Positions 1 to 64,000 of a DNA stretch of 64,000 nucleotides are shown piece by piece (within the stretch, counting starts at the first letter, position 1; each line of letters begins with the position of its first letter). The position numbers and the translations under genes are program-made. Location: assembly GCA_021201665.1 (NCBI GenBank), contig JAJQEO010000007.1, positions 1 to 64,000 on the forward strand, read 5' to 3'. Below the pieces are notes generated by a model, which made no database searches, was not told where the DNA came from, and worked only from the letters and a program-made list of their open reading frames with translations. Origin of the DNA: Lachnospiraceae bacterium (GTDB lineage: Bacteria; Bacillota; Clostridia; Lachnospirales; Lachnospiraceae).

Positions 1-1
1 T

Positions 2-304
2 ACAAAATTTTGCAAGGGGCGTGTCTATGGCGCACCTGATCTTGTCGTGGAGATCCTTTCTCCATCCACGATGCGCAGGGATCGCTCGTTGAAGCTGACC
101 AAATATAAACGGGCCGGAGTCCGTGAATACTGGATGATTGATCCAGATTACAAGAAAGTGTATGTTTATGATTTTGAAAAGAGTGAATCCTACAAAATAT
201 ATGAATTTACAGACGCTGTGCCGGTCGGAATTTACGGAGGCGACTGCGTTGTAGATTTCGCGCGGATTTATGCGGAGATCAGATTGTTATATGATATGAT
301 TTGA
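2..304 (+). CDS. Uma2 family endonuclease (5'-truncated by window)
   Basis: C-terminal part of a Uma2/DUF820 protein, a PD-(D/E)XK-type putative nuclease common in accessory regions. The reading frame is open to base 2, so the true start lies upstream. The conserved core reads PDLVVEILSPST, followed by RDRSLKLTKYKRAGVREYW and IDP. The Asp of PDLVVE, the Glu of VEILSP and the Lys of the KY motif match the family's catalytic positions. A GTG at 47 could be taken as a start but would remove the conserved PDLV motif. Biological role and target of this family are poorly known. Family assignment is firm. Confidence 0.85.
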   Translation, partial: TKFCKGRVYGAPDLVVEILSPSTMRRDRSLKLTKYKRAGVREYWMIDPDYKKVYVYDFEKSESYKIYEFTDAVPVGIYGGDCVVDFARIYAEIRLLYDMI

Positions 305-309
305 CGAAG

Positions 310-330
310 CGGCAGCTTAAAATGCTGCCG
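310..330 (+). terminator. Hairpin after the Uma2 gene
   Basis: Perfect 7-bp stem (cggcagc/gctgccg) with a 7-nt loop six bases after the Uma2 stop. There is no strong T-tract behind it, so it may only be a weak terminator or an RNA-stabilising hairpin. Confidence 0.4.
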
Positions 331-419
331 TCCATCACATTTAGATTGTCTCATTGTACAGCCGGGCAAGTAAAGTAACGAATATTTCGCAAAATTTTCA
401 ACGCGGATGGACGAACCCC

Positions 420-448
420 TTGACAGAAAAATCTCTCTTTGCTACAAT
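420..448 (+). promoter_or_regulatory. Sigma-A promoter of eno
   Basis: TTGACA at 420-425, a 17-base spacer, and TACAAT at 443-448. Transcription should start near 455, giving a leader of about 200 nt before enolase. Confidence 0.85.
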
Positions 449-454
449 ACCAGA

Positions 455-1954
<1,500 letters not shown>

Positions 1955-2082
1955 AATATAAGGCAGAGAGTTTGTGCGAGACGGAACGCCCATCAAGCCT
2001 TAGACATATGACGCGCAAGCGGCATATAGCTTTCGAAGAAGGCGGTCTGTGGCCTGCTGTTCTGAATAGTTACAATTCAGTT

Positions 2083-2125
2083 AAAAAAATACAAGATGCA
2101 TACATACTGTATCTTGTATTTTTTT
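2083..2125 (+). terminator. Bidirectional-type terminator after eno
   Basis: Fifteen-base inverted repeat (left arm 2083-2097, right arm 2111-2125) with A7 on one side and T7 on the other. It ends eno transcription and could work on both strands. The rest of the 1955-2690 gap is AT-rich and holds a degenerate repeat end at 2056-2075, a promoter and a leader. I see no credible gene there. Confidence 0.85.
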
Positions 2126-2407
2126 ATGCTTATAAACACATGATATTCCAAAAACCGACAAATTATTACAAAATATTACAAAATTATTACATAGCGAAAT
2201 TAATGCAGAAAAGAATGCCCAAAGGTTCGAGAAGACCCCGGAAAATAACGATTTTCAGGAATCATACATATTTTTGATGCTTTTCTGTCAGTTGAAAAAA
2301 TTACATAAAAAGATACTAAAAACATAAAAATCACGCCTTAATTGCAGATAAAGACATTTTTTGACGAAAAAAATCGAAAGAAATATTACAAAAATGTGAA
2401 AAAAGTA

Positions 2408-2436
2408 TTGACACAATAAGTGAAAGTATTTATAAT
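2408..2436 (+). promoter_or_regulatory. Consensus sigma-A promoter of the SleB-like gene
   Basis: TTGACA at 2408-2413, a 17-base spacer and TATAAT at 2431-2436: a perfect consensus promoter. It lies about 255 bases before the hydrolase start, so the transcript has a long leader. Confidence 0.9.
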
Positions 2437-2441
2437 ACAGA

Positions 2442-2682
2442 TAACCTGATAACGGCGGGTATAAACGATAAGGGGCATTACCCATTCCTCTGGGGAGACG
2501 GGACGGGAAAGCCGCAGGGAGCCTTCATAATTCAGGATATCTTACCCGGATAAACCGGAATAGAAATTTTGCCATTCTGCGCAAAATCGTCTGTAAGTGC
2601 CTGATTAGAAACAGCTTTGACGCGGCAATTCCTCCAGTACATAAATCCACGTATGTACCGGGGAAAATAAAAACGCACAGGA
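2442..2682 (+). promoter_or_regulatory. Long structured leader, possible riboswitch
   Basis: Transcribed leader of about 240 nt. At 2471-2521 it has GGGGCATTACCC, then GGGGAGACGGGACGGGAAAGCC, which partly resembles the c-di-GMP-I (GEMM) aptamer core (GGGCAAACC then GGGACGCAAAGCC). The match is imperfect and I could not fold it. The second half contains the dispersed repeat at 2541-2604 and a GTACATA/TATGTAC hairpin just before the ribosome binding site. Riboswitch identity is a weak inference. Confidence 0.3.
2541..2604 (+). repeat. Dispersed intergenic repeat, copy 1
   Basis: Nearly the same sequence occurs at 5231-5303. The shared core includes CCCGGATAAAYCGGAAYAG, then AAATTTTGCCATTYTG and TAAGTGCCTGA. 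This copy is bounded by short inverted ends (CTTAC/GTAAG) and can fold CCGG and ATTTTGC/GCAAAAT hairpins. Confidence 0.75.
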
Positions 2683-2690
2683 GAGTTTAT

Positions 2691-3494
2691 ATGCTGTTAT
2701 TGTACAGGGAAAGGACTTTGATTCGCCTTGCGAAATGCTCACGATGTCTGCAGACGATCGCGATTCTGCTGCTTGGCATTTTTCTGACTGGCGCTGTAGC
2801 GTGGATGATCTCGGAATATAACACTGGAGGGCGCGGCCGTGTGTACGCGGTCAGCTCTTCATCAGAGAGTGGCGGCAGCCAGGAAATACAGGCCGGATTG
2901 ATGGGCGTGGTGAATGCCGTGGCAGATATGGAGCGGTACGCGGACGAGACAAGAGTAGTCAGCGTGGCGGATTCAAAGGACGAGGTGCTGGCGGGAGCCA
3001 GCGGTGTAGACAGGAGGGCGATTCGTCAGTCGGTGTTTTCTCAGGCGACGTCCGGGGCGCGGCAGCTGAGTTATTACACGCTGCAGACGGTGAAGGACAA
3101 CCAGATGTCCTCGACGGATTATTATACACTGCTGAGGATTGTTGAGGCAGAGGCTACCGGAGAGGATATTATGAGCAAGATGATGGTTGCCGGCGTCGTG
3201 CTGAACCGTACCCAGGATTCTCATTTCCCGGACACGATTTATGAAGTCGTGTATCAGGACTCACAGTTCCAGCCCATAGCGGACGGAAGGATTGATACCT
3301 GTACCGTGACCGACGAAACTGTCGAAGCGGTAGAGCGAGTTCTGGCGGGAGAGGATTATACTCAGGGGGCACTGTTCTTCGTTGCACGTGACGCTGCTGA
3401 CACGTCGAACCTCGCCTGGTTTGATTCCAGTCTTGTCTGGCTCTTTGAATACGGCGGGCATGACTTCTATACATACCAGAGTGAAGGTGAGTGA
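2691..3494 (+). CDS. SleB/CwlJ-like cell wall hydrolase, membrane-anchored
   Basis: Putative peptidoglycan hydrolase of the Hydrolase_2 (SleB/CwlJ) family. Residues about 20-42 form one hydrophobic segment, so the catalytic part should face outward. A Ser/Gly-rich stretch follows. The C-terminal domain (about 140-265) has the family pattern LLRIVEAEATGED, VAGVVLNR and a FPDTIYEVVYQDSQFQPI-type motif, with the Glu of VEAEA as likely catalytic acid. It is preceded by a consensus promoter and a structured leader, and followed by a terminator, so it is a single-gene unit. Family is clear. A role in sporulation/germination or in vegetative wall turnover cannot be separated from sequence. Confidence 0.85.
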   Translation: MLLLYRERTLIRLAKCSRCLQTIAILLLGIFLTGAVAWMISEYNTGGRGRVYAVSSSSESGGSQEIQAGLMGVVNAVADMERYADETRVVSVADSKDEVLAGASGVDRRAIRQSVFSQATSGARQLSYYTLQTVKDNQMSSTDYYTLLRIVEAEATGEDIMSKMMVAGVVLNRTQDSHFPDTIYEVVYQDSQFQPIADGRIDTCTVTDETVEAVERVLAGEDYTQGALFFVARDAADTSNLAWFDSSLVWLFEYGGHDFYTYQSEGE

Positions 3495-3518
3495 CTGTCT
3501 GCACAGAATAAAATTCAG

Positions 3519-3556
3519 AAAAAAGCTGTTGCATTTTCCATTGCAACAGCTTTTTT
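3519..3556 (+). terminator. Rho-independent terminator
   Basis: Fifteen-base perfect inverted repeat (3519-3533 with 3542-3556) ending in a T6 run, directly after the SleB-like gene. Confidence 0.9.
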
Positions 3557-3606
3557 CATGTGCTATCATATAGAACGGATGAAAAATCCATTGTGTCATA
3601 TCATAA

Positions 3607-3625
3607 TGATTCGAGCGACAAAAGG
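3607..3625 (-). repeat. CCTTTTGYCRCTCGAATCA repeat, copy 1 (reverse)
   Basis: Reverse-strand copy of a short motif also found at 32973-32991 and 47889-47907, where it forms the end of a 36-base conserved block. All three copies lie 70-90 bases upstream of a gene start. Confidence 0.55.
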
Positions 3626-3694
3626 ACATGAGTTCCATTCCTGACCCTGTGTCCCTTGTATCATCATAATCAAAGAAAAAAGGAAGAAAAAACG

Positions 3695-5182
3695 ATGGAC
3701 TTGATGTATACCAGTACCAGAAGCGCGGATATTCAGGTAACGGCTTCCCAGGCAATTTTAAAGGGACTTTCTCCGGACGGAGGTCTCTTTGTCCCGGAGC
3801 AGTTTCCTGCATTGGAGGTTTCTTTAGCTGATCTGGCCGGAATGTCGTACCGGCAGACAGCGTATGAGGTGATGAAGCAGTTCCTGACCGACTATACGGA
3901 GGAGGAGCTAAAGGACTGTATCCGCAGGGCATATGACGATAAATTTGATACAGAGGAGATTGCGCCTCTGAAAGACGCGGACGGGGTGCACTATCTGGAG
4001 CTGTTCCACGGCGCGACGATCGCTTTCAAGGATATGGCGCTTTCGATCCTGCCTTATCTGATGACGACGGCGGCGAAGAAAAACCATGAGACGCGGGAAA
4101 TCGTGATTCTGACAGCCACCTCGGGTGATACGGGCAAGGCTGCTCTCGCCGGGTTTGCGGATGTGCCGGGGACCAGGATTATTGTGTTTTATCCGAAAAA
4201 CGGAGTCAGCCCCGTCCAGGAAAAGCAGATGGTGACCCAGAAGGGCGCCAACACCTGCGTGATCGGCATTCATGGGAATTTTGACGACGCGCAGACTGGA
4301 GTGAAACGCCTGTTTTCAGACAAGGAGCTTGAGGCGGAGCTTTCCTCAGAGGGCTTCTGTTTTTCGTCTGCGAATTCCATCAATATCGGCCGCCTGGTGC
4401 CGCAGGTGGTCTATTATGTGTACGCATACGGCTGCCTGCTAAAGGAGGGAGCGCTCTCGGCCGGAGAGCCGATGAATGTCGTAGTGCCTACCGGCAATTT
4501 CGGCAATATTCTGGCTGCTTTTTACGCAAAGAACATGGGTCTTCCGATCGGGAAGCTGATCTGTGCCTCGAATGAGAACAAGGTGCTGTATGACTTCTTC
4601 CAGACTGGCGTATACGACAGGAACAGGGACTTTATTCTGACATCCTCACCATCCATGGACATCCTGATTTCCAGCAACCTGGAGCGCCTGATTTACCATG
4701 CCTGTGGGAAGGATGCCGCAAAAAATGCCGCGCTGATGCGGGAGCTCACACAGAAGGGACGCTATGAGGTGACGGAAGAGATGGCTGCCGCCATGAGCGA
4801 CTTTGCCGGCGGCTACGCAACGGAAGAACAGACCGCTGCGGAGATCCGGCGTGTATATGAGCAGTGCGGTTATGTGCTGGACACTCACACTGCGGTAGCT
4901 TCGAGCGTTTACCATACCAGCTTTGCCGGCAAATGCAGCGGCGTGCCTGCCGTGATAGCCTCCACGGCGAGTCCCTACAAATTTGCCCGCAGCGTGATGA
5001 CCGCGATTGACCTTAAGTATGACGAAATGGACGATTTTGCGCTGATTGACGAGCTTCAGAAAATAGCCGGGACGAAGATTCCGCGTGCGATCGAGGAGAT
5101 CCGCACGGCGCCTGTGCTGCATAACACGGTAATTGAAAAAGAGGAGATGAAAGCGGCGGTGAAACGATTCCTGTGCCATTAA
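3695..5182 (+). CDS. thrC: Threonine synthase
   Basis: PLP enzyme converting O-phospho-L-homoserine to threonine in the cytoplasm. The protein has 495 residues. N-terminal YTSTRS and LSPDGGLFVPE are typical of the longer threonine synthase class. The PLP lysine sits in FHGATIAFKDMALS near residue 111, followed by LTATSGDTGKAALAGF (phosphate loop) and PTGNFGNILAAFYAK. The start at 3695 has AGGAAG nine bases upstream. An in-frame ATG at 3656 lies before that site and adds unconserved lysine-rich sequence. No other threonine-pathway gene is adjacent. Confidence 0.95.
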   Translation: MDLMYTSTRSADIQVTASQAILKGLSPDGGLFVPEQFPALEVSLADLAGMSYRQTAYEVMKQFLTDYTEEELKDCIRRAYDDKFDTEEIAPLKDADGVHYLELFHGATIAFKDMALSILPYLMTTAAKKNHETREIVILTATSGDTGKAALAGFADVPGTRIIVFYPKNGVSPVQEKQMVTQKGANTCVIGIHGNFDDAQTGVKRLFSDKELEAELSSEGFCFSSANSINIGRLVPQVVYYVYAYGCLLKEGALSAGEPMNVVVPTGNFGNILAAFYAKNMGLPIGKLICASNENKVLYDFFQTGVYDRNRDFILTSSPSMDILISSNLERLIYHACGKDAAKNAALMRELTQKGRYEVTEEMAAAMSDFAGGYATEEQTAAEIRRVYEQCGYVLDTHTAVASSVYHTSFAGKCSGVPAVIASTASPYKFARSVMTAIDLKYDEMDDFALIDELQKIAGTKIPRAIEEIRTAPVLHNTVIEKEEMKAAVKRFLCH

Positions 5183-5230
5183 TCTTCTGTGGCTGTCTGC
5201 TGTTTTATCGGCTGCCTGGCCATTTAAAAG

Positions 5231-5303
5231 CTTACTTTAACCCGGATAAATCGGAACAGAAATTTTGCCATTTTGTGCAGGAAATTCGTTTTTAAGTGCC
5301 TGA
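5231..5303 (+). repeat. Dispersed intergenic repeat, copy 2
   Basis: Second copy of the element at 2541-2604. It has the same order of blocks, a 5-base insertion near the left end and an altered hairpin arm. It lies between thrC and the small membrane protein gene. Confidence 0.75.
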
Positions 5304-5369
5304 AGAAAAGTATGAGGGCAGAGGAAGAATTTTCATTCCGGCAGGCCCGGAAAAAGAGGAGGAACGAAT

Positions 5370-5723
5370 ATGTCGAGTGTTTCTTTTTATATCATGATTG
5401 ATTTTTTAATCATCGGCTGCGGTATCTATATTATCGCGCAGTATGCGTTTATGGCGCGGACACATGAGCTCCGGCAGAATATGATGCTGCCGAAGGAGCT
5501 GCATATTGCCCGATGTAAGGATGTTGAAGGCTATATCCGGACGATCGGGAAAAAACAGCTGGCATTCGGTATCGCCAGTACCGTCTGCGGAGTCCTTTCT
5601 CTGGTTCAGGATCTGGTCGGGAGCGTGAATATTTATATTTCCATGGCGGCGATGGTAATATTTATTGTTCTCTGCATCTGGTACGGACGAGAGTCCAAAA
5701 AGGCGATTGAGAAATATTGGTGA
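5370..5723 (+). CDS. Small integral membrane protein, function unknown
   Basis: A 117-residue protein with three likely membrane helices (about 5-27, 68-88 and 90-108). Between the first and second is a polar segment with RTHELRQNMMLP and ARCKDVEGYIR. AAGAGGAGG lies ten bases before the ATG. The overall shape resembles small DUF3784-like membrane proteins of Firmicutes, but I do not assign a family. It is followed closely by the SH3 protein gene (40-base gap), so the two may be co-transcribed. Confidence 0.7.
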   Translation: MSSVSFYIMIDFLIIGCGIYIIAQYAFMARTHELRQNMMLPKELHIARCKDVEGYIRTIGKKQLAFGIASTVCGVLSLVQDLVGSVNIYISMAAMVIFIVLCIWYGRESKKAIEKYW

Positions 5724-5763
5724 TCAGATGCCCGCAAAAAGGTAGTTAAGAGGGGTAATAAGG

Positions 5764-6606
5764 ATGGCAAGTAAAAATGACAGAGCCTTTGGCTTTTTAA
5801 GATCGTTATTTATTGGCCTGGCAGTTGCGCTGCTGGTCCTTCTGGGGGTGATAGGATACAGGCTCTACAGAAGCATGACCAGGGAAATTGAGGATTCGGA
5901 TGTTGTTTACGTAGATGACACGGAAACGGCGGAGACATTTACCGCCGCCTCTGATACGGATGCTTCGTCAGAAACAGATGCCGCGTCAGAAACCAATGGC
6001 GGGCAGGACACAGAGGCGGACGCTGCGTCAGGGTCTGACAGTTCACTGGATGCGGAGGCTGACACGGTGTCTGTGTCCGACAACACGCAGGATGAGGAAG
6101 AGGATTCTTCTTCCGGTACAGATGATACACAGACCGCGGATGGGACCGCCTCAGCTGAGACGGACGCTGCGCAGGATGCAGATGCCGCGTTTGATGCGGA
6201 CGGTTCGCAAAGCTCGGACACAGATTCGTCCTCCGGGACGGATGACGCGCAGGACGCGGAGGAGACGAGTACGGACGATGTCGTCGTGATTGAGGGTGAG
6301 ATAGTGGACTCTTCATCTGACACAGGCACGGCGGCGGATTCCTCATCTGCCGCGTCTGAGGAGGCGGAAGAGTCTACTGGCGTATATTCCACACTGAATG
6401 CCGCATGCAATTTCCGCAGCGAGGCAGGATACGAGGATGCTGACGGAAACGATACGACAATCTCCGTCTGTGCTTATGGTACTGTGGTGGAGGTACTTGA
6501 AAAGGTCGGCGGCTGGACAAAGGTAAGGATCGACGGCGTGGTTGGTTATGTGGGCGCTCAGTTTGTTACGGATACGGACACAGATACAGATACAGGCGAT
6601 GAATAG
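5764..6606 (+). CDS. Membrane-anchored SH3b-domain protein with acidic low-complexity stalk
   Basis: The 280-residue protein has a membrane helix at about 14-33, then an Asp/Ser/Thr/Glu/Ala-rich stalk (about 45-205) built from imperfect DTDAASE, SGTDDTQ and SSSDT repeats. A bacterial SH3 (SH3b) domain follows (about 208-272) with STLNAACNFRSEAGYEDADG, VLEKVGGWTKVRIDG and VGYVGAQFV. SH3b domains bind peptidoglycan or peptide ligands, so this is probably a surface wall-binding protein. The C-terminus ends in a DTDTDT repeat. Ligand unknown. Confidence 0.8.
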   Translation: MASKNDRAFGFLRSLFIGLAVALLVLLGVIGYRLYRSMTREIEDSDVVYVDDTETAETFTAASDTDASSETDAASETNGGQDTEADAASGSDSSLDAEADTVSVSDNTQDEEEDSSSGTDDTQTADGTASAETDAAQDADAAFDADGSQSSDTDSSSGTDDAQDAEETSTDDVVVIEGEIVDSSSDTGTAADSSSAASEEAEESTGVYSTLNAACNFRSEAGYEDADGNDTTISVCAYGTVVEVLEKVGGWTKVRIDGVVGYVGAQFVTDTDTDTDTGDE

Positions 6607-6697
6607 CCGCCGCCGGTCTGCAGCATGTATCACGGCACAGGTGCCTCATGAGCAGAATGCAAATGAAATGCTTTGGGCGGCAGAAGGGTATAAGACT

Positions 6698-6726
6698 CGT
6701 AACTATGAAGGTACTGAGCGGTTACG
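6698..6726 (+). repeat. MITE-like element, internally deleted copy
   Basis: CGTAACTA joined directly to TGAAGGTACTGAGCGGTTACG. These are the two ends of the roughly 100-bp element seen complete at 62224-62326, with the middle missing. Confidence 0.6.
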
Positions 6727-6770
6727 AATGATACAGACAATCAGGCCAGACAGAGGAGAACATACAAAAA

Positions 6771-8777
6771 ATGATACTTTCCTGCCAGAATATTTCAAAG
6801 GCGTTTGGGACGGATGTGATCGTTTCTGACGCGTCATTTCACCTTGAGGAACGGGAGAAAGCCGCTATTGTTGGGATGAATGGCGCCGGCAAGACGACGA
6901 TCCTGCGGATGATTGCGGGAGAGCTTGACCCGGATAGCGGCGCTGTTTCCATTACCCGCGGCAAAAAGCTGGGCTACTTAAGACAGCATCAGGATGTAAA
7001 CAGTACCGCGACGATTTATGAGGAAATGCTGAAGGTTAAAAGTGACCTGCTGCAGATGGAGCAGTCCCTCCGTGAGATGGAGGCCAGGATGCGGACCCTT
7101 TCCGAAGGTTCCCTGGCAAAAGACTCAGGAGCGAATGATTCTGCAGTGAAAGCTTCGGCAGCGAATGGCTCGGCAGCAAATGAATCAGCAGTAAATGGTT
7201 CTGTGGATGAGTATACATTGCTCATGGAGCGGTACAACCGTGTTTCTACTGAGTTTGAAAACCGAAACGGATATGCGATTCAGAGTGAGGTGACGGGAGT
7301 GCTCAAGGGCCTTGGCTTTACCGAGGAGGATTTTGGGCGCCCCGTCTGCACACTCTCCGGCGGACAGAAGACGCGCGTGGCACTGGGCAGGCTGCTTCTG
7401 GATGAGCCGGACGTGCTGCTTCTGGATGAGCCTACGAACCATCTGGATATGAGCTCCATCGCGTGGCTGGAAGGGTACCTGCAGAATTATGCGAAGGCGG
7501 TGCTGATTGTCGCGCATGACCGTTATTTTCTGAACCGTGTCGCCGCAAAGATTTTTGAACTGGACAACGGACGGGTGACGACCTTTGAGGGGGATTACAG
7601 TGCCTACTCGCAGAAAAAAGCCCGGATGCGTGAGATTCAGTGGAAGGCCTGGCTGAATCAGCAGCAGGAGATCCGTCACCAGGAAGCAGTCATCACGAAG
7701 CTGAAATCCTTTAACCGGGAAAAATCGATCAAGCGTGCCGAGAGCCGCGAAAAGATGCTCGATAAGATCGAGGTCCTCGAAAAACCGTCAGAGGTCAGAG
7801 CGGACATGCATCTGCGTTTTTCCCCGCGCACACCGAGCGGAAATGATGTGCTGCAGGTACGCCATCTGGCGAAGTCCTGGCCGGGGAACCAGCTTTTTTC
7901 GGATCTGAATTTTGAAATTCGCCGCGGCGAACGGGTCGCCGTGATCGGGGATAACGGCACGGGAAAGACCACTATACTGAAAATCATTAACGGACTGGAG
8001 CAGGCCGATGCGGGTGCCTTTACCATCGGAAGCCGCGTACAGATCGGATATTACGATCAGGAGCATCAGCTTTTGCATATGAACAAGACGCTGTTTGAAG
8101 AGATTTCGGATGTCTATCCGGATATGACAGAGACCGAGATCCGCAGTGTCCTGGCTTCTTTTTTGTTTACCGGGGACGATGCCTATAAGCGGGTTGGCGA
8201 CTTAAGCGGCGGCGAGCGCGGGAGACTCGCGCTTTCCCGGCTGATGCTTTCCAACGCGAATTTCCTGATACTGGATGAGCCGACCAACCACCTGGATATT
8301 ACATCGAAGGAGATCCTGGAGGAGGCGCTGCGAAATTATACCGGAACAGTGCTCTATGTGTCACACGACCGCTATTTTATCAATCAGACGGCTACGCGGA
8401 TTCTGGAGCTGAAAAACCGGGCGCTGGTCAATTATCTGGGAAATTATGATTATTATCTGGAAAAGACGGAGGAGCTGACAAGGATCTATGCCCCGGCGTC
8501 ATCGGAAAAGGAAAGCATCAGCACTTCCGCTTCCAAAGAAGAACGCGCGCGGCGCAAGGAAGAGCTTTCTGCGAAACGTCGGCAGCAGAATGAGCTGAAA
8601 CGGACGGAAGAACGCATTGGAGAGCTTGAGGAACGAGACCGGGCAATCGACGCGCTTCTGGCGGATGAGACGGTTTTTACGGATGTGGACCGATGCCTGG
8701 AGCTGACGAGGGAGAAGGCGTCGGTGTCGGAGGAGCTGGAAAAGCTCTATGAAAAGTGGGAACAGCTGGCCGAATAA
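6771..8777 (+). CDS. ABC-F family ATPase (duplicated ABC domains)
   Basis: Soluble ABC-F protein, a class that acts on ribosomes (translation factors, antibiotic target protection). The first ABC domain has GMNGAGKTT (about 36-44), LSGGQKTRVALGRLL and LLLDEPTNHLD. The second has GDNGTGKTT (about 396), LSGGERGRLALSRLM and LILDEPTNHLD. A basic linker with RAESREKMLDKIEVLEKP joins them, and a charged coiled coil ends the protein (about 580-668). Within the arm of the first domain (about 115-145) there is an extra Ala/Asn/Ser repeat (KASAANGSAANESAVNGS type) absent from typical relatives. The 668-residue length is otherwise usual for YdiF/Uup-type members. No membrane domain is present. Confidence 0.93.
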   Translation: MILSCQNISKAFGTDVIVSDASFHLEEREKAAIVGMNGAGKTTILRMIAGELDPDSGAVSITRGKKLGYLRQHQDVNSTATIYEEMLKVKSDLLQMEQSLREMEARMRTLSEGSLAKDSGANDSAVKASAANGSAANESAVNGSVDEYTLLMERYNRVSTEFENRNGYAIQSEVTGVLKGLGFTEEDFGRPVCTLSGGQKTRVALGRLLLDEPDVLLLDEPTNHLDMSSIAWLEGYLQNYAKAVLIVAHDRYFLNRVAAKIFELDNGRVTTFEGDYSAYSQKKARMREIQWKAWLNQQQEIRHQEAVITKLKSFNREKSIKRAESREKMLDKIEVLEKPSEVRADMHLRFSPRTPSGNDVLQVRHLAKSWPGNQLFSDLNFEIRRGERVAVIGDNGTGKTTILKIINGLEQADAGAFTIGSRVQIGYYDQEHQLLHMNKTLFEEISDVYPDMTETEIRSVLASFLFTGDDAYKRVGDLSGGERGRLALSRLMLSNANFLILDEPTNHLDITSKEILEEALRNYTGTVLYVSHDRYFINQTATRILELKNRALVNYLGNYDYYLEKTEELTRIYAPASSEKESISTSASKEERARRKEELSAKRRQQNELKRTEERIGELEERDRAIDALLADETVFTDVDRCLELTREKASVSEELEKLYEKWEQLAE

Positions 8778-8806
8778 GCAGGAACTAATAGAAAAGAGGA
8801 AAAACA

Positions 8807-9448
8807 GTGTCGGAACATGAGATTTCAAAGGCGGTGGTCAAGCGGCTGCCGCGGTATTACCGGTATCTTGGCGATCTTATAAATGCGAACGTCGAACGGA
8901 TTTCTTCCAATGAGCTCAGCACCATGATGAATGTGACTGCGTCGCAGATACGCCAGGATCTGAACAATTTTGGCGGCTTTGGCCAGCAGGGGTATGGCTA
9001 TAATGTGAAATATCTCCACAGTGAGATCGGGAAAATTCTGGGTCTGGACAAATCCTATAACATGGTGATTGTAGGCGGCGGACATCTGGGGCAGGCACTC
9101 GCGAACTATGTCAACTTTGAACGGCGCGGATTTTCTATTATCGGGATTTTTGATATTAATCCGGCACTGGATGGAAAGATCGTCCGCGGGATTCCGATCC
9201 GTATGACGGATGAGCTGCCGCAGTTTCTGAAGGAAAATGAGATTCAGATAGCTGCTCTTACGCTTCCCAAAAACGGCGCGGAAGCAATCGCACCGGTTCT
9301 GGTCGAGAATGGAGTAAAGGCTATCTGGAATTTTGCACATACAGACCTGCACGTCCCGGAGGATGTGGTGGTGGAAAATGTTCACCTTTCAGAAAGCCTG
9401 ATGCAGCTGTCCTACGACCTGAATCACCGAAAAACAGAGAAGCAGTAG
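8807..9448 (+). CDS. rex: Redox-sensing transcriptional repressor Rex
   Basis: Rex senses the NADH/NAD+ ratio and represses fermentation and respiration genes in Gram-positive bacteria. The protein has 213 residues. An N-terminal winged helix (about 1-80) includes VTASQIRQDLNNFGGFGQQG and YNVKYL. A Rossmann domain follows with VGGGHLGQAL near 90 and the downstream IFDINP. The start is GTG at 8807 with AGAGGA six bases upstream; no in-frame ATG serves better. It lies 29 bases after the ABC-F gene and 18 before nnr, suggesting one operon. I did not find a clear Rex operator in the window. Confidence 0.96.
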   Translation: MSEHEISKAVVKRLPRYYRYLGDLINANVERISSNELSTMMNVTASQIRQDLNNFGGFGQQGYGYNVKYLHSEIGKILGLDKSYNMVIVGGGHLGQALANYVNFERRGFSIIGIFDINPALDGKIVRGIPIRMTDELPQFLKENEIQIAALTLPKNGAEAIAPVLVENGVKAIWNFAHTDLHVPEDVVVENVHLSESLMQLSYDLNHRKTEKQ

Positions 9449-9466
9449 CAGCGAGGGAGGCGGCGT

Positions 9467-11173
9467 ATGGAGAGACTTCTTAACGCAGGACAGATGAAGG
9501 CGTGCGACGAATATACGATCCGGCAGATTGGAATTCCGTCCGCTGTGTTAATGGAGAGAGCAGCCCTGGCTGTCGTGGAAGAGATGAAAAAAGCCCGCCT
9601 GGATCTGTCGCGGGTTCTGGTAGTCTGTGGCTCCGGGAATAATGGCGGCGACGGATTTGCCATCGCGAGACTTCTTTGGCAGTCATGTGCTTCAGCCCGG
9701 GGTTTCTGCGGTTCAGCTTGGAAAAATCCTGGCGTGAACGGAAATTATCCGGCAGGAGCGGGTCACGTGACGGTTGCATTTGTCGGAAGAGAAGCCTCTA
9801 TGAGTGACGAAACCCGGCTGCAGAAGAAAATTTGTGAAAATCTGGGGTTAAAAACCAGCAGTAATTTCATGGATGCGGAATATACTGTTATAGTAGACGC
9901 GGTTTTTGGCATCGGGCTTTCGAGACCGGTGGAAGGACATTACGAGGAGGTAATCCACTGGGTTAACTCCCAGAGGGCGAAACGGGTAGCTGTGGATATC
10001 CCGTCTGGCATCAGCGCGGATGACGGGCGTGTGATGGGTGTCGCGGTGAACGCGGAGCTGACGGTGACCTTTGCGGCTCGCAAGATCGGGCAGATTCTTT
10101 ATCCGGGCGCCGCATATTGCGGACAGCTGATCTGCAGGGATATTGGGATTTGTACGGATGCAGAGAATCCGTTTGTTTTTACATATACAGAACACGATCT
10201 GGACAGGATTCCGGCGCGCAGCGCATATTCCAATAAAGGAACCTACGGAAAGCTTCTGCTGATCGCCGGCAGTGAGGGAATGAGCGGTGCTGCGGTGCTC
10301 TCGGCAAAAAGTGCTTTTCGTTCCGGATGTGGGATGGTGCGTATTTTTACACCTGAATGTAACCGGACGGTGATTCAGACCTGCCTGCCTGAGGCGATAG
10401 TCACCGCCTGGGATCCGCATGCTTCTGCAGAAGCTTCAGAGAGGCTTTTGAAAAACGCACTTGACTGGTCCGATGCCGCCTGCATCGGGCCGGGTTTGGG
10501 CACATCCTGCCAGGCTGCGTCACTACTGCAATTTACTCTCAGGCAATATGAGAGGCCTCTGGTAATAGACGCAGATGCTCTGAATCTCCTTGCGCTGAAT
10601 CGAGGAGAACAGGATGAACAGGGAGAACTGGAAGAACAGAAAGGACAGGAAGGACAGAAGATTGCCGGGAGTCTCTGGAGCAGTCTTGCCGGAATGAGCG
10701 GTAAACGGATTCTGACGCCTCACATCGGAGAAATGGCCCGTCTTACAGGGAAAGACAGAGCTTTGATAGCCAGAGACCTGATTGAGTCATCACGCTCCCT
10801 TGCCGAAGCGTGGGGCGTGGTCTGTGTCCTGAAGGATGCCCGGACTGCGGTATCTGACGGAAATCAGGTATACCTGAACACCTCCGGGAACGATGGAATG
10901 GCTGTCGCCGGGAGCGGGGATGTGCTATCCGGTCTGATCAGCGGCCTGCTCGCACAGAGGATGCCTTGCTTTGACGCGGCAGTGCTGGGAGTTTATCTGC
11001 ATGGACTCGCCGGAGACCTTGCGCAGAAGGAGCTTGGCTCTTATGGAATGATCGCGGGGGACATCGCGGAGCGTGTCGGCCAGGTGATGCGAACGACAAA
11101 GCCGACTTTGCACATATTGTCTGAGCGTTGTGGAGATCGGTGGAACTTAGGAGGAACGCATGAGCGTACATAA
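9467..11173 (+). CDS. nnr: Bifunctional NAD(P)H-hydrate repair enzyme
   Basis: Fused NAD(P)HX epimerase (N-terminal YjeF_N, about 1-235) and ADP/ATP-dependent NAD(P)HX dehydratase (about 245-555). It repairs hydrated NAD(P)H. The epimerase part shows GSGNNGGDGFAIARLL near 55 and DAVFGIGLSRPV. The dehydratase part shows KGTYGKLLLIAGSEGMSGAA, CIGPGLG, VIDADALN, LTPHIGEMARL and AGSGDVLSGLISGL. Two extra segments are seen: about 27 residues after IARLL, and a Gln/Glu/Gly repeat (GEQDEQGELEEQKGQEGQK) after DALNLLALN. The last codons overlap alr by 14 bases, so the two are translationally linked. Confidence 0.95.
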   Translation: MERLLNAGQMKACDEYTIRQIGIPSAVLMERAALAVVEEMKKARLDLSRVLVVCGSGNNGGDGFAIARLLWQSCASARGFCGSAWKNPGVNGNYPAGAGHVTVAFVGREASMSDETRLQKKICENLGLKTSSNFMDAEYTVIVDAVFGIGLSRPVEGHYEEVIHWVNSQRAKRVAVDIPSGISADDGRVMGVAVNAELTVTFAARKIGQILYPGAAYCGQLICRDIGICTDAENPFVFTYTEHDLDRIPARSAYSNKGTYGKLLLIAGSEGMSGAAVLSAKSAFRSGCGMVRIFTPECNRTVIQTCLPEAIVTAWDPHASAEASERLLKNALDWSDAACIGPGLGTSCQAASLLQFTLRQYERPLVIDADALNLLALNRGEQDEQGELEEQKGQEGQKIAGSLWSSLAGMSGKRILTPHIGEMARLTGKDRALIARDLIESSRSLAEAWGVVCVLKDARTAVSDGNQVYLNTSGNDGMAVAGSGDVLSGLISGLLAQRMPCFDAAVLGVYLHGLAGDLAQKELGSYGMIAGDIAERVGQVMRTTKPTLHILSERCGDRWNLGGTHERT

Positions 11174-12305
11174 TCGAATTACAGCATATATTCATATGGG
11201 GGCAATCGCGCAGAATCTGCGCGTGATCAAGGAAAATCTGCGGGTCGGCACGAAGATTATGGCCGTAATCAAGACAGACGGATATGGTCACGGCGCAGTT
11301 CCGATCGCGCGGATGCTGGAGCCGGATGAGGATATCTGGGGATATGCTGTGGCAGCAGTATCCGAGGCCAGGGAGCTGCGAAATGCGGGACTGAAGAAGC
11401 CGATCCTTGTGCTGGGATATACGTTTGCCGAAGACTATAGCTGGATGGCGCGGCACGGCGTCCGTCCGACTGTGTTCACCAGTCAGATGGCGCGGGAATT
11501 CGCCTGTGAGGCTTCTGCACAGATCCCTGGAGGATTCACATCGGGTAAAACCCCGGTACACCTCGCGGTCGATACGGGAATGTCCAGAATCGGTGTACCG
11601 GATACCCCGGAGGGTCTTGATGAAGCACTTTCAATCGCTCAGATGGACGGCCTTCAGATTGAGGGAGTCTTTACCCATTTTGCAAGGGCGGACGAGAAAG
11701 AAAAAAGCTCCGCCAGAAGTCAGATGGAGCGGTTTGCTGGATTTTGCGACAGTCTTAATGAACACGGCGTTACAGGCTTTATGCGCCATTGCTCCAACAG
11801 CGCAGGCATCCTGGAGCTTCCGAACGCGAATATGGATATGGTGCGCGCGGGGATCATCCTTTACGGAATCTATCCGTCTGATGAGATGGATCGGGAGAGA
11901 AATCATCTGTATCCCGTGATGGAGCTGAAATCTCATATCGTCTGCCTGAAACGGATTCCGGCGGGGACTCCGGTGAGCTATGGAGGGACCTTTGTCTCCG
12001 AAAAAGAAATGGAAATTGCCACCATTCCCACTGGCTACGGCGACGGTTATCCCCGCAGCCTGAGCAATCGGGGGAATGTCCTGATACGGGGAAAACGCGC
12101 TCGTATCCTCGGACGTGTGTGCATGGATCAGTTCATGGCGGATGTGACCGGTTTTCATGCTGAACTGCTCGACGAAGTAACCCTGCTGGGCAAGAACGGC
12201 GAAGAAGAGATCACGGTGGATGAACTGGGCGCTGTCTCAGGAAGGTTTCCTTACGAATTTGTCTGTGATATCGGAAAACGCGTACCTCGTGTATATATTG
12301 ACTGA
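11160..12305 (+). CDS. alr: Alanine racemase
   Basis: PLP enzyme interconverting L- and D-alanine for peptidoglycan. The 381 residues match the family. The PLP lysine is in AVIKTDGYGHGA (K38), and the second catalytic residue is the Tyr of VSYGGTF near 272. GTHFARAD-like THFARADE, TGYGDGYPR and GRVCMDQFM are also present. A small extra loop (QIPGGFTSGKT) lies before HLAVDTGMSRIG. GGAGG stands eight bases before the ATG, inside the end of nnr. The order alr followed by a MazF-type gene is also found in Bacillus. Confidence 0.97.
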   Translation: MSVHNRITAYIHMGAIAQNLRVIKENLRVGTKIMAVIKTDGYGHGAVPIARMLEPDEDIWGYAVAAVSEARELRNAGLKKPILVLGYTFAEDYSWMARHGVRPTVFTSQMAREFACEASAQIPGGFTSGKTPVHLAVDTGMSRIGVPDTPEGLDEALSIAQMDGLQIEGVFTHFARADEKEKSSARSQMERFAGFCDSLNEHGVTGFMRHCSNSAGILELPNANMDMVRAGIILYGIYPSDEMDRERNHLYPVMELKSHIVCLKRIPAGTPVSYGGTFVSEKEMEIATIPTGYGDGYPRSLSNRGNVLIRGKRARILGRVCMDQFMADVTGFHAELLDEVTLLGKNGEEEITVDELGAVSGRFPYEFVCDIGKRVPRVYID

Positions 12306-12455
12306 GTCCTAAGATAAGCAAATGGCTTCGTGCCGCATTGACAGATGATGCACAGGCTGCAGCTGATTTGTTCTTTGACCGAAAACCGGTACGTGTCAGT
12401 CAGGATTTTTGTCTCATAAAATCATGAATTTATGAATATACAAAGGATTTCTGGG

Positions 12456-12487
12456 AATACTTGAGTAATGAAAATACTTAAGTAATG
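12456..12487 (+). repeat. Two direct repeats before the MazF-type gene
   Basis: AATACTTGAGTAATG at 12456-12470 is repeated as AATACTTAAGTAATG at 12473-12487, a 17-base period. The second contains the perfect palindrome ACTTAAGT. Position 70-100 bases before the toxin start suggests an operator, but this is inference. Confidence 0.4.
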
Positions 12488-12556
12488 ATTATTAGAAAAA
12501 AGCTGAGAAGGCAAAACGACAGAACTTCAGAATTTTTTGTATAGGAGTGTGATTTT

Positions 12557-12973
12557 GTGAATATCCGAAGAGGTGATATCTATTATGCGGATTTGAGACC
12601 TGTGATTGGCTCGGAGCAGGGCGGTATCCGTCCGGTCCTGATTATTCAGAATGATGTCGGCAACCGGCACAGTCCGACCGTGATCTGCGCGGCCATTACG
12701 TCCAGAATGAATAAAGCAAAGCTCCCGACGCATGTGGAGATTGATTCCACAAGATATGAGATCGTAAAGGATTCTGTGATCCTTCTGGAGCAGCTGCGCA
12801 CGATTGATAAAAAAAGATTGAAGGATCGCGTCTGTCATGTAGATTATGAGCTGCTGGAGCAGGTAGACCGGGCTCTGAAAATCAGCCTGGAATTACAGAT
12901 TTTGCCACAGGAGGGCGTGCGGTCCCGCAGGCAGGCCTGTCTCGCATCCAATCATGCGGAGCTGCTTACATAA
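12557..12973 (+). CDS. MazF/EndoA-type mRNA interferase toxin
   Basis: Type II toxin of the MazF/PemK family, a ribosome-independent endoribonuclease in characterised relatives. The 138-residue protein begins [22 protein letters not shown] and contains [23 protein letters not shown] and [14 protein letters not shown], all family signatures. The start is GTG at 12557 with AGGAGTG upstream. About 25 residues beyond the usual end are extra. In Bacillus the antitoxin gene ndoAI lies just upstream. Here the 251 bases between alr and this gene hold no plausible antitoxin ORF, so the toxin seems solitary. Confidence 0.93.
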
Positions 12974-13005
12974 GCTCCGCAGTTGAGAAGTACAGATAGT
13001 CACAC

Positions 13006-13130
13006 GTTATGCCCGCGCCACGCACCCCGCTGCGCGGGTTCTGCGTGCCAGTGACACGCGTTTTATGTCCCGATTTTCGTAGAAAATCGAGGACGCAGGG
13101 ACCGACCGAAGCGGAGCGTAAACCGGAGAG
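13006..13130. repeat. Palindromic intergenic sequence
   Basis: Nested hairpins: CACGCA/TGCGTG around CCCGC/GCGGG, then CGATTTTC/GAAAATCG, then a GGACCGACCGAAGCGGAGCG end that resembles the GACCGGAGCG edge of repeats at 23.8 and 28.7 kb. No gene is seen in the 12974-13284 gap. Confidence 0.5.
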
Positions 13131-13168
13131 AACAAGTAACTACAGATGATCAAAAAACAGATAGAACC

Positions 13169-13197
13169 TTGACGAACGAACCCGAAAATGGTATCCT
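13169..13197 (+). promoter_or_regulatory. Sigma-A promoter of yebC
   Basis: TTGACG at 13169-13174, a 17-base spacer and TATCCT at 13192-13197. Confidence 0.65.
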
Positions 13198-13284
13198 GTT
13201 ACAGGAAATGATGCAAAAGAGCGCAGAACATGCGGTTTCCGTGGTATCGTTTCATTTTATGAATTTGAAAAGGAGCAGGATGAT

Positions 13285-14013
13285 ATGTCAGGGCATTCTA
13301 AATTTGCGAATATTAAGCATAAGAAAGAAAAAAACGACGCGGCAAAAGGGAAAATTTTTACTATTATCGGACGCGAGCTTGCTGTAGCGGTGAAGGAGGG
13401 CGGTCCGGATCCGGCGAATAACAGCCGTCTCCGTGATGTAATCGCGAAGGCAAAGGCGAATAACATGCCGAATGACACCATCGACCGCGGCATCAAGAAG
13501 GCTGCCGGCGAGATGGGAAACGTTAATTATGAGTATGTGACGTATGAAGGCTATGGACCGGGCGGAATCGCGATTATCGTGGAGGCGCTTACGGATAATA
13601 AGAACCGTACCTATTCAAATGTCCGCAACGCATTCACCAAGGGAAGCGGCACGATCGGCACACAGGGGTGCGTCTCGTATATGTTTGATAAAAAGGGACA
13701 GATCATTATTGACCGCGAAGAGTGCGATATGGAGCCGGACGACCTGATGATGATGGCATTGGATGCCGGCGCGGAGGATTTTTCTGAGGAAGAGGACAGC
13801 TTTGAAATTCTGACCGATCCGGATGATTTCAGCCAGGTGCGACAGGCGCTGGAGGACGAGGGGATTGTGATGGCTTCCGCCGAGATCACAATGATCCCGC
13901 AGACCTACGTTTCACTGACGGATGAGACGGATATCAGACAGCTGAACCGTACATTGGACCTGCTCGATGATGATGACGACGTGCAGGCGGTATATACGAA
14001 CCTGGAAGAGTGA
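13285..14013 (+). CDS. yebC: YebC/PmpR family protein
   Basis: Widely conserved cytoplasmic protein of the TACO1/YebC family, described as a transcriptional regulator in some bacteria and as a translation factor for proline-rich stretches in others. The 242 residues are standard. It begins MSGHSKFANIKHKKEKNDAAKG, then GGPDPANNSRLRDVIAKAKANNMPNDTIDRGIKKA and YEGYGPGGIAIIVEALTDNKNRT. AGGAGCAGG lies just before the ATG. The next gene starts four bases after its stop, so both are probably co-expressed. Confidence 0.96.
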   Translation: MSGHSKFANIKHKKEKNDAAKGKIFTIIGRELAVAVKEGGPDPANNSRLRDVIAKAKANNMPNDTIDRGIKKAAGEMGNVNYEYVTYEGYGPGGIAIIVEALTDNKNRTYSNVRNAFTKGSGTIGTQGCVSYMFDKKGQIIIDREECDMEPDDLMMMALDAGAEDFSEEEDSFEILTDPDDFSQVRQALEDEGIVMASAEITMIPQTYVSLTDETDIRQLNRTLDLLDDDDDVQAVYTNLEE

Positions 14014-14017
14014 GAAT

Positions 14018-14794
14018 ATGGACGATTATCAGACAAGTATGGAAGGAACTCCCAGGCTTCTTGACTGCTGCGGCGGCAGGGTGATGGAGTATTTCCAGAA
14101 AAAGAACTATACAGATGCGTTTCAGACGATGTATCAGGAGAACATCTCTGTTTTTGACGCAATTGAAAAGCATTACAAGACTGAGGAAGGCGGAGAAAAA
14201 TTTCTGACAGAGCTGGCTGATGCTCTGACAGCGTATGCTCAGGAACAGCTTGACGCTTGTACCCGCAAGAGTAAGAAGGAACACCTGCTGATGGATTTGA
14301 ATCTGACCATGGCTGTCTTTGTTCTGCCCATGGTACTGGAGTTCCATGGCGAGTCCTCCAAACCGCTCTCTGAAAGCATGGTCGCCTCCTGGAAACGGCA
14401 ATTTCCGAAGACTAATATCCAGGCGGCTGATTTTTCGACGATAGAGGCCGGCTTTCATAAGACCTGGTGCTATATTACGACGGCAGTCTGCCGGACATTT
14501 GGAAAGCCGGACGACTGCTATGAGCTGGCCACTCTGCGGGATTACCGGGATACCTATCTGGCCGAAAGCCCCGGCGGAGCGGAGCTGATTCTGGAGTATT
14601 ATGACAAGGCTCCCAGCATCGTGAAGCATATCGACCAGCAGCCGGACGCAGAGTCCATTTATCGTTCCATCTGGGACGAGTGGCTTTCCCCCTGCATTTC
14701 CATGATTGAGGACGGCAGGAAGGAAGAATGCCGTGAACACTATGTCGATATGGTGCATACGCTGCAAAAGGAATATTTTCACAGTGTGAAGTAA
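14018..14794 (+). CDS. CFI-box-CTERM domain-containing protein
   Basis: A 258-residue soluble protein with no known enzymatic function. Its C-terminal half has the CFI-box pattern: CYITTAVCRTFGKPDDCYEL, then LRDYRDTYL, GAELILEYYDKAPSIVK and a W at the end of the motif. This motif recurs at the end of diverse bacterial proteins. The N-terminal region is acidic and helical (YFQKKNYTDAFQTMYQ). The ATG at 14018 has GGAAGAG eleven bases upstream, overlapping the end of yebC; an upstream in-frame ATG at 13967 lies inside yebC and adds unconserved sequence. Family recognition is good, function unknown. Confidence 0.8.
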   Translation: MDDYQTSMEGTPRLLDCCGGRVMEYFQKKNYTDAFQTMYQENISVFDAIEKHYKTEEGGEKFLTELADALTAYAQEQLDACTRKSKKEHLLMDLNLTMAVFVLPMVLEFHGESSKPLSESMVASWKRQFPKTNIQAADFSTIEAGFHKTWCYITTAVCRTFGKPDDCYELATLRDYRDTYLAESPGGAELILEYYDKAPSIVKHIDQQPDAESIYRSIWDEWLSPCISMIEDGRKEECREHYVDMVHTLQKEYFHSVK

Positions 14795-14804
14795 AAAAGA
14801 CCGC

Positions 14805-14873
14805 AGCTGTGAAAATACTGAACAGCTAAAAAAGATCTTAGCTGTGAAAATACTGAACGGTTGAAAAAGATCT
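14805..14873 (+). repeat. 34-bp direct repeat, two copies
   Basis: Units at 14805-14838 and 14840-14873, each beginning AGCTGTGAAAATACTGAAC and ending AAAAAGATCT. The first part resembles the right end (CTGTGAAGGTACTGAACAG) of the MITE-like element at 62 kb. Confidence 0.65.
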
Positions 14874-14980
14874 CTGCAGGCTTCCGCAGATATACATAAT
14901 AATTCCCACTTCCGGGCATACTCTGATTCAGGACATCCAGATACGGAGCATAAGGATCAGGAAATTCCAGGAGGGAGAAT

Positions 14981-15685
14981 ATGGATATGGGTCATGTATA
15001 CAGGGATCAGGGACAGGATACAAAAAACACGCAGGACGTGGAAAAAGCGCGGCGCGAGGCCATCCGGGATACCGGGGAAGTATCGCTGCACGGAAGGATT
15101 CATCTGCTGACCGTTATCGGTGAAATCGAAGGGCATGACTGTCTTCCGGGCAATTCCAAAACAACAAAATATGAGCATGTGCTGCCGAAGCTGGCGGAGA
15201 TTGAGGCGGATCCTCGTATCGAGGGACTTCTGATTCTGCTCAATACCGTGGGGGGAGACGTCGAGGCGGGACTGGCGATCGCGGAAATGATCGCTTCCCT
15301 GAGCAAGCCGACCGTATCGCTGGTGCTTGGCGGCAGCCATTCCATCGGCGTTCCGATTGCTGTTTCTACCAATTATTCCTTCATCGTAAAGACCGGTACG
15401 ATGGTGATCCATCCGGTCCGCATGAACGGCACCGTGATAGGCGCGCCTCAGACCTATGATTATTTTAAACAGATGCAGGACCGCATTCTGGGCTTTATCA
15501 GCGACCATTCCAGAGCCTCCAGGGACCGGCTCGAGGAGCTCATGCTGGATACCGGGATTCTCACAAAGGATCTCGGAACGATCCTTGTCGGGCAGGAAGC
15601 CGTAAAGGAAGGATTGATCGACGAGATCGGCGGGATCGGGGAAGCGCTCAGGAAGCTTTACGAATTGACGAAAAGCAATCAATAA
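14981..15685 (+). CDS. ClpP-like serine protease (TepA family)
   Basis: Member of the ClpP/crotonase-fold group closest to TepA (YmfB), proteases of poorly defined substrate range found beside ftsK/spoIIIE in Firmicutes. The 234 residues show [36 protein letters not shown], the nucleophile Ser in [13 protein letters not shown], and VIHPVRM (catalytic His region), ending [22 protein letters not shown] stands six bases before the ATG at 14981. It lies two genes upstream of ftsK, the expected TepA context. Family is firm, role is inferred. Confidence 0.85.
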
Positions 15686-15841
15686 AGATTTATTTAATAA
15701 AAATCAACCAGTGAAAATCGTGCGAGGGAAATCGTTTCGCATAACACTTCAAAATCTGACGATTTTGTCATTCATTTGTCGTCTGTGAGCTGCGCTGGCT
15801 GCCCATTCCGATAAATGAAACTGCGCGTCTCGGAGGCGGCC

Positions 15842-16717
15842 ATGACTATCTTTCAGTCTATATTACTTGGGATTGTACAGGGACTGACCGAGTTTTTGCC
15901 TGTCAGCAGCTCGGGTCACCTTGCCATATTGGAGAATATTTTCCATGTCGAGACGGACGGCGGCATGCTTTTTGATATTATGCTGCATATCGGGACACTT
16001 GCCGTCGTCTTTGTGGTGTATCGCAGAGATATCTGGAAAATGATCCGGGAGACTGTATTTATGATCGGGGATGCTTTTTACAATCTCCATATCTTTGCCC
16101 TTAATAAAATACATAAAACTTCTTTGAAATACAAAAAAATGATCCGCAACAGCTACCGGAAATTTGTACTGCTGGTACTGATTTCCACCATTCCGACAGC
16201 GGTGATCGGCTATCTCGGGAAGAAACTGATATCGGACGCCTCAGAGACGCTGCTGATCCCCGGGATCTGCCTGCTGATCACGGCGGTGCTGCTGCTGATG
16301 GCGGACACGGTGCAGGAAGGCTCGAAGCTGCCGCGTGACACAGTCAGCAGGGACGCCCTGCTGATCGGAGCTGCACAGGGGTGCGCGACGCTGCCGGGAC
16401 TTTCACGGTCAGGGACGACGATTGCAGTCTGCCTGCTCTGCGGTCTCGACCGGCGTTTTGCTGTAAAGTATTCATTTATCCTGTCCATACCTGCAATACT
16501 CGGTGCAGCTGTGCTGGAAATTGGAGACGTGATTGCGGAGCCTGTCAGTGCGCAGCAGGTGGGGGTTTATTCAGTGGGAATGATTTTCGCCGCGCTGGTT
16601 GGATATATTTGCATCAAGACCATGCTGGTGATTGTCCGAAATAAAAAGTTTATTTATTTTTCTGTGTATTGCGCAGTTGTTGGCGTGATCGCAATTGGGG
16701 CCCATTTTCTTCTGTAG
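15842..16717 (+). CDS. uppP: Undecaprenyl-diphosphatase (bacitracin-resistance type)
   Basis: Membrane phosphatase regenerating undecaprenyl phosphate, the lipid carrier for wall polymers. The 291 residues contain GIVQGLTEFLPVSSSGHLAI near the N-terminus with the catalytic Glu and Ser, and GAAQGCATLPGLSRSGTTI (second half-site, catalytic Arg). About seven to eight hydrophobic helices are visible. The start at 15842 has GGAGGC upstream and gives the standard N-terminus; an ATG at 15815 adds nine unconserved residues. It works in the same pathway as Alr. It ends close to ftsK. Confidence 0.95.
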   Translation: MTIFQSILLGIVQGLTEFLPVSSSGHLAILENIFHVETDGGMLFDIMLHIGTLAVVFVVYRRDIWKMIRETVFMIGDAFYNLHIFALNKIHKTSLKYKKMIRNSYRKFVLLVLISTIPTAVIGYLGKKLISDASETLLIPGICLLITAVLLLMADTVQEGSKLPRDTVSRDALLIGAAQGCATLPGLSRSGTTIAVCLLCGLDRRFAVKYSFILSIPAILGAAVLEIGDVIAEPVSAQQVGVYSVGMIFAALVGYICIKTMLVIVRNKKFIYFSVYCAVVGVIAIGAHFLL

Positions 16718-16757
16718 GATATTATGTTTGCTGTTCAAAGAGGCCCTGACACTTGCT

Positions 16758-16876
16758 GTCAGGCTGCACCGAAAGGCTTTTTCAGGTTATGGGTGCTGAA
16801 ACAGAGCTGGCTGGTACAAAAGATGAGGGAAAGTCAGGCTGCACCGAAAAGCTTTTTGCAGGTTATGGGGTTGAAA
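16758..16876 (+). repeat. 44-bp direct repeat before ftsK
   Basis: Unit 1 at 16758-16801 and unit 2 at 16833-16876 share GTCAGGCTGCACCGAAA and CAGGTTATGGG with single-base indels. The indels change frame between copies, which argues that this stretch is not coding. Confidence 0.7.
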
Positions 16877-16888
16877 GGGGAGTTAGGT

Positions 16889-19800
16889 TTGGCATCAAAT
16901 GCTGAAAAAAAGAAGACTGCGGCGGTAACGAAACAACCCTCCGCGCAGAAAAAGAAGGGGAATTCTACGAGCAGCCGCAGCAGGAGCAAAAAGACGGCTG
17001 CTTCTGTTTCTGATGAAAGAACATTTGTAAGCAGGTCGTCCTCCGGGCGCGCAAGGACCGGCGCCAGCTCCTCCGGGCGAGGCACGAGCAGCCTGGGGAC
17101 CGAAACAGATCTGCCTGTGCAGACCTCCCAGTATGGCGGCTCCTCTCTTTTCAGAGAAGCGGCACTGTGGCTGATACTGGCTTTTTGCATCTTTGTGTTT
17201 ATCAGCTTTTTTGGGATAGGCGGCTTTGTCGGCAGCATGTTCTCAGATATTTGCTTCGGTATTTTTGGAATCGCGGCGTGGGTGTTTCCACTGCTGCTGT
17301 TTTTGGCGTGCGCGTTCTGGATTTCCAACCAGGGGAGCCGTCTGGCAGCCATAAAGTTTGGTTCCTGCGCCCTGCTGTATCTTTGCATCTGCTGCTTTGC
17401 GGCACTGCTTGAGGGTGAGTATGGCGGAGTATATCAGATCGGAAAGCTTTATGCGCGCTGCGCGGCCGGAAAGCAGGGAGGCGGAGTGATTGGCGGCACA
17501 GTCTGTTATGTGCTTGCCCCGGCGCTAGGAAAATCAGGCACCGGTGTGCTGCTCGGAGTGTTTGCCCTGATCGCCCTGGTATTGATCTCTCAGAAATCGC
17601 TTCTGGGCGGGATGAAATCGAGAGGAGGCAGTCTCTGGCAGTCCGCGAAGGAATCTTCAACACGCCACAGAGACAAACGCAGGGAATCGGCCGCGGAACG
17701 CAGAGAAAGACGCAGAGAATCGGCTCGGGATCGCCAGGAAGAGGAGGGCGCAACAGCTGCGGACGATTACCAGAATGGATTCCGGGACGAAGGCAGAGAA
17801 ATGGCTGCGGAGCGCCGGGAGGAGCGTGAAAAACACGGAGAACGGGAACGTTCCGAGGTGGTCTGGGGCGGCCGCGCGAAAAAGTCCCCTCGCTGGGAAG
17901 ACTCTGAAGGAACGTGGGAGGTACAGAGGGAGCCTGTGCCTGTTTATCCGATTCATGAGAGCGTGATATACCCGGCCGCGGCAGAATACACTTCCGTGAG
18001 CCGAAAAGGCACGAAAGCAGCCAGTAAAACAGCTGCCGCAAAAGCGGCTCCTTCGGAGGACAAAGACCGCCAGCTGGATGTTTCTGTGATGTTTTATCCA
18101 CAAACGGAAACAAAAAGGAAACGCCGTCATGCGAGCGGTGTGACATTGAATACGAAGATTACGGGAAACAGAGAAGAACCCGCAGGGATGACCGAGATCC
18201 TTCCGGAATCCTATGAGCCGGATGATGAAACAAGCTTTATCGATCTGGAGGAAACCTGTCAGGGCGAAGCGGGTCGGGACGGGTTCGCTCCATCGGGGAC
18301 AGGGGCTAAATCAGAGAAAACCGGGACGTCTGTCTCCGCGCAGGATGGAATATTCTATCCGGATATGGGCGCACTGCATATTGAAGGCGAAGGACTTTCG
18401 GGTGAGGATACGACGGAAGCATTTGAAGAAAAAAGGCCAGGCGTAAAATCAGAGGAGGACAGACATTCCTTTACGAGGCTTGCTGAAGACGAATTTCCGC
18501 GCCTGGAGACGATTGACGGGCAATCCCCGAAAACGGGAGACGCTGGCGGGCATGTGAGTTCTTTCTCGGAACGGAACTCTGCCGGTACCGCGCAAAAAGC
18601 GCGGATAAAAACGAGCCAACGGGACTATTCGGAACAGCGGGAATCCCAGGAACCTGAGGAATCCAGGACTCAGTGGGAACAATCGGAATACCGGGAGAAT
18701 CAGGGACAGAGAGATCTTCAGGAACAGCGTGAACGCTCGAACCAGCGAGAAGAAACAGATCAGTCGGATCAGTCAGAACAGTCGGCGCAAAAGGGCTCCA
18801 GGATCAAACGCAATCCCCGCTCTTCAGAGCAGGAGATTGCGGAAGGAATCGCGTCGGTGGAAGCAGAAGCGGCTGAGGCTGCAAAAGCAGCACCTCCGGA
18901 ATATGTATTTCCGCCGCTGGAGCTTTTGAAAAAGGGTGCCGGTAAGTCGAAAAAAGGACAGGAGCAGGAGATCCGGCAGACTGCGGCCAAGCTGCAGCAG
19001 ACGCTGAACAGCTTTGGCGTCCATGCGACTGTGACCAACGTGAGCTGCGGTCCGAGTGTGACGCGCTACGAGCTGCTCCCTGAGCAGGGAGTGAAGGTTA
19101 GCCGGATTGTCTCCCTCTCGGATGACATCAAGCTGAACCTGGCCGCTGCGGATATCCGTATTGAGGCCCCGATTCCGGGAAAATCCGCCGTAGGCATCGA
19201 AGTACCAAACGCGGAGAACGGCACGGTGCCGCTCCGCGATCTGCTGGAATCGGAGGAATTTCAGAATCATAAATCAAAGCTGGCGTTTGCCACCGGAAAG
19301 GATATCGGCGGCAAGGTCGTGGTGTCTGACATCGCGAAGATGCCCCATCTGCTGATCGCGGGTGCCACCGGCTCCGGTAAGTCGGTCTGTATCAATACTC
19401 TGATTATGAGTATTCTTTATAAGGCAAAGCCGGACGAGGTCAAGCTTATCATGATTGACCCGAAGGTCGTAGAGCTGAGTGTTTACAATGGCATTCCGCA
19501 TTTGCTGATTCCTGTCGTGACAGATCCGAAAAAGGCAGCCGGGGCGCTGAACTGGGGCGTGGCGGAGATGACAGACCGTTACGCGAAGTTTGCCGAGGTA
19601 GGCGTCCGCGACCTGAAAGGCTATAACCAGAAAATAGAGGCTCTGGAAGATGTGGACGACCCGAACAAGCCGCAGAAGCTGCCGCAGATCGTGATTATCG
19701 TGGACGAGCTGGCCGACCTGATGATGGTCGCGCCCGGAGAGGTCGAGGATTCGATCTGCCGTCTGGCGCAGCTTGCGCGCGCGGCGGGCATTCACCTGAT

Positions 19801-20359
19801 TATCGCGACGCAGAGACCCTCCGTAAATGTCATTACCGGACTGATCAAGGCGAACATGCCTTCCCGGATTGCGTTCTCCGTATCCTCCGGTGTGGATTCC
19901 CGCACGATTATCGACATGTACGGCGCGGAGAAGCTGCTCGGCAAGGGCGACATGCTTTTCTACCCGCAGGGATATCAGAAACCGGCGCGCGTGCAGGGCG
20001 CGTTTGTCTCCGATGAGGAGGTCTCTGATATTGTTGATTTCCTGAAGGAGAACAACAGCGCGTTCCCGGCCAGTACGGATATGGAAGAGAAAATCGCGAA
20101 AGCACAGAGCTCCGCCGCTGCGGCCAAAAACGGGTCGGATACGGATGAGCTGTTCGCCGAGGCCGGAAAGTTTATCATTGAAAAGGACAAGGCGTCCATC
20201 GGCATGCTCCAGCGGGTCTTCAAAATCGGATTCAACCGCGCCGCCCGGATTATGGACCAGCTTTCCGAGGCCGGAGTCGTCGGACCGGAGGAAGGGACCA
20301 AGCCCCGCAAGATCCTGATGTCCATGGAACAGTTTGAAAACTATCTGGAGCAGAATTGA
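16889..20359 (+). CDS. ftsK: DNA translocase FtsK/SpoIIIE
   Basis: Hexameric ATP-driven DNA pump for chromosome segregation at division or sporulation septa. A basic Lys/Ser-rich N-tail leads to about four membrane helices (roughly 90-230). A long charged linker (about 240-690) follows, rich in Arg/Glu and then Gln/Glu (SEQSEQ-type). The motor has Walker A GATGSGKS near 827 and Walker [12 protein letters not shown] near 936, plus [26 protein letters not shown]-terminal gamma winged helix ([23 protein letters not shown]) reads polarity sequences. The start is chosen as TTG at 16889 (MASNAEKKK) because AGGGGAG lies six bases upstream. ATG at 16724 would translate the repeated, frame-inconsistent region. 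Confidence 0.93.
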
Positions 20360-20417
20360 ATTACTCAAATTTACCGTTGAATTCTGACTTTGATTGTTTT
20401 ATACTTAGAACAATGTG

Positions 20418-20484
20418 ACTTGTCGGAAGGGGTCTTAAACATCCGAAACCGGTAAGTCAATGACAGAATCATAAGATTCATGAT
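20418..20484 (+). repeat. Hairpin repeat related to 23777-23903
   Basis: GACTTGTCGGAAGG at the left and CCGGTAAGTCAATGACAGAATC with AGATTCATGAT at the right pair imperfectly. The same edges, ACTTATCGGAAGG and CGACAGAATCGCCAGATTCAGGAT, enclose a larger palindrome at 23.8 kb. Confidence 0.6.
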
Positions 20485-20502
20485 ACTTCGAGGAGGTAGG
20501 TT

Positions 20503-21396
20503 ATGTACAAAATTTTAAAAGCTGGAAAGCTTGCGAGCAACATCTATGAGATGGTTGTTGACGCTCCGCGTGTCGCGAGACGCTGTCTGCCCGGGCAGTT
20601 CATCATCGCGAAGGCGGACGAGACGGGAGAACGCATCCCGCTGACCATCTGTGACTTTGACAGAGAGGCCGGGACGATCACCATCGTTTTCATGCCGATC
20701 GGTGTCTCCACAGAGAAGTTCGCCGAACTGCAGGCGGGAGATTTCTTCCATGATTTCGTGGGACCGCTTGGACAGCCCTCTGAGCTGTGCCTGGAGAGCG
20801 AGCTCGAAGAGACTAAGAAAAAGAGAATCCTTTTTGTTGCAGGCGGTGTCGGCACGGCGCCGGTGTATCCGCAGGCAAAGTGGCTGCATGAGCACGGCGT
20901 TGGCTGTGACGTGATTATCGGCGCGAAGACAAAAGAGCTGGTCATCATGGAGGATAAGTTTCAGTCGGTCTGTGACAATCTTTACATAACCACGGATGAC
21001 GGCTCCTACGGCAGAAGCGGCATGGTTACAAAGGTGATCGAGGATCTGATCGAGCACGAGGGCAAGACCTATGACCACTGCGTATCCATCGGCCCGATGA
21101 TCATGATGAAATTCTGCTGCCTGACGACGAAAAAATACAATCTGAAGACCATCGTCAGCATGAACCCGATCATGGTGGACGGCACGGGCATGTGCGGCGC
21201 CTGTCGGATCCTGGTCGGCGACGAGGTGAAATTTGCATGCGTAGATGGTCCGGAATTTGACGGACATCTGGTAGACTTTGACGCGGCCATGAAGCGCCAG
21301 ACCCTGTATAAGACGGAAGAAGGCCGTGCGCTGCTTGCGTATCGCGAAGGAAAAACGCATCATGGCGGATGCGGAAATTGCGGAGGTGACAAATAA
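20503..21396 (+). CDS. nfnA: Ferredoxin-NADP+ transhydrogenase subunit A (NfnA-like)
   Basis: FAD/NAD-binding subunit of the electron-bifurcating NADH-dependent reduced ferredoxin:NADP+ oxidoreductase. The 297 residues begin YKILKAGKLASNIYEMVV, then a ferredoxin-reductase barrel with RIPLTICDFD (FAD) and LFVAGGVGTAPVYPQAKWL (NAD site). A C-terminal [2Fe-2S] motif has DGTGMCGACRILVG and KFACVDGPEFDGH, typical of NfnA/PyrK-like proteins. AGGAGG is eight bases before the ATG. Its TAA overlaps the ATG of the next gene (TAATG). A glutamate-synthase-associated role is the alternative, but no large GltB-type subunit is adjacent. Confidence 0.92.
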   Translation: MYKILKAGKLASNIYEMVVDAPRVARRCLPGQFIIAKADETGERIPLTICDFDREAGTITIVFMPIGVSTEKFAELQAGDFFHDFVGPLGQPSELCLESELEETKKKRILFVAGGVGTAPVYPQAKWLHEHGVGCDVIIGAKTKELVIMEDKFQSVCDNLYITTDDGSYGRSGMVTKVIEDLIEHEGKTYDHCVSIGPMIMMKFCCLTTKKYNLKTIVSMNPIMVDGTGMCGACRILVGDEVKFACVDGPEFDGHLVDFDAAMKRQTLYKTEEGRALLAYREGKTHHGGCGNCGGDK

Positions 21397-22787
21397 TGGC
21401 TGCAAAAGGAATGACTAAGGTGCCTGTCAGAGAGCAGGATCCAAAGGTAAGAGCGACAAACTTCCAGGAGGTATGTCTCGGATATAACAAAGAGGAAGCA
21501 ATGGAAGAGGCGACCCGCTGCCTCCATTGCAAGAACGCGAAATGTATCGAGGGCTGTCCGGTTAATATCAATATCCCGGATTTCATTGCTGAGGTAAAAG
21601 AGGGCAACATCGAGGAAGCCTATAAGGTGATTTCAAAGTCCAGCGCCCTGCCGGCAATCTGCGGTCGTGTATGTCCGCAGGAGAGCCAGTGTGAGGGCAA
21701 ATGCATCCGCGGCATCAAGGGCGAGGCCGTATCGATCGGCAAGCTCGAGCGTTTTGTGGCGGATTACGCGAGAGAGAACGGCATTAAGCCGCCTGCACCA
21801 GAGTCCAAAAACGGCCGCAAGGTCGCGGTCATCGGCTCCGGTCCTTCCGGACTGACCTGCGCGGGCGATCTGGCAAAGCTGGGCTACGATGTGACGATTT
21901 TCGAGGCACTGCATGAGGCAGGCGGCGTGCTGGTATACGGCATTCCGGAGTTCCGTCTTCCGAAGCTGGACGTTGTGGCGAAGGAAGTCGAGAATGTCAA
22001 GTCTCTCGGCGTAAAGATTGAGACCAACGTGATCATCGGCAAATCCGTGACGATCGACGAGCTGCTCGATGAGGAAGGCTTTGAAGCAGTCTTCATCGGC
22101 TCCGGCGCAGGGCTTCCGATGTTTATGGGAATCCCGGGCGAGACCGCCAAGGGCGTGTTCTCCGCAAACGAGTATCTGACCAGAAACAACCTGATGAAGG
22201 CGTTCCGCGAGGACTATGACACCCCGATCGTAAAAGGCAAAAAGGTGGCGGTAGTCGGCGGTGGCAACGTGGCCATGGACGCTGCCAGCACAGCACTTCG
22301 TCTGGGCGCGGAGGTACACATCGTATACCGCCGCTCCGAGGCAGAGCTCCCGGCCCGTGCGGAGGAGGTCCATCACGCGAAAGAGGAGGGCATCATCTTT
22401 GACCTTCTGACCAACCCGACCGAGATCCTGGTAGATGAGAACGACGCTGTCTGCGGCATGCGCTGCATCCGCATGGAGCTTGGCGAGCCGGATGCGTCCG
22501 GCAGAAGACGTCCGGTGGCGATCCCGGGTTCTGAGTTTGATCTCGACGTGGACACTGTGATCATGTCGCTCGGCACCTCGCCGAACCCGCTGATCTCCTC
22601 CACCACGATCGGTCTCGATGTAAACCGCAAAAAGTGCATCATCGCCGATGAGACGACCGGCCAGACATCCAAGACCGCCGTATTCGCGGGCGGCGACGCC
22701 GTGACCGGCGCGGCGACCGTCATCCTCGCCATGGGTGCCGGCAAGGCAGCGGCGAAGGGAATTCATGAGTTCCTGAGCGCGAAGTAA
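21396..22787 (+). CDS. nfnB: Ferredoxin-NADP+ transhydrogenase subunit B (NfnB / GltD-like)
   Basis: Partner of NfnA and homologue of the glutamate synthase small chain. It carries two [4Fe-4S] clusters and binds FAD and NADP(H). Cluster motifs are CLHCKNAKCIEGCPVNINIP (about 35-54) and CGRVCPQESQCEGKCIRG (about 88-106). FAD binding is GSGPSGLTCAGDLAKLGYDV near 148, NADPH binding GGGNVAMDAASTALRLGA near 288, and the C-terminal FAD motif is VFAGGDAVTGAATVILAMGAGK. The 463 residues are standard. The one-base overlap with nfnA supports a two-gene operon. Together they link reduced ferredoxin and NADH oxidation to NADPH formation. Confidence 0.92.
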   Translation: MAAKGMTKVPVREQDPKVRATNFQEVCLGYNKEEAMEEATRCLHCKNAKCIEGCPVNINIPDFIAEVKEGNIEEAYKVISKSSALPAICGRVCPQESQCEGKCIRGIKGEAVSIGKLERFVADYARENGIKPPAPESKNGRKVAVIGSGPSGLTCAGDLAKLGYDVTIFEALHEAGGVLVYGIPEFRLPKLDVVAKEVENVKSLGVKIETNVIIGKSVTIDELLDEEGFEAVFIGSGAGLPMFMGIPGETAKGVFSANEYLTRNNLMKAFREDYDTPIVKGKKVAVVGGGNVAMDAASTALRLGAEVHIVYRRSEAELPARAEEVHHAKEEGIIFDLLTNPTEILVDENDAVCGMRCIRMELGEPDASGRRRPVAIPGSEFDLDVDTVIMSLGTSPNPLISSTTIGLDVNRKKCIIADETTGQTSKTAVFAGGDAVTGAATVILAMGAGKAAAKGIHEFLSAK

Positions 22788-22822
22788 AGACGTTTTATAG
22801 ATTTTATATATTTTTACAAATG

Positions 22823-23019
22823 AGAAGCAGACATCTGTTTGATGCACAGAGCCGGGCAGGGAATTTTGCGGCTGAAGCCCATGTCATAAGGAATTCTCCG
22901 ACTACGTCGGCAATCCTTATGACAAAGTATGCGGCTCGCGCGGGCGGATAGGGTGAGAGGACTATCCCTATCTGATTCGGCGGGAAACGCTTTGTGTCGG
23001 CAGGCAGATGTCTGCTTTC
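22823..23019. repeat. Composite palindromic repeat inserted in a stem-loop
   Basis: An outer inverted repeat (22823-22837 with 23005-23019; CAGACATCTG/CAGATGTCTG) may be the former nfnAB terminator. Inside lies an element starting TTTGATGCACAGAGCCGGGCA at 22838, with GAGCCG/CGGCTC arms and a GGATAGGG/CCCTATC hairpin. Nested in that is a GTCATAAGG...CCTTATGAC unit (22883-22923). Related elements occur in the broken hicA gene (43.4 kb) and at 28.7 kb. The 22788-23109 gap holds nothing else recognisable. Confidence 0.7.
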
Positions 23020-23109
23020 TTGGAAATAATTCAGAAATGTCGGATATGTGCCACTTTGATCTGACAAACCCATTTACATTGCCAAAATGGATATGGAGAT
23101 ATGGTGATT

Positions 23110-23298
23110 ATGAGCATGGAGACATATGAAAATGCGCAGCGAAGGCTTGCAATGTACGGAGCCATTGAAGTATCTGAGCAACAGATTGACAATGGGGATG
23201 TAAAGGATGCAGACGAAGCTTTAAAAGAAATAAGGGCGAAATACGGCATTATAAGCAGAACATTTCTATTTGAGAATCATCAACAGTTTGAATTATGA
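23110..23298 (+). CDS. Small protein with antitoxin-like C-terminus
   Basis: A 62-residue protein (METYENAQRRLAMYGAIEVSEQ..., later DADEALKEIRAKYGI). The DADEAL-EIRAKYGI end resembles the C-terminal segment of Phd/YefM- or RHH-type antitoxin proteins, but there is no visible DNA-binding part and no toxin beside it. Start codons at 23101, 23110 and 23116 are all possible; GGAG precedes 23110 by 11 bases. Its TGA overlaps the ATG of rlmH by four bases. It may be an antitoxin remnant. Function is not assigned. Confidence 0.5.
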   Translation: MSMETYENAQRRLAMYGAIEVSEQQIDNGDVKDADEALKEIRAKYGIISRTFLFENHQQFEL

Positions 23299-23774
23299 GG
23301 ATTAAAATACTCTGCGTTGGAAAATTGAAAGAAAAATATCTTCGCGATGCTGTCGCGGAATACGCGAAACGGTTAAGCCGCTACTGCAAGCTGGAAATTC
23401 AGGAGGTGGCCGATGAGAAGACCCCGGATGATGCTTCTGAAGCTGAAGAGGATCAGATCAAAGAGATCGAAGGTAAGCGGCTGATGCAGTGCATTCATGA
23501 TACGGATTATGTGATTGCACTCGTAATAGAGGGAGAAATGCCGGATTCAGTCAGCTTTGCCCGAAAAATCGAGCAGCTGCAGATTAGAGGAAAAAGCAGC
23601 ATATGCTTTGTAATTGGTGGGTCACTCGGTCTCTCAGAAGAAATACGAGCTCGCGCAGATGAGCAGATGAGCTTTTCGAGACTCACGTTTCCCCATCAAC
23701 TGATGCGTGTCATACTGCTGGAGCAGGTCTACCGCAGTTTTCGGATTATTCGTGGAGAGCCATACCATAAATAA
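23295..23774 (+). CDS. rlmH: 23S rRNA (pseudouridine-1915-N3)-methyltransferase
   Basis: SPOUT-class methyltransferase that methylates pseudouridine 1915 of 23S rRNA in assembled ribosomes. The 159 residues are standard. It begins MRIKILCVGKLKEKYLRDAV and has YAKRLSRYCKLEIQEV, VIALVIEGE, the knot motif CFVIGGSLGLSEEIRARA, and FSRLTFPHQLMRVILLEQVYRSFRI ending GEPYHK. All are family signatures. The ATG overlaps the stop of the small upstream gene. Confidence 0.96.
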   Translation: MRIKILCVGKLKEKYLRDAVAEYAKRLSRYCKLEIQEVADEKTPDDASEAEEDQIKEIEGKRLMQCIHDTDYVIALVIEGEMPDSVSFARKIEQLQIRGKSSICFVIGGSLGLSEEIRARADEQMSFSRLTFPHQLMRVILLEQVYRSFRIIRGEPYHK

Positions 23775-23776
23775 TA

Positions 23777-23903
23777 TAACTTATCGGAAGGAGAGGGTGC
23801 TGAGCGCCAGTGGCGCTCGTTTAGCACCGACCGGAGCGGAAGCGGAGAGCTTGCGTACTCTCCTTCCGATAAGTTAGCGACAGAATCGCCAGATTCAGGA
23901 TCA
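23777..23903. repeat. Large hairpin with nested palindrome
   Basis: A perfect 19-base inverted repeat (23777-23795 with 23858-23876; CTTATCGGAAGG/CCTTCCGATAAG) encloses a second palindromic unit (23796-23838; GAGCGCCAGTGGCGCTC core). That inner unit occurs in reverse orientation at 28693-28735. The outer edges match 20418-20484. It lies between rlmH and the convergent higA, where it can also terminate transcription. Confidence 0.7.
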
Positions 23904-24191
23904 TCAGGCAGAATGCCTGGGTATGAATTCTAACTTTAAAATCATATCCATGCCATCAGCAAGGCGCTTTAAAGTAGATAAAGCAGGGTTAGCTACGCCG
24001 TTTTCGATTTTACTAATATCTGATTGATCTATTCCAGTGCGTTCGGCTAATTGCTTTTGAGTAAGGTGCTGAGATTTTCTGGCGGTGATAATTGCATCCA
24101 TAAGGCTGTATTCCGGTTCAGAGGCGTCCCATTCTTTTTTGAATTCTGGATCGGCTAGTTTTTCTTCGAGATATTTTGTGAAGTCATCCAT
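23904..24191 (-). CDS. higA: HigA-type XRE antitoxin
   Basis: A 95-residue helix-turn-helix protein of the XRE family. The N-terminal segment is acidic, and the HTH lies at about 40-80: QHLTQKQLAERTGIDQSDIS, then KIENGVANPALSTLKRLADG. It overlaps the upstream toxin by one base (TAATG). It should bind the toxin and repress the operon. The toxin-first, antitoxin-second order is characteristic of higBA. Assignment to HigA rests on gene order and HTH similarity. Confidence 0.88.
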   Translation of the reverse strand: MDDFTKYLEEKLADPEFKKEWDASEPEYSLMDAIITARKSQHLTQKQLAERTGIDQSDISKIENGVANPALSTLKRLADGMDMILKLEFIPRHSA

Positions 24192-24547
24192 TATAAATGC
24201 TCCTTTCGTTTTAAGTAATCTTCTCTGTATCGTTTTGCTTTGTTTATCTCGCCTTGAGGTGTTTTCTGAGTTTTTTTGATAAATCCATTAGTGAGTACTA
24301 TTGTTTGGTCTATCATGAAAAAATATAAGACTCTTGAAATATTAGATCCTTGTGAGGTACGCAGCTCAAATATGCCATCGCCCAAATGCTTAGAATAGGG
24401 TTCCCTGAGATCGTTGCCATGTTTTTTTAATAAGGCGATCATTCGAAGCACTTTAGCCTGCATTTTTGTATCCAGTGAATTGAGAAACTCCTTTACAGGA
24501 CATTTATCATTATCCATGCGATAAAAGATAATTGTATATTCATCCAT
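24191..24547 (-). CDS. higB: HigB/RelE-type toxin
   Basis: A 118-residue protein of the RelE/HigB (phage Gp49-like) group. Relatives cleave mRNA on ribosomes. Signatures are CPVKEFLNSLDTKMQAKVLRMIALLKKHGN, SKHLGDGIFELRT, SRVLYFFMIDQTIVLTNGFIKKTQKTP and a basic C-terminus with A.RYREDY. AAAGGAG is present upstream of the ATG, and a near-consensus promoter with an internal palindrome lies before it. It forms an intact type II toxin-antitoxin pair with the downstream higA. Confidence 0.9.
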   Translation of the reverse strand: MDEYTIIFYRMDNDKCPVKEFLNSLDTKMQAKVLRMIALLKKHGNDLREPYSKHLGDGIFELRTSQGSNISRVLYFFMIDQTIVLTNGFIKKTQKTPQGEINKAKRYREDYLKRKEHL

Positions 24548-24566
24548 GTTGTAGCTCCTTTCTGCA

Positions 24567-24595
24567 ATTATATGGGATTTATCCCCTTAAGTCAA
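24567..24595 (-). promoter_or_regulatory. higBA promoter with operator-like palindrome
   Basis: On the minus strand: TTGACT at 24595-24590, a 17-base spacer and TATAAT at 24572-24567. The spacer contains the perfect 12-bp palindrome GGGATTTATCCC (24574-24585), well placed for autorepression by the antitoxin. Confidence 0.75.
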
Positions 24596-24784
24596 TCAGA
24601 GTTTGTTTTAGATTTTTATGGCTTTTGAGAATCATGGAATATATGCTAAAAGACATTAAAATATAGCATCAGTATATTTGAAGCTACACTAAAATGCAAT
24701 ATAAATATCAAAATATTCATGATGGATATGCGTACATTTTTCTGTTAATAATATCTGACAATTCTTAAATAAATCTAAAAACTA

Positions 24785-24812
24785 TTGACGAAAAAAATGA
24801 ATGTGGTATGAT
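24785..24812 (+). promoter_or_regulatory. Probable promoter of citrate synthase
   Basis: TTGACG at 24785-24790, a 16-base spacer and TATGAT at 24807-24812, about 290 bases before the gene. The leader between them has several short stems but no riboswitch I recognise. The rest of the 24548-25105 gap is AT-rich and shows nothing else. Confidence 0.6.
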
Positions 24813-25105
24813 AGTTGGGAATTAGGCAAATCGAAAACGACTGGTTTCAGAGGGTGATCTTTTCATACAAATCAAATAAACGAACGATATTCATGAAGCA
24901 AGGCAGATCAGGAAATGCTAATTCACGGAACAAATTAATATACCGCAGGCAATGGCATAATTAAATAATGCAGCCGGAAAAGCGAGAAGCGGGTGAATGG
25001 AATGAAAGCCAGACGGACAGGCAGGCCGGAACGAATGAATCACGAACAGAGTGAGGCTTGCTGCGGTAGTTTTATAGTTTTTTAGAGTAATGGGAGGAAA
25101 TGCGT

Positions 25106-26431
25106 ATGATTGATATGACCGATTATACAAGAAAAGGTTCGCAGATCTGCCGGAAGAATGACAGCATTCCGCGTGAGCTGTACAAGGAATATGGCGTAAA
25201 TCTGGGGTTGAGAGATATCAACGGAAACGGTGTTCTGACCGGTCTTACGAATATCTCTCTGATTGTTTCGTCACATAAGGTGGACGGGAAAAAGATTCCC
25301 TGCGACGGGGAGCTCTGGTACCGTGGATATAATGTGAAAAATCTGATCAAAAACCTGGGTCCGTCGGAATTCGGGTTTGAGAAGATCGCGTATCTTCTGC
25401 TGATGGGCGAGCTGCCAGACGCGTCCGAGCTGGAGGAGTTCAAAGGGATCATCGGAAACAGCCGTACTCTGCCGACGAATTTCACGCGCGATGTCATTAT
25501 GAAGGCGCCGAGTTCTGATATTATGAACACGATGACGAGGAGCATCCTGACCCTGGCCTCCTATGATAAAAATCCGAAAAGCACGAGCGTGCACAACAGC
25601 CTGCGCCAGTGCATTGAGCTGATTTCCCTGTTCCCGGTGTTGGCTGTCTACGCATATCATGCATACAACCATTACGAGAACGACGAGAGCATGTATATCC
25701 ACCGCCCCTCGCCGGAGCTTTCCACAGCGGAAAATCTTCTGATGATGCTGCGTCCGGACAGGCAGTATACGGAGGTCGAGGCGAAGGTACTTGATACGGC
25801 ACTGATCCTTCACATGGAGCATGGCGGCGGCAACAACTCGACGTTTACGACGCGTGTCGTCACTTCCTCTGGATCCGATACTTATTCCACCATTGCGGCG
25901 GCGATGTCCTCCCTGAAGGGACCGAAGCACGGCGGCGCGAATATCAAGGTCATGGAGATGATGGATGACATCCGCGCAAACGTAAAGGATCTCCATGATG
26001 ACGAGGAGCTGGAAGCTTATCTTTCGAAGATTCTGGACGGAGATGCTTTTGACCATAAGGGCCTGATTTACGGCATGGGCCATGCAATTTATTCCCTCTC
26101 CGACCCGAGAGAGCGGATTTTCAAAAAATACGTCGAGATGCTGGCGCAGGAGAAGCACTGTGATGAGGACATGCACCTGTACGCGACCGTCGAGGAGCTG
26201 GCTCCGAAGCTGATCGCGCAGAAGCGCCACATTTATAAGGGCGTCAGTCCGAATGTCGACTTCTACAGCGGCTTTGTGTACAGCATGCTGGATATCCCAA
26301 TCGAGCTTTACACGGCGATTTTTGCCGTGGCCCGAATCGTCGGCTGGAGCGCACACCGCATCGAGGAGCTGATCTGCGCGGACAAGATTATCCGTCCGGC
26401 TTATCTGAGCGTGATGGAAAGAAAAGAATAA
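25106..26431 (+). CDS. Citrate/2-methylcitrate synthase
   Basis: Condenses acetyl-CoA (or propionyl-CoA) with oxaloacetate. The 441 residues contain ELWYRGYNVKNLI, MEHGGGNNSTFTTRVVTSSGSDTYSTIAA with the first catalytic His, a KGPKHGGANI block with the second, GMGHAIYSLSDPR, and SPNVDFYSGFVYSMLDIP with the catalytic Asp. This is the Si-type fold, in a variant common in Lachnospiraceae with a long N-terminal extension. The ATG at 25106 lies eight bases after GGGAGG; the ATG at 25100 is too close to that site. No aconitase or isocitrate dehydrogenase gene is adjacent. Citrate versus methylcitrate activity cannot be decided here. Confidence 0.93.
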   Translation: MIDMTDYTRKGSQICRKNDSIPRELYKEYGVNLGLRDINGNGVLTGLTNISLIVSSHKVDGKKIPCDGELWYRGYNVKNLIKNLGPSEFGFEKIAYLLLMGELPDASELEEFKGIIGNSRTLPTNFTRDVIMKAPSSDIMNTMTRSILTLASYDKNPKSTSVHNSLRQCIELISLFPVLAVYAYHAYNHYENDESMYIHRPSPELSTAENLLMMLRPDRQYTEVEAKVLDTALILHMEHGGGNNSTFTTRVVTSSGSDTYSTIAAAMSSLKGPKHGGANIKVMEMMDDIRANVKDLHDDEELEAYLSKILDGDAFDHKGLIYGMGHAIYSLSDPRERIFKKYVEMLAQEKHCDEDMHLYATVEELAPKLIAQKRHIYKGVSPNVDFYSGFVYSMLDIPIELYTAIFAVARIVGWSAHRIEELICADKIIRPAYLSVMERKE

Positions 26432-26434
26432 CAA

Positions 26435-26524
26435 AAAGAGCAGACAAAGCAGAAAGAGCAGACAAAGCAGAAAGAGCAGACAAAGCAGAAAGAGCAGATA
26501 AAGTAGAAAGAACAGACAAAGCAG
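26435..26524 (+). repeat. Five tandem 18-bp repeats
   Basis: Five units of AAAGAGCAGACAAAGCAG begin three bases after the citrate synthase stop. The first three are identical, and units four and five have one to two changes. They lie between the gene and its terminator. Confidence 0.9.
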
Positions 26525-26539
26525 ACAAAGTGAAAGCAG

Positions 26540-26572
26540 CCTCCTGTCAGAGAATGATGACAGGAGGTTTTT
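26540..26572 (+). terminator. Terminator of citrate synthase
   Basis: Ten-base perfect stem (CCTCCTGTCA/TGACAGGAGG) followed by T5. The remainder of the gap to 26782 shows only the ribosome binding site of the next gene. Confidence 0.9.
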
Positions 26573-26782
26573 CACGAAATTTTTAAGGAAAAAACGACGG
26601 TTATTGACATGGATTGCCATTTATGCTACTTTTATTGAGGTTGAAGGCATCTCCTGCCAGGATTTTTCAAAAGGAGAGTTCACGGAGTTTCCTTTTGGGA
26701 TATATGTCATCCAGGCCGGAGCATGTCTGATGCGGTGAAAACTGTAAAAGTATCTTTATGGAAGGAAAAAGGAGGAAAACAA

Positions 26783-28432
26783 ATGAAAAGGAAAGATGCC
26801 AGAAAGCTTCTTGCCGGCGTGCTCTCCATGAGCATGGTTTTTTCTATGTCAGCTGCGGTATGGGCTGAGGAAGAGACCGAGACGGAAGTGATCATCCCCT
26901 ACGAGGTTGAGGGAGATTATTCCGGTGAGACCATCATTCTGCACAGCAACGACGTACACGGCAGCATTACCGGATATGCGGCGATGGCGGCATTGAAAGC
27001 GGATTATGAAGCGGCCGGCGCGGAAGTCATCATGGTTGATGCGGGTGACTTTATTCAGGGAAGTACCTATGTCAGTACGTCGCAGGGCGCGACCGCGGTA
27101 GAGCTGATGAATATCGCCGGCTATGATGTGGTGACACTGGGCAATCATGAATTTGACTACGGCTATGAAAATCTGGTAACGATTCTGGAAGACGCAGAAT
27201 TCGCGGTGATCAATACCAATATTCTCTATAATGATGAAAATGCCTTTGACGGCAGCACGACGATTACGACGGAAAGCGGCCTGACGATCGGATTTTTCGG
27301 CGTAGAGACTCCGGAGACCGCGACAAAAGCGCATCCGGCAAAGATCCAGGGCGTTACGTTCCTGGCGGAGGATGAGATGTACGCTGCCGCTCAGGACGAG
27401 ATCGACGTTCTCACGGAAGAGGAGTGCGATCTGATTATCGGTCTGGTGCATCTGGGCGTGGACGGCGAGAGCGAGCCAAACCGTTCGGTTGACCTCTGGG
27501 ATAATATCTCAGGCGCAGACTTCCTGATTGACGGCCATTCTCATACCGTTATGACGGAGGGTGAAGACGGACAGCCGATCCAGTCGACCGGTACTGCGTT
27601 TGAAAACATTGGCGTGATTGAGATCAGCGCGGACGGCGAGATCGTGGACAATTATCTGGTGGAGACAAGAGCTTATTCCGGATCTGACGATGCGACGGCG
27701 GCCGCGGCACAGGAGATTATCGATGAGATTGAGGCTGTCTACGGTGAAGTATTCGCGACCACGGAAGTGCTGCTGAACGGCGAGCGTGAGCCGGGTGTGC
27801 GTACTGAGGAGACCAACCTGGGCGATCTGATCACTGACGCGATGCTCTGGTACGCGACCAGGGACGGCGTGGAGACTCTCGGCATTGAGGAAGAAAATAT
27901 TGTGGCGATCACAAACGGCGGCGGCATCCGTGCGACTATCGAGGCGGGCGATATCACGATGAACGATATCAATACGGTACTTCCGTTTGGCAATACTGTG
28001 GCAGTCGTCTATGTGACAGGCGAGGTACTTCTCGAGTCTCTGGAGGCTTCCACCTACAGCACTCCGGAAGCAATCGGCGCATTCCCGCAGACCGCTGGCA
28101 TTGAGTTTACGGTGGATACGACGGTAGCCTATGATGAGGGTGAGCAGTATGAAGGTTCTACCTACTATGGACCGGCTTCGATCCAGCGTGTGACGATCAC
28201 CGCGATCAATGGTCAGGAATTTGATCCGGAAGCGACCTACGCGGTTGTGACGAACGATTTCCTGGCAGCAGGCGGCGACACCTATTACGCATTCTCCGTA
28301 TCCGAAGTGATGGATACCGGCACACCGCTCGATGAGGCTGTGATCGCGTACATTGAGGAAGTCCTTGACGGCGTAGTGACGGAAGCGGATTATGGCGAGA
28401 CGAGAGGCGATATTACGATTATTGCGGAGTAA
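26783..28432 (+). CDS. Secreted 5'-nucleotidase / 2',3'-cyclic phosphodiesterase (UshA-like)
   Basis: Extracellular metallophosphatase releasing nucleosides and phosphate from nucleotides. A signal peptide at 1-28 ends in ...MSAAVWA before EEE. The two-metal domain shows LHSNDVHG, MVDAGDFIQGS, LGNHEFDYG, GLVHLGVD and DGHSHT. The C-terminal substrate domain has NLGDLITDAMLW, NGGGIRA and VYVTGEVLLESLE. There is no LPXTG or C-terminal membrane segment, so it may be free or loosely bound. The 549-residue protein is acidic, as expected for an exported protein. AAAGGAGG is ideally placed before the ATG at 26783; an upstream frame start at 26723 would bury the signal peptide. Confidence 0.93.
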   Translation: MKRKDARKLLAGVLSMSMVFSMSAAVWAEEETETEVIIPYEVEGDYSGETIILHSNDVHGSITGYAAMAALKADYEAAGAEVIMVDAGDFIQGSTYVSTSQGATAVELMNIAGYDVVTLGNHEFDYGYENLVTILEDAEFAVINTNILYNDENAFDGSTTITTESGLTIGFFGVETPETATKAHPAKIQGVTFLAEDEMYAAAQDEIDVLTEEECDLIIGLVHLGVDGESEPNRSVDLWDNISGADFLIDGHSHTVMTEGEDGQPIQSTGTAFENIGVIEISADGEIVDNYLVETRAYSGSDDATAAAAQEIIDEIEAVYGEVFATTEVLLNGEREPGVRTEETNLGDLITDAMLWYATRDGVETLGIEEENIVAITNGGGIRATIEAGDITMNDINTVLPFGNTVAVVYVTGEVLLESLEASTYSTPEAIGAFPQTAGIEFTVDTTVAYDEGEQYEGSTYYGPASIQRVTITAINGQEFDPEATYAVVTNDFLAAGGDTYYAFSVSEVMDTGTPLDEAVIAYIEEVLDGVVTEADYGETRGDITIIAE

Positions 28433-28556
28433 ATGCCTGATCAGGCAGTTTGAAATGTCCGTACTCATGTGGTGAGTAAGGACGAAGACAAGGCATTGAT
28501 GAGCGCAGCTGCCTGAGGATGGCATTGAGCCTTTTGCGGTTATCATATGAAAAGAT

Positions 28557-28592
28557 AATACCCCGGTTAGAAATCCTGACCGGGGTATTTTA
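28557..28592 (+). terminator. Terminator of the 5'-nucleotidase gene
   Basis: Eleven-base stem (AATACCCCGGT/ACCGGGGTATT) followed by a T-rich run. Confidence 0.85.
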
Positions 28593-28611
28593 TATGCACA
28601 CGGCCGCGTAA

Positions 28612-28763
28612 GGCATATCCCATGCGAAGCGTGGGATGCCACCCGGCGAGGGAGTTTTATGGCTTACGCCCACGTCATAAGGTTCTACGCTTCGCTCCGG
28701 TCGGCGCTAAACGAGTGCCACTGGCACTCAGCGCCCTCCGACTTCGTCGGCAATCCTTATGAC
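28612..28763. repeat. Mosaic of three palindromic repeat units
   Basis: 28612-28652 is the reverse complement of a unit inside the hemD coding sequence (49893-49935; GGATGCCACCCGGCGAGGG). 28674-28763 is a GTCATAAGG...CCTTATGAC unit, shared with 22883-22923. Within it sits the GTGCCACTGGCAC palindrome (28693-28735), shared in reverse with 23796-23838. The rest of the 28433-28940 gap holds the terminator and the promoter below. Confidence 0.75.
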
Positions 28764-28846
28764 ATTATACGCGGCCGGCGCGACGAGCAGGGGACAAGTC
28801 TCCCTGCTGATCCTTTTGAATTTTTCGCAATTTTTCCACTCTTGCA

Positions 28847-28875
28847 TTGACATTCGCCTCAATTTTTCAGATAAT
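28847..28875 (+). promoter_or_regulatory. Promoter of the TIR-STAND gene
   Basis: TTGACA at 28847-28852, a 17-base spacer and GATAAT at 28870-28875, about 65 bases before the start codon. It could drive the whole downstream run to the kinase gene. Confidence 0.75.
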
Positions 28876-28940
28876 CTACTGTATGAAACACAAAGCTAAG
28901 GCACAAACCGGACTTCAACAGATTTTGAGGTATGCTACAT

Positions 28941-31900
28941 ATGACGAACCAAGTGCAGAACCAAAAGACAAAACAGCCCCTGCGTATTTTTATCAGCTAT
29001 GGGCACACGGAGCATCCCCTCTGCCGCCGGATTGCGGACGCATTGAGAGAAAGAGGGCATGAGGTCTGGTTTGATCAGGATCAGCTTCACGAGGGTGTCA
29101 ACTGGCGAAGAGAGATCGCGGAGGGACTGCGGTGCAGCAATGGTGTAGTGGCCTGTCTTTCAGACCATTATGTCCGCTCCCGCAGCGTCTGCCTGGATGA
29201 GCTTAACATCGTCATCGGTGTAAAAGGAGGGGAGCACATCTACACCATTTTGCTCGGCGATGAGAAAATCATTCCGGCGACGCTCTCCCACAACCAGTGG
29301 CTGGATATGCGCGACTGGGAAGAGCGTCTTTCCGGGAATCCGGAAGCCTTTGAGGAGTGGTTCGGCGGATGTATGTCAAAGCTGTTCCGCATTCTTGAAA
29401 CGCCGGATAACCGTGTATTTTCCGGCGAAATTCAGACTCTGCAGGAGCTTTTGCAGGTGTTTCCCAATACCAGCCGTCAAAGCGCTCTCCTGAAAAAGCC
29501 CTTTGTGGGGCGCGAATGGCTGACCAGATATCTGGAGGACTGGCTGAATGACGAAAATGCCGAGCGAGTCCTGTTCCTTTGCGGAAGTCCGGGCGTTGGC
29601 AAGAGTGCTTTCGCCGCGCACTACACGCATTATAATCCTCGCGTGGCGGCGGCTATTTTCTGCCGTGCAAAAGAGCAGCAGTTTAACGATCCGCGAAGCA
29701 TTCTGAAAATGCTCTCCTATCTGCTGGCCTGCCGGGTTCCCGATTACCGCAAAAGCCTGCTGACGCGGCTCGGAGTTTTCGAGGAGACAGATGTCGGGCC
29801 GGAGCAGGAGCCTGAAAAGCTGATGCCTGGACAGGTGCAGGAAAAGCTGTCGTCAGATCGGCAGCCGGGAAGAGGATCGCATGGCCGGTTAAATGGACCT
29901 GTCATGTTCGGTGCCTGTAATGAGCGGGAATTGTTCCGCATCTTGTTTGAAGAGCCTCTGGCGAATCTTATAGACGGCGGGCGTGAGAGAGTTTGTCTGG
30001 TGATTGACGGACTGGATGAGGCCGGTACCGCAGATAAGAATCCGCTTGCGGAAACTTTGGGTACCTATCTGCCCATGCTTCCATCCTGGCTGCGAGTGCT
30101 TGTGACTGGCCGCCCGGTACCTGCTCTGATTCAGAATCTGGGACAGAATCAGCTGCTGCGGAAGCGGAACCTGGATGGCATGATGGGTGACAATCTTGCA
30201 GATGTGCGGATGTATTTTTCAAAGATGCTGAACGATTCTTTTCAGACGGAAGCCCGGCGCAAGAGGTCTTCAGAATTTCGGGAACAGCTTCCGATGCAGA
30301 CGATTCTGACTGACTCTGCGAATATAACCGATTTGCGGGCTGCTCTTTCCGGAAATGATGACCAGGCATCTATAGTAAGAAGCGATCTTGAAGCTGCTTT
30401 GGATGAACTGACTCTTCGGTCACGGGGCATTTTCCTTTACGCTGAGCTGGTCTGTCAGGGAATTCTCGAAGGAAGACTCTCCCTGGCAGATTCTGAAAAA
30501 TTTCCGGATGGTCTTCAGAATTCCTTTAACAGCTGGTTTCAATGGTTTTTCCCTGATCTGGAAGACTTTGAAGACCAGTTTGAGCCGGCCTTCGGCATCC
30601 TCTGCGCGGCGGAGGAACCGCTGCCCACGGAAGAGCTGCGGCGTATCTTCCACTGGAAGGAAAAGCAGCTGCGCCGGTTTTTCAGGCGCATCGAGGTTTT
30701 GCTGGAGTACGGTGAGAATGTGTTCGGGAAGGAAACGGTTACCTTTTCCCATTTTTACATAATAGAATGGCTGACTGATTACGAGAAAAACAGGCTGTAC
30801 TACGTTTCTGCGGAGGACGCAAAAGAAACGATGGCCGATGCATTTTTGTCTCAGCTGCGTCAGAGTCCTGATGACATGACGGAATTCGAGGCCTGCTATC
30901 TTCTGCAGCTGTTAGATGAGTGCGGAAGGAAGAAAGAGCTGGCAGAGGCAGTTGCCGGCAGCCATCTGTTCCGGAAAAATACGGAATCAGGCAAGTTTTG
31001 CCGGGAATGGGGACATCTGGATAAGGCAAGGTTCTATTTTTACCGCGCCTTTCTGGCTGCAGAAGCCAGAGAAAACCGTCTGACAGACTCTGAAGCGCGG
31101 AATCATTACTGTGCGGCCTGCGACCGTATTGGAAGATTAGAGGCCGTGCGCGGCAACACGACAGAGGCGGCAAAATGGTATCAAAAGGAACTGGACATTG
31201 CCCGGAGACTGGCGGCCGCCTGCAGCATTCCAGGTGTTTCGGAATCTCCCGGGGAGCCGGGTATTGCTTCTGACGCGGAAGTTTCCAGGGAGTCTGATAC
31301 CGTCGCTGTTGTTGAAACACCGGAGGTCTTGCACGACCTGATTACCATTCATGAAAGGCAGGCCTATTTTCACAGGAGACTCGGAGAACAGCAGACAGCC
31401 ATGGCGCATCTGGAGGAAGCCCGTGTATTCGCGGAACGTCTGGCTGCGGTCAGCGAGACGCCTGCCAGCTGGCGGGAGATGGAAGACTGCTATGTCCGGC
31501 TGGGAAATCTTTCGCAGGAGCGCGGCGACCTGAATTCGGCCGGGAGATGGTTTGATCAGGCGTTTGCCATCGCCAGGCGGCTGGAAGCAAGTCAGAGCGC
31601 AGCCATCTACCTGCGGGATCTGGGAATCTGCTATGACCGGATGGCCCGCCTGACGCAGGAACGCGGCGATCTGGCGGAAGCCGAAGAATGGTTTATGAAA
31701 GCGCTTGCTGTCACTAAAAGGCTTGTTGCAGTAAATGAGACCGCGGAACCGATGCGTGATCTGAGCGTCTGCTATCTCAAGCTGGGCGATCTGTCCCGGG
31801 AAAGAAGGGATTACCCCAAAGCCCGGGAGTGGTTTGAAAAAGTGCTGGAAATCCGGGAGCCGCACGCTAAAAAGCGCGGGATGCCCAAGGATCAGCGCGA

Positions 31901-32075
31901 TGTGGCCAGTGTCTATCTTCGCATTGGCGATACGGCTCTGGATGCCGGCGACCCGGCGGAAGCGCGGAAATGGTTTGAAAAAGCCCTTGTGATAGCGGAG
32001 CATCTGGTGAATATCCGCTGTACCTGGCAGGACCGTCAGGATCAGGCCGCCATCAGGGAAAGGCTGGGAAGGTGA
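28941..32075 (+). CDS. TIR-STAND NTPase with C-terminal TPR-like repeats
   Basis: A 1044-residue NLR-like protein. The N-terminal TIR domain (about 14-150) has RIFISYGHTEHPLCRRIADAL, GHEVWFDQDQLHEGVNW and CLDELNIVIG, with the Glu where NAD-cleaving TIRs have their catalytic residue. A STAND/NACHT-like ATPase has Walker A CGSPGVGKSAFAAHY near 215 and Walker B CLVIDGLDEAG near 351, then VLVTGRPVP. From about 680 to the end are helical repeats (RGDLAEAEEWFMKALAV, RRDYPKAREWFEKVLEI, AGDPAEARKWFEKALVI), typical TPR sensor units. Two linker stretches look low-complexity. The ATG at 28941 is ten bases after GAGG. Such architecture is known in antiphage defence; the effector activity here is inferred. 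The next gene begins nine bases downstream. Confidence 0.9.
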   Translation: MTNQVQNQKTKQPLRIFISYGHTEHPLCRRIADALRERGHEVWFDQDQLHEGVNWRREIAEGLRCSNGVVACLSDHYVRSRSVCLDELNIVIGVKGGEHIYTILLGDEKIIPATLSHNQWLDMRDWEERLSGNPEAFEEWFGGCMSKLFRILETPDNRVFSGEIQTLQELLQVFPNTSRQSALLKKPFVGREWLTRYLEDWLNDENAERVLFLCGSPGVGKSAFAAHYTHYNPRVAAAIFCRAKEQQFNDPRSILKMLSYLLACRVPDYRKSLLTRLGVFEETDVGPEQEPEKLMPGQVQEKLSSDRQPGRGSHGRLNGPVMFGACNERELFRILFEEPLANLIDGGRERVCLVIDGLDEAGTADKNPLAETLGTYLPMLPSWLRVLVTGRPVPALIQNLGQNQLLRKRNLDGMMGDNLADVRMYFSKMLNDSFQTEARRKRSSEFREQLPMQTILTDSANITDLRAALSGNDDQASIVRSDLEAALDELTLRSRGIFLYAELVCQGILEGRLSLADSEKFPDGLQNSFNSWFQWFFPDLEDFEDQFEPAFGILCAAEEPLPTEELRRIFHWKEKQLRRFFRRIEVLLEYGENVFGKETVTFSHFYIIEWLTDYEKNRLYYVSAEDAKETMADAFLSQLRQSPDDMTEFEACYLLQLLDECGRKKELAEAVAGSHLFRKNTESGKFCREWGHLDKARFYFYRAFLAAEARENRLTDSEARNHYCAACDRIGRLEAVRGNTTEAAKWYQKELDIARRLAAACSIPGVSESPGEPGIASDAEVSRESDTVAVVETPEVLHDLITIHERQAYFHRRLGEQQTAMAHLEEARVFAERLAAVSETPASWREMEDCYVRLGNLSQERGDLNSAGRWFDQAFAIARRLEASQSAAIYLRDLGICYDRMARLTQERGDLAEAEEWFMKALAVTKRLVAVNETAEPMRDLSVCYLKLGDLSRERRDYPKAREWFEKVLEIREPHAKKRGMPKDQRDVASVYLRIGDTALDAGDPAEARKWFEKALVIAEHLVNIRCTWQDRQDQAAIRERLGR

Positions 32076-32084
32076 GTTTGAAAC

Positions 32085-32957
32085 ATGAATAGCATTCAGA
32101 ATCAGTTCGAAGAATTTTGTGCGGAGTCACAGCTTTTCTCACATGCTGCTGATATTGACTATCTGGGGATCGACATTTCCGGTGGAAGTACACTGCCCGT
32201 TCAGTTTAAATTATACTATGGGAATTCCTACAGTCAGAAAGCCTCACATCCCCTGATTGATTATCTTTCTTCGAAAAATATGATCCGCTATGTAACCCTG
32301 GTGCGGGATTTGCAGATCCCGGGGAGAGGACGCTTCGATATCGGCCTGAAAAACCGCTCAGACGATCACATGGAGAGCCTCTTTGCCTGGCTGTCTGAAA
32401 AAGTCCCTTTCTATAAGAAAGCGGAGGAAGAAATTCGAAAGCTCTCTCAGATCCGGGTGACGGAGCGCGAAGGATTTCGCCATGCCGGACTGTATTTTCT
32501 GGGAATGATTTCACAGGAGGATGCGATAGAGGTCCTGAAATGCCATTATTTTCTGAGAATGTGTGAGCATCCGGATGTTCTTCATAAAAATATTTCCTAC
32601 ATGGATTCGGTGTATCTGGAGGAGCTGGCTCGCTCTGGGTCGAAGGAATTTGCGCTTCTTTCCGAATGTGCGGCACGGCTGCTGTCTGTCTGCGGCGGAC
32701 ATCTCTGGATGGCCGGCACAGATTACGCGGAAGGGAAAGCTTCCAAATATAAGATTTATATCAAGAATCCGATGGAAATTTATGAGGGGCTGGCGCAGGT
32801 ATTAGGCAGAGCGGAATACGCGCCTGAGCTGTCGGATTTCCTGATGGAAGTCGAAAAATGGCAGAGCGATAACCCGGCTTTTTCCTGCGAGGGCTTTGCC
32901 GTCTGTCTGACTTCGGACGGCGAGTGGTCTGTCAATTTTTATAATGTAATGATATAA
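32085..32957 (+). CDS. Unknown protein, possible peptide-modifying partner
   Basis: A 290-residue soluble protein that I do not recognise. It shows a recurring strand-then-helix pattern: VQFKLYYGNS, GRFDIGLKNRSDDHMESLFAWL, KYKIYIKNPMEIYEGLAQVLG, and a C-terminal CEGFAVCLTSDGEWSVNFYN. That periodicity and the length are compatible with an ABBA-fold prenyltransferase, an enzyme type that prenylates Trp or other residues in some RiPPs. The similarity is impressionistic, not a family match. It starts nine bases after the TIR-STAND stop, with GGGAAGGTGAG overlapping the stop region, so the two are almost certainly co-transcribed. The radical SAM gene follows after 68 bases. Confidence 0.75.
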   Translation: MNSIQNQFEEFCAESQLFSHAADIDYLGIDISGGSTLPVQFKLYYGNSYSQKASHPLIDYLSSKNMIRYVTLVRDLQIPGRGRFDIGLKNRSDDHMESLFAWLSEKVPFYKKAEEEIRKLSQIRVTEREGFRHAGLYFLGMISQEDAIEVLKCHYFLRMCEHPDVLHKNISYMDSVYLEELARSGSKEFALLSECAARLLSVCGGHLWMAGTDYAEGKASKYKIYIKNPMEIYEGLAQVLGRAEYAPELSDFLMEVEKWQSDNPAFSCEGFAVCLTSDGEWSVNFYNVMI

Positions 32958-32991
32958 TCCGTAGTATCTACCCCTTTTGCCACTCGAATCA
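32956..32991 (+). repeat. AATCCGTAGTATC...CTCGAATCA repeat, copy 2
   Basis: A 36-base block that recurs almost unchanged at 47872-47907, with its right half also at 3607-3625 in reverse. Here it begins at the stop codon of the upstream gene and lies just before the radical SAM gene. Confidence 0.7.
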
Positions 32992-33025
32992 AAAAAATAG
33001 GACGACACAAAGAGATGGAGCCCAC

Positions 33026-34135
33026 ATGAGAGAACTTATGCTGGTTTTGACAGAAAGCTGCAACCTGGCGTGCCGGTACTGTTATGAAAAGCAGGAAGGG
33101 CACGGGCTGGACTTTGAGTCCGCTAAAAAAATTCTGGATAAGGAATTGTCTTCTGTAAGTGAATTGCCTGCTGTCAGTGACAGTCGGGTGCAGATTTCTT
33201 TCTTTGGGGGAGAGCCTTTCCTGAATTTTTCCGTGATGCGGCAGGTGTATGAGTATGTAGAGAAAGAATATGGAGAATGCGACGTCACGTATGCGGCGAC
33301 TACCAATGGTACGCTGATCCATGGGGAGATTCAAAAGTGGCTCAAAGAAAGAAAGGATCGGTTTCACATTACTCTGAGTCTGGATGGGACGCCGGCCATG
33401 CATGACCGCAGTCGGGCGGATGCTTCCGGGAGAGGCTCCTTTGGGCAGATAGATCGGGATTTCTTTTTGAAAACCTGGCCCGGGTGTGTTGCCAAGATGA
33501 CAATTTCACCGGATACGGCTTGTGATTTCGCGAATGGGATTATTTATCTGGAAGGCCTTGGCTTTCGCTGCAAAGCGAACTTCGCTTCCGGAGTAGAGTT
33601 TGACCTGGGGCACCAAGAACCAATTATTTTGAAAAATATGATGCAGCTGGTCGATTACTACAGTGCTAATGACATCCCGCTGTGCTTTATGCTGGATCTG
33701 AATCTGAAGCAGATCCTGAAACCGGTGGATGGGGCATTTCGCTATTGCGGTGCAGGTACCAGGCGGCATTGTTACGACGCACAGGGAGACGGCTGGTACC
33801 CCTGTCAGGGATTGACACCGATGGCTGTCGCCGGAAGAAGCACTGTTTTCCGGGAATGTTCGTTTGCGGAAACATTCCTTTATCATCACTGCCGCACCTG
33901 CCTTTTTGTTCGGCTCTGCAGAACCTGCTACGCAATGAATCATTCCGCGACAGGGAATGTCTGGAAACCGGATGGACAGATCTGTTATCTGAACCGGCTG
34001 TGCATGCTCACCAGTGCCAGGATTCAGTATAATCGCATGAAAAGGGGGCAGGTAACGGATCCAGCACTTATGAAAGCGGTCCTTCTGATAGCGAAGGAAC
34101 TCAATGGATTAGCGCAGGATATTGTCAGATATTAG
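33026..34135 (+). CDS. Radical SAM/SPASM peptide maturase
   Basis: A 369-residue enzyme. The SAM-cluster motif CNLACRYCYE is at residues 12-21, with FFGGEPFLN and TNGTL nearby and LSLDGTPAMHDRSR in the barrel. A Cys-rich C-terminal SPASM region (about 240-335) for auxiliary Fe-S clusters has YCGAGTRRHCYD, GWYPCQGL, CSFAET, CRTCLFVRLCRTCYA and ICYLNRLC. Proteins of this layout form thioether, C-C or similar cross-links in ribosomal peptides. No PqqD-like recognition domain is visible at the N-terminus. It lies 29 bases before a 42-codon peptide gene, which is the obvious substrate candidate. The exact chemistry cannot be told from sequence. Confidence 0.9.
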   Translation: MRELMLVLTESCNLACRYCYEKQEGHGLDFESAKKILDKELSSVSELPAVSDSRVQISFFGGEPFLNFSVMRQVYEYVEKEYGECDVTYAATTNGTLIHGEIQKWLKERKDRFHITLSLDGTPAMHDRSRADASGRGSFGQIDRDFFLKTWPGCVAKMTISPDTACDFANGIIYLEGLGFRCKANFASGVEFDLGHQEPIILKNMMQLVDYYSANDIPLCFMLDLNLKQILKPVDGAFRYCGAGTRRHCYDAQGDGWYPCQGLTPMAVAGRSTVFRECSFAETFLYHHCRTCLFVRLCRTCYAMNHSATGNVWKPDGQICYLNRLCMLTSARIQYNRMKRGQVTDPALMKAVLLIAKELNGLAQDIVRY

Positions 34136-34164
34136 CGATACTTTAAGGAAAGGAGGAGATTTTC

Positions 34165-34293
34165 ATGTTCACAGAAGAAGAAATCAAAGCAATGGAAGCT
34201 GCTGAGCAAACCAATACAATGACAGCAGCTGAAGTAACCGGAAGGGAAACCGGGGATGAGCATGCGATGTCAAGCGGCTGTGCGTGGGGATGA
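34165..34293 (+). CDS. Short peptide, candidate RiPP precursor
   Basis: A 42-codon gene with an ideal ribosome binding site (AAAGGAGGAG, spacing about 6). The product begins MFTEEEIKAMEAAE, an acidic helical leader. It continues with Thr/Ala/Glu-rich sequence and ends SSGCAWG. The last seven residues contain the only Cys and the only Trp, plus two Ser and two Gly, which looks like a core peptide. The neighbours are a radical SAM/SPASM enzyme upstream and an APH-like kinase downstream. There is no double-glycine cleavage site, protease or exporter gene nearby. Identification as a RiPP precursor is inference from size, composition and context. Confidence 0.7.
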   Translation: MFTEEEIKAMEAAEQTNTMTAAEVTGRETGDEHAMSSGCAWG

Positions 34294-34362
34294 ATATCAT
34301 TGAGCGGGAGAGACCGGCGCTGTGCTTGTGAAGAAAAGCGTAAACGCTCTGATCAGAAAGCC

Positions 34363-34455
34363 AAAAGAAGGAAAGACTAATAGAAGGAAAGACCAAAAGC
34401 AGAAAAGATCAAAAGAAGAAAAGATCAAAAGAAGAAAAACCTAAAAGAAGGATCG
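34363..34455 (+). repeat. A-rich imperfect tandem repeat
   Basis: About five to six imperfect units of roughly 16 bases (AAAAGAAGAAAAGATC type) fill the gap between the peptide gene and the kinase gene; the last overlaps the kinase ribosome binding site. Confidence 0.7.
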
Positions 34456-34457
34456 GT

Positions 34458-35537
34458 ATGGACATTGATGAAAAAGATATCCGCTGCTGCCTGGAGCAAT
34501 TCGGAATACAGCGCCCACTGAAAAAGTGGGCGCTGCTGGCGGACGGGCCGGATCATCCTGTCCCCTATGATGTAATCCGAAAAATATTTTTCACGGAAGT
34601 CGAGGGCGATATAAGGTATGTAATAAAATTTATCAGGGAGCCGGTATTTCCGACTAAATTGATTGAGCAGCAGTCGTGTTTCTCAGATCTGCTCAGAAAA
34701 AACGGCATTGCCACGCCGTTTCGCATGAAAAAGGATGGACATTATTGTGTCTCTTATGAAAAGGATTCTCAGGTCATGGATGTGACTGTGGAAGAGTGGA
34801 TGGGGGAGAAAATTGCGCATATAACGCCGGATTTTTTGCGGGAAGTCGGCTCTTTGCTCGGTAAGACCCATCGGATTTCTCTGAATTCCGGTATGAGGAT
34901 CGGTTTTTCTCTGCTGTATAACGAAATCCTGACTAGAGATACTTCTTACGCAAGGCTTTGGAAGGAATCCAACCATGAAATTATGCCTGCTGCCGCTTAT
35001 GAAAAGATTGTCGATCTATATAATCAGAGGCTGGCGATTGTGAAACGGGCATGGTCATCTCTTCCGAGAGCCGCCGTTCAGGGAGATATTTACAGCTGCA
35101 ACAATCTTGCCTGGAAGGATGGGCGGCTTGCATTGTATGACTTTAACCTGGCCGGGGATGAAGTCCTGATCGGAGATATTCTGCAGTGCTGGTTTCGAAC
35201 CATTTTTGACGAGCGCATGGAAGAGGATATGAAACAATATTTGCGGGAAGAGCTGTGGGATGCTTTTATCGGAGCCTATCAGAATGAAAGGCCCTTGACT
35301 GGGATTGAAAAGCAATACTTCCCGGATGCGTATTCTCTGTTCGGCGTGCTTTATTTTACAAAGCTTCTGGCGTTTCAGGTCAGAGATGGGCGGAAGGAAG
35401 AAGCTGTGCAGAATTATGAATATCTTTTTCGCCTGTTGGAGGTACAGAAGGTGCGGGAGATCTCATATCCCTCCTGCGCATTCAAAAATTGGATGCGCAG
35501 TTTTGTACTTGACAGTCGTATAGCGACTAATTTATAA
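34458..35537 (+). CDS. APH-family phosphotransferase (protein-kinase-like fold)
   Basis: A 359-residue kinase-fold protein of the aminoglycoside phosphotransferase/choline kinase superfamily. The catalytic loop is VQGDIYSCNN near 206-215 (HGD..N type with Gln replacing His), and the metal-binding motif is DFN near 228 (LYDFNLAGDEVLIGDI). An N-lobe Lys is in YVIKFIREPVFPTK. Family members phosphorylate small molecules or, in some RiPP clusters, peptides. It is the last of five same-strand genes starting with the TIR-STAND gene. A role in phosphorylating the Ser of the 42-residue peptide is possible but speculative; an antibiotic-resistance enzyme is the alternative. Confidence 0.85.
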   Translation: MDIDEKDIRCCLEQFGIQRPLKKWALLADGPDHPVPYDVIRKIFFTEVEGDIRYVIKFIREPVFPTKLIEQQSCFSDLLRKNGIATPFRMKKDGHYCVSYEKDSQVMDVTVEEWMGEKIAHITPDFLREVGSLLGKTHRISLNSGMRIGFSLLYNEILTRDTSYARLWKESNHEIMPAAAYEKIVDLYNQRLAIVKRAWSSLPRAAVQGDIYSCNNLAWKDGRLALYDFNLAGDEVLIGDILQCWFRTIFDERMEEDMKQYLREELWDAFIGAYQNERPLTGIEKQYFPDAYSLFGVLYFTKLLAFQVRDGRKEEAVQNYEYLFRLLEVQKVREISYPSCAFKNWMRSFVLDSRIATNL

Positions 35538-35538
35538 T
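35509..35538 (+). promoter_or_regulatory. Promoter of the DUF4143 ATPase gene
   Basis: TTGACA at 35509-35514, an 18-base spacer and TATAAT at 35533-35538, overlapping the end of the kinase gene. The spacer carries an AGTCG/CGACT inverted repeat (35514-35528), a possible operator. Confidence 0.75.
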
Positions 35539-35571
35539 ACAAACAAAAATCAGTCGTAATGGAGGCATGCC

Positions 35572-36828
35572 ATGTATAAAAAAAGAGCAATCGAATCAGT
35601 GATACAAAATACCGCAGGAAGTTTTAAGGGGATTTTGCTGACTGGCCCCAGACAGACAGGGAAATCAACGGTGCTGCAGCATATGTATGGAGATCGAAGA
35701 TATATTTCATTTGATGATCCTGTGCTGCTCTCTGAGACAAAAGCGGAACCAGGACTGTTTTTCCGTAACAACCGGCCGCCTGTCATCCTGGACGAGGTGC
35801 AGTATATTGCAGAATTATTCCCCTACATCAAGATGGAGTGCGATAAGAGTGATGAGAAGGGGCGGTTCCTTCTTACAGGCTCTCAGCAGTATCATTTAAT
35901 GAAGAATGTATCAGAGTCTTTGGCGGGCAGAATTGCTGTTCTGGAATTGACCGGGTTTTCCATGAGGGAGCTTATGGATTCCTCTTTTGATGCTCCTTTT
36001 GTTCCGTCAGAAAACTACATTTCTTCCAGAGCGTCATCTGTTTGCCAGATAGAGGATATTTGGAAGGTGATTCACAGAGGCAGTTATCCGGCGTTAATTG
36101 ATCAGAAGGTGAACTGGCAGATTTTTTATTCCTCTTATGTACAGACTTATATTGACAGAGATATTAATGAGCTTGGCAATGTGAAGGATAAATTGAAATT
36201 CACGCAGTTTATGACGGCTATGGCCGCGAGAACCGGACAGATTTTAAATTATTCGAGTGTTGCGGATCAGATTGAGGTTTCCGTAGGGACTGTCAAAGAG
36301 TGGACTTCGCTTCTGGAGGCTTCCGGGATTATCTATCTTTTACAGCCGTTTTCAAATTCTGCGCTTACACGCGCGATCAAGACTCCAAAGCTATATTTTC
36401 GCGATACGGGACTGGTATGTTACCTGACAAAGTACCAGAGTCCTGATACAGCGATGAATGGCGCGATGGCCGGAGAATTATTTGAGAGCTTTGTTGTCTC
36501 TGAGATTCTGAAGTCTTTTTCAAATGCCGGGCTGGATTATCGTATGTACGTTTTTTGGTACAGGGGAAAGGATAAGCGCAGAGTATCGGAAAACGGACAG
36601 GTCATAAGCCGGGAAAATGAGATTGACCTGCTGATTGAGCAGGATGACGTAATTTATCCTGTAGAAATTAAAATGTCTGCCAACCCGAAGCTGACTATGA
36701 CAAACGCGTTTGATGTTCTGGACCGGATTCCGGGAAAAAGACGCGGTGTGGGGGTCATTCTGTGCATGTATCCGTCTGTGCTCTGGCTGAAGGAGAATAT
36801 AGTGGCGCTTCCGGTTGAGTATATCTGA
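35572..36828 (+). CDS. AAA-type ATPase with DUF4143 domain
   Basis: A 418-residue protein of the AAA_14/DUF4143 family. The N-terminal P-loop is LTGPRQTGKSTVLQHMYGD (about 23-41), with YISFDDPVLL and PPVILDEVQYIAELFPYIK (Walker B). The C-terminal DUF4143 part has KLYFRDTGLVCYLTKYQSP and a PD-(D/E)XK-like NEIDLLIEQDDVIYPVEIKMS near 340. The family is abundant and mobile in anaerobes, and its function is unknown. GGAGG is six bases before the ATG. It has its own promoter and is probably not part of the upstream peptide cluster. Confidence 0.9.
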   Translation: MYKKRAIESVIQNTAGSFKGILLTGPRQTGKSTVLQHMYGDRRYISFDDPVLLSETKAEPGLFFRNNRPPVILDEVQYIAELFPYIKMECDKSDEKGRFLLTGSQQYHLMKNVSESLAGRIAVLELTGFSMRELMDSSFDAPFVPSENYISSRASSVCQIEDIWKVIHRGSYPALIDQKVNWQIFYSSYVQTYIDRDINELGNVKDKLKFTQFMTAMAARTGQILNYSSVADQIEVSVGTVKEWTSLLEASGIIYLLQPFSNSALTRAIKTPKLYFRDTGLVCYLTKYQSPDTAMNGAMAGELFESFVVSEILKSFSNAGLDYRMYVFWYRGKDKRRVSENGQVISRENEIDLLIEQDDVIYPVEIKMSANPKLTMTNAFDVLDRIPGKRRGVGVILCMYPSVLWLKENIVALPVEYI

Positions 36829-37024
36829 TTTGTCTGGACATATGCCGTTTTAACTGACGCGATAATCAGCACAAATTTATGCATATGCTGTTTTATATGG
36901 ATCAATATTAACAAACATTATTTCACATAATGTTTTGATTGATGCAATTATGAACGCGCATTATCAGAAGCCTGGCAGTTCTGGGAACTCCAGAAGCCAT
37001 ATTGTTCTGAATGCAATATTTTGG

Positions 37025-37053
37025 TTGCTTTTCATGCCCTCTTAGTTTATAAT
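37025..37053 (+). promoter_or_regulatory. Promoter of the RNA ligase gene
   Basis: TTGCTT at 37025-37030, a 17-base spacer and TATAAT at 37048-37053. Confidence 0.6.
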
Positions 37054-37095
37054 TGCTACAGAAAATCGGTAATTCGGCAGAGAGGGAGTGAGTGC

Positions 37096-38514
37096 ATGCC
37101 GGGATGGAATACCTGGAACCCTGTGTTACAGAAAGTGATAGAAATCAAGCGTGCTTATTTGGAACGCTTTGGAGAGATCGATTATGAGCGAACCACTGAA
37201 GGTACCTGTCTGGAGCGGTGGGTGCACCGGCTTTCGCAGAAAGACCTGTCCCGTCATGAGGATCTGGCGGAAAAGATTACGGATCATGAAGGTATTGAAG
37301 GAACAGAGACTGAGGACGTGGAAGTAAAGAAGCGGCAGACATGGGCACGGACAGATGCCGGAGAATGGAAACAAGAATATGAGCATGAATACGAGTATGA
37401 GTATGAGCAAATGCTCAGTCCTCTGAAGTTTTCTCAGAAGGGCACACTGCTTTTGATCCACTACGGAGATTACAACCGGCTTTTTGACGGGACGGGGCTG
37501 GATTATTCTCAATTCTGGGATTTGTTTGATGGGTTTTATCAGGAGTGCCGCGGTGTTGTGATTGACGTGAAGGAAGAGACGCTGGTTCTGACGCCCTTTC
37601 GCAAGTTCTGGAATCTGAACGAGCGGGAGGAGACGACGATGTCTGCCGTGCAGGAGCGGATCTGTCACGCGCGGTGTGTGGAGTTCTCGGAAAAGCTGGA
37701 CGGCTCGATGCAGTGCGCCAGGTGGTATCACAATGAACTCCTGATGTCCGGAAGCATGTCGATTGATCCGGATAATTCCTGGAGGCTCGCGGACGGATAC
37801 CGGATGCTGCGGGAGAGCCCGGGACACTGTGACATGGTGCAGGCTCATCCGGAATGGACATTTGTTTTTGAGTACATCTCACAGAAGGATGCGCATATCG
37901 TTACTTACGGTAAGGAGCAGGAGGGACTTTATTTGACCGGGATTCGCGAGGTGGATACCGGGCGTGAGTTTTCTTATGCGGAGGTCTGTGCGTGTGCGGA
38001 TGCGTTTCAGGTTCCACATACGCGGATTTATGACAAAAATCTGGAGCAGGTGGTGTCGGAGCTGGATGACCGGACGGCAAACGAAGCGGAAGGATTTGTC
38101 CTGAATATTGACGGCTATAAGGTAAAAATTAAATACAACGATTACGTTATGGTTCACCGGACAATCGACGGCTTGCTTTCTGGAAAGCAGATTGTCATAA
38201 GCATCGCGGAAGGCCGGTTTGATGATTTGCTATCCAAAATTCCTGAAAATTACCGGAAAAGGGTTCTTTCGGATGCCCAGCTGGTATACCGGTACGTCAG
38301 AAAGAAATCTGATATGGTGGAAGCTTATTATGAGGCGGCTCCGAAGGAGGACAGAAAGACGTTCATGCTGTGGGTTACGGAGCATGTGCCGCGTGAGCTT
38401 CAGGGATATTGCAGGGAACACTACCTGGGGCATGACCTGAATTTCCTGAAGCGGGGGAGTGAAAAGTGTCCGTCGTACACGAAAATGGAGGATATCCGGG
38501 CGTTTTTTGATTAG
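37096..38514 (+). CDS. T4 Rnl1-like RNA ligase
   Basis: A 472-residue nucleotidyltransferase-fold RNA ligase. The adenylation motif I is EKLDGSM with Lys near 200. FVFEYI (motif IIIa), EGFVLNIDG (motif IV) and KVKIKYNDYV (motif V) follow in order. YQECRGVVID and PFRKFWNLNE are typical N-terminal blocks. An acidic Glu/Tyr repeat (EYEHEYEYEYEQ) is extra sequence near residue 97. The start at 37096 has GAGGGAG upstream; an ATG at 37021 would translate the promoter region. The adjacent kinase-HD gene could supply the matching end-healing activities, giving an RNA (probably tRNA) repair pair. Target RNA is unknown. Confidence 0.9.
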   Translation: MPGWNTWNPVLQKVIEIKRAYLERFGEIDYERTTEGTCLERWVHRLSQKDLSRHEDLAEKITDHEGIEGTETEDVEVKKRQTWARTDAGEWKQEYEHEYEYEYEQMLSPLKFSQKGTLLLIHYGDYNRLFDGTGLDYSQFWDLFDGFYQECRGVVIDVKEETLVLTPFRKFWNLNEREETTMSAVQERICHARCVEFSEKLDGSMQCARWYHNELLMSGSMSIDPDNSWRLADGYRMLRESPGHCDMVQAHPEWTFVFEYISQKDAHIVTYGKEQEGLYLTGIREVDTGREFSYAEVCACADAFQVPHTRIYDKNLEQVVSELDDRTANEAEGFVLNIDGYKVKIKYNDYVMVHRTIDGLLSGKQIVISIAEGRFDDLLSKIPENYRKRVLSDAQLVYRYVRKKSDMVEAYYEAAPKEDRKTFMLWVTEHVPRELQGYCREHYLGHDLNFLKRGSEKCPSYTKMEDIRAFFD

Positions 38515-38660
38515 GAAGGGATTTCTCAGGAATTCTCATGCGGCAAAAGATTCTGACTGGTTCACTGCATCACGCAGCAATCGTTTCGACTAGCAAGGCA
38601 ATCGGAAACGCCGGATATGGAGCCAGGTTGCGGTTCGGTTTTATAACAGGAGAGAAATAT

Positions 38661-39707
38661 ATGGCAGGAAATTTATACCTCATGGTGGGACTATCTGCGA
38701 GCGGAAAATCGTCCATTGCCCGGGAAATTGCCGCCGGAGAGGACGCACTGATCGTATCTTCGGACACCATCCGCGGCGAGCTGTCCGGCGGAAACTGCGC
38801 AGACCAATCCAGGACAAATGAAGTGTTCCGCATTTTTAACCAGAGAATCCGGGACGGCCTGCGTGCCGGAAGAACGGTCGTTGCAGATGCCACGGAGCTG
38901 ACCATGAAGGCTCGCAGAAGTCTGCTGGGCGGGGTGAACGGGCTGGCGAAGACGGTTTGTGCCTGCGTTGTGATAAAGCCGGTAGAAGATTGCATTCGGG
39001 ACAATCCGCTGCGGAAATATCCGGTGCCGGAGAAAGTCATTCGCCGCCAGGCCGAGGGATTTCAGATTCCTTTCTATGAAGAAGGGTTTGATGAAATCAG
39101 GATTTATCGCGCATTCAAAGGACGGGAAGCTCAGTTAGTGAGCGGACCGGCTATGGACAGACTGAGCCAGATGAATGTGCTTGCCGGGAGCAGCCAGAGC
39201 CGGATGGACGGTTTTGCGGAGAACGGCCAAAGCCGGATGGACGGTTTTGCAGAGAACGGCCAGAGCCGGATGGATGGCTTTATCGAGGACTGCCTGCAAA
39301 GGATGGACGGTTTTGATCAGAAAAACCCGCATCATACGATGCCCCTGGGCGAGCACTGCCGGTTTGTCGCTGATCGTTTTCGTGAGAAGGGATACGGAGA
39401 TCTTTTCTGCAAAGCTGCCCTGCTTCACGATATCGGGAAGCTGTTTACGCAGCAGATGGATGCGGAAGGAGTTGCGCATTATTTTTCGCATGACAGTGTG
39501 GGAGCGTATTATCTGCTTTGCCATATGCCGCTGGAGGATTTCGGAAGCACGGAGGATCTGGTGGAATTTCTGTTTCTGGTCAATTATCACATGCTGCCGT
39601 TTGGCTGGGAAACGGAGAAAACCAGGAGTAAGTGGGAGCAGAGACTTGGCACCTGCAAAAAGAAGCTGCTGCTGGATTTTCATGAGTGCGACTGTGCGTG
39701 CGGGTGA
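38661..39707 (+). CDS. Polynucleotide kinase-like P-loop / HD phosphohydrolase fusion
   Basis: A 348-residue protein. The N-terminal kinase is of the T4 Pnkp/AAA_33 type, with MVGLSASGKSS at 8-18, SSDTIRGELSGG, VVADATELTMKAR and RKYPVPEKVIRRQAEGF. The C-terminal part is an HD domain (LGEHCRFVADRF, KAALLHDIGKL near 255, HFSHDSVGAYYL-like). Between them are about 3.5 copies of an 11-residue repeat (SRMDGFAENGQ), encoded by 33-bp DNA repeats. The start at 38661 has AGGAGAG eight bases upstream. Its position after an RNA ligase gene suggests it repairs RNA ends: 5'-phosphorylation, with the HD domain perhaps acting on phosphate ends. The last point is inference. Confidence 0.85.
   Translation: MAGNLYLMVGLSASGKSSIAREIAAGEDALIVSSDTIRGELSGGNCADQSRTNEVFRIFNQRIRDGLRAGRTVVADATELTMKARRSLLGGVNGLAKTVCACVVIKPVEDCIRDNPLRKYPVPEKVIRRQAEGFQIPFYEEGFDEIRIYRAFKGREAQLVSGPAMDRLSQMNVLAGSSQSRMDGFAENGQSRMDGFAENGQSRMDGFIEDCLQRMDGFDQKNPHHTMPLGEHCRFVADRFREKGYGDLFCKAALLHDIGKLFTQQMDAEGVAHYFSHDSVGAYYLLCHMPLEDFGSTEDLVEFLFLVNYHMLPFGWETEKTRSKWEQRLGTCKKKLLLDFHECDCACG
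39198..39320 (+). repeat. 33-bp in-frame tandem repeats
   Basis: Units at 39198, 39231 and 39264, with a degenerate fourth at 39297, each encoding an SRMDGFAENGQ-type segment between the kinase and HD domains. Confidence 0.9.
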
Positions 39708-39833
39708 TGTGCTGCGCCAGATTTTTGCGTTTGAGATTCAGGCATCAGGAAGGGCGAGACAGGCATATTATTCCCGCGAAGCAACGAGCCCCTTATGGCA
39801 TAGTTTGCACGGATATTTGCCCCTCACTACAGG

Positions 39834-41013
39834 TTAATGGTGCAATTTGGCCGCGTAGGTGCAAAGCGCTTCTATATTACGCTCCACACCATCAACAATT
39901 TGCTGTATGCGGAGTTCTGGCATGATTCCGCTTGAGCGGAGGATGTTTTGTACGTCTTCTGAAAATCCGGAAAGTCTGCCGGTATCCAGCCAGCTTAAGT
40001 CTGTGAACAGACGGAGCTGGTCCATCGGCGTGAGTGAGTCCAGATCAAAAGGACGTGCATAATAGTCATAGCTTTCCGGGGAATCAAGACTGGTCTCCCA
40101 GCACCAGAGACTGTTGCCGCAGTCAAAAATCGGAGCAATTCTGGTATAGTTCAGTGTTTCTACATTCCGGATGACGCCAAAGTTCTGCCAGTGACGATCA
40201 CAGTTTGCCATGATAAAGTCAGAAACGAACATTTTAGACAGAGAAATCTCCGGATGCAAAAGACCCAGATTCCGATAGCAGTCAAGCAGGTGGTGATAAT
40301 CATCAACGCCCTGTTTCTGACGGCGGGAACGGATTATATCATAGGCAGGAACGAGCTCTTCATCTTTTCCCAGCATGTTTGGACATGCACAATATGTTTT
40401 CCTGTCTTCTTTTACCAGAAAATAGGGCATGTAATCCTGCTGCTCCAGTATTCTTTCATGTAATTTTGAGGCTATGATTTCATTCCATACTTCATCTGAT
40501 GTGCGGCCGGATCCTGCTTTCAGAAGAATGCGCTGCCCATTGACGATTTTCCATTTTTTCTGGAGATTTCCATTCAGAGTGCCGTTTGGAGAAAAAAGAT
40601 CCAGCCCTCCGCAAGAGTGCTGCCCCATTGTCAGAAATCCCAGATCATTGCTGAAGTCATTTTCAAAAAAGTTAATATTTTTCCATTCCTGCGGTTCGGC
40701 CGGATTATCGAGCCAGTAGCAGTCGGACAGTGACAGGCCAAAGCAGCGTTCAGCAAGCTCCATGGGCAGATCCAAGACGCAGCCGTTCCATAAGCGAACG
40801 CAGCTGGTTGCGGGATGCCGGAATGGCACGGCCTGACCACCAGGAATTAAAAGAATAGATGGTCATCTTTTTGTCTACTGTCAGTGCGCCTGGGGGCGCG
40901 TAAGCAAGATCAAAGCTTTCTTTGACTGCAATCGCCTGGTGCCCGTCGAGGTCATAGCGTATTTCAGCTACCGGATGATTTTTATTCATAAGAATGTAGT
41001 TTGTGAATGCCAT
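39834..41013 (-). pseudogene. HipA-like kinase gene with a frameshift
   Basis: Two overlapping minus-strand frames together make one HipA-domain protein. The N-terminal frame (41013 to 40750) gives YILMNKNHPVAEI, LAYAPPGAL and WWSGRAIPASRNQLRSLMERL. The family-like sequence then continues in another frame with LDLPMELAERCFGLSLSDCYWL and WKNINFFENDFS, down to 39834. Kinase motifs remain: ILLKAGSGRTSDE, DFIMANCDRHWQNFGVI and IFDCGNSLW. The switch lies near 40770-40785. It may be a true pseudogene, a sequencing error or frameshifting. HipA kinases phosphorylate aminoacyl-tRNA synthetases in persistence systems; no HipB partner is seen. The 41014-41388 gap upstream contains a MITE-like repeat and otherwise nothing recognised. 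Confidence 0.75.
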
Positions 41014-41138
41014 TGTCTGCCTCCCACCAGGTTCTCCAGGTAAGCGTCCGGAATAAAGAAAAATGATGTTTCAAATTCCGGCACTATCTTAACAGATAAT
41101 AATCCAAATTGCAATGTTCCGGGTTCTTATTTGTAAAC

Positions 41139-41223
41139 GAAACGATTCAGGACGGGACCTCGCACCTGCGGTGAAGTACCTGTGAAAGTATATAGTATCT
41201 GTGAAGGTACGGAACCATTACTG
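41139..41223 (+). repeat. MITE-like element, degenerate copy
   Basis: GATTCAGGACGGGACCTCGCA at the left and CTGTGAAGGTACGGAACCATTAC at the right match the two ends of the complete element at 62224-62326. Confidence 0.55.
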
Positions 41224-41388
41224 ATAAATATAGAGTACATATCTGACGAAAGCAGATTTACGCAGACTTTACGCGCCCTTCAGAAAAAAATAAGAATATT
41301 TTGCTTTTCCATGCCGGATGAGTGTGCTATCCTGCCTGTATGCAAATGTACCTGAGCTGTACAGTTCTGCAAAAAGGAGGGCGGGCAG

Positions 41389-42351
41389 ATGATTATGTGG
41401 AGAAGAGAGACGCTAAAAGACCGTGCAAAGGTTGCTTTTAAAGGGAATTACTGGAGGTGCGTGGTAGTCGCGCTGGTTCTTTCCCTGCTGATGCAGGGGA
41501 CGAGCCGAAGCACGAGCAATGATGACAGCAGTACATCGGTTACTTATGATGATTATTATGAATACGATGAGTCGTATTTTGAGGATATTTACAATAATAT
41601 CGGCATTGAAGTCGGCTCAAGTGGCGGTGTTGTAGATTTTCTGACTTCCGGAGCCGCAGAGCAGGTGGTAAACAGCGCCTTTAGCGGGCTGCCGCTATTA
41701 TTCCGCACGTTGGTCTCTCTGCTGCTGTCGACAGCCGGACTGGTGATGACGGTTTTCTTTCTTCTTGTGGCACTGGCGCTGGAATTTCTGGTCACACCGG
41801 TGCTGGAAATCGGCGGCTGCCGTTTTTTCGTGAAGAATTCTGAAAATACGTTTGCGGATTCAGTGGAAAACCTGATAGGTGATCAGAGCCTTGATTCGAG
41901 TTCAGAAGGTGATGGAGGCTCAGCCTCAGGGCGGAACAGTAAAAGTCTGCGGGCGCATCCGTCGATGCTCTTGACCGGGTTTGTCGGCGGGTATTACTGG
42001 AGCCTTGTAAAGACGCAGTTTTTAAGGAAGCTCTATACCTTCCTCTGGACGCTGCTGCTGGTGATTCCGGGCATTGTGAAGTCCTATGAATATTGCATGA
42101 TCCCCTACCTGCTGGCGGATTTTCCGGATATGGAGCCGGATGTGGCGTTTTCGATCAGCCGGACGATGATGGACGGCAATAAGCTGGAGACATTCATTCT
42201 CGATCTGTCCTTTATCGCCTGGGAGCTGCTGAGTTCGGTGACCCTGGGGATTGTGGGGGTCTTTTACGTGAATCCTTATGAATACGCGACGAAGGCAGAG
42301 CTTTACAGGGTGTTGAAAAACGAATATTTTTCCGGGAGAGAGAACGGATAA
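41389..42351 (+). CDS. DUF975 family membrane protein
   Basis: A 320-residue integral membrane protein. It begins with the DUF975 pattern RRETLKDRAKVAFKGNYWRCVVVALVLSLL. An extracytoplasmic Asp/Ser/Tyr-rich segment follows, then several hydrophobic helices, FFVKNSE, VKTQFLRKLYTFLWTLLLVIPGIVKSYEYCMIPYLLADFPD and FSISRTMMDGNKLETFILDLSFIAW. That conserved block is diagnostic. Function is unknown. GGAGG is eight to nine bases before the ATG. It is divergent from the HipA-like gene and convergent with rubrerythrin. Confidence 0.85.
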   Translation: MIMWRRETLKDRAKVAFKGNYWRCVVVALVLSLLMQGTSRSTSNDDSSTSVTYDDYYEYDESYFEDIYNNIGIEVGSSGGVVDFLTSGAAEQVVNSAFSGLPLLFRTLVSLLLSTAGLVMTVFFLLVALALEFLVTPVLEIGGCRFFVKNSENTFADSVENLIGDQSLDSSSEGDGGSASGRNSKSLRAHPSMLLTGFVGGYYWSLVKTQFLRKLYTFLWTLLLVIPGIVKSYEYCMIPYLLADFPDMEPDVAFSISRTMMDGNKLETFILDLSFIAWELLSSVTLGIVGVFYVNPYEYATKAELYRVLKNEYFSGRENG

Positions 42352-42451
42352 ACAAGCAGAAATGGTAACGGCAAGTGTGAAAAAACAGGATCGAAGTGTG
42401 TTTTTTGACAGAAATCACATCAAACAGTAAATGAGATAAATAATCGAGCAG

Positions 42452-42490
42452 AAAATCGGACAGGGAGATCAGTTCCTCTGCCCGATTTTT
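42452..42490. terminator. Bidirectional terminator between DUF975 and rbr
   Basis: AAAATCGG and CCGATTTTT arms with a further AGG/CCT pairing and a short loop, T-rich on one side and A-rich on the other. It lies between two convergent genes. Confidence 0.7.
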
Positions 42491-42529
42491 GATGCACAGG
42501 GGTGCCTCCTGCCCGATTCTGATGCGATT

Positions 42530-43132
42530 TTACCTGACATCCGCGAACGGCGACAGCTCCAGCCGGATAAAATACCCCTGATCGTGATGGCAGACCGGGC
42601 ATTTGACGGGCGCTTTGGAACCGGTGTAGATAAATCCGCATTTCAGGCAGATCCAGCCTGTCTGTACATCGGAGACGAAAAGCCTGTTATCCTCCATGTA
42701 CTGTGCGAACCGTCCGAAGCGGTCTCCGTGATATTTTTCAATCTGTGCGATCTTGTGAAAGGAGGCGGCTACATCCAGAAAGCCTTCTTCCTTTGCGGTG
42801 TCGCCAAAGCTGATATAGACGGAATTGGCTTCCTCATATTCATTGTGCTGAGCCCTGCGCAGCAGGTCACTGATGCTGTCGCTGATGTCGACAGGATAGC
42901 CGCCGTCCACATGGATCGTGGAACCGGAGAGCTGCTGCAGATGCTGATAAAAGATCTCCGCATGTTCACGCTCCTGGTTGGCGGTATAGGTAAAAACCGC
43001 CTCGATCACATGCAATTGCTCCTTCTTAGCCTGAGAGGCCGCAAAGGTGTAGCGGTTTCTCGCCTGGCTTTCCCCTGCGAAGGCCCGCATCAGGTTGTCT
43101 TTTGTGATACTGTTCTCAAAATTGACTGCCAT
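42530..43132 (-). CDS. rbr: Rubrerythrin
   Basis: Non-haem diiron peroxidase that protects anaerobes from hydrogen peroxide. The 200-residue protein has an N-terminal four-helix ferritin-like domain: NLMRAFAGESQARNRYTFAA with the first Glu ligand, YTANQEREHAEIFY, and AKEEGFLDVAASFHKIAQIEKYHGDRF with EXXH-type ligands. The C-terminal rubredoxin-like domain has CLKCGFIY and CPVCHHDQGYF. AGGAGG precedes the ATG. It probably takes electrons from a rubredoxin or NADH-dependent reductase encoded elsewhere. The 43133-43359 gap upstream is AT-rich with no recognised feature. Confidence 0.96.
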   Translation of the reverse strand: MAVNFENSITKDNLMRAFAGESQARNRYTFAASQAKKEQLHVIEAVFTYTANQEREHAEIFYQHLQQLSGSTIHVDGGYPVDISDSISDLLRRAQHNEYEEANSVYISFGDTAKEEGFLDVAASFHKIAQIEKYHGDRFGRFAQYMEDNRLFVSDVQTGWICLKCGFIYTGSKAPVKCPVCHHDQGYFIRLELSPFADVR

Positions 43133-43359
43133 AACATCCTCCTGAAATTTATTCTGTTCACTGGAAAGTATTGGCAGAATCAGGAAAATTATTCATAAAC
43201 GATAAAAAAGAGCCAGATGAAGTATCAATGGTAAAATATTTTGGCCGGCTTTATATAGATTCATATTTTTGCAACTAAAAATAGTTGCAGTCATTTCACA
43301 TATATGCTATACTTCGGTTATTGAGAAGGATATTTTTTAATAAGAGGGAGGGTTGCCTG

Positions 43360-43702
43360 GTGGGACAGAAGGAAAAACTTATAGAGAAGTTAAAATCAAA
43401 ACCTAAAGATTTTACGTTTGATGCACAGAGCCGGGCAAGGAGTTTTGCGGGCAGAGCCCGTACCCGGCTCGCGCAGCGGATAGGGGAGAAAAGCGTTCCC
43501 CTATCCGATTAAAGCGGAAAAATTGCTGAAATTTTTTGGCTACATCCGTTCAGATAAAGGAAAAACGAGCGGTTCACGGGTTAAATTCAGCTGTGCAGAC
43601 AGGACACCAATATTGCTGCATAAACCGCATCCGAGGAAGGAACTGCTGGAGTATCAGGTGAAACAGCTGATTGAGAAATTAGAAGGAGAGGATCTTATAT
43701 GA
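43360..43702 (+). pseudogene. hicA: hicA toxin gene interrupted by a palindromic repeat
   Basis: The first part (GTG at 43360, GGGAGGG upstream) reads GQKEKLIEKLKSKPKDFTFD, the standard HicA start. The frame then runs into repeat DNA and stops at 43512. From 43514, in another frame, HicA resumes with AEKLLKFFGYIRSDKGKTSG, SRVKF, PILLHKPHPRKEL and YQVKQLIEKLEG to a TGA at 43700-43702. The catalytic-His motif LHKPHP is therefore separated from its N-terminal strand. Removing roughly 90 bases restores one HicA frame. HicA is an mRNA-cleaving toxin; here it must be inactive as encoded. The ATG of hicB overlaps its stop. Confidence 0.9.
43417..43512 (+). repeat. Palindromic repeat inserted in hicA
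   Basis: Begins TTTGATGCACAGAGCCGGGCA, has GAGCCGGG/CCCGGCTC arms and a perfect 10-bp CGGATAGGGG/CCCCTATCCG hairpin near its right end. The same ends occur at 22838-22977. The exact insertion borders cannot be fixed because the left edge resembles hicA sequence. Confidence 0.85.
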
Positions 43703-44037
43703 ATAATACTATGAGTTATAGAGGTTATACCGGAAGTGTAGAGTTTTCCGAGACAGATGGGATCTTTTTTGGAAAGGTCATGGGAATTCGCGCTTTGATT
43801 TCCTATGAGGGAGAGACGGCGAAAGATCTTGTCGGAGATTTCCACAGTGCTGTGGATGATTATCTGGAATTATGTGAAGAAGAAGGGAAGAAACCAGAGA
43901 AAGCATACAAGGGCAGCTTTAATGTCAGGGTTTCACCCGAACTGCACCGTGAGGCAGCGATTTTTGCAGCATCTCATCAGATGAGCCTGAATGGCTTTGT
44001 GGAGGCTGCCATGAAGCGTGAACTGGCAAAGGCGTGA
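43699..44037 (+). CDS. hicB: HicB family antitoxin
   Basis: A 112-residue antitoxin. The N-terminal HicB fold has YRGYTGSVEFSETDGIFFGKV, ISYEGETAKDLVGDFHSAVDDYL and CEEEGKKPEKAYKGSFNVRV. A ribbon-helix-helix-like DNA-binding end has SPELHREAAIFAASHQMSLNGFVEAAMKREL. It overlaps the end of hicA by four bases (ATGA). Since hicA is interrupted, this gene may persist as an orphan antitoxin or regulator, possibly neutralising HicA toxins made elsewhere. Confidence 0.92.
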   Translation: MNNTMSYRGYTGSVEFSETDGIFFGKVMGIRALISYEGETAKDLVGDFHSAVDDYLELCEEEGKKPEKAYKGSFNVRVSPELHREAAIFAASHQMSLNGFVEAAMKRELAKA

Positions 44038-44185
44038 GAAACAGAGTACAGAAGCATGTACACGCACGCCTGCAAACAATGTGTACAGATAGCGGAAACG
44101 GGAAAATGTAATCAGGAAGGAAACAGCTGCATTTTAGTAAGGGAATGACTGGCGGTGTGGCAGCTGTTAAACAGGATAAAAAGAA

Positions 44186-44989
44186 ATGAGCGAGAGCAAA
44201 AAAGCCATTCTGGTGGTCAGCTTTGGGACCAGCTACGAAGAGACGAGGAAAAAGACGATAGACCGGATCGAGGAGTGCGTAAGGGAGCGGTTTCCCGCAT
44301 GGAAGGTGTACCGCGCCTGGACGAGCGGGATGATCCGCCAGAAGATTGAGAAACGGGACGGAATTAAAATCCCGGATGTAAAGAGAGCGCTGATTCAGAT
44401 GGCGGCTGATGGTATGACAGAGGTCGTTGTGCAGCCGACGCATGTTTTAAATGGAATTGAAAATGACCAGATGCAGGAGACGGTGAAGGCATGCCGGCAT
44501 CTGTTTTCGAAGGTTGAGACTGGAAAACCGCTGTTGACTACCCGGGAGGATAATCGCCGGATGATTCAGATCGTGGTCAGGGAGATGGAGCCGAAACCGG
44601 ATGAAGCACTGGTCCTGATGGGGCACGGGACAGAGCATTACGCGAATTCGATCTATGCCGCTCTGGATTATCAGTTTAAGGATATGGGTTATCCGAATAT
44701 TTTTATGGGGACGGTGGAGGCTTATCCGGCGCTGGATTCGCTGATCCGTCAGGTGAAGGAAAAGGGTCTGGAGAAGGTTATTTTGGCGCCTTTCATGATT
44801 GTGGCCGGGGATCACGCGGAGAATGATCTGGCGGGCGCGGATGAGGATTCCTGGAAAAGCCGGTTTGAAAAGGCGGGATTTGAGGTGACCTGTGTTTTAA
44901 GAGGACTGGGGGAATACCCAGGGGTGCGGGAACTGTTTCTGGATCATGTGCTGGAGGCTATGAAACGAGGCGGGATGTCAGAATCATGA
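44186..44989 (+). CDS. cbiK: Sirohydrochlorin cobaltochelatase
   Basis: Inserts Co2+ into sirohydrochlorin in anaerobic B12 synthesis. The 267 residues are typical of CbiK. AILVVSFGTSYEETRKKTI opens the protein, then VVVQPTHVLNGIE, the catalytic-His motif LMGHGTEHYANSIY near 150, VEAYPALD, and APFMIVAGDHAENDLAG with a metal-binding His. It begins the tetrapyrrole block and is read with hemA, but a 120-base gap separates them. No cobalamin riboswitch was recognised in the 148 bases upstream. Its substrate requires precorrin-2 oxidation by an enzyme not seen in this window. Confidence 0.94.
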   Translation: MSESKKAILVVSFGTSYEETRKKTIDRIEECVRERFPAWKVYRAWTSGMIRQKIEKRDGIKIPDVKRALIQMAADGMTEVVVQPTHVLNGIENDQMQETVKACRHLFSKVETGKPLLTTREDNRRMIQIVVREMEPKPDEALVLMGHGTEHYANSIYAALDYQFKDMGYPNIFMGTVEAYPALDSLIRQVKEKGLEKVILAPFMIVAGDHAENDLAGADEDSWKSRFEKAGFEVTCVLRGLGEYPGVRELFLDHVLEAMKRGGMSES

Positions 44990-45109
44990 CGGACGCAGGT
45001 ATGCCAGTGCATATTTGACTTTTTGGTATCGTTTGGTTTTTAATGGTTAGCATTGTTTACACACATGTCGCAAAATCCGAAAGCGAGAAGAAATACAGGA
45101 GGCGAAGGT

Positions 45110-46462
45110 TTGGCAATACGGATGGCGGGCATTGACCACGAAAATGCCCCGATTGATATACGTACCGTTTTTTCTTTTACAAAAAAAAGTATGGCGGAAG
45201 CGCTGGAAACTTTAAAAGGGGTGAAAGGGGTCGAAGGGTGCGTCATGATCTCCACCTGCAACCGGATGGAGCTTTACCTGAGCACAGGAGAGGAGTTTGA
45301 CAGTGACATTTATAAACTGCTCTGCGATATCCGGAGCATTCCCGGTTCGCTCGACTATCGCTCTTATTTTCATTTCCGGCAGGAGCGGGAAGCCGTGCAT
45401 CATCTTTTCCGCCTGGCTGCCGGGCTGGAATCGCGGATATTGGGCGACGACCAGATCGTGACACAGGTAAAGGACGCGCTGGGTTTTTCCCGAGAGCACT
45501 ATGCCGCGGATCATGTGCTGGAGACGCTCTTTCGGATGGCGGTCACTGCGGCGAAAAAGGTGAAGACCCGCGGAGCATTGTCTTCCACCGACCAGTCAGC
45601 TGTCCACGCGGCAATTCAGACATTGAAAAAAGACGGCTATACCTTTGCCGGGAAAAAGTGCATGGTAATCGGCAACGGTGTAATGGGAAAGCTGGCCGCG
45701 ACGGAACTCCGTCAGCAAGGGGCGGATGTGACAGTGACCGTGCGCCAGTACCGCAGCGGTGTGGTCGAGATTCCCCCGGAGTGTTCTCGTATTGATTACG
45801 GACGCAGAATGGAGCTGCTTGGAGAATGTGACTATGTGCTGAGCGCGACCGTCAGCCCGAACTATACACTGACCAGGGAGCTGGTGGAAGATTGCAGGAG
45901 AAGGATGTCCAAACGGAAAGCCCCGGTAATTTTGAACGATGCCGGGAAGGAGCAGTTTCCTGCTGACGCTGCCGACAAGGAGCAGATTCCTGTTGACGCT
46001 GCCGGAGTCATTTCGTTCAAGCCGATCGTGCTGATAGATCTGGCGGTGCCGCGGGACATTGATCCATCTGTGGCCAAGCTGGACGGCGTGCGATTGTATG
46101 ACATTGACTGTTTCCGGGAGGAAGCGGTAAGCGAGGCACAAAAACAGGCGATCGCCGATGCGGAGCTTCTGTTTGAGGAGCAGATGAAAGACTTTTTCAG
46201 CTGGTATGAATGCCTGGATGTGATTCCGAAAATCCAGACGATCAAAGAACAGGTCGCGCTCGATCTGGAAAAACGCCTGACAAAAGAGCTGCGCAGCCTG
46301 CCGCTCCCGGCCAGGGAAAGGGAAGCATTGGATAAAGAAATAGAGGCGGCGGCGGAGCGCACGATGAATAAACTGCTTTTTGGACTGCGCGGCAGCGTAA
46401 GCGACGCGGCATTCCGGGAGTGCATAGAGGGGCTGGAGAAACTCTATGATCAGGGAAACTGA
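45110..46462 (+). CDS. hemA: Glutamyl-tRNA reductase
   Basis: First step of C5 tetrapyrrole synthesis: NADPH-dependent reduction of Glu-tRNA to glutamate-1-semialdehyde. MISTCNRMELYLS carries the catalytic Cys. LFRLAAGLESRILGDDQIVTQVK, the NADPH site VIGNGVMGKLAATELRQQG and a helical dimerisation end follow. Between VILNDAG and VISFKPIVLIDLAVPRDID there is an extra segment built from two similar 33-bp repeats (KEQFPADAAD/KEQIPVDAAG). The start is taken as TTG at 45110 because AGGAGG is seven bases upstream and MAGIDHENAP follows; ATG at 45065 is an alternative. The product feeds HemL encoded downstream. Confidence 0.94.
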   Translation: MAIRMAGIDHENAPIDIRTVFSFTKKSMAEALETLKGVKGVEGCVMISTCNRMELYLSTGEEFDSDIYKLLCDIRSIPGSLDYRSYFHFRQEREAVHHLFRLAAGLESRILGDDQIVTQVKDALGFSREHYAADHVLETLFRMAVTAAKKVKTRGALSSTDQSAVHAAIQTLKKDGYTFAGKKCMVIGNGVMGKLAATELRQQGADVTVTVRQYRSGVVEIPPECSRIDYGRRMELLGECDYVLSATVSPNYTLTRELVEDCRRRMSKRKAPVILNDAGKEQFPADAADKEQIPVDAAGVISFKPIVLIDLAVPRDIDPSVAKLDGVRLYDIDCFREEAVSEAQKQAIADAELLFEEQMKDFFSWYECLDVIPKIQTIKEQVALDLEKRLTKELRSLPLPAREREALDKEIEAAAERTMNKLLFGLRGSVSDAAFRECIEGLEKLYDQGN

Positions 46463-46631
46463 TTAATTTTGCCTGCAGAGCAGGATTTATCTTGAAATCT
46501 GGAGCAAATTGGATGTCAACTGCCCGCTGCAGAATTTGTTGTTCGGCAACAGTGGCAGATTTGCTTTGCCTGATGGGAAACGCATCGGGGTGTTCTCTAA
46601 CCTGATGGCAATCATTGTACAATAAAACCTG

Positions 46632-46698
46632 GTAACTATTCAGGACAGGTCTTCGCACTTGAGGAGAAGACCGTATGAAAACATACAGCAAAACCTGG
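46632..46698 (+). repeat. MITE-like element, partial copy
   Basis: GTAACTATTCAGGACAGG then TTCGCACTTGAGGAGAA and CGTATGAAAACATA match the left two thirds of the element at 62224-62326; the right end is missing. Confidence 0.65.
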
Positions 46699-46740
46699 AT
46701 ATCACGATATTCAGAATAAGAAGGATATGTAAAACGAAAA

Positions 46741-47775
46741 ATGACCAGAAAGATTATTATCGGAAGCCGGGAAAGCCGCCTGGCTGTGATTCAGTCGGAG
46801 ATGGTGCGGCAGTACATACAGCGCAGTCATCCGGAACTCACTGTGGAAATTCTCACGATGAAGACCACCGGCGATAAAATACTGAATCAGCCCCTGGAAA
46901 AAATCGGAGGAAAGGGCCTTTTTGTAAAGGAGCTGGACGCAGCGCTGCTGGACGGCCGTTCCGATCTGTCCGTCCACAGCCTGAAGGATGTGCCGATGGA
47001 GCTTCCCGGGGAACTGCCGCTGATCGCGTATTCTGCGCGGGAAGACGTGCGGGACGCGCTGATTCTTCCGGACGGTGTGAAGGAACTGGATTTTTCGAAG
47101 CCGGTCGGCTGCTCCTCCAGACGCAGGATGCTGCAGTTTGCGCAGCTGTATCCTCAGGCGACATTCGCTCCGATCCGCGGCAACGTGCAGACCCGGCTGA
47201 AAAAGCTGGATGGCGGCGAGTACTGCGCGACGATCCTGGCTGCGGCAGGTTTAAAGAGGCTCGGACTCGAACATAGAATCAGCAGGTATTTCTCCACAGA
47301 AGAAATGATTCCGGCGGCCGGACAGGGAATTCTGGCAGTGCAGGGGCGCGCAGGGGAGGATTACAGCTATCTGGAGGGATATTCAGATCCGGCGGCAGAG
47401 GCCTGTGCACAGGCGGAGCGTGCATTTGTGCGGGCACTTGGCGGAAACTGCAGTACACCGGTGGCGGCATATGCGAGGGTGATTTCAGATACTGAACCAC
47501 GAGTAGTTTTGCAGGCTGACTTATCCGCTGATTTGCAGGCTGATTTATCAGGTGACTTGCCGGACAGCTTTGCGCCTTCCATCTGTGGGCAGGATGCTGC
47601 CTGCAGCGGGAAGCTGGCTGTAAATGACAGCGGGCTTTTGCGGTTACGGCTGGACGTTTTTTACTTTGATGAAGCGACCGGAAAAAGCAGCAGGGACAGT
47701 GCAACAGGGGTCATGGATAATCCGGCAGCGCTGGGAGAAGCTTTGGCGGGGAAGATCAAAAGCCAGCTCTTATAA
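46741..47775 (+). CDS. hemC: Porphobilinogen deaminase (hydroxymethylbilane synthase)
   Basis: Condenses four porphobilinogen molecules to hydroxymethylbilane. Signatures are KIIIGSRESRLAVIQSEMV, GDKILNQPLEKIGGKGLFVKELD, SVHSLKDVPME, VGCSSRRRMLQ, IRGNVQTRLKKLD and AAGQGILAVQGR. The dipyrromethane-cofactor Cys is in GGNCSTPVAAYA near 240. The 344 residues exceed the usual ~310 partly through a repeat LQADLSADLQADLSGDLPDS and a spacer just after it. The ATG is preceded by only a weak AAGGA site. It lies between hemA and the hemD fusion, as expected for the pathway. Confidence 0.95.
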   Translation: MTRKIIIGSRESRLAVIQSEMVRQYIQRSHPELTVEILTMKTTGDKILNQPLEKIGGKGLFVKELDAALLDGRSDLSVHSLKDVPMELPGELPLIAYSAREDVRDALILPDGVKELDFSKPVGCSSRRRMLQFAQLYPQATFAPIRGNVQTRLKKLDGGEYCATILAAAGLKRLGLEHRISRYFSTEEMIPAAGQGILAVQGRAGEDYSYLEGYSDPAAEACAQAERAFVRALGGNCSTPVAAYARVISDTEPRVVLQADLSADLQADLSGDLPDSFAPSICGQDAACSGKLAVNDSGLLRLRLDVFYFDEATGKSSRDSATGVMDNPAALGEALAGKIKSQLL

Positions 47776-47871
47776 TCAGAGTTACTTCCTCTGAATTTGA
47801 TTGTATGATTGTTAGAACTGAATTGGATGGTTGTGCCAAAGTGAACGACCGTTTTGAAACAGGTCGACCGC

Positions 47872-47907
47872 AATCCGTAGTATCATACCCTTTTGTCACT
47901 CGAATCA
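47872..47907 (+). repeat. AATCCGTAGTATC...CTCGAATCA repeat, copy 3
   Basis: Near-identical to 32956-32991, located about 60 bases before the start of the hemD fusion gene. Confidence 0.7.
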
Positions 47908-47965
47908 TTTGATTGTTTTAGCTGAAAAGTTTTTATATTACCGACATAGTATGGAGATGGCAATA

Positions 47966-50380
47966 ATGATTACAACCGTATATTTTGTGCGGCACGCGGA
48001 GCCGGATTACGAAAATCATAACGATATGGAAAGGGAGCTGACGGCCAGGGGGCTGCGTGACCGTGACCGGGTCACTGCCTATCTGCGCGATAAAAACATC
48101 CATGCTGTCATATCTTCTCCTTATAAGCGGGCGATTGATACGGTAAAGGCGTTTGCTGATGAGCAGAATCTTCCGATTGAAATTGTGGATGATTTCAGAG
48201 AGCGGAAAGTAGACAGCGTCTGGATTGACGATTTTCAGTCCTTTTCCAAAAGGCAGTGGGCTGATTTTACCTATAAGCTTTCGGACGGAGAATGTTTGAA
48301 AGAAGTACAGCAGAGAAATATTGCGGCTCTGGAGGCTCTTCTTGCAAAATATCCGGGAAAAAATCTTGCCGTGGGCAGCCATGGCACCGCTTTAGGCACC
48401 ATCATCAACTTCTATGATCCATCCTTTGGATATCAGGAGTTTGACAAAATCAAAAATATCATGCCCTGGGTGGTGAAGTTTGAATTTGAAGGCAGCAGAT
48501 GTGTCACGATCGACCAGCAGGAGTTTTGCGGAAAGGTTCTGTTAGTGGGTGCGGGTCCGTCGGATCCCGGGCTTTTCACGTTAAAGGGAAAGCGGGCTCT
48601 TGAAACGGCGGAGGTCGTGGTATACGACGCGCTGGTCGGGCAGGGAATTTTAAATATGATCCCAGATGCGGCGGAGGCGATCAATGTCGGAAAACGTGCG
48701 AGCCATCACACCCTGCCGCAGGAGCAGATCAGCAGACTGCTTGTTCAGAAAGCAAAAGAAGGAAAGCGCGTGGTGCGGCTCAAAGGCGGCGATCCCTTTC
48801 TCTTCGGCCGCGGCGGAGAGGAAATTGAGGAACTGGTCCAGGCGGGGGTGCCGTTTGAAGTGGTGCCCGGAGTGACATCCGCGCTGGCGGTTCCGGCTTA
48901 CCAGGGGATCCCCGTGACACACCGGGATTTCTGCTCTTCCGTGCATATTATTACGGGGCACAAACGGGCGGCGGCAGGAGATGTCCGGCATCTGGTAAAG
49001 AAATCTGCGGATTTTGCGACAAAAAAATCTGCAGATTCAGTTGACTCTGCCTCTGCCCATACAGCTCCGAATAATGAAAGCGTTTTGGATATTGACTTTG
49101 AATCACTGGTTCACACGAAAGGGACGCTTGTTTTCCTGATGGGCGTGAGCGCGCTCGGAGATATATGCCGCGGGCTGCTCGCGGCCGGCATGGATCCCGA
49201 AACACCGGCTGCCCTTCTGATGCAGGGGACAACCGCCCATCAGCGCCGCATTCTGGCGACGGTGGCGACTCTGGAGGAGGAAGTCAGACTGCAGGGATCC
49301 AGTACGCCGGCAATTATTGTGGTCGGAGAGGTCTGCTCTCTCTCTGAACAGTTTTCGTGGGTCGACCGGCAGCCGCTTGGCGGCGCAAAGGTGCTGCTGA
49401 CGCGTCCAAAGGAGCTGATCAGTGAAACGGCTGCGAAGCTGCGCGAAAAAGGAGCCGAGGTGCTGGAAATCCCGGCAATCCGCACCGAAAAAATTCCGCA
49501 TAATGAGCGGCTTGCGCGGGCATTAGAAAGGCTGGATTCTTACCAGTGGATTGTGTTTACCAGCCCGACCGGGGTGCGGGTTTTCTTTGAAGAAATGGCA
49601 GAACGCGAAATGGACTGCCGCGCACTAGGCTCTGTTAAGCTCGCCGTAATCGGAAAAGGAACAAAAAAGGCTCTCGCGGAGCATGGCTTTTACGCGGATC
49701 TGATGCCGGAGATTTACGACGCGGCACACTTGGGAAGGGCGCTGCGGGACAGGCTGTGTTTACAGGATGATGGGCGCAGATTTTCTGCTCAGTGTCCAAC
49801 AAACGCGAAGCGTTTTCAGAATGATGAGCGCGGCCTGTCCTCACGGCGCACCTCCAACGCGAAGCGTTTTCAAAATGATGGGCGCGTCTTGCCCCTCGCC
49901 GGGTGGCATCCCACACTTCGTGTGGGATATCCGCCGACCGACAGGGAGGGGGCGATACCTCAGCATATTCTCATACCACGCGCCGCAGCCGGATCGCCGG
50001 AACTAATTGCCGAACTGGGGGATGAATTTTTCATAGACGATATCCCGACCTACGAGACCCGATATGAATCCAGTCGTTTTGTGGATCTGTCAAAAGAGTT
50101 TGCAAGCGGGGAAATTGATTATGTGCTGTTTACCAGTGCATCCACTGTCCGTGGATTCGCTGCGGCTGTGGAGGAGACATCTTCTTCCTGCGGCAGGCAG
50201 ATATCCCATCAGCAAGGCGTGGCTCCGGAAATTGATTTCACAAAAATACAGGCCATCTGTATCGGAAAACAGACCGAGGCCGCCGCAGCCGCGCTGGGCA
50301 TGAAGACCTGGGTGGCCGCGGAAGCATCCATTCACAGCCTGATAGAGCGTTTGTGCGAGGTAAGGCAGGGAATTCGGTGA
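47966..50380 (+). CDS. cobA-hemD: Histidine phosphatase - uroporphyrinogen III methyltransferase - uroporphyrinogen III synthase fusion
   Basis: An 804-residue three-domain protein. Residues 1-185 form a histidine-phosphatase domain: [14 protein letters not shown] with the catalytic [24 protein letters not shown] and VGSHGTALG. Residues about 188-465 are CobA/SUMT, which makes precorrin-2: [37 protein letters not shown] and [22 protein letters not shown]. Residues about 470-804 are HemD, which cyclises hydroxymethylbilane: [45 protein letters not shown] and [13 protein letters not shown]. CobA-HemD fusions are known; the phosphatase addition is unusual. An in-frame repeat insert occupies about residues 599-667 within HemD. 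A Ser/Ala linker interrupts CobA near 350. The start at 47966 has GGAG nine bases upstream. Confidence 0.92.
49763..49965 (+). repeat. In-frame palindromic repeat insertion within the hemD domain
   Basis: Contains two AACGCGAAGCGTTTT units followed by ATGATGRGCGCG, a CCTCGCCGGGTGGCATCCCAC hairpin unit and a CCGACCGACAGGGAGGGGGCG end. The encoded peptide has [26 protein letters not shown] and TDREGAIP, closely matching the insert in the ATPase at 51110-51187. Confidence 0.88.
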
Positions 50381-50450
50381 AAGGGTACGAATACATTTAT
50401 ACAGGATATTTTGCAGGATAATTTACGAGATATTCTAAAGCATAATTTCC

Positions 50451-50479
50451 TTGACTTCAATTGGGCAGACCGATACAAT
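50451..50479 (+). promoter_or_regulatory. Promoter of the AAA-ATPase gene
   Basis: TTGACT at 50451-50456, a 17-base spacer and TACAAT at 50474-50479. The CAGACCGATACAAT part resembles CATACCGATACAAT before 52277. Confidence 0.75.
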
Positions 50480-50515
50480 ATAAAAAGATAACGGCAGGAA
50501 AGGAGGGAATCTTTC

Positions 50516-52183
50516 GTGGCGAAAATATTTAATGTATACGGAGCATGCCGACCGGATGAACATTATATGGTAGATCTGACGTCCAGACTGGAAGCGATTA
50601 AAAAGATGGTGGATGCCGGAGATTATTTTACCATTAACAGGGGACGGCAGTATGGGAAAACGACGACATTACAGGCACTGGCCTCTTATTTAAAAAAAGA
50701 TTATATTGTGGTCAGCCTCGATTTTCAGAAGCTTGGAGCGGATAAATTCGTAAATGAAAACCAGTTTTCCATTGCCTTTGCCAAACGCTTTCTGAGAAAA
50801 ATCAGTCTGGACAATGAACTGGATGAGGACCTTCTTCTTCCTTTAAAAACTGGATTAAGAGAGGAACGTGATGATATCGAGCTGCTGGAGCTGTTTGATT
50901 ATCTGTCCGATATTTGCGCGGAAGCAGACAAACCGATTGTTCTGATGATAGATGAGGTAGACGCTTCGATGAACAATCAGGTGTTCTTGAGCTTTCTGGC
51001 ACAGCTGCGTGCGGATTATCTGGACCGAAGGCAGACACCGACCTTTCAGTCAGTCATTCTTGCGGGGGTACATGATATTAGAAATATCAGAAGAAAGATA
51101 CGGCCAGAGCGCCCATCCAACGCGAAGCGTTTTTTTAATGATGGGCGCGACCTGCCGCCGACCGAAAGGGAGGGGGCGATTCCACATGAAGCTCATCAGC
51201 CTAACAGCCCCTGGAATATAGCAGCTGATTTTGATGTGCCGATGAGTTTTGATACGGTAAACATCAGCAGTATGTTAAATCAATATGAAAATGATTATCA
51301 TACAGGTATGAGTGTAGCTGAAATATCGAAAGTCATATATGATTACACATCGGGATATCCGGTATTGGTCTCTCGTATTTGTAAAATACTGGATGAAAAA
51401 ATAGCAGGAAGCCCTGAATACCCTGATAAAAGTAAGGCCTGGACTATGGAAGGGCTGAGCGAAGCAATAAAACGGATTATAAAGGAGGACAACCCACTCT
51501 ATGAATCCCTCCTTGGAAAACTGACGACTTATCCGGAACTGAAGCCTCTTTTAAAAGAGCTGTTTTTTAACGGCAGCCCAATTCCCTATGTTGCGACAGC
51601 ATCCTATATAAAGGATGCCGCGATGTTTGGCTTTATCCAGAATGAAAATGAAACAGCGGTAATCTCAAATCGGATTTTTGAAGCTGTACTTTATAATAAT
51701 TTTATTTCAGAAGAGTTTATTGGAAATAAGCTTTATGAGGCAGGCGCGCAGGAAAGGAATCAGTTTATTGTTGGAGGGCATCTGGATGTCCGGCGTATTC
51801 TGGAAAAGTTTATTGAAACCTTCAGTGAGCTTTATGGGGAAGAGGATGAAAAATTCCTGGAGAAGGTCGGCAGAAAATATTTTCTCCTCTACTTGAAACC
51901 GATCATCAATGGAATCGGGAATTACAGCATAGAACCCCAGACCCGGAACAGTGAGCGGATGGATGTGGTCATTTACTACAAGGGTGAGCAGAATATTCTG
52001 GAATTAAAGCTGTGGCGCGGAAATTCCTATAACGAGAGAGGGGAAAAGCAGTTATCCGGTTATCTGGATTATTTCCATATGAAGAAAGGATATATGCTCA
52101 GTTTTAATTTTAATAAAAAGAAAACGCGCGGCGTTAAAGAGATTGTATTTGGCGACAAAATCCTGATAGAGGGAGTTGTGTAA
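50516..52183 (+). CDS. AAA-like ATPase with C-terminal PD-(D/E)XK nuclease-like domain
   Basis: A 555-residue protein of a large accessory family in anaerobes. The N-terminal ATPase begins KIFNVYGACRPDEHYMVDL, then Walker A INRGRQYGKTTTLQAL near 42, IVVSLDFQKLG and Walker B PIVLMIDEVDASMNN near 141. SVILAGVHDIRNIRRKIRPE and NSPWNIAADFDVPMSF are family blocks that normally lie almost side by side; here 26 extra residues separate them. The C-terminus has RMDVVIYYKGEQNILELKLWRG near 480, a nuclease-fold motif. The start is GTG with AAAGGAGGG eight bases upstream. Function is unknown; some relatives sit in mobile or defence loci. Confidence 0.9.
   Translation: MAKIFNVYGACRPDEHYMVDLTSRLEAIKKMVDAGDYFTINRGRQYGKTTTLQALASYLKKDYIVVSLDFQKLGADKFVNENQFSIAFAKRFLRKISLDNELDEDLLLPLKTGLREERDDIELLELFDYLSDICAEADKPIVLMIDEVDASMNNQVFLSFLAQLRADYLDRRQTPTFQSVILAGVHDIRNIRRKIRPERPSNAKRFFNDGRDLPPTEREGAIPHEAHQPNSPWNIAADFDVPMSFDTVNISSMLNQYENDYHTGMSVAEISKVIYDYTSGYPVLVSRICKILDEKIAGSPEYPDKSKAWTMEGLSEAIKRIIKEDNPLYESLLGKLTTYPELKPLLKELFFNGSPIPYVATASYIKDAAMFGFIQNENETAVISNRIFEAVLYNNFISEEFIGNKLYEAGAQERNQFIVGGHLDVRRILEKFIETFSELYGEEDEKFLEKVGRKYFLLYLKPIINGIGNYSIEPQTRNSERMDVVIYYKGEQNILELKLWRGNSYNERGEKQLSGYLDYFHMKKGYMLSFNFNKKKTRGVKEIVFGDKILIEGVV
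51110..51187 (+). repeat. 78-bp in-frame palindromic repeat insertion
   Basis: GCGCCCATC/GATGGGCGC arms enclose AACGCGAAGCGTT, followed by CCGACCGAAAGGGAGGGGGCG. It encodes exactly 26 residues (SNAKRFFNDGRDLPP, TEREGAIP) between KIRPE and EAHQPNSPWN. Confidence 0.9.
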
Positions 52184-52208
52184 TTTAAACAGACGGCTAA
52201 TATTTTTC

Positions 52209-52237
52209 TTGATTTTGCTTTGACATACCGATACAAT
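52209..52237 (+). promoter_or_regulatory. Promoter of the 52277 gene
   Basis: TTGATT at 52209-52214, a 17-base spacer and TACAAT at 52232-52237, with the ACCGATACAAT block also present before 50516. Confidence 0.6.
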
Positions 52238-52276
52238 TATGATGCTGACAGGAAAAACGAAGGAGATTGCAGGATT

Positions 52277-52828
52277 ATGGTTAATCGCTATCAGTTTGGT
52301 AAAATTTATTCTCAGATGAAGCAGGAATTTGGCATGGTTCCGCATGGAGATGAGGAACGGTATGCCATGATGCTGCTGCCAATGGAAGGAAATGTGCTGA
52401 AAGTTCATCGTCGGTTTCCATCTTCAAACAGCCGTCGGATGGATGAGGCGATCGCTCTTGTTCTGTTCGACATAAAAGAAAGATACACCGGGGAAAGCTT
52501 TGATACGGGCACATTTCGAAACGCGGACAATGAACGGCTGGAAAAGGCGTTACTGATGGCATTTGATCCCTTTACGAATCCGGAAAGCTTTCATGCCCTC
52601 AGGCAGTCCAGGGAATTTAAATCTTTGAATATATCTGATCTCTCTGACAAAAATCAGCTTCATGATTATTATAAAAGGCCTGTCATGTGCCTCCTGAGAA
52701 TTAAGGATTCCGTAGACCTGATGCTCCGGGAAAATGGCTCTGACGGATATTTTGATTTTATCGAGAATTATATGGGGCATCATATTAAGGGTGAGGATAT
52801 GGATTTTTGCGCGTACTTTTCCAGGTAA
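52277..52828 (+). CDS. Hypothetical protein
   Basis: A 183-residue soluble protein that I do not recognise. It is rich in charged residues and mixed alpha/beta in character: YQFGKIYSQMKQEFGMVPHGDEERYAMMLLPMEGNVLKVHRRFPSS, then AIALVLFDIKERYTGESFDTG and RPVMCLLRIKDSVDLMLRENG. No membrane segment or signal peptide is present. It has its own promoter, related to that of the preceding ATPase gene, and lies 26 bases before the GNAT gene. A ribosome binding site (AAGGAG) lies about 12 bases before ATG 52277; an upstream frame start at 52220 overlaps the promoter. Confidence 0.65.
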   Translation: MVNRYQFGKIYSQMKQEFGMVPHGDEERYAMMLLPMEGNVLKVHRRFPSSNSRRMDEAIALVLFDIKERYTGESFDTGTFRNADNERLEKALLMAFDPFTNPESFHALRQSREFKSLNISDLSDKNQLHDYYKRPVMCLLRIKDSVDLMLRENGSDGYFDFIENYMGHHIKGEDMDFCAYFSR

Positions 52829-52854
52829 TCTGTTTGCGGAGGAAGAAATCATTC

Positions 52855-53412
52855 ATGTATATCAGTGATATCTATTTTGAATTAAAAGATGGCCGCAGGG
52901 CTTTGCTTCGCAGTCCGAAAAAAGAAGATACGCAGGGTGCGCTCGATTTTCTGTATATTGTGGCAGGTGAAACTGATTTCCTAATGAGTTATCCGGAAGA
53001 ATGCCGTAAATATACGGCAGAATCAGAATGGAACTATTTGGAACAGAAAAATATCTCGGAAAATGAAGCAATGCTTGTCTGTATTGTAGAAGGCAGACTT
53101 GTCGGCAACTGTGAAATTTCGTTTCAGCAAAATTTAAAAACAAAACATCGGGCGAGTGTGGCGCTTGGAATCATCCGTGAATTCTGGAACCAGGGAATCG
53201 GGACAAGAATGCTGCAGGAACTGATCCGATTATCTCAAAGCCGCGAGGATGTCCTACAGGTTGAACTGGATTTTATTGAGGGAAATAACCGGGCCAGATA
53301 TCTGTATGAAAAAATGGGATTTCGGATTACAGGTATCAGACCCAACGCAGTCAGATTAAAAGATGGGACGCTGTTAAATGAATATATGATGATGAAAGAG
53401 ATCAAAAAATGA
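52855..53412 (+). CDS. GNAT family N-acetyltransferase
   Basis: A 185-residue GNAT-fold acetyltransferase. The N-terminal strand is DGRRALLRSPKKEDTQGALDFL. The acetyl-CoA-binding motif is LGIIREFWNQGIGTRMLQELI (R/Q-X-X-G-X-G type), followed by VLQVELDFIEGNNRARYLYEKMGFRITG. RLKDGTLLNEYMMMKEI closes the protein. The substrate is unknown; the overall form fits RimJ/RimL- or PhnO-like small acetyltransferases. ATG 52855 is chosen since GGAGGAAG lies upstream and the protein then starts in family style. Confidence 0.9.
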   Translation: MYISDIYFELKDGRRALLRSPKKEDTQGALDFLYIVAGETDFLMSYPEECRKYTAESEWNYLEQKNISENEAMLVCIVEGRLVGNCEISFQQNLKTKHRASVALGIIREFWNQGIGTRMLQELIRLSQSREDVLQVELDFIEGNNRARYLYEKMGFRITGIRPNAVRLKDGTLLNEYMMMKEIKK

Positions 53413-53431
53413 AAAGGAGGCATTGTTAGTT

Positions 53432-53683
53432 ATGTTGGAGTTTAGGTATGACACACAATTATTAATTGAGGGAGAGGATCTGGATGAGGACGCGATCAGC
53501 GAGTACTTCACAGAAAATTTTAAAGGCGACTGCCTGCTGGCGGTCGGCGATGAGGAACTGATTAAGATCCATTTCCATACGAATGAGCCATGGAAGGTGC
53601 TGGAGTATTGTGCTTCGCTGGGCGAAATTTACGATATTGTAGTGGAAGACATGGATCGGCAGTCGCGCGGACTGAAAGGGTGA
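53432..53683 (+). CDS. YloV/DhaK-like C-terminal domain as a stand-alone protein
   Basis: An 83-residue protein resembling the small domain found in the C-terminal half of YloV/fatty-acid-kinase A (DAK2-fusion) proteins: YDTQLLIEGEDLDEDAISEYF, CLLAVGDEELIKIHFHTNEPWKVLEYCASLGEIYDIVVEDM. The rest of that protein is absent on either side, so it is a solo domain or a fragment. AAAGGAGG lies about 11 bases before ATG 53432; a TTG at 53423 is also in frame. It precedes hemB by about 110 bases. Function is not assigned. Confidence 0.75.
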   Translation: MLEFRYDTQLLIEGEDLDEDAISEYFTENFKGDCLLAVGDEELIKIHFHTNEPWKVLEYCASLGEIYDIVVEDMDRQSRGLKG

Positions 53684-53794
53684 AGCGTCAAAACAGCACC
53701 GCGATATAAGAGCCTGAAGAGTGAAAAGAACGTAATCGGGATCATATAAAGGGCTGCCCATGAGATTGAAAATTGTTATGCAGAGGTGAAGAAA

Positions 53795-54781
53795 ATGGAT
53801 ATGACAATCCGCCCGAGGCGGCTGCGCGGAAATGAAATTCTGCGCAAGATGGTACGGGAGACACGCGTGGATGCGTCGTCCTTGATTTATCCGATTTTTG
53901 TAAAGGAAGGAACCGGAATCCGGGAAGAGATTCCGACCATGCCGGGTCAGTATCGCTACAGCGTGGACCGGATGGGTGAAAAACTGCAGTCATTGCTTGA
54001 TGTGGGGGTTAAGAGTGTCATGTTTTTTGGCATCCCGGATCATAAGGATGAGGCCGGCAGCGGTGCGTACGCCAAAGATGGCATTGTGCAGAAGGCTCTG
54101 CGGCAGGCAAAGCGTGATTTTCCGGGGATGTATCTGATTACGGATGTTTGTATGTGCGAGTATACCTCGCATGGACATTGCGGTGTGCTTTGCGGGGACG
54201 GGTATGTGGATAATGATCGTACTCTGGAGCTGCTGGCAAAGACGGCAGTTTCGCATGCGAAAGCCGGGGCGGATATGGTCGCCCCGTCGGATATGATGGA
54301 CGGTCGGGTGGCGGCAATCCGTGCGGCATTGGATGAGGCAGGGTATCTGAACGTGCCGATCATGTCGTACGCGGTAAAATACGCGTCTGCTTTTTATGGG
54401 CCATTCCGCGACGCGGCCGGGAGCGCACCGGCGTTCGGCGACCGCAAAAGCTATCAGATGGACTACCACAACAGCCGCGAGGGGATCAAGGAAGCACTGC
54501 TCGATGTGGAGGAAGGCGCGGATATCATTATGGTAAAGCCGGCGATGTCCTACCTGGATATGGTCGCGAAAATCAAGGAAGTGACGGACGTGCCGATCGC
54601 TTCCTACAGCGTGAGCGGGGAATACGCGATGATCAAAGCGGGCGCACAGCTAGGCTACATTGATGAAGAGAAAATCATCTGCGAGACAGCTATTTCCGCA
54701 TTCCGCGCAGGATGTGACATTTACCTGACCTATTTCGCGGAGGAAATCGCGAAGTATATCCGTGAGGGGAAAATTGGGTGA
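53795..54781 (+). CDS. hemB: Delta-aminolevulinic acid dehydratase (porphobilinogen synthase)
   Basis: Joins two 5-aminolevulinate molecules to porphobilinogen. The 328 residues are standard. RPRRLRGNEILRKMVRET and YPIFVKEG open the protein. The metal site is DVCMCEYTSHGHCGVLC, with three Cys suggesting a Zn-type enzyme. Schiff-base lysines lie in MSYAVKYASAFYGPFRDAAGS and IIMVKPAMSYLD. The end is GEYAMIKAGAQLGYIDEEK. The ATG at 53795 follows AGAGGTGA; GTG at 53786 is a possible earlier start. It overlaps hemL by four bases. Confidence 0.96.
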   Translation: MDMTIRPRRLRGNEILRKMVRETRVDASSLIYPIFVKEGTGIREEIPTMPGQYRYSVDRMGEKLQSLLDVGVKSVMFFGIPDHKDEAGSGAYAKDGIVQKALRQAKRDFPGMYLITDVCMCEYTSHGHCGVLCGDGYVDNDRTLELLAKTAVSHAKAGADMVAPSDMMDGRVAAIRAALDEAGYLNVPIMSYAVKYASAFYGPFRDAAGSAPAFGDRKSYQMDYHNSREGIKEALLDVEEGADIIMVKPAMSYLDMVAKIKEVTDVPIASYSVSGEYAMIKAGAQLGYIDEEKIICETAISAFRAGCDIYLTYFAEEIAKYIREGKIG

Positions 54782-56187
54782 AATCTATGACAAAATCAGA
54801 AGAACTATTTGAACGTGCCCTTAAAGTAATCCCGGGCGGTGTAAACAGCCCGGTACGGGCATTTGGCTCGGTAGGACAGACGCCGAGGATGATCGCGTCC
54901 GCGCACGGCGCGTATATGACAGATGAGGACGGCAATCGCTATCTCGACTTCGTCGGCTCCTGGGGACCGATGATCCTGGGGCATGACGCCCCGGAGGTGC
55001 GCGAGGCAGTGATGAAAGCCTGTGAGGACGGTCTGAGCTTTGGCGCGGTGACGAAGCGCGAGGTCGAGATGGCAGAACTGATCTGCGGCTCGATTCCGAA
55101 TGTGGAAATGGTGCGCATGGTCAATTCCGGTACGGAGGCCGTGATGAGCGCGATCCGCGCCGCGCGCGGCTATACCGGACGGGATAAGATTGTAAAGTTT
55201 ATGGGATGCTATCATGGGCATTCCGACGCTCTGCTGGTGCAGGCGGGCTCCGGCGTGATGACAGCAGGAGTACCTGACAGCGCTGGTGTGCCGCAGAGTT
55301 GTACGAAGGACACGCTTTTGGCTATTTATAACGATCTGGCGAGCGTGGAGCGGCTGTTTGAGGAATTCCCGGAAGAAATAGCCGCGGTCATCGTTGAGCC
55401 GGTCGGGGCAAATATGGGGGTCGTGCCGCCTTTACCAGGCAGACATCTGGGATCATCGGCAGCGCCGACAGCTTCGGAGAGTCTCTTGGCAGAAGACAAA
55501 AATGCCTCTTCGGCAGAACAGGCTGACAAGGAGATGACGGCGCCAGGATTCCTGGAGGGCCTGCGCAGCCTCTGCACAAAATATGGCGCTGTGTTGATTT
55601 TTGACGAAGTAATCACCGGCTTTCGCCTCGGCTTTACCGGCGCACAGGGCTACTTTGGCGTGGACGCGGATCTGGTGACCTACGGCAAGATCATCGGCGC
55701 AGGCATGCCGGTCGGTGCTTACGGCGGAAAACGCGAGATCATGGAGCGCGTCGCCCCGGTCGGTCCCGTTTATCAGGCAGGCACCTTAAGCGGGAACCCC
55801 GTGGCCATGGCGGCCGGGCTGGCGCAGCTGACCATTCTGAAGGAGCATCCGGGAATCTATGATAAACTGAACAAAAAGGGGCAGTGGTTCTATGGCTCAT
55901 TAAAGCAGATTGCGGAAGAAACCAAAGCGGCAGTGCAGGTCAATTCCTGCGGCTCGCTGGGCTGCATGTTTTTTACATCGGAACCAGTGGTGGACTATGC
56001 TTCTGCAAAGACCTCAGATACGGCTCAATACGCAGAGTATTTTCGCCATATGCTGTCAAATCATATTTATATCGCTCCTTCACAGTTTGAGGCAATGTTC
56101 CTTTCCGTGGCACATACGAGAGAGGAACTGGCGGACGTATTGGTATTAGTGAGAGATTTTTTGAATAATGATCTTTTTATGCAGTAA
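54778..56187 (+). CDS. hemL: Glutamate-1-semialdehyde 2,1-aminomutase
   Basis: PLP enzyme converting glutamate-1-semialdehyde to 5-aminolevulinate, the partner of HemA. KVIPGGVNSPVRAFGSVG, YLDFVGSWGPMILGH, MVNSGTEAVMSAIRAARGYTGR, FDEVITGFRLGFTGAQGYFGV and the PLP Lys in TYGKIIGAGMPVGAYGG are all present. At the normal VVPPLP-GFLEGLR junction, about 38 extra Ser/Ala/Glu-rich residues are inserted (about 221-258). This explains the 469-residue length against the usual ~430. The start is GTG at 54778, with GAGGGG eight bases upstream and a GTGA overlap with hemB. ATG 54787 is an alternative. Confidence 0.95.
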   Translation: MKSMTKSEELFERALKVIPGGVNSPVRAFGSVGQTPRMIASAHGAYMTDEDGNRYLDFVGSWGPMILGHDAPEVREAVMKACEDGLSFGAVTKREVEMAELICGSIPNVEMVRMVNSGTEAVMSAIRAARGYTGRDKIVKFMGCYHGHSDALLVQAGSGVMTAGVPDSAGVPQSCTKDTLLAIYNDLASVERLFEEFPEEIAAVIVEPVGANMGVVPPLPGRHLGSSAAPTASESLLAEDKNASSAEQADKEMTAPGFLEGLRSLCTKYGAVLIFDEVITGFRLGFTGAQGYFGVDADLVTYGKIIGAGMPVGAYGGKREIMERVAPVGPVYQAGTLSGNPVAMAAGLAQLTILKEHPGIYDKLNKKGQWFYGSLKQIAEETKAAVQVNSCGSLGCMFFTSEPVVDYASAKTSDTAQYAEYFRHMLSNHIYIAPSQFEAMFLSVAHTREELADVLVLVRDFLNNDLFMQ

Positions 56188-56212
56188 ATAGCGTCAGAAA
56201 GGGGGCGTTGTG

Positions 56213-57826
56213 ATGGGATATTATCTGAACAGCATAGAACCGATCGAAAACTTCAGGCTTGCGTCTCAGTCAGAATACTTTGTAGATAAGAGCAAGATTA
56301 TGAAAGAACTGTTCCCTTTTTTCTATCGGAATGACAAGGATATCTGCATTACCAGACCGCGCAGATTTGGCAAGAGCATGATGGCCCATATGATAGCGTC
56401 TTTTTTTTCAAAGGCTGTGGATACCTCCGATATTTTTGACCGTCTTTTCATAGCAGAAGCTTCGGAATATCGGGATTATCTGAATCAGTATAATGTTGTT
56501 TTTATTGATTTCAGCAAAATGCCCCGGAATTGCAAATCTTATGCGCAGTATATTGAGAGAATTGAAAAGCGTCTGATCAAGGATCTGATAAAGGCGTATC
56601 CGGATGCGGATATTGATCCGAACGGAGCTGTCTGGGATGCCTTTTCTGATGTGTTTAACGAGTATAATGGCGAAAAGTTTGTATTTGTAATCGACGAGTG
56701 GGACTGTGTTTTCCACAAAGATTTTCTGAAAAATAACGAGAAAAAGGAATTCATCGAATTTCTTGCGGGATTGATTAAAAACCAGGCTTATGTTGCCATG
56801 ACCTACATGACAGGAATACTGCCCATAGCGAAATACTCCAGTGGTTCTACAATTAATAATTTTATGGAATACACGATTGCTACGCAGTCTAAATTCAGTG
56901 AATATTTCGGATTTACGAACGAGGAAGTGGACTTGCTGTATGACAGATATCTCGAAAACGAGGAAGCACCGCTTCTTACAAGAGAAAATCTTAAGGATTG
57001 GTATGACGGCTACCGCACGTTGGACGGTGTAAAATTATATAATCCCAGATCGGTTGTCTATGCTCTTACAAACAATCGGATTGCAAGCTACTGGACTGGT
57101 TCAGGCCCGTATTCTGAGGTAAAAAAATATATTGTGAATGATGTCGCGGGGATGAAAACGGATGTAGCTCTTATGGTTGAAGGAGAAGCAGTTCCGGCAA
57201 ATGTGGAGGAATACGCGGCTACGTCTATGGAGCTGCAGACGAAAAATGAAATCTTTTCTGCGATGCTTGTATATGGATTCCTGAATTACGAAAATGGCTG
57301 TGTCAGTATTCCGAACAGAGAGTTGATGGAGGAATTTAAAAACACGATCGCAAAAGAAACCTCCTATGACTATCTGCGCGATTTTGAGAAAGAGTCGGCA
57401 AGGATTCTGGAAAGAACACTGGCGATGGATGCCGATGCTGTGGCCGACGCACTTGGCTATATCCATGATACAGAATCGCCGCACAAGATTTATCTGGATG
57501 AAACGGAACTGTCTTCTACGGTGAAGCTTGCCTATCTCTCTGCAAGGGGGCAGTATCGGATCGAACAGGAAGATCAGGCTGGAAAAGGATATGTGGATTT
57601 TATTTTTTATCCCAGAAACGGAAAAGGTGATGGACTGATTTTAGAGTTGAAAGTAGACAGGACACCAGAAGCAGCGATTAAGCAGATCCGTGATAAAAAC
57701 TATGCACTTCGGTTTCGAGGCAAAATGGGAGAAAAACCCCTGACGACGGGTAGAATTCTGGCTGTAGGGATCAGCTGCCAGAAGGGATCGAAAAAGCACA
57801 GATGTAAGATCGAGGTTTTAGAGTAG
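56213..57826 (+). CDS. AAA-ATPase-like / PD-(D/E)XK nuclease superfamily protein (DUF1703 type)
   Basis: A 537-residue member of the AAA-ATPase_like plus PDDEXK_9 family. It begins YYLNSIEPIENFRLASQSEYFVDKSKIMKEL. The P-loop is CITRPRRFGKSMMAHMIASFF near 45, and the Walker B-like motif is KFVFVIDEWDCVFHKDF. TYMTGILPIAKYSSGSTINNFMEYT and NLKDWYDGYRTLDGVKLYNPRSVVYAL are family hallmarks. The C-terminal nuclease fold has GKGYVDFIFYPRNGKGDGLILELKV near 460. Such genes are highly multiplied in gut anaerobes; function unknown. It sits between hemL and cobU, and its TAG directly abuts the cobU ATG, so it is embedded in the cofactor operon. Confidence 0.92.
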   Translation: MGYYLNSIEPIENFRLASQSEYFVDKSKIMKELFPFFYRNDKDICITRPRRFGKSMMAHMIASFFSKAVDTSDIFDRLFIAEASEYRDYLNQYNVVFIDFSKMPRNCKSYAQYIERIEKRLIKDLIKAYPDADIDPNGAVWDAFSDVFNEYNGEKFVFVIDEWDCVFHKDFLKNNEKKEFIEFLAGLIKNQAYVAMTYMTGILPIAKYSSGSTINNFMEYTIATQSKFSEYFGFTNEEVDLLYDRYLENEEAPLLTRENLKDWYDGYRTLDGVKLYNPRSVVYALTNNRIASYWTGSGPYSEVKKYIVNDVAGMKTDVALMVEGEAVPANVEEYAATSMELQTKNEIFSAMLVYGFLNYENGCVSIPNRELMEEFKNTIAKETSYDYLRDFEKESARILERTLAMDADAVADALGYIHDTESPHKIYLDETELSSTVKLAYLSARGQYRIEQEDQAGKGYVDFIFYPRNGKGDGLILELKVDRTPEAAIKQIRDKNYALRFRGKMGEKPLTTGRILAVGISCQKGSKKHRCKIEVLE

Positions 57827-58384
57827 ATGGCAGTGCAGGAAAGTCTTTCTTCGTTTCATTTAATTACGGGCGGCAGCGGCAGTGGAAAATCCGCGTATGC
57901 GGAGAGCTGTGTCACTGCGATTTCCTCCAGACGAATCTATATCGCGACGATGATTCCCTGTGGCGAGGATGGAAAGCGCAGGGTGGAGCGGCATCGGAAC
58001 CTTCGCAAAGAAAAAAAATTCGAGACGGTTGAATGCTATACGGGGCTGGAGCAGCTGGATTTGAAAGCGATTATTCAGAAAATGAGACTGGATGATATGG
58101 TCGTCTTACTGGAGTGCATGTCCAACCTGGTAGCGAATGAGATGTTTGAGCCAGATGGAGCCGGGAAAGATACCGTCGCGGCGGTTCTGCGCGGCATAGA
58201 GGCACTGCGCCATCAGGTGCGGCATCTGGTGGTTGTGACGAATGAAGTCTTCTCAGACGGCATTACCTATGACGAGGGGACAATGCGCTATCTTTCCTGC
58301 CTTGGAGCGGTAAACCGGGAGATGGCGGCGCAGGCGGATGCGGTCACCGAAGTCGTGTACGGGATTCCGGTGAAGGTGAAATGA
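57827..58384 (+). CDS. cobU: Adenosylcobinamide kinase / guanylyltransferase
   Basis: Bifunctional enzyme making adenosylcobinamide-GDP for the B12 lower-ligand loop. The 185 residues show the P-loop LITGGSGSGKSAYAESC near 12-28. YIATMIPCGEDGKRRVERHRNLR contains the His usually guanylated in CobU-type enzymes. LLECMSNLVANEMF and VVTNEVFSDGITYDEGTMRYLSCLGAVNREMAAQADAVTEVVYGIPV follow. It starts immediately after the previous stop codon (TAGATG), implying translational coupling. cobS follows after 77 bases. Confidence 0.94.
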   Translation: MAVQESLSSFHLITGGSGSGKSAYAESCVTAISSRRIYIATMIPCGEDGKRRVERHRNLRKEKKFETVECYTGLEQLDLKAIIQKMRLDDMVVLLECMSNLVANEMFEPDGAGKDTVAAVLRGIEALRHQVRHLVVVTNEVFSDGITYDEGTMRYLSCLGAVNREMAAQADAVTEVVYGIPVKVK

Positions 58385-58461
58385 GGGAAAAAATGAAATT
58401 TATGAAAGCAGGAATTCTTATTACAGAGAAGTAAAATCGGAGCAGGGGGAGGCTGGCTGAC

Positions 58462-59235
58462 ATGCGGATGTTCAAACGATGCTGGAGCAGTTTAAATATC
58501 GCGTTTTCCATGTATTCGAAGCTCCCGGCGGCGCAGTGTGAATGGTCGGAGGAAAACATGAAATATGTCATGTGCTTTTTTCCGTGGATTGGAGTCATCA
58601 TCGGTCTGCTCTGCTTCGGCTGGGATGCGCTTGTCTCGTATCTGGGAGTCCGGGACGCGCTTCGAAATGTCATTCTGATGACGATTCCGGTCGCGGTGAC
58701 GGGCGGCATTCATCTGGACGGCTTCCTGGATACCTCCGATGCCATGAGCTCCTGGAGGCCGGTGGAGAAACGCCTGGAGATCCTGAAGGATTCCCATGCG
58801 GGCGCTTTTGCCATTATCTGTGGGATTGTCTATTTTTTCTTGCTGTATGGGGTGCTGGACTCTGTGCGCGGGGAACTGGTCGCTGTGTATGCGTGCTGCT
58901 TTGTAATATCCCGCTCGTTGAGCGCATTTTCGGTCGTCACCTTTCCGAAGGCTTCGGTAAAGGGTACGGTCGCCGGTTTTTCGAAAAATGCGCAGACGAG
59001 GGTGATTCAGATAACTTCGGCTTGCTACATTCTGATCGCCGCAATTGTCATGCTCATCCTGCAGCCTGTTTATGCGGCAGCGGCGCTTGCCGGGGCGGCA
59101 ATTTCTTTTGCGTGGTATTATCACCGGGCGATGAAATATTTCGGCGGAATCAACGGTGACCTTGCAGGGTATTTCCTCACGGTCTGTGAGCTCGTGATGC
59201 CATTTGCCATGGCGGCAGTCTCTTATCTTCTGTAA
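58462..59235 (+). CDS. cobS: Adenosylcobinamide-GDP ribazoletransferase
   Basis: Membrane enzyme joining adenosylcobinamide-GDP to alpha-ribazole, the last step of B12 assembly. The 257 residues include FFPWIGVIIGLL, the diagnostic acidic loop GGIHLDGFLDTSDAMSSW, then KRLEILKDSHAGAFA, VKGTVAGFS and FGGINGDLAGYFLTVCELVMP. Six or so hydrophobic helices are visible. It follows cobU. The alpha-ribazole phosphatase normally linked to these genes is not separate here; the histidine-phosphatase domain in the hemD fusion is one possible provider. The 59236-59414 gap after it shows nothing recognisable. Confidence 0.95.
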   Translation: MRMFKRCWSSLNIAFSMYSKLPAAQCEWSEENMKYVMCFFPWIGVIIGLLCFGWDALVSYLGVRDALRNVILMTIPVAVTGGIHLDGFLDTSDAMSSWRPVEKRLEILKDSHAGAFAIICGIVYFFLLYGVLDSVRGELVAVYACCFVISRSLSAFSVVTFPKASVKGTVAGFSKNAQTRVIQITSACYILIAAIVMLILQPVYAAAALAGAAISFAWYYHRAMKYFGGINGDLAGYFLTVCELVMPFAMAAVSYLL

Positions 59236-59414
59236 GGGTAGGGGAATTACAGTTCTATACCAGGAACCATTGTTTTTTGCCCGGACAGACAGGGACGGGT
59301 TCCTCTGTAAAACGATCGAAGTCAGGAGGACGAAGCCTGGAAAAGCAAGCCGCGCAGCGAAAATCCCGTGTGAGGACTTGCATATAGCTGTGAACAGAAA
59401 GAGAGGATCATAAA

Positions 59415-59675
59415 ATGCCGGAAATAAGCCTGTTTTACGGAATAAGGATAACGATGTACTGGAACGACCATAATCCTCCGCATTTTCATGCGGAATACGG
59501 AAACAACCATGCCATAGTGCTGATAGAGGATGGCGTGATCAGTGAAGGATATCTGCCGAAAAGGCAGCTGAAATTTGTGCTTGCATGGGCGGAAATCCAC
59601 AAAGACGAACTGATGCAGAACTGGGAACTTTCAAAAGACAATATGCCTTTAAACCGGATTAATCCCTTAATGTAG
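59415..59675 (+). CDS. DUF4160 domain protein
   Basis: An 86-residue protein with the family pattern MPEISLFYGIRITMYWNDHNPPHFHAEYGNNHA, then GYLPKRQLKFVLAWAEIHKDELMQNWE. The PPHFHAEYG motif is diagnostic. DUF4160 genes usually stand beside DUF2442 genes, as here, and the pair has been proposed as a toxin-antitoxin-like module. No biochemical function is established. The partner begins about 16 bases downstream. Confidence 0.88.
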   Translation: MPEISLFYGIRITMYWNDHNPPHFHAEYGNNHAIVLIEDGVISEGYLPKRQLKFVLAWAEIHKDELMQNWELSKDNMPLNRINPLM

Positions 59676-59691
59676 TGAGGCGGTGATTCCT

Positions 59692-60003
59692 ATGACAGAC
59701 ACTAAGCTGAATTTTAAATATTTCTCGCCGGAAGTGTTTCAGGCTGTGGCAGGGAATAATTTCATTGTCTATGCCTATATGAATGACGGCGGCGTCAGGG
59801 AGTTTGATATGAAACCGCTTATAAAAAAAGGCGGGATTTTTTCAATATTGGCTGACGAGAAGATTTTCCGCGGAAAACTGACCGTATTGAATGGCACGGT
59901 CGCATGGGATATCGGAGGCAACAGGGATGAATATCATTGTATTGATATCGACCCGCGCACGGTGTTTGACAGCCCTGTGATTTCGGATATTCCGGAGATA
60001 TAA
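59692..60003 (+). CDS. DUF2442 domain protein
   Basis: A 103-residue DUF2442 protein: YAYMNDGGVREFDMKPLIKKGGIFSIL, FRGKLTVLNGTVAWDIGGNRDEYHCIDIDPRTVFD. The GTVAWD..D..P block is typical. It is the partner of the DUF4160 gene just upstream. ATG 59692 or GTG 59683 may be the start; GAGGCGG lies upstream of both. Confidence 0.85.
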   Translation: MTDTKLNFKYFSPEVFQAVAGNNFIVYAYMNDGGVREFDMKPLIKKGGIFSILADEKIFRGKLTVLNGTVAWDIGGNRDEYHCIDIDPRTVFDSPVISDIPEI

Positions 60004-60009
60004 CAAGCT

Positions 60010-60170
60010 TGCGTCAGGAATGCGGCAGGAATGTGGCAATATCGCAGCAATATCGCGGCAGGATTGTGGCAATACTGCGGCAATATCGCGACAGGACAAC
60101 AACAGAATAGCGACAAGATCATAACAAGATCAAGATTATAACAACATCATAACAAGATCATATGGAGGGA
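60010..60170 (+). repeat. Degenerate tandem repeat before the GH120 gene
   Basis: Alternating GCGGCAGGAATGTGGCAATA-like and AACAAGATCAT-like units fill the gap between the DUF2442 and GH120 genes. No promoter is clear within it. Confidence 0.65.
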
Positions 60171-60174
60171 TATT

Positions 60175-62187
60175 ATGATTATCTATGTAAACGCAAACGC
60201 AGCCCATGATGGCAATGGAACAAAGGCGATGCCGTTTAAGCGCATCAATGACGCCGCGAAGATCGCGCGGCCGGGAGATGAGGTTGTCGTGGCACCTGGT
60301 ATGTACCGGGAATATGTGGATCCGGTAAACGCAGGATGCGAGGACGCCCGGATTACCTACCGCAGCGCGGAACCGCTCGGAGCGGTGATTACCGGCGCGG
60401 AGCCGCTCACCGGCTGGAGTCTGTACGAAGGAACCGTCTGGACGGCGCGTGTGAAAAACAGTGTTTTTGGCTCGTACAATCCCTATACCACACCCGTATA
60501 CGGAGACTGGTATTTTGCGGAGGCGAATAAGCACACCGGCTGTGTCTATTTGAACAACAAGGCTATGTATGAGGCGGCTTCTCTGGACGAGTGTACCAGG
60601 GGCGAGGTTTACGAGTGCAGCTGGGTGCCGGAGGAGTCCATTTATAAATGGTACACCGAACAGGATGAGAAAACGGACGAGACGGTTCTCTACGCAAATT
60701 TTCAGGGAAAGGACCCCAATGAGGAGAACATCGAAATCAATGTTCGCCGGGAGTGCTTTTTCCCATCAAAGACGGGGGTTGGCTATATTACGGTCAGCGG
60801 TTTTAAGATCAATAAGGCTGCGACGACCTGGGCGCCTCCCGCGGCGTTTCAGGATGGCATGATTGGCCCGCATTGGAGCAGGGGATGGATTATTGAGGAC
60901 TGCGAGATTTCCGACAGCAAGTGCGCGGGCATCTCTCTGGGCAAATATCTGGACCCGGAAAACGAGCATTATTTTACTTATAAACAGGTCAAAAGCCCGA
61001 CTCAGATGGAGCGGGACGCGGTCTGCCGCGGGCAGTATCACGGCTGGCTGAAGGAGCGTGTCGGCAGCCACATCATCCGCCGCAACAATATCCACCACTG
61101 CGAGCAGGGCGGGATCATCGGCCGCATGGGCGGCGTGTTCAGTATCATTGAGGACAACCACATCCATCATATCAACAACATGATGGAACAGGGCGGCGCG
61201 GAAATTTCCGGCATCAAGCTGCATGCCGCGATTGACGTCATCATGCGCCGCAACCATATCCACCACTGCACCATGGGCATCTGGTGCGACTGGGAGGCCC
61301 AGGGCGTGCGCATCACACAGAACCTGCTGCACGACAACCAGATGCCGCCGTTCGCGAAAAATCTGAAGGGCAGCATGATGTCTCAGGATCTTTTTGTGGA
61401 AGTGAGCCATGGCCCGACACTGATTGACAACAACATCCTGCTCTCCGAGGTCTCCATGCGCTTCGCGACACAGGGCGTCGCCATGGTACATAATCTGATC
61501 TGCGGCTCACTGACCTGCGTAGGAGACGGCACCGGCTGGCGCTATACGCCATACCATATCCCGCACCGCACAGAGGTCATGGGCTTTATGACCATCCTTC
61601 ACGGAGATGACCGCTTCTACAACAACATCTTCGTGCAGAAATGGCCGTCGGAGGATGTGATTACCCCGCACGATTCGGACGATGGATTTGACAGTGAAAA
61701 CCGCGCCGTCGGCATCTGGATGTTTGACGAGTATCCGACCTGGGACGAGTGGATCGCGCAGTTTGACTTTACAAAGCCTGCCGATATGAAAAAATGCGAG
61801 CCGGCGCATTTCGGTCATTTGCCGGTGTGGTCCGAGGGCAACATCTACCTCGGCGGCGCGAAAGCGAGCCGGCATGAGAAGGATGGGCGGACCGCCGCAA
61901 ACGGCAGTGAGGATATCCGCGTGGAGCTTGTGGAAAAGGAAGGAAATCTCTATCTGGACACGAACATCTACGAAATGCTGGAAGGATTTACGAGCCGGAT
62001 GATCAATACGGAAATCCTCGGCAAAGCCTTCGAGCCGGAGCAGAAGTACGAAAATCCGGACGGAACGCCGATAGCCTTTGATTCGGATTATCTGGGTGAG
62101 CACAGGGGACTTGTCGTGCTTCCTGGCCCATTCGCGAGCGCGGAAGACGCGAAGAAGGCTCTTTACAGTGCGAAGGAAATGCCGTAA
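60175..62187 (+). CDS. GH120 beta-xylosidase-like right-handed beta-helix protein
   Basis: A 670-residue intracellular glycosidase (no signal peptide), closely resembling the GH120 beta-xylosidase group. YVNANAAHDGNGTKAMPFKRINDAA and GMYREYV begin the beta-helix. EINVRRECFFP, YITVSGFKI and WAPPAAFQDGMIGPHWSRGWIIED follow. The catalytic region has MGIWCDWEAQGVRI (acidic Asp) and DLFVEVSHGP (Glu), the positions of the nucleophile/acid pair in the characterised Thermoanaerobacterium XylC as I recall it. It probably cleaves imported xylo-oligosaccharides. GGAGGG precedes the ATG. No transporter or regulator is adjacent, so the exact substrate is uncertain. Confidence 0.88.
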   Translation: MIIYVNANAAHDGNGTKAMPFKRINDAAKIARPGDEVVVAPGMYREYVDPVNAGCEDARITYRSAEPLGAVITGAEPLTGWSLYEGTVWTARVKNSVFGSYNPYTTPVYGDWYFAEANKHTGCVYLNNKAMYEAASLDECTRGEVYECSWVPEESIYKWYTEQDEKTDETVLYANFQGKDPNEENIEINVRRECFFPSKTGVGYITVSGFKINKAATTWAPPAAFQDGMIGPHWSRGWIIEDCEISDSKCAGISLGKYLDPENEHYFTYKQVKSPTQMERDAVCRGQYHGWLKERVGSHIIRRNNIHHCEQGGIIGRMGGVFSIIEDNHIHHINNMMEQGGAEISGIKLHAAIDVIMRRNHIHHCTMGIWCDWEAQGVRITQNLLHDNQMPPFAKNLKGSMMSQDLFVEVSHGPTLIDNNILLSEVSMRFATQGVAMVHNLICGSLTCVGDGTGWRYTPYHIPHRTEVMGFMTILHGDDRFYNNIFVQKWPSEDVITPHDSDDGFDSENRAVGIWMFDEYPTWDEWIAQFDFTKPADMKKCEPAHFGHLPVWSEGNIYLGGAKASRHEKDGRTAANGSEDIRVELVEKEGNLYLDTNIYEMLEGFTSRMINTEILGKAFEPEQKYENPDGTPIAFDSDYLGEHRGLVVLPGPFASAEDAKKALYSAKEMP

Positions 62188-62223
62188 CTGAAATGAAAAA
62201 GAGCACTGAAAGATTTGTATGAT

Positions 62224-62326
62224 CGTAACTATTCAGGACAGTACCTCGCATTTGCTGCGAGGTACGTATGAAAACTTATAGCATGTGGGGAAAGCCTCGC
62301 AACTGTGAAGGTACTGAACAGTTACG
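62224..62326 (+). repeat. MITE-like element, complete copy
   Basis: Inverted ends CGTAACTATTCAGGACAG and CTGAACAGTTACG, with an internal ACCTCGCA/TGCGAGGT hairpin and a right part CTGTGAAGGTACTGAAC. It has no coding capacity. Related copies lie at 6698, 41139 and 46632. It occupies most of the gap between the GH120 gene and mutM. Confidence 0.75.
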
Positions 62327-62458
62327 TATGATCATTTATTTTGTCAGAGAATGAATTTGAGAGCCTGAAACAGTTGTACAGGGAAATTTTAGAAAAGGGT
62401 CAGGCAGACAAACCCGGCCCAGGGAACTCTGCCTGACCAATAAGGAGTAAGAAACAAA

Positions 62459-63313
62459 ATGCCGGAGCTGCCAGAAGTAGAAACTGTAAGAAGGGTACTT
62501 GAGCCTCAGATCAGAGGACTCGTTATCAAAAATGCTGTAGTGAACCGTCCGGAAGTAGTGGCATATCCGGATGCGGACGCTTTTATTGCAGCCCTGCGAA
62601 ATCAGGTGGTGGCAGGAATAGACCGAAGAGGAAAATTTCTGAGTATACTTTTAGAAAGCGGAGATGGTGTGATTGTTCATTTCAGAATGACAGGATGTCT
62701 TTTATTCACTCCTCCGGTTTTTGAAATGGAAAAGCATACCCATATTATTTTGCAGATGGAAAACGAGTGGCAGCTGCGTTTCGTGGATACCAGAAGATTT
62801 GGGAGATTCTGGTATTTGAAAGCCGATGAAATGCATAAGGAGTCGGGCGAGGATACAGTGACTGGCATCGGAAACCTGGGAAAAGAACCATTTGACAGCG
62901 ATTTCAACAGCCGTTATCTCATCGACAGGCTGGAAAAGCGCAGAATACCGATTAAGGAATGCCTGCTTGATCAAAAAGTAATTGCCGGAATCGGAAACAT
63001 CTATTCGGACGAAATCCTGTTCGCGTCAGGAATTGATCCCCGAAAACCGGCAAATGAGCTGACTGACGAGGAGTGGAACTCTCTTGCATGTGAAATTCCG
63101 GAGCAGCTGACATACTTTATAGAAAAGAATGTCATTTCTCCGGAAGAGTATCTTGCCGGAAAGGGAAAGGATTATCGGAATACTCCATATCTGCGTGTTT
63201 ATGGCAGGTCAGGAAAACCATGCACGAAGTGCGGAGAAACACTGTGCAAATGTGTAATTGGAGGGCGCAGCAGCGTCTATTGTCCGAACTGCCAGAGAGG
63301 AAGAGAATGCTGA
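62459..63313 (+). CDS. mutM: Formamidopyrimidine-DNA glycosylase
   Basis: Base-excision repair enzyme removing 8-oxoguanine and formamidopyrimidines, with AP-lyase activity. The N-terminal Pro-Glu catalytic pair is in MPELPEVETVRRVLEP. The conserved Lys is in IDRRGKFLSILLESG, and VHFRMTG, FVDTRRFGRFW, DQKVIAGIGNIYSDEILF (helix-2-turn-helix) and a four-Cys zinc finger (CTKCGETLCKC...YCPNCQ) follow. The 284 residues are standard. AAGGAG is positioned before the ATG. Confidence 0.96.
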   Translation: MPELPEVETVRRVLEPQIRGLVIKNAVVNRPEVVAYPDADAFIAALRNQVVAGIDRRGKFLSILLESGDGVIVHFRMTGCLLFTPPVFEMEKHTHIILQMENEWQLRFVDTRRFGRFWYLKADEMHKESGEDTVTGIGNLGKEPFDSDFNSRYLIDRLEKRRIPIKECLLDQKVIAGIGNIYSDEILFASGIDPRKPANELTDEEWNSLACEIPEQLTYFIEKNVISPEEYLAGKGKDYRNTPYLRVYGRSGKPCTKCGETLCKCVIGGRSSVYCPNCQRGREC

Positions 63314-63320
63314 ACGCAGG

Positions 63321-63423
63321 AATGCTTTATGAGGAGAAGGAGAACGCCAAACTGCAGGAATGCTTTATGAGGAGAAGGAGAACGCCAAACTGCAGGAATG
63401 CTTTATGAGAAGAAGGAGAATGG
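63321..63423 (+). repeat. 38-bp tandem repeat after mutM
   Basis: Units at 63321-63358 and 63359-63396 are identical (AATGCTTTATGAGGAGAAGG...), with a shortened third at 63397-63423 that forms one arm of the terminator. Confidence 0.9.
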
Positions 63424-63456
63424 CTCAGATACAGAACCTGTTCTCCTTCCGTTTCC
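63412..63456. terminator. Bidirectional terminator between mutM and the methyltransferase
   Basis: Nine-base arms GAAGGAGAA (63412-63420) and TTCTCCTTC (63441-63449) with a following T-rich stretch, between two convergent genes. Confidence 0.65.
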
Positions 63457-63472
63457 TTTTAGTAGAGCTTTT

Positions 63473-64000
63473 TCATATTACCTGGAAGAGGTAAAATTTC
63501 AAATAGTCCGTCTCCGGCACATTCCAGAGGATCGGATGATCCGGTGCCTGCTGCCTCGCCTCAATCTGCCGCAGCTGCACCCCGGCATCAGCGGCCGCGG
63601 AATGCAGCATTTTGATAAACAGCTCGTCAGGCATGAAATGCGAGCAGGAGCAGGTGGCCAGATAACCGCCTCTCGGCAGGATTTTCATTGCGCGGAGGTT
63701 GATTTCCTTATAGCCCTTCTTCGCACTGTCCACGGTGCGGCGGCTTTTGGTAAAGGCCGGCGGATCCAGGATAATAAAATCGTATTTTTCCTCATGGCTG
63801 TGCTCCAGCTGCGGGAGAAGATCAAACACGTTGGCAACGCGGAAGGTCATGCGGTCAGCAAGTCCGTTGCGCTCGGCGTTGCGGCGTGCCATATCGATCG
63901 CCGTCTGGGAAATATCGACCGCGCAGACAGAAGCCGCTCCGCCTTTTGCCGCGTTCAGCGCAAAGGATCCGGTGTGTGTGAAGCAGTCCAGCACGTGTTT
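63473..64000 (-). CDS. RlmI-type 23S rRNA (cytosine) methyltransferase, C-terminal part
   Basis: C-terminal Rossmann methyltransferase domain of a class I SAM-dependent rRNA methyltransferase (RlmI/RlmK group). The frame is open past the right edge of the window (KHVLDCFTHTGSF), so about the first half of the protein is missing. DCFTHTGSFALNAAKGGA is the SAM motif I, VCAVDISQTAIDMARRNAE motif II, and FIILDPPAFTKSR the catalytic motif. CSCSHFM and the end DYLKFYLFQVI are family-typical. Which cytosine is modified cannot be told from this part. Confidence 0.92.
   Translation of the reverse strand, partial: KHVLDCFTHTGSFALNAAKGGAASVCAVDISQTAIDMARRNAERNGLADRMTFRVANVFDLLPQLEHSHEEKYDFIILDPPAFTKSRRTVDSAKKGYKEINLRAMKILPRGGYLATCSCSHFMPDELFIKMLHSAAADAGVQLRQIEARQQAPDHPILWNVPETDYLKFYLFQVI

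What the first reader, a model, noticed from the sequence alone, without database searches (positions are those of the whole stretch)
28941..35537. TIR-STAND receptor gene leading a peptide-modification gene set
Five genes run on the same strand: TIR-STAND-TPR, an unknown 290-residue protein (9-base gap), a radical SAM/SPASM enzyme, a 42-codon peptide gene (29-base gap) and an APH-like kinase. A promoter lies before the first gene. TIR-STAND proteins are known immune-type receptors, and radical SAM/SPASM enzymes modify ribosomal peptides. I know of no described system joining these parts. One model is that the modified or phosphorylated peptide is a ligand, inhibitor or alarm signal for the TIR-STAND protein. 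There is no exporter or protease, which fits an intracellular role. Chance adjacency of two modules is the alternative.
Basis: partly seen in the sequence, partly recalled or inferred. Interest (0 to 1): 0.88.

Follow-up and report, generated by a model that had tools for sequence, protein, structure and literature searches.

The report
Receptor gene beside lipid-tailed peptide pathway
A bacterial immune-type receptor gene sits directly in front of genes that appear to make a small, lipid-tagged and cross-linked peptide; the peptide pathway looks like a new combination of enzymes, while its link to the receptor is suggestive but unproven.

Summary
The five genes are real and lie on one strand. 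The main advance is the "unknown 290-residue protein". Its AlphaFold model has five beta-hairpins separated by helices, and all 11 PDB matches at E<=0.001 are PT-barrel prenyltransferases, led by peptide prenyltransferases (DciF, PirF, KgpF) and indole prenyltransferases. Its only two relatives found both lie beside a radical SAM/SPASM gene; one also lies beside a short peptide with Cys and Trp at its C-terminus, as in the window. So 32085-34293 reads as a ribosomal-peptide (RiPP) pathway: prenyltransferase, radical SAM/SPASM enzyme and a 42-residue precursor ending SSGCAWG, probably cross-linked at Cys39 and prenylated at Trp41. Paper searches showed no RiPP class combining the two enzymes.

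No TIR-STAND gene was seen at either relative locus (one locus is cut off by a contig end), and a kinase relative stands alone elsewhere. The receptor link rests on the 9-base gap, the shared strand and the precedent of FxSxx peptide systems joined to TIR-ATPase-TPR genes (PMC7159879), which contradicts "no described system". Verdict: a new variant of a known kind; RiPP reading strong, receptor link open, phosphorylated-peptide idea weak.

The parts
28847..28875 (+). sigma-70-like promoter candidate (TTGACA-17-GATAAT) before the TIR-STAND gene
   Evidence: consensus scan, 11 of 12; weak alone, 12 sites found against 8.9 expected in the region
28932..32075 (+). TIR-STAND(NPHP3_N/NACHT-like)-TPR protein, 1047 aa (start 28932) or 1044 aa (start 28941)
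   Evidence: Walker A GSPGVGKS at 218 and Walker B LVIDGLDE at 356; TIR aligned to NAD hydrolase structures with the Glu of DELN opposite the Glu of YELN in 7uxr
32085..32957 (+). predicted PT-barrel (ABBA-type) peptide prenyltransferase, 290 aa
   Evidence: AlphaFold pLDDT 74.2, pTM 0.78, five beta-hairpins; Foldseek: 11 of 11 PDB matches at E<=0.001 and 47 of 50 listed rows are prenyltransferases; relatives beside radical SAM genes
32929..32958 (+). possible internal promoter before the SPASM gene
   Evidence: consensus scan 10 of 12, TG before -10; not evidence of function
33026..34135 (+). radical SAM/SPASM peptide maturase, 369 aa, nearest to PapB-type ranthipeptide maturases
   Evidence: Radical_SAM Pfam 9.4e-10; NCBIfam PapB 2.7e-38 but 132 bits against a cut-off of 340; Cys motifs
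34165..34293 (+). 42-residue precursor peptide, C-terminus SSGCAWG
   Evidence: strong ribosome site; 29 bases after the maturase; a 43-residue peptide with C-terminal Cys and Trp lies in the same place in L035
34357..34450 (+). purine-rich 16-base tandem repeat between the peptide and kinase genes
   Evidence: Tandem Repeats Finder, 5.9 copies
34458..35537 (+). homoserine-kinase/APH-like kinase, 359 aa; role in the pathway uncertain
   Evidence: NCBIfam homoserine kinase 8e-11, under cut-off; QGDIYSCNN and DFN present
35474..35500 (+). terminator-like stem at the end of the kinase gene

Best explanation
Genes 32085-34293 make a ribosomal lipopeptide. The radical SAM/SPASM enzyme installs a cross-link on the 42-residue precursor, most likely a thioether from its only Cys (Cys39). 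The PT-barrel enzyme attaches an isoprenoid, most likely to the only Trp (Trp41). The product is a short intracellular peptide with a prenylated C-terminus that can sit on the membrane. The co-oriented TIR-STAND-TPR gene, 9 bases upstream of the prenyltransferase gene, most likely encodes the receptor that reads this peptide through its TPR part: disturbance of the peptide or of its membrane site during infection would let the STAND module assemble and the TIR domain cleave NAD. Shown by computation: gene order, domain content, PT-barrel fold, association of the prenyltransferase family with radical SAM/SPASM genes and once with a Cys/Trp-tailed peptide. Inferred: the modified residues, the receptor-peptide link, NAD cleavage and defence. 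My odds: PT-barrel fold 0.9; peptide is the substrate of both enzymes 0.8; functional link of peptide and TIR-STAND 0.4. The confidence below is for the whole chain.
For: Fold and PDB matches. Relatives: 2 other loci, both directly beside a radical SAM/SPASM gene (L032/L034: overlapping by 10 bases; L033/L035: 3-base gap). With 2 and 12 SPASM matches in those genomes, chance adjacency on the same strand is of order 1e-3 each (my rough estimate, about one gene per kb). L035 has a 43-residue peptide ending KCSSSCCFYRDGATW next to the maturase with a strong ribosome site. The L035 homologue carries a PqqD-like C-terminus, weak (E 0.014, under cut-off). Prenyltransferase start 9 bases after the TIR-STAND stop, its ribosome site inside the end of that gene. 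TIR similar to NAD hydrolases. FxSxx precedent. Published peptide prenyltransferases modify Trp (KgpF, MppC; passages).
Against: No TIR-STAND gene near the two relatives in the stretches scanned: 36,000 of 49,625 bases for G498; 17,096 bases for G532, whose contig ends 303 bases downstream. No precursor peptide recognised at the G532 locus. The G532 and G498 maturases belong to different SPASM types and match the window's weakly. TM-scores to known prenyltransferases are modest (0.42-0.60 by query length) with rmsd 6-10 A, and the model rests on 3 sequences. A candidate internal promoter could split the unit. 0 of 20 other radical SAM regions of family genomes hold a TIR/STAND match and 0 of 8 regions with the genome's other TIR genes hold a radical SAM match.
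Confidence: 0.4

Rival explanations
1. Same prenylated radical SAM peptide, but independent of the receptor: an exported signal or bacteriocin (a ComX-like prenyl-Trp pheromone is the nearest thought), with the TIR-STAND gene as separate defence cargo in the same variable region.
For: No TIR-STAND gene seen beside either relative of the prenyltransferase. The region 28.4-42.5 kb had no blastn match in the flank-bearing stretches of two congeners and holds other unrelated-looking accessory genes. Possible internal promoter at 32929-32958. ComX being a modified pheromone is recalled and appears only as a reference title.
Against: The prenyltransferase gene, which belongs to the peptide set, is the one 9 bases behind the TIR-STAND gene, so the two halves are interleaved in one probable transcript. 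No exporter, protease or two-component genes among the five; the Pfam scans of neighbours named none (part of the window only).
Confidence: 0.38
2. One reading: the kinase phosphorylates the peptide and the phosphopeptide is the receptor's ligand.
For: Kinase on the same strand, with catalytic-loop residues; the peptide has Ser36-Ser37.
Against: No kinase match at the G498 and G532 loci, and the kinase relative in G367 has no radical SAM or prenyltransferase match around it. 164-base gap with a simple repeat before the kinase gene.
Confidence: 0.08
3. The PT-barrel protein is inactive or acts on another substrate (small indole, nucleic acid), or serves as a peptide-binding partner of the maturase.
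For: Remote similarity only; partners are radical SAM enzymes of different types, which a carrier could tolerate.
Against: Lys, Tyr and Arg residues on the barrel strands are invariant in the three sequences (K42, Y44, R91, K221, K223, Y225, K227, Y286), as expected of diphosphate-binding barrels (recalled).
Confidence: 0.1
4. The radical SAM gene and kinase are a prokaryotic viperin pair making antiviral nucleotides.
For: PADLOC pVip models match at 1e-13 and 4e-9; PADLOC knows viperins associated with kinases.
Against: NCBIfam viperin scores 47 bits against a cut-off of 180, while PapB-type peptide maturases score 132 bits (under their own cut-off of 340); SPASM-type Cys cluster and neighbouring peptide.
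Confidence: 0.02

Closest known systems
FxSxx-COOH peptide systems coupled to TIR-AP-ATPase-TPR genes (Kaur et al. 2020, PMC7159879, passages seen)
   Same: Short precursor, radical SAM-SPASM maturase and a TIR-ATPase-TPR protein encoded together; proposed role as peptide toxin or signal in conflict.
   Different: Here the peptide ends SSGCAWG, there is a predicted prenyltransferase, none of the five genes is a metallopeptidase, no MoxR-vWA genes were seen among the genes examined, and the ATPase is NPHP3_N/NACHT-like, not a clear NB-ARC (E 0.058).
Peptide prenyltransferases of the PT-barrel fold (DciF, PirF, KgpF; leader-dependent MppC of PMC12715784, passages)
   Same: Predicted fold and size; beside a precursor with a C-terminal Trp.
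   Different: 8-12% identity in the structural alignments to DciF, PirF and KgpF; partner is a radical SAM/SPASM enzyme instead of cyanobactin proteases or a lanthionine synthetase.
PapB-type ranthipeptide maturases (NCBIfam NF047865)
   Same: Best NCBIfam match of the window's maturase (2.7e-38) and of the G532 maturase (8e-54).
   Different: Far under the cut-off (132 and 183 of 340 bits); short Cys-poor peptide.
ComQ-ComX pheromones (recalled)
   Same: Short peptide with a prenylated Trp near its C-terminus would be alike.
   Different: Different prenyltransferase fold (recalled); no radical SAM step; no sensor kinase or response regulator in the set.

Membership tests
PT-barrel (ABBA/F-type) prenyltransferases | barrel of five beta-hairpins surrounded by helices | tested here: met
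   AlphaFold model with hairpins 26-45, 67-88, 133-158, 206-227, 266-289; 11 of 11 Foldseek PDB matches at E<=0.001
PT-barrel (ABBA/F-type) prenyltransferases | sequence match to a curated family | tested here: not met
   no Pfam match at 0.1, no NCBIfam match at 1; no prenyltransferase in the PDB profile search
PT-barrel (ABBA/F-type) prenyltransferases | isoprenyl transfer activity | not testable with these tools
   needs an assay
FxSxx-COOH system | precursor ending in an FxSxx motif | tested here: not met
   peptide ends MSSGCAWG
FxSxx-COOH system | FxsB-type radical SAM maturase | tested here: not met
   NCBIfam FxsB 42.6 bits against a cut-off of 370
FxSxx-COOH system | TIR-ATPase-TPR gene beside the peptide genes | tested here: met
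FxSxx-COOH system | metallopeptidase gene | tested here: not met
   none among the five genes; the genes next door that were scanned also showed none
PapB-type ranthipeptide maturase | score over the NCBIfam cut-off | tested here: not met
   132.1 of 340 bits
TIR-STAND immune-type receptors | TIR, P-loop STAND ATPase with Walker A and B, and repeat C-terminus | tested here: met
TIR-STAND immune-type receptors | NAD cleavage and phage defence | not testable with these tools
   needs an assay
prokaryotic viperin | score over the NCBIfam viperin cut-off | tested here: not met
   47.1 of 180 bits

The most novel reading that the evidence does not exclude
A new class of ribosomal peptide, cross-linked by a radical SAM/SPASM enzyme and prenylated at a C-terminal Trp by a PT-barrel enzyme, that serves as the built-in membrane-bound ligand or guarded bait of a TIR-STAND receptor in bacterial immunity.
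Probability: 0.25. Interest if true: 0.88.

Novelty: new variant of a known kind. Interest (0 to 1): 0.6.

Why it matters
If true, it gives a cheap test of an open question: what FxSxx-like modified peptides do for TIR-ATPase-TPR proteins. It would also be the first RiPP type I know of that joins radical SAM cross-linking with prenylation (no such class surfaced; recalled literature only beyond that), and it names a remote prenyltransferase family that the sequence libraries searched here (Pfam, NCBIfam) miss.

Tried and rejected
Rejected or led nowhere. Viperin reading: disfavoured by scores. Mobile plasmid or phage origin: no match of the 8.1-kb stretch in plasmids, of the prenyltransferase in plasmids, phages or viral contigs, or of the receptor in plasmids. 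Wider hunt for the prenyltransferase family (sets overlap): 3 of 392 order genomes, own included; 1 of 391 class genomes, the own one; 1 of 38 and 1 of 48, the query genomes themselves; 1 of 47 genus genomes, the own one; the genome-contig scan with the single protein found none and with the alignment found the same two loci. Profile search of PDB sequences gave only one chance-level hit, E 0.089. I considered a HopA1-like lyase paired with the kinase (class V lanthipeptide style) for the 290-residue protein before the model came; the fold result speaks against it and it was not tested further. A structure of the G498 homologue with its PqqD-like tail could not be run: the machine stayed busy. 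Papers: search listings; passages only of PMC7159879, PMC12715784, PMC13290415 and PMC11002830.
Full report
Observation. The window lies in contig C84 of an unnamed 4.7-Mb genome. The first is TIR_2, NPHP3_N and TPR by Pfam, with a NACHT match under its cut-off and Walker A and B motifs. Its TIR part aligns to NAD-hydrolase TIR structures (7uxr, 3h16, AbTIR 8g83), with the Glu of SVCLDELN opposite the Glu of YELN in 7uxr; that this Glu is catalytic is recalled. The 42-codon ORF has a very good ribosome site.

The unknown gene. The 290-residue protein matches nothing in Pfam at E 0.1 or NCBIfam at E 1. Two relatives were found, both in MAGs titled Clostridiales/Clostridia bacterium: G532 (30% identity) and G498 (23%). 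In G532 it overlaps the end of a radical SAM/SPASM gene by 10 bases; in G498 it precedes one by 3 bases, and a 43-residue peptide ORF follows. The G498 copy has an extra C-terminus with a weak PqqD match (E 0.014, 16.2 of 23.4 bits), the type of domain that binds precursor peptides (recalled). The AlphaFold model from three sequences has pLDDT 74.2 and pTM 0.78, with ten strands in five hairpins. Foldseek against PDB gives 11 matches at E<=0.001, all PT-barrel prenyltransferases (DciF, DMATS1, PirF, KgpF, CdpNPT, AnaPT, NotF); 47 of the 50 listed rows are prenyltransferases and 3 are designed beta-barrels. TM-scores are modest (0.42-0.60 by query length for the prenyltransferase rows), as expected of a remote member and a three-sequence model. 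Invariant residues include K42, Y44, R91, K221, K223, Y225, K227 and Y286, on barrel strands.

The pathway. The maturase has the CX3CX2C motif and a SPASM-type Cys set; its nearest curated family is PapB (132 of 340 bits), and so is that of the G532 enzyme (183 of 340). The G498 enzyme is nearest to AhbD/NirJ-like and sactipeptide-type enzymes. Thus one prenyltransferase family travels with different radical SAM/SPASM enzymes. The window peptide has one Cys (39) and one Trp (41) in its last four residues; the G498 peptide has three Cys and a terminal Trp. Published peptide prenyltransferases act on Trp (KgpF, named in passages of PMC11002830; MppC at Trp82, passages of PMC12715784). I therefore expect a Cys thioether or similar cross-link and a prenylated Trp. 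The kinase has no counterpart at the two relative loci, and its G367 relative (29% identity) lies among genes that look by eye like mobile-element genes, so it may be unrelated.

The receptor. The TIR-STAND gene is not a constant neighbour of this pathway: none at G498 (36,000 of 49,625 bases scanned) or G532 (17,096 bases scanned, cut by the contig end 303 bases downstream). Its nearest family relative (G234; 1 other of 250 genomes at E<=1e-30) has no match to the maturase, prenyltransferase or kinase in 15 kb. As controls, 0 of 20 radical SAM regions from family genomes (20 of the 30 other places) contain a TIR/STAND match, and 0 of 8 regions holding the genome's other TIR genes contain a radical SAM match. 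Several of these regions are cut by contig ends, and most of the 20 radical SAM genes are not close kin of the window's. What supports coupling is local: same strand, 9-base gap, ribosome site of the prenyltransferase gene inside the receptor gene, and a candidate promoter upstream. A candidate internal promoter at 32929-32958 would put the maturase, peptide and kinase under separate control, but the prenyltransferase would still be on the receptor's side, so the halves stay interleaved.

Location. Flanking genes have counterparts in two congeners (G1014, G1019), but the stretch from about 28.4 to 42.5 kb had no blastn match in the four congener stretches fetched, and the prenyltransferase is in 1 of 47 genus genomes, the own one. 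It is therefore probably an acquired region. The contig itself belongs to the genus by its flanking genes (5'-nucleotidase 91% and 90% protein identity).

What is known. Kaur et al. 2020 (PMC7159879; passages) describe peptide-processing systems with FxSxx peptides, a metallopeptidase and a radical SAM-SPASM enzyme coupled to AP-ATPases with TIR and TPR, and propose a peptide toxin or signal. The present set lacks the FxSxx motif, the FxsB-type maturase and a metallopeptidase, and adds a predicted prenyltransferase. It fails membership of that system but may work like it. Paper searches with prenyltransferase, radical SAM, SPASM, ranthipeptide and RiPP terms showed no class joining prenylation and radical SAM maturation (listings capped at 10-15 rows, open-licence papers only).

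Verdict. RiPP with a predicted prenyltransferase: about 0.8. Functional link to the TIR-STAND gene: about 0.4. Phosphopeptide ligand: under 0.1.

Noticed in passing
window 37021-38514 and 38538-39707: T4 Rnl1-like RNA ligase (3.3e-22) next to a P-loop kinase (AAA_33) whose C-terminal half shows an HD-like motif by eye: a possible RNA repair pair in the same variable region.
   Followed up: no
window 35572-36828: AAA_14/DUF4143 protein matching PADLOC candidate PDC-S01 at 1.8e-98, with a 12-of-12 promoter-like site just upstream.
   Followed up: no
window 39834-40829, minus strand: Protein with a weak HipA_C match (1e-4, under cut-off).
   Followed up: no
window 39193-39281: 33-base tandem repeat, 2.7 copies, inside the AAA_33 gene.
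   Followed up: no
window about 28433-42542; L075 2718-12627: Variable region between genes shared with congeners; in L075 about 10 kb separates cbiK and rubrerythrin, against about 0.4 kb in L076, suggesting an insertion hot spot.
   Followed up: partly
L035 5032-13808: After the relative's peptide come a Ser-rich HerA-like ATPase (NF033849 5.8e-19, under cut-off), a Big_2 protein, a DnaK-like and a DnaJ-TPR protein; a phage-type integrase lies upstream at 389-1519.
   Followed up: partly
L034 16959-17096: A second radical SAM-like start (CNGMCPYC, by eye) right after the G532 relative, cut off by the contig end.
   Followed up: no
genome G000: Ten TIR_2 matches over the cut-off in one genome (nine besides the window's), two of them with identical scores and lengths on contigs C26 and C118.
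   Followed up: partly
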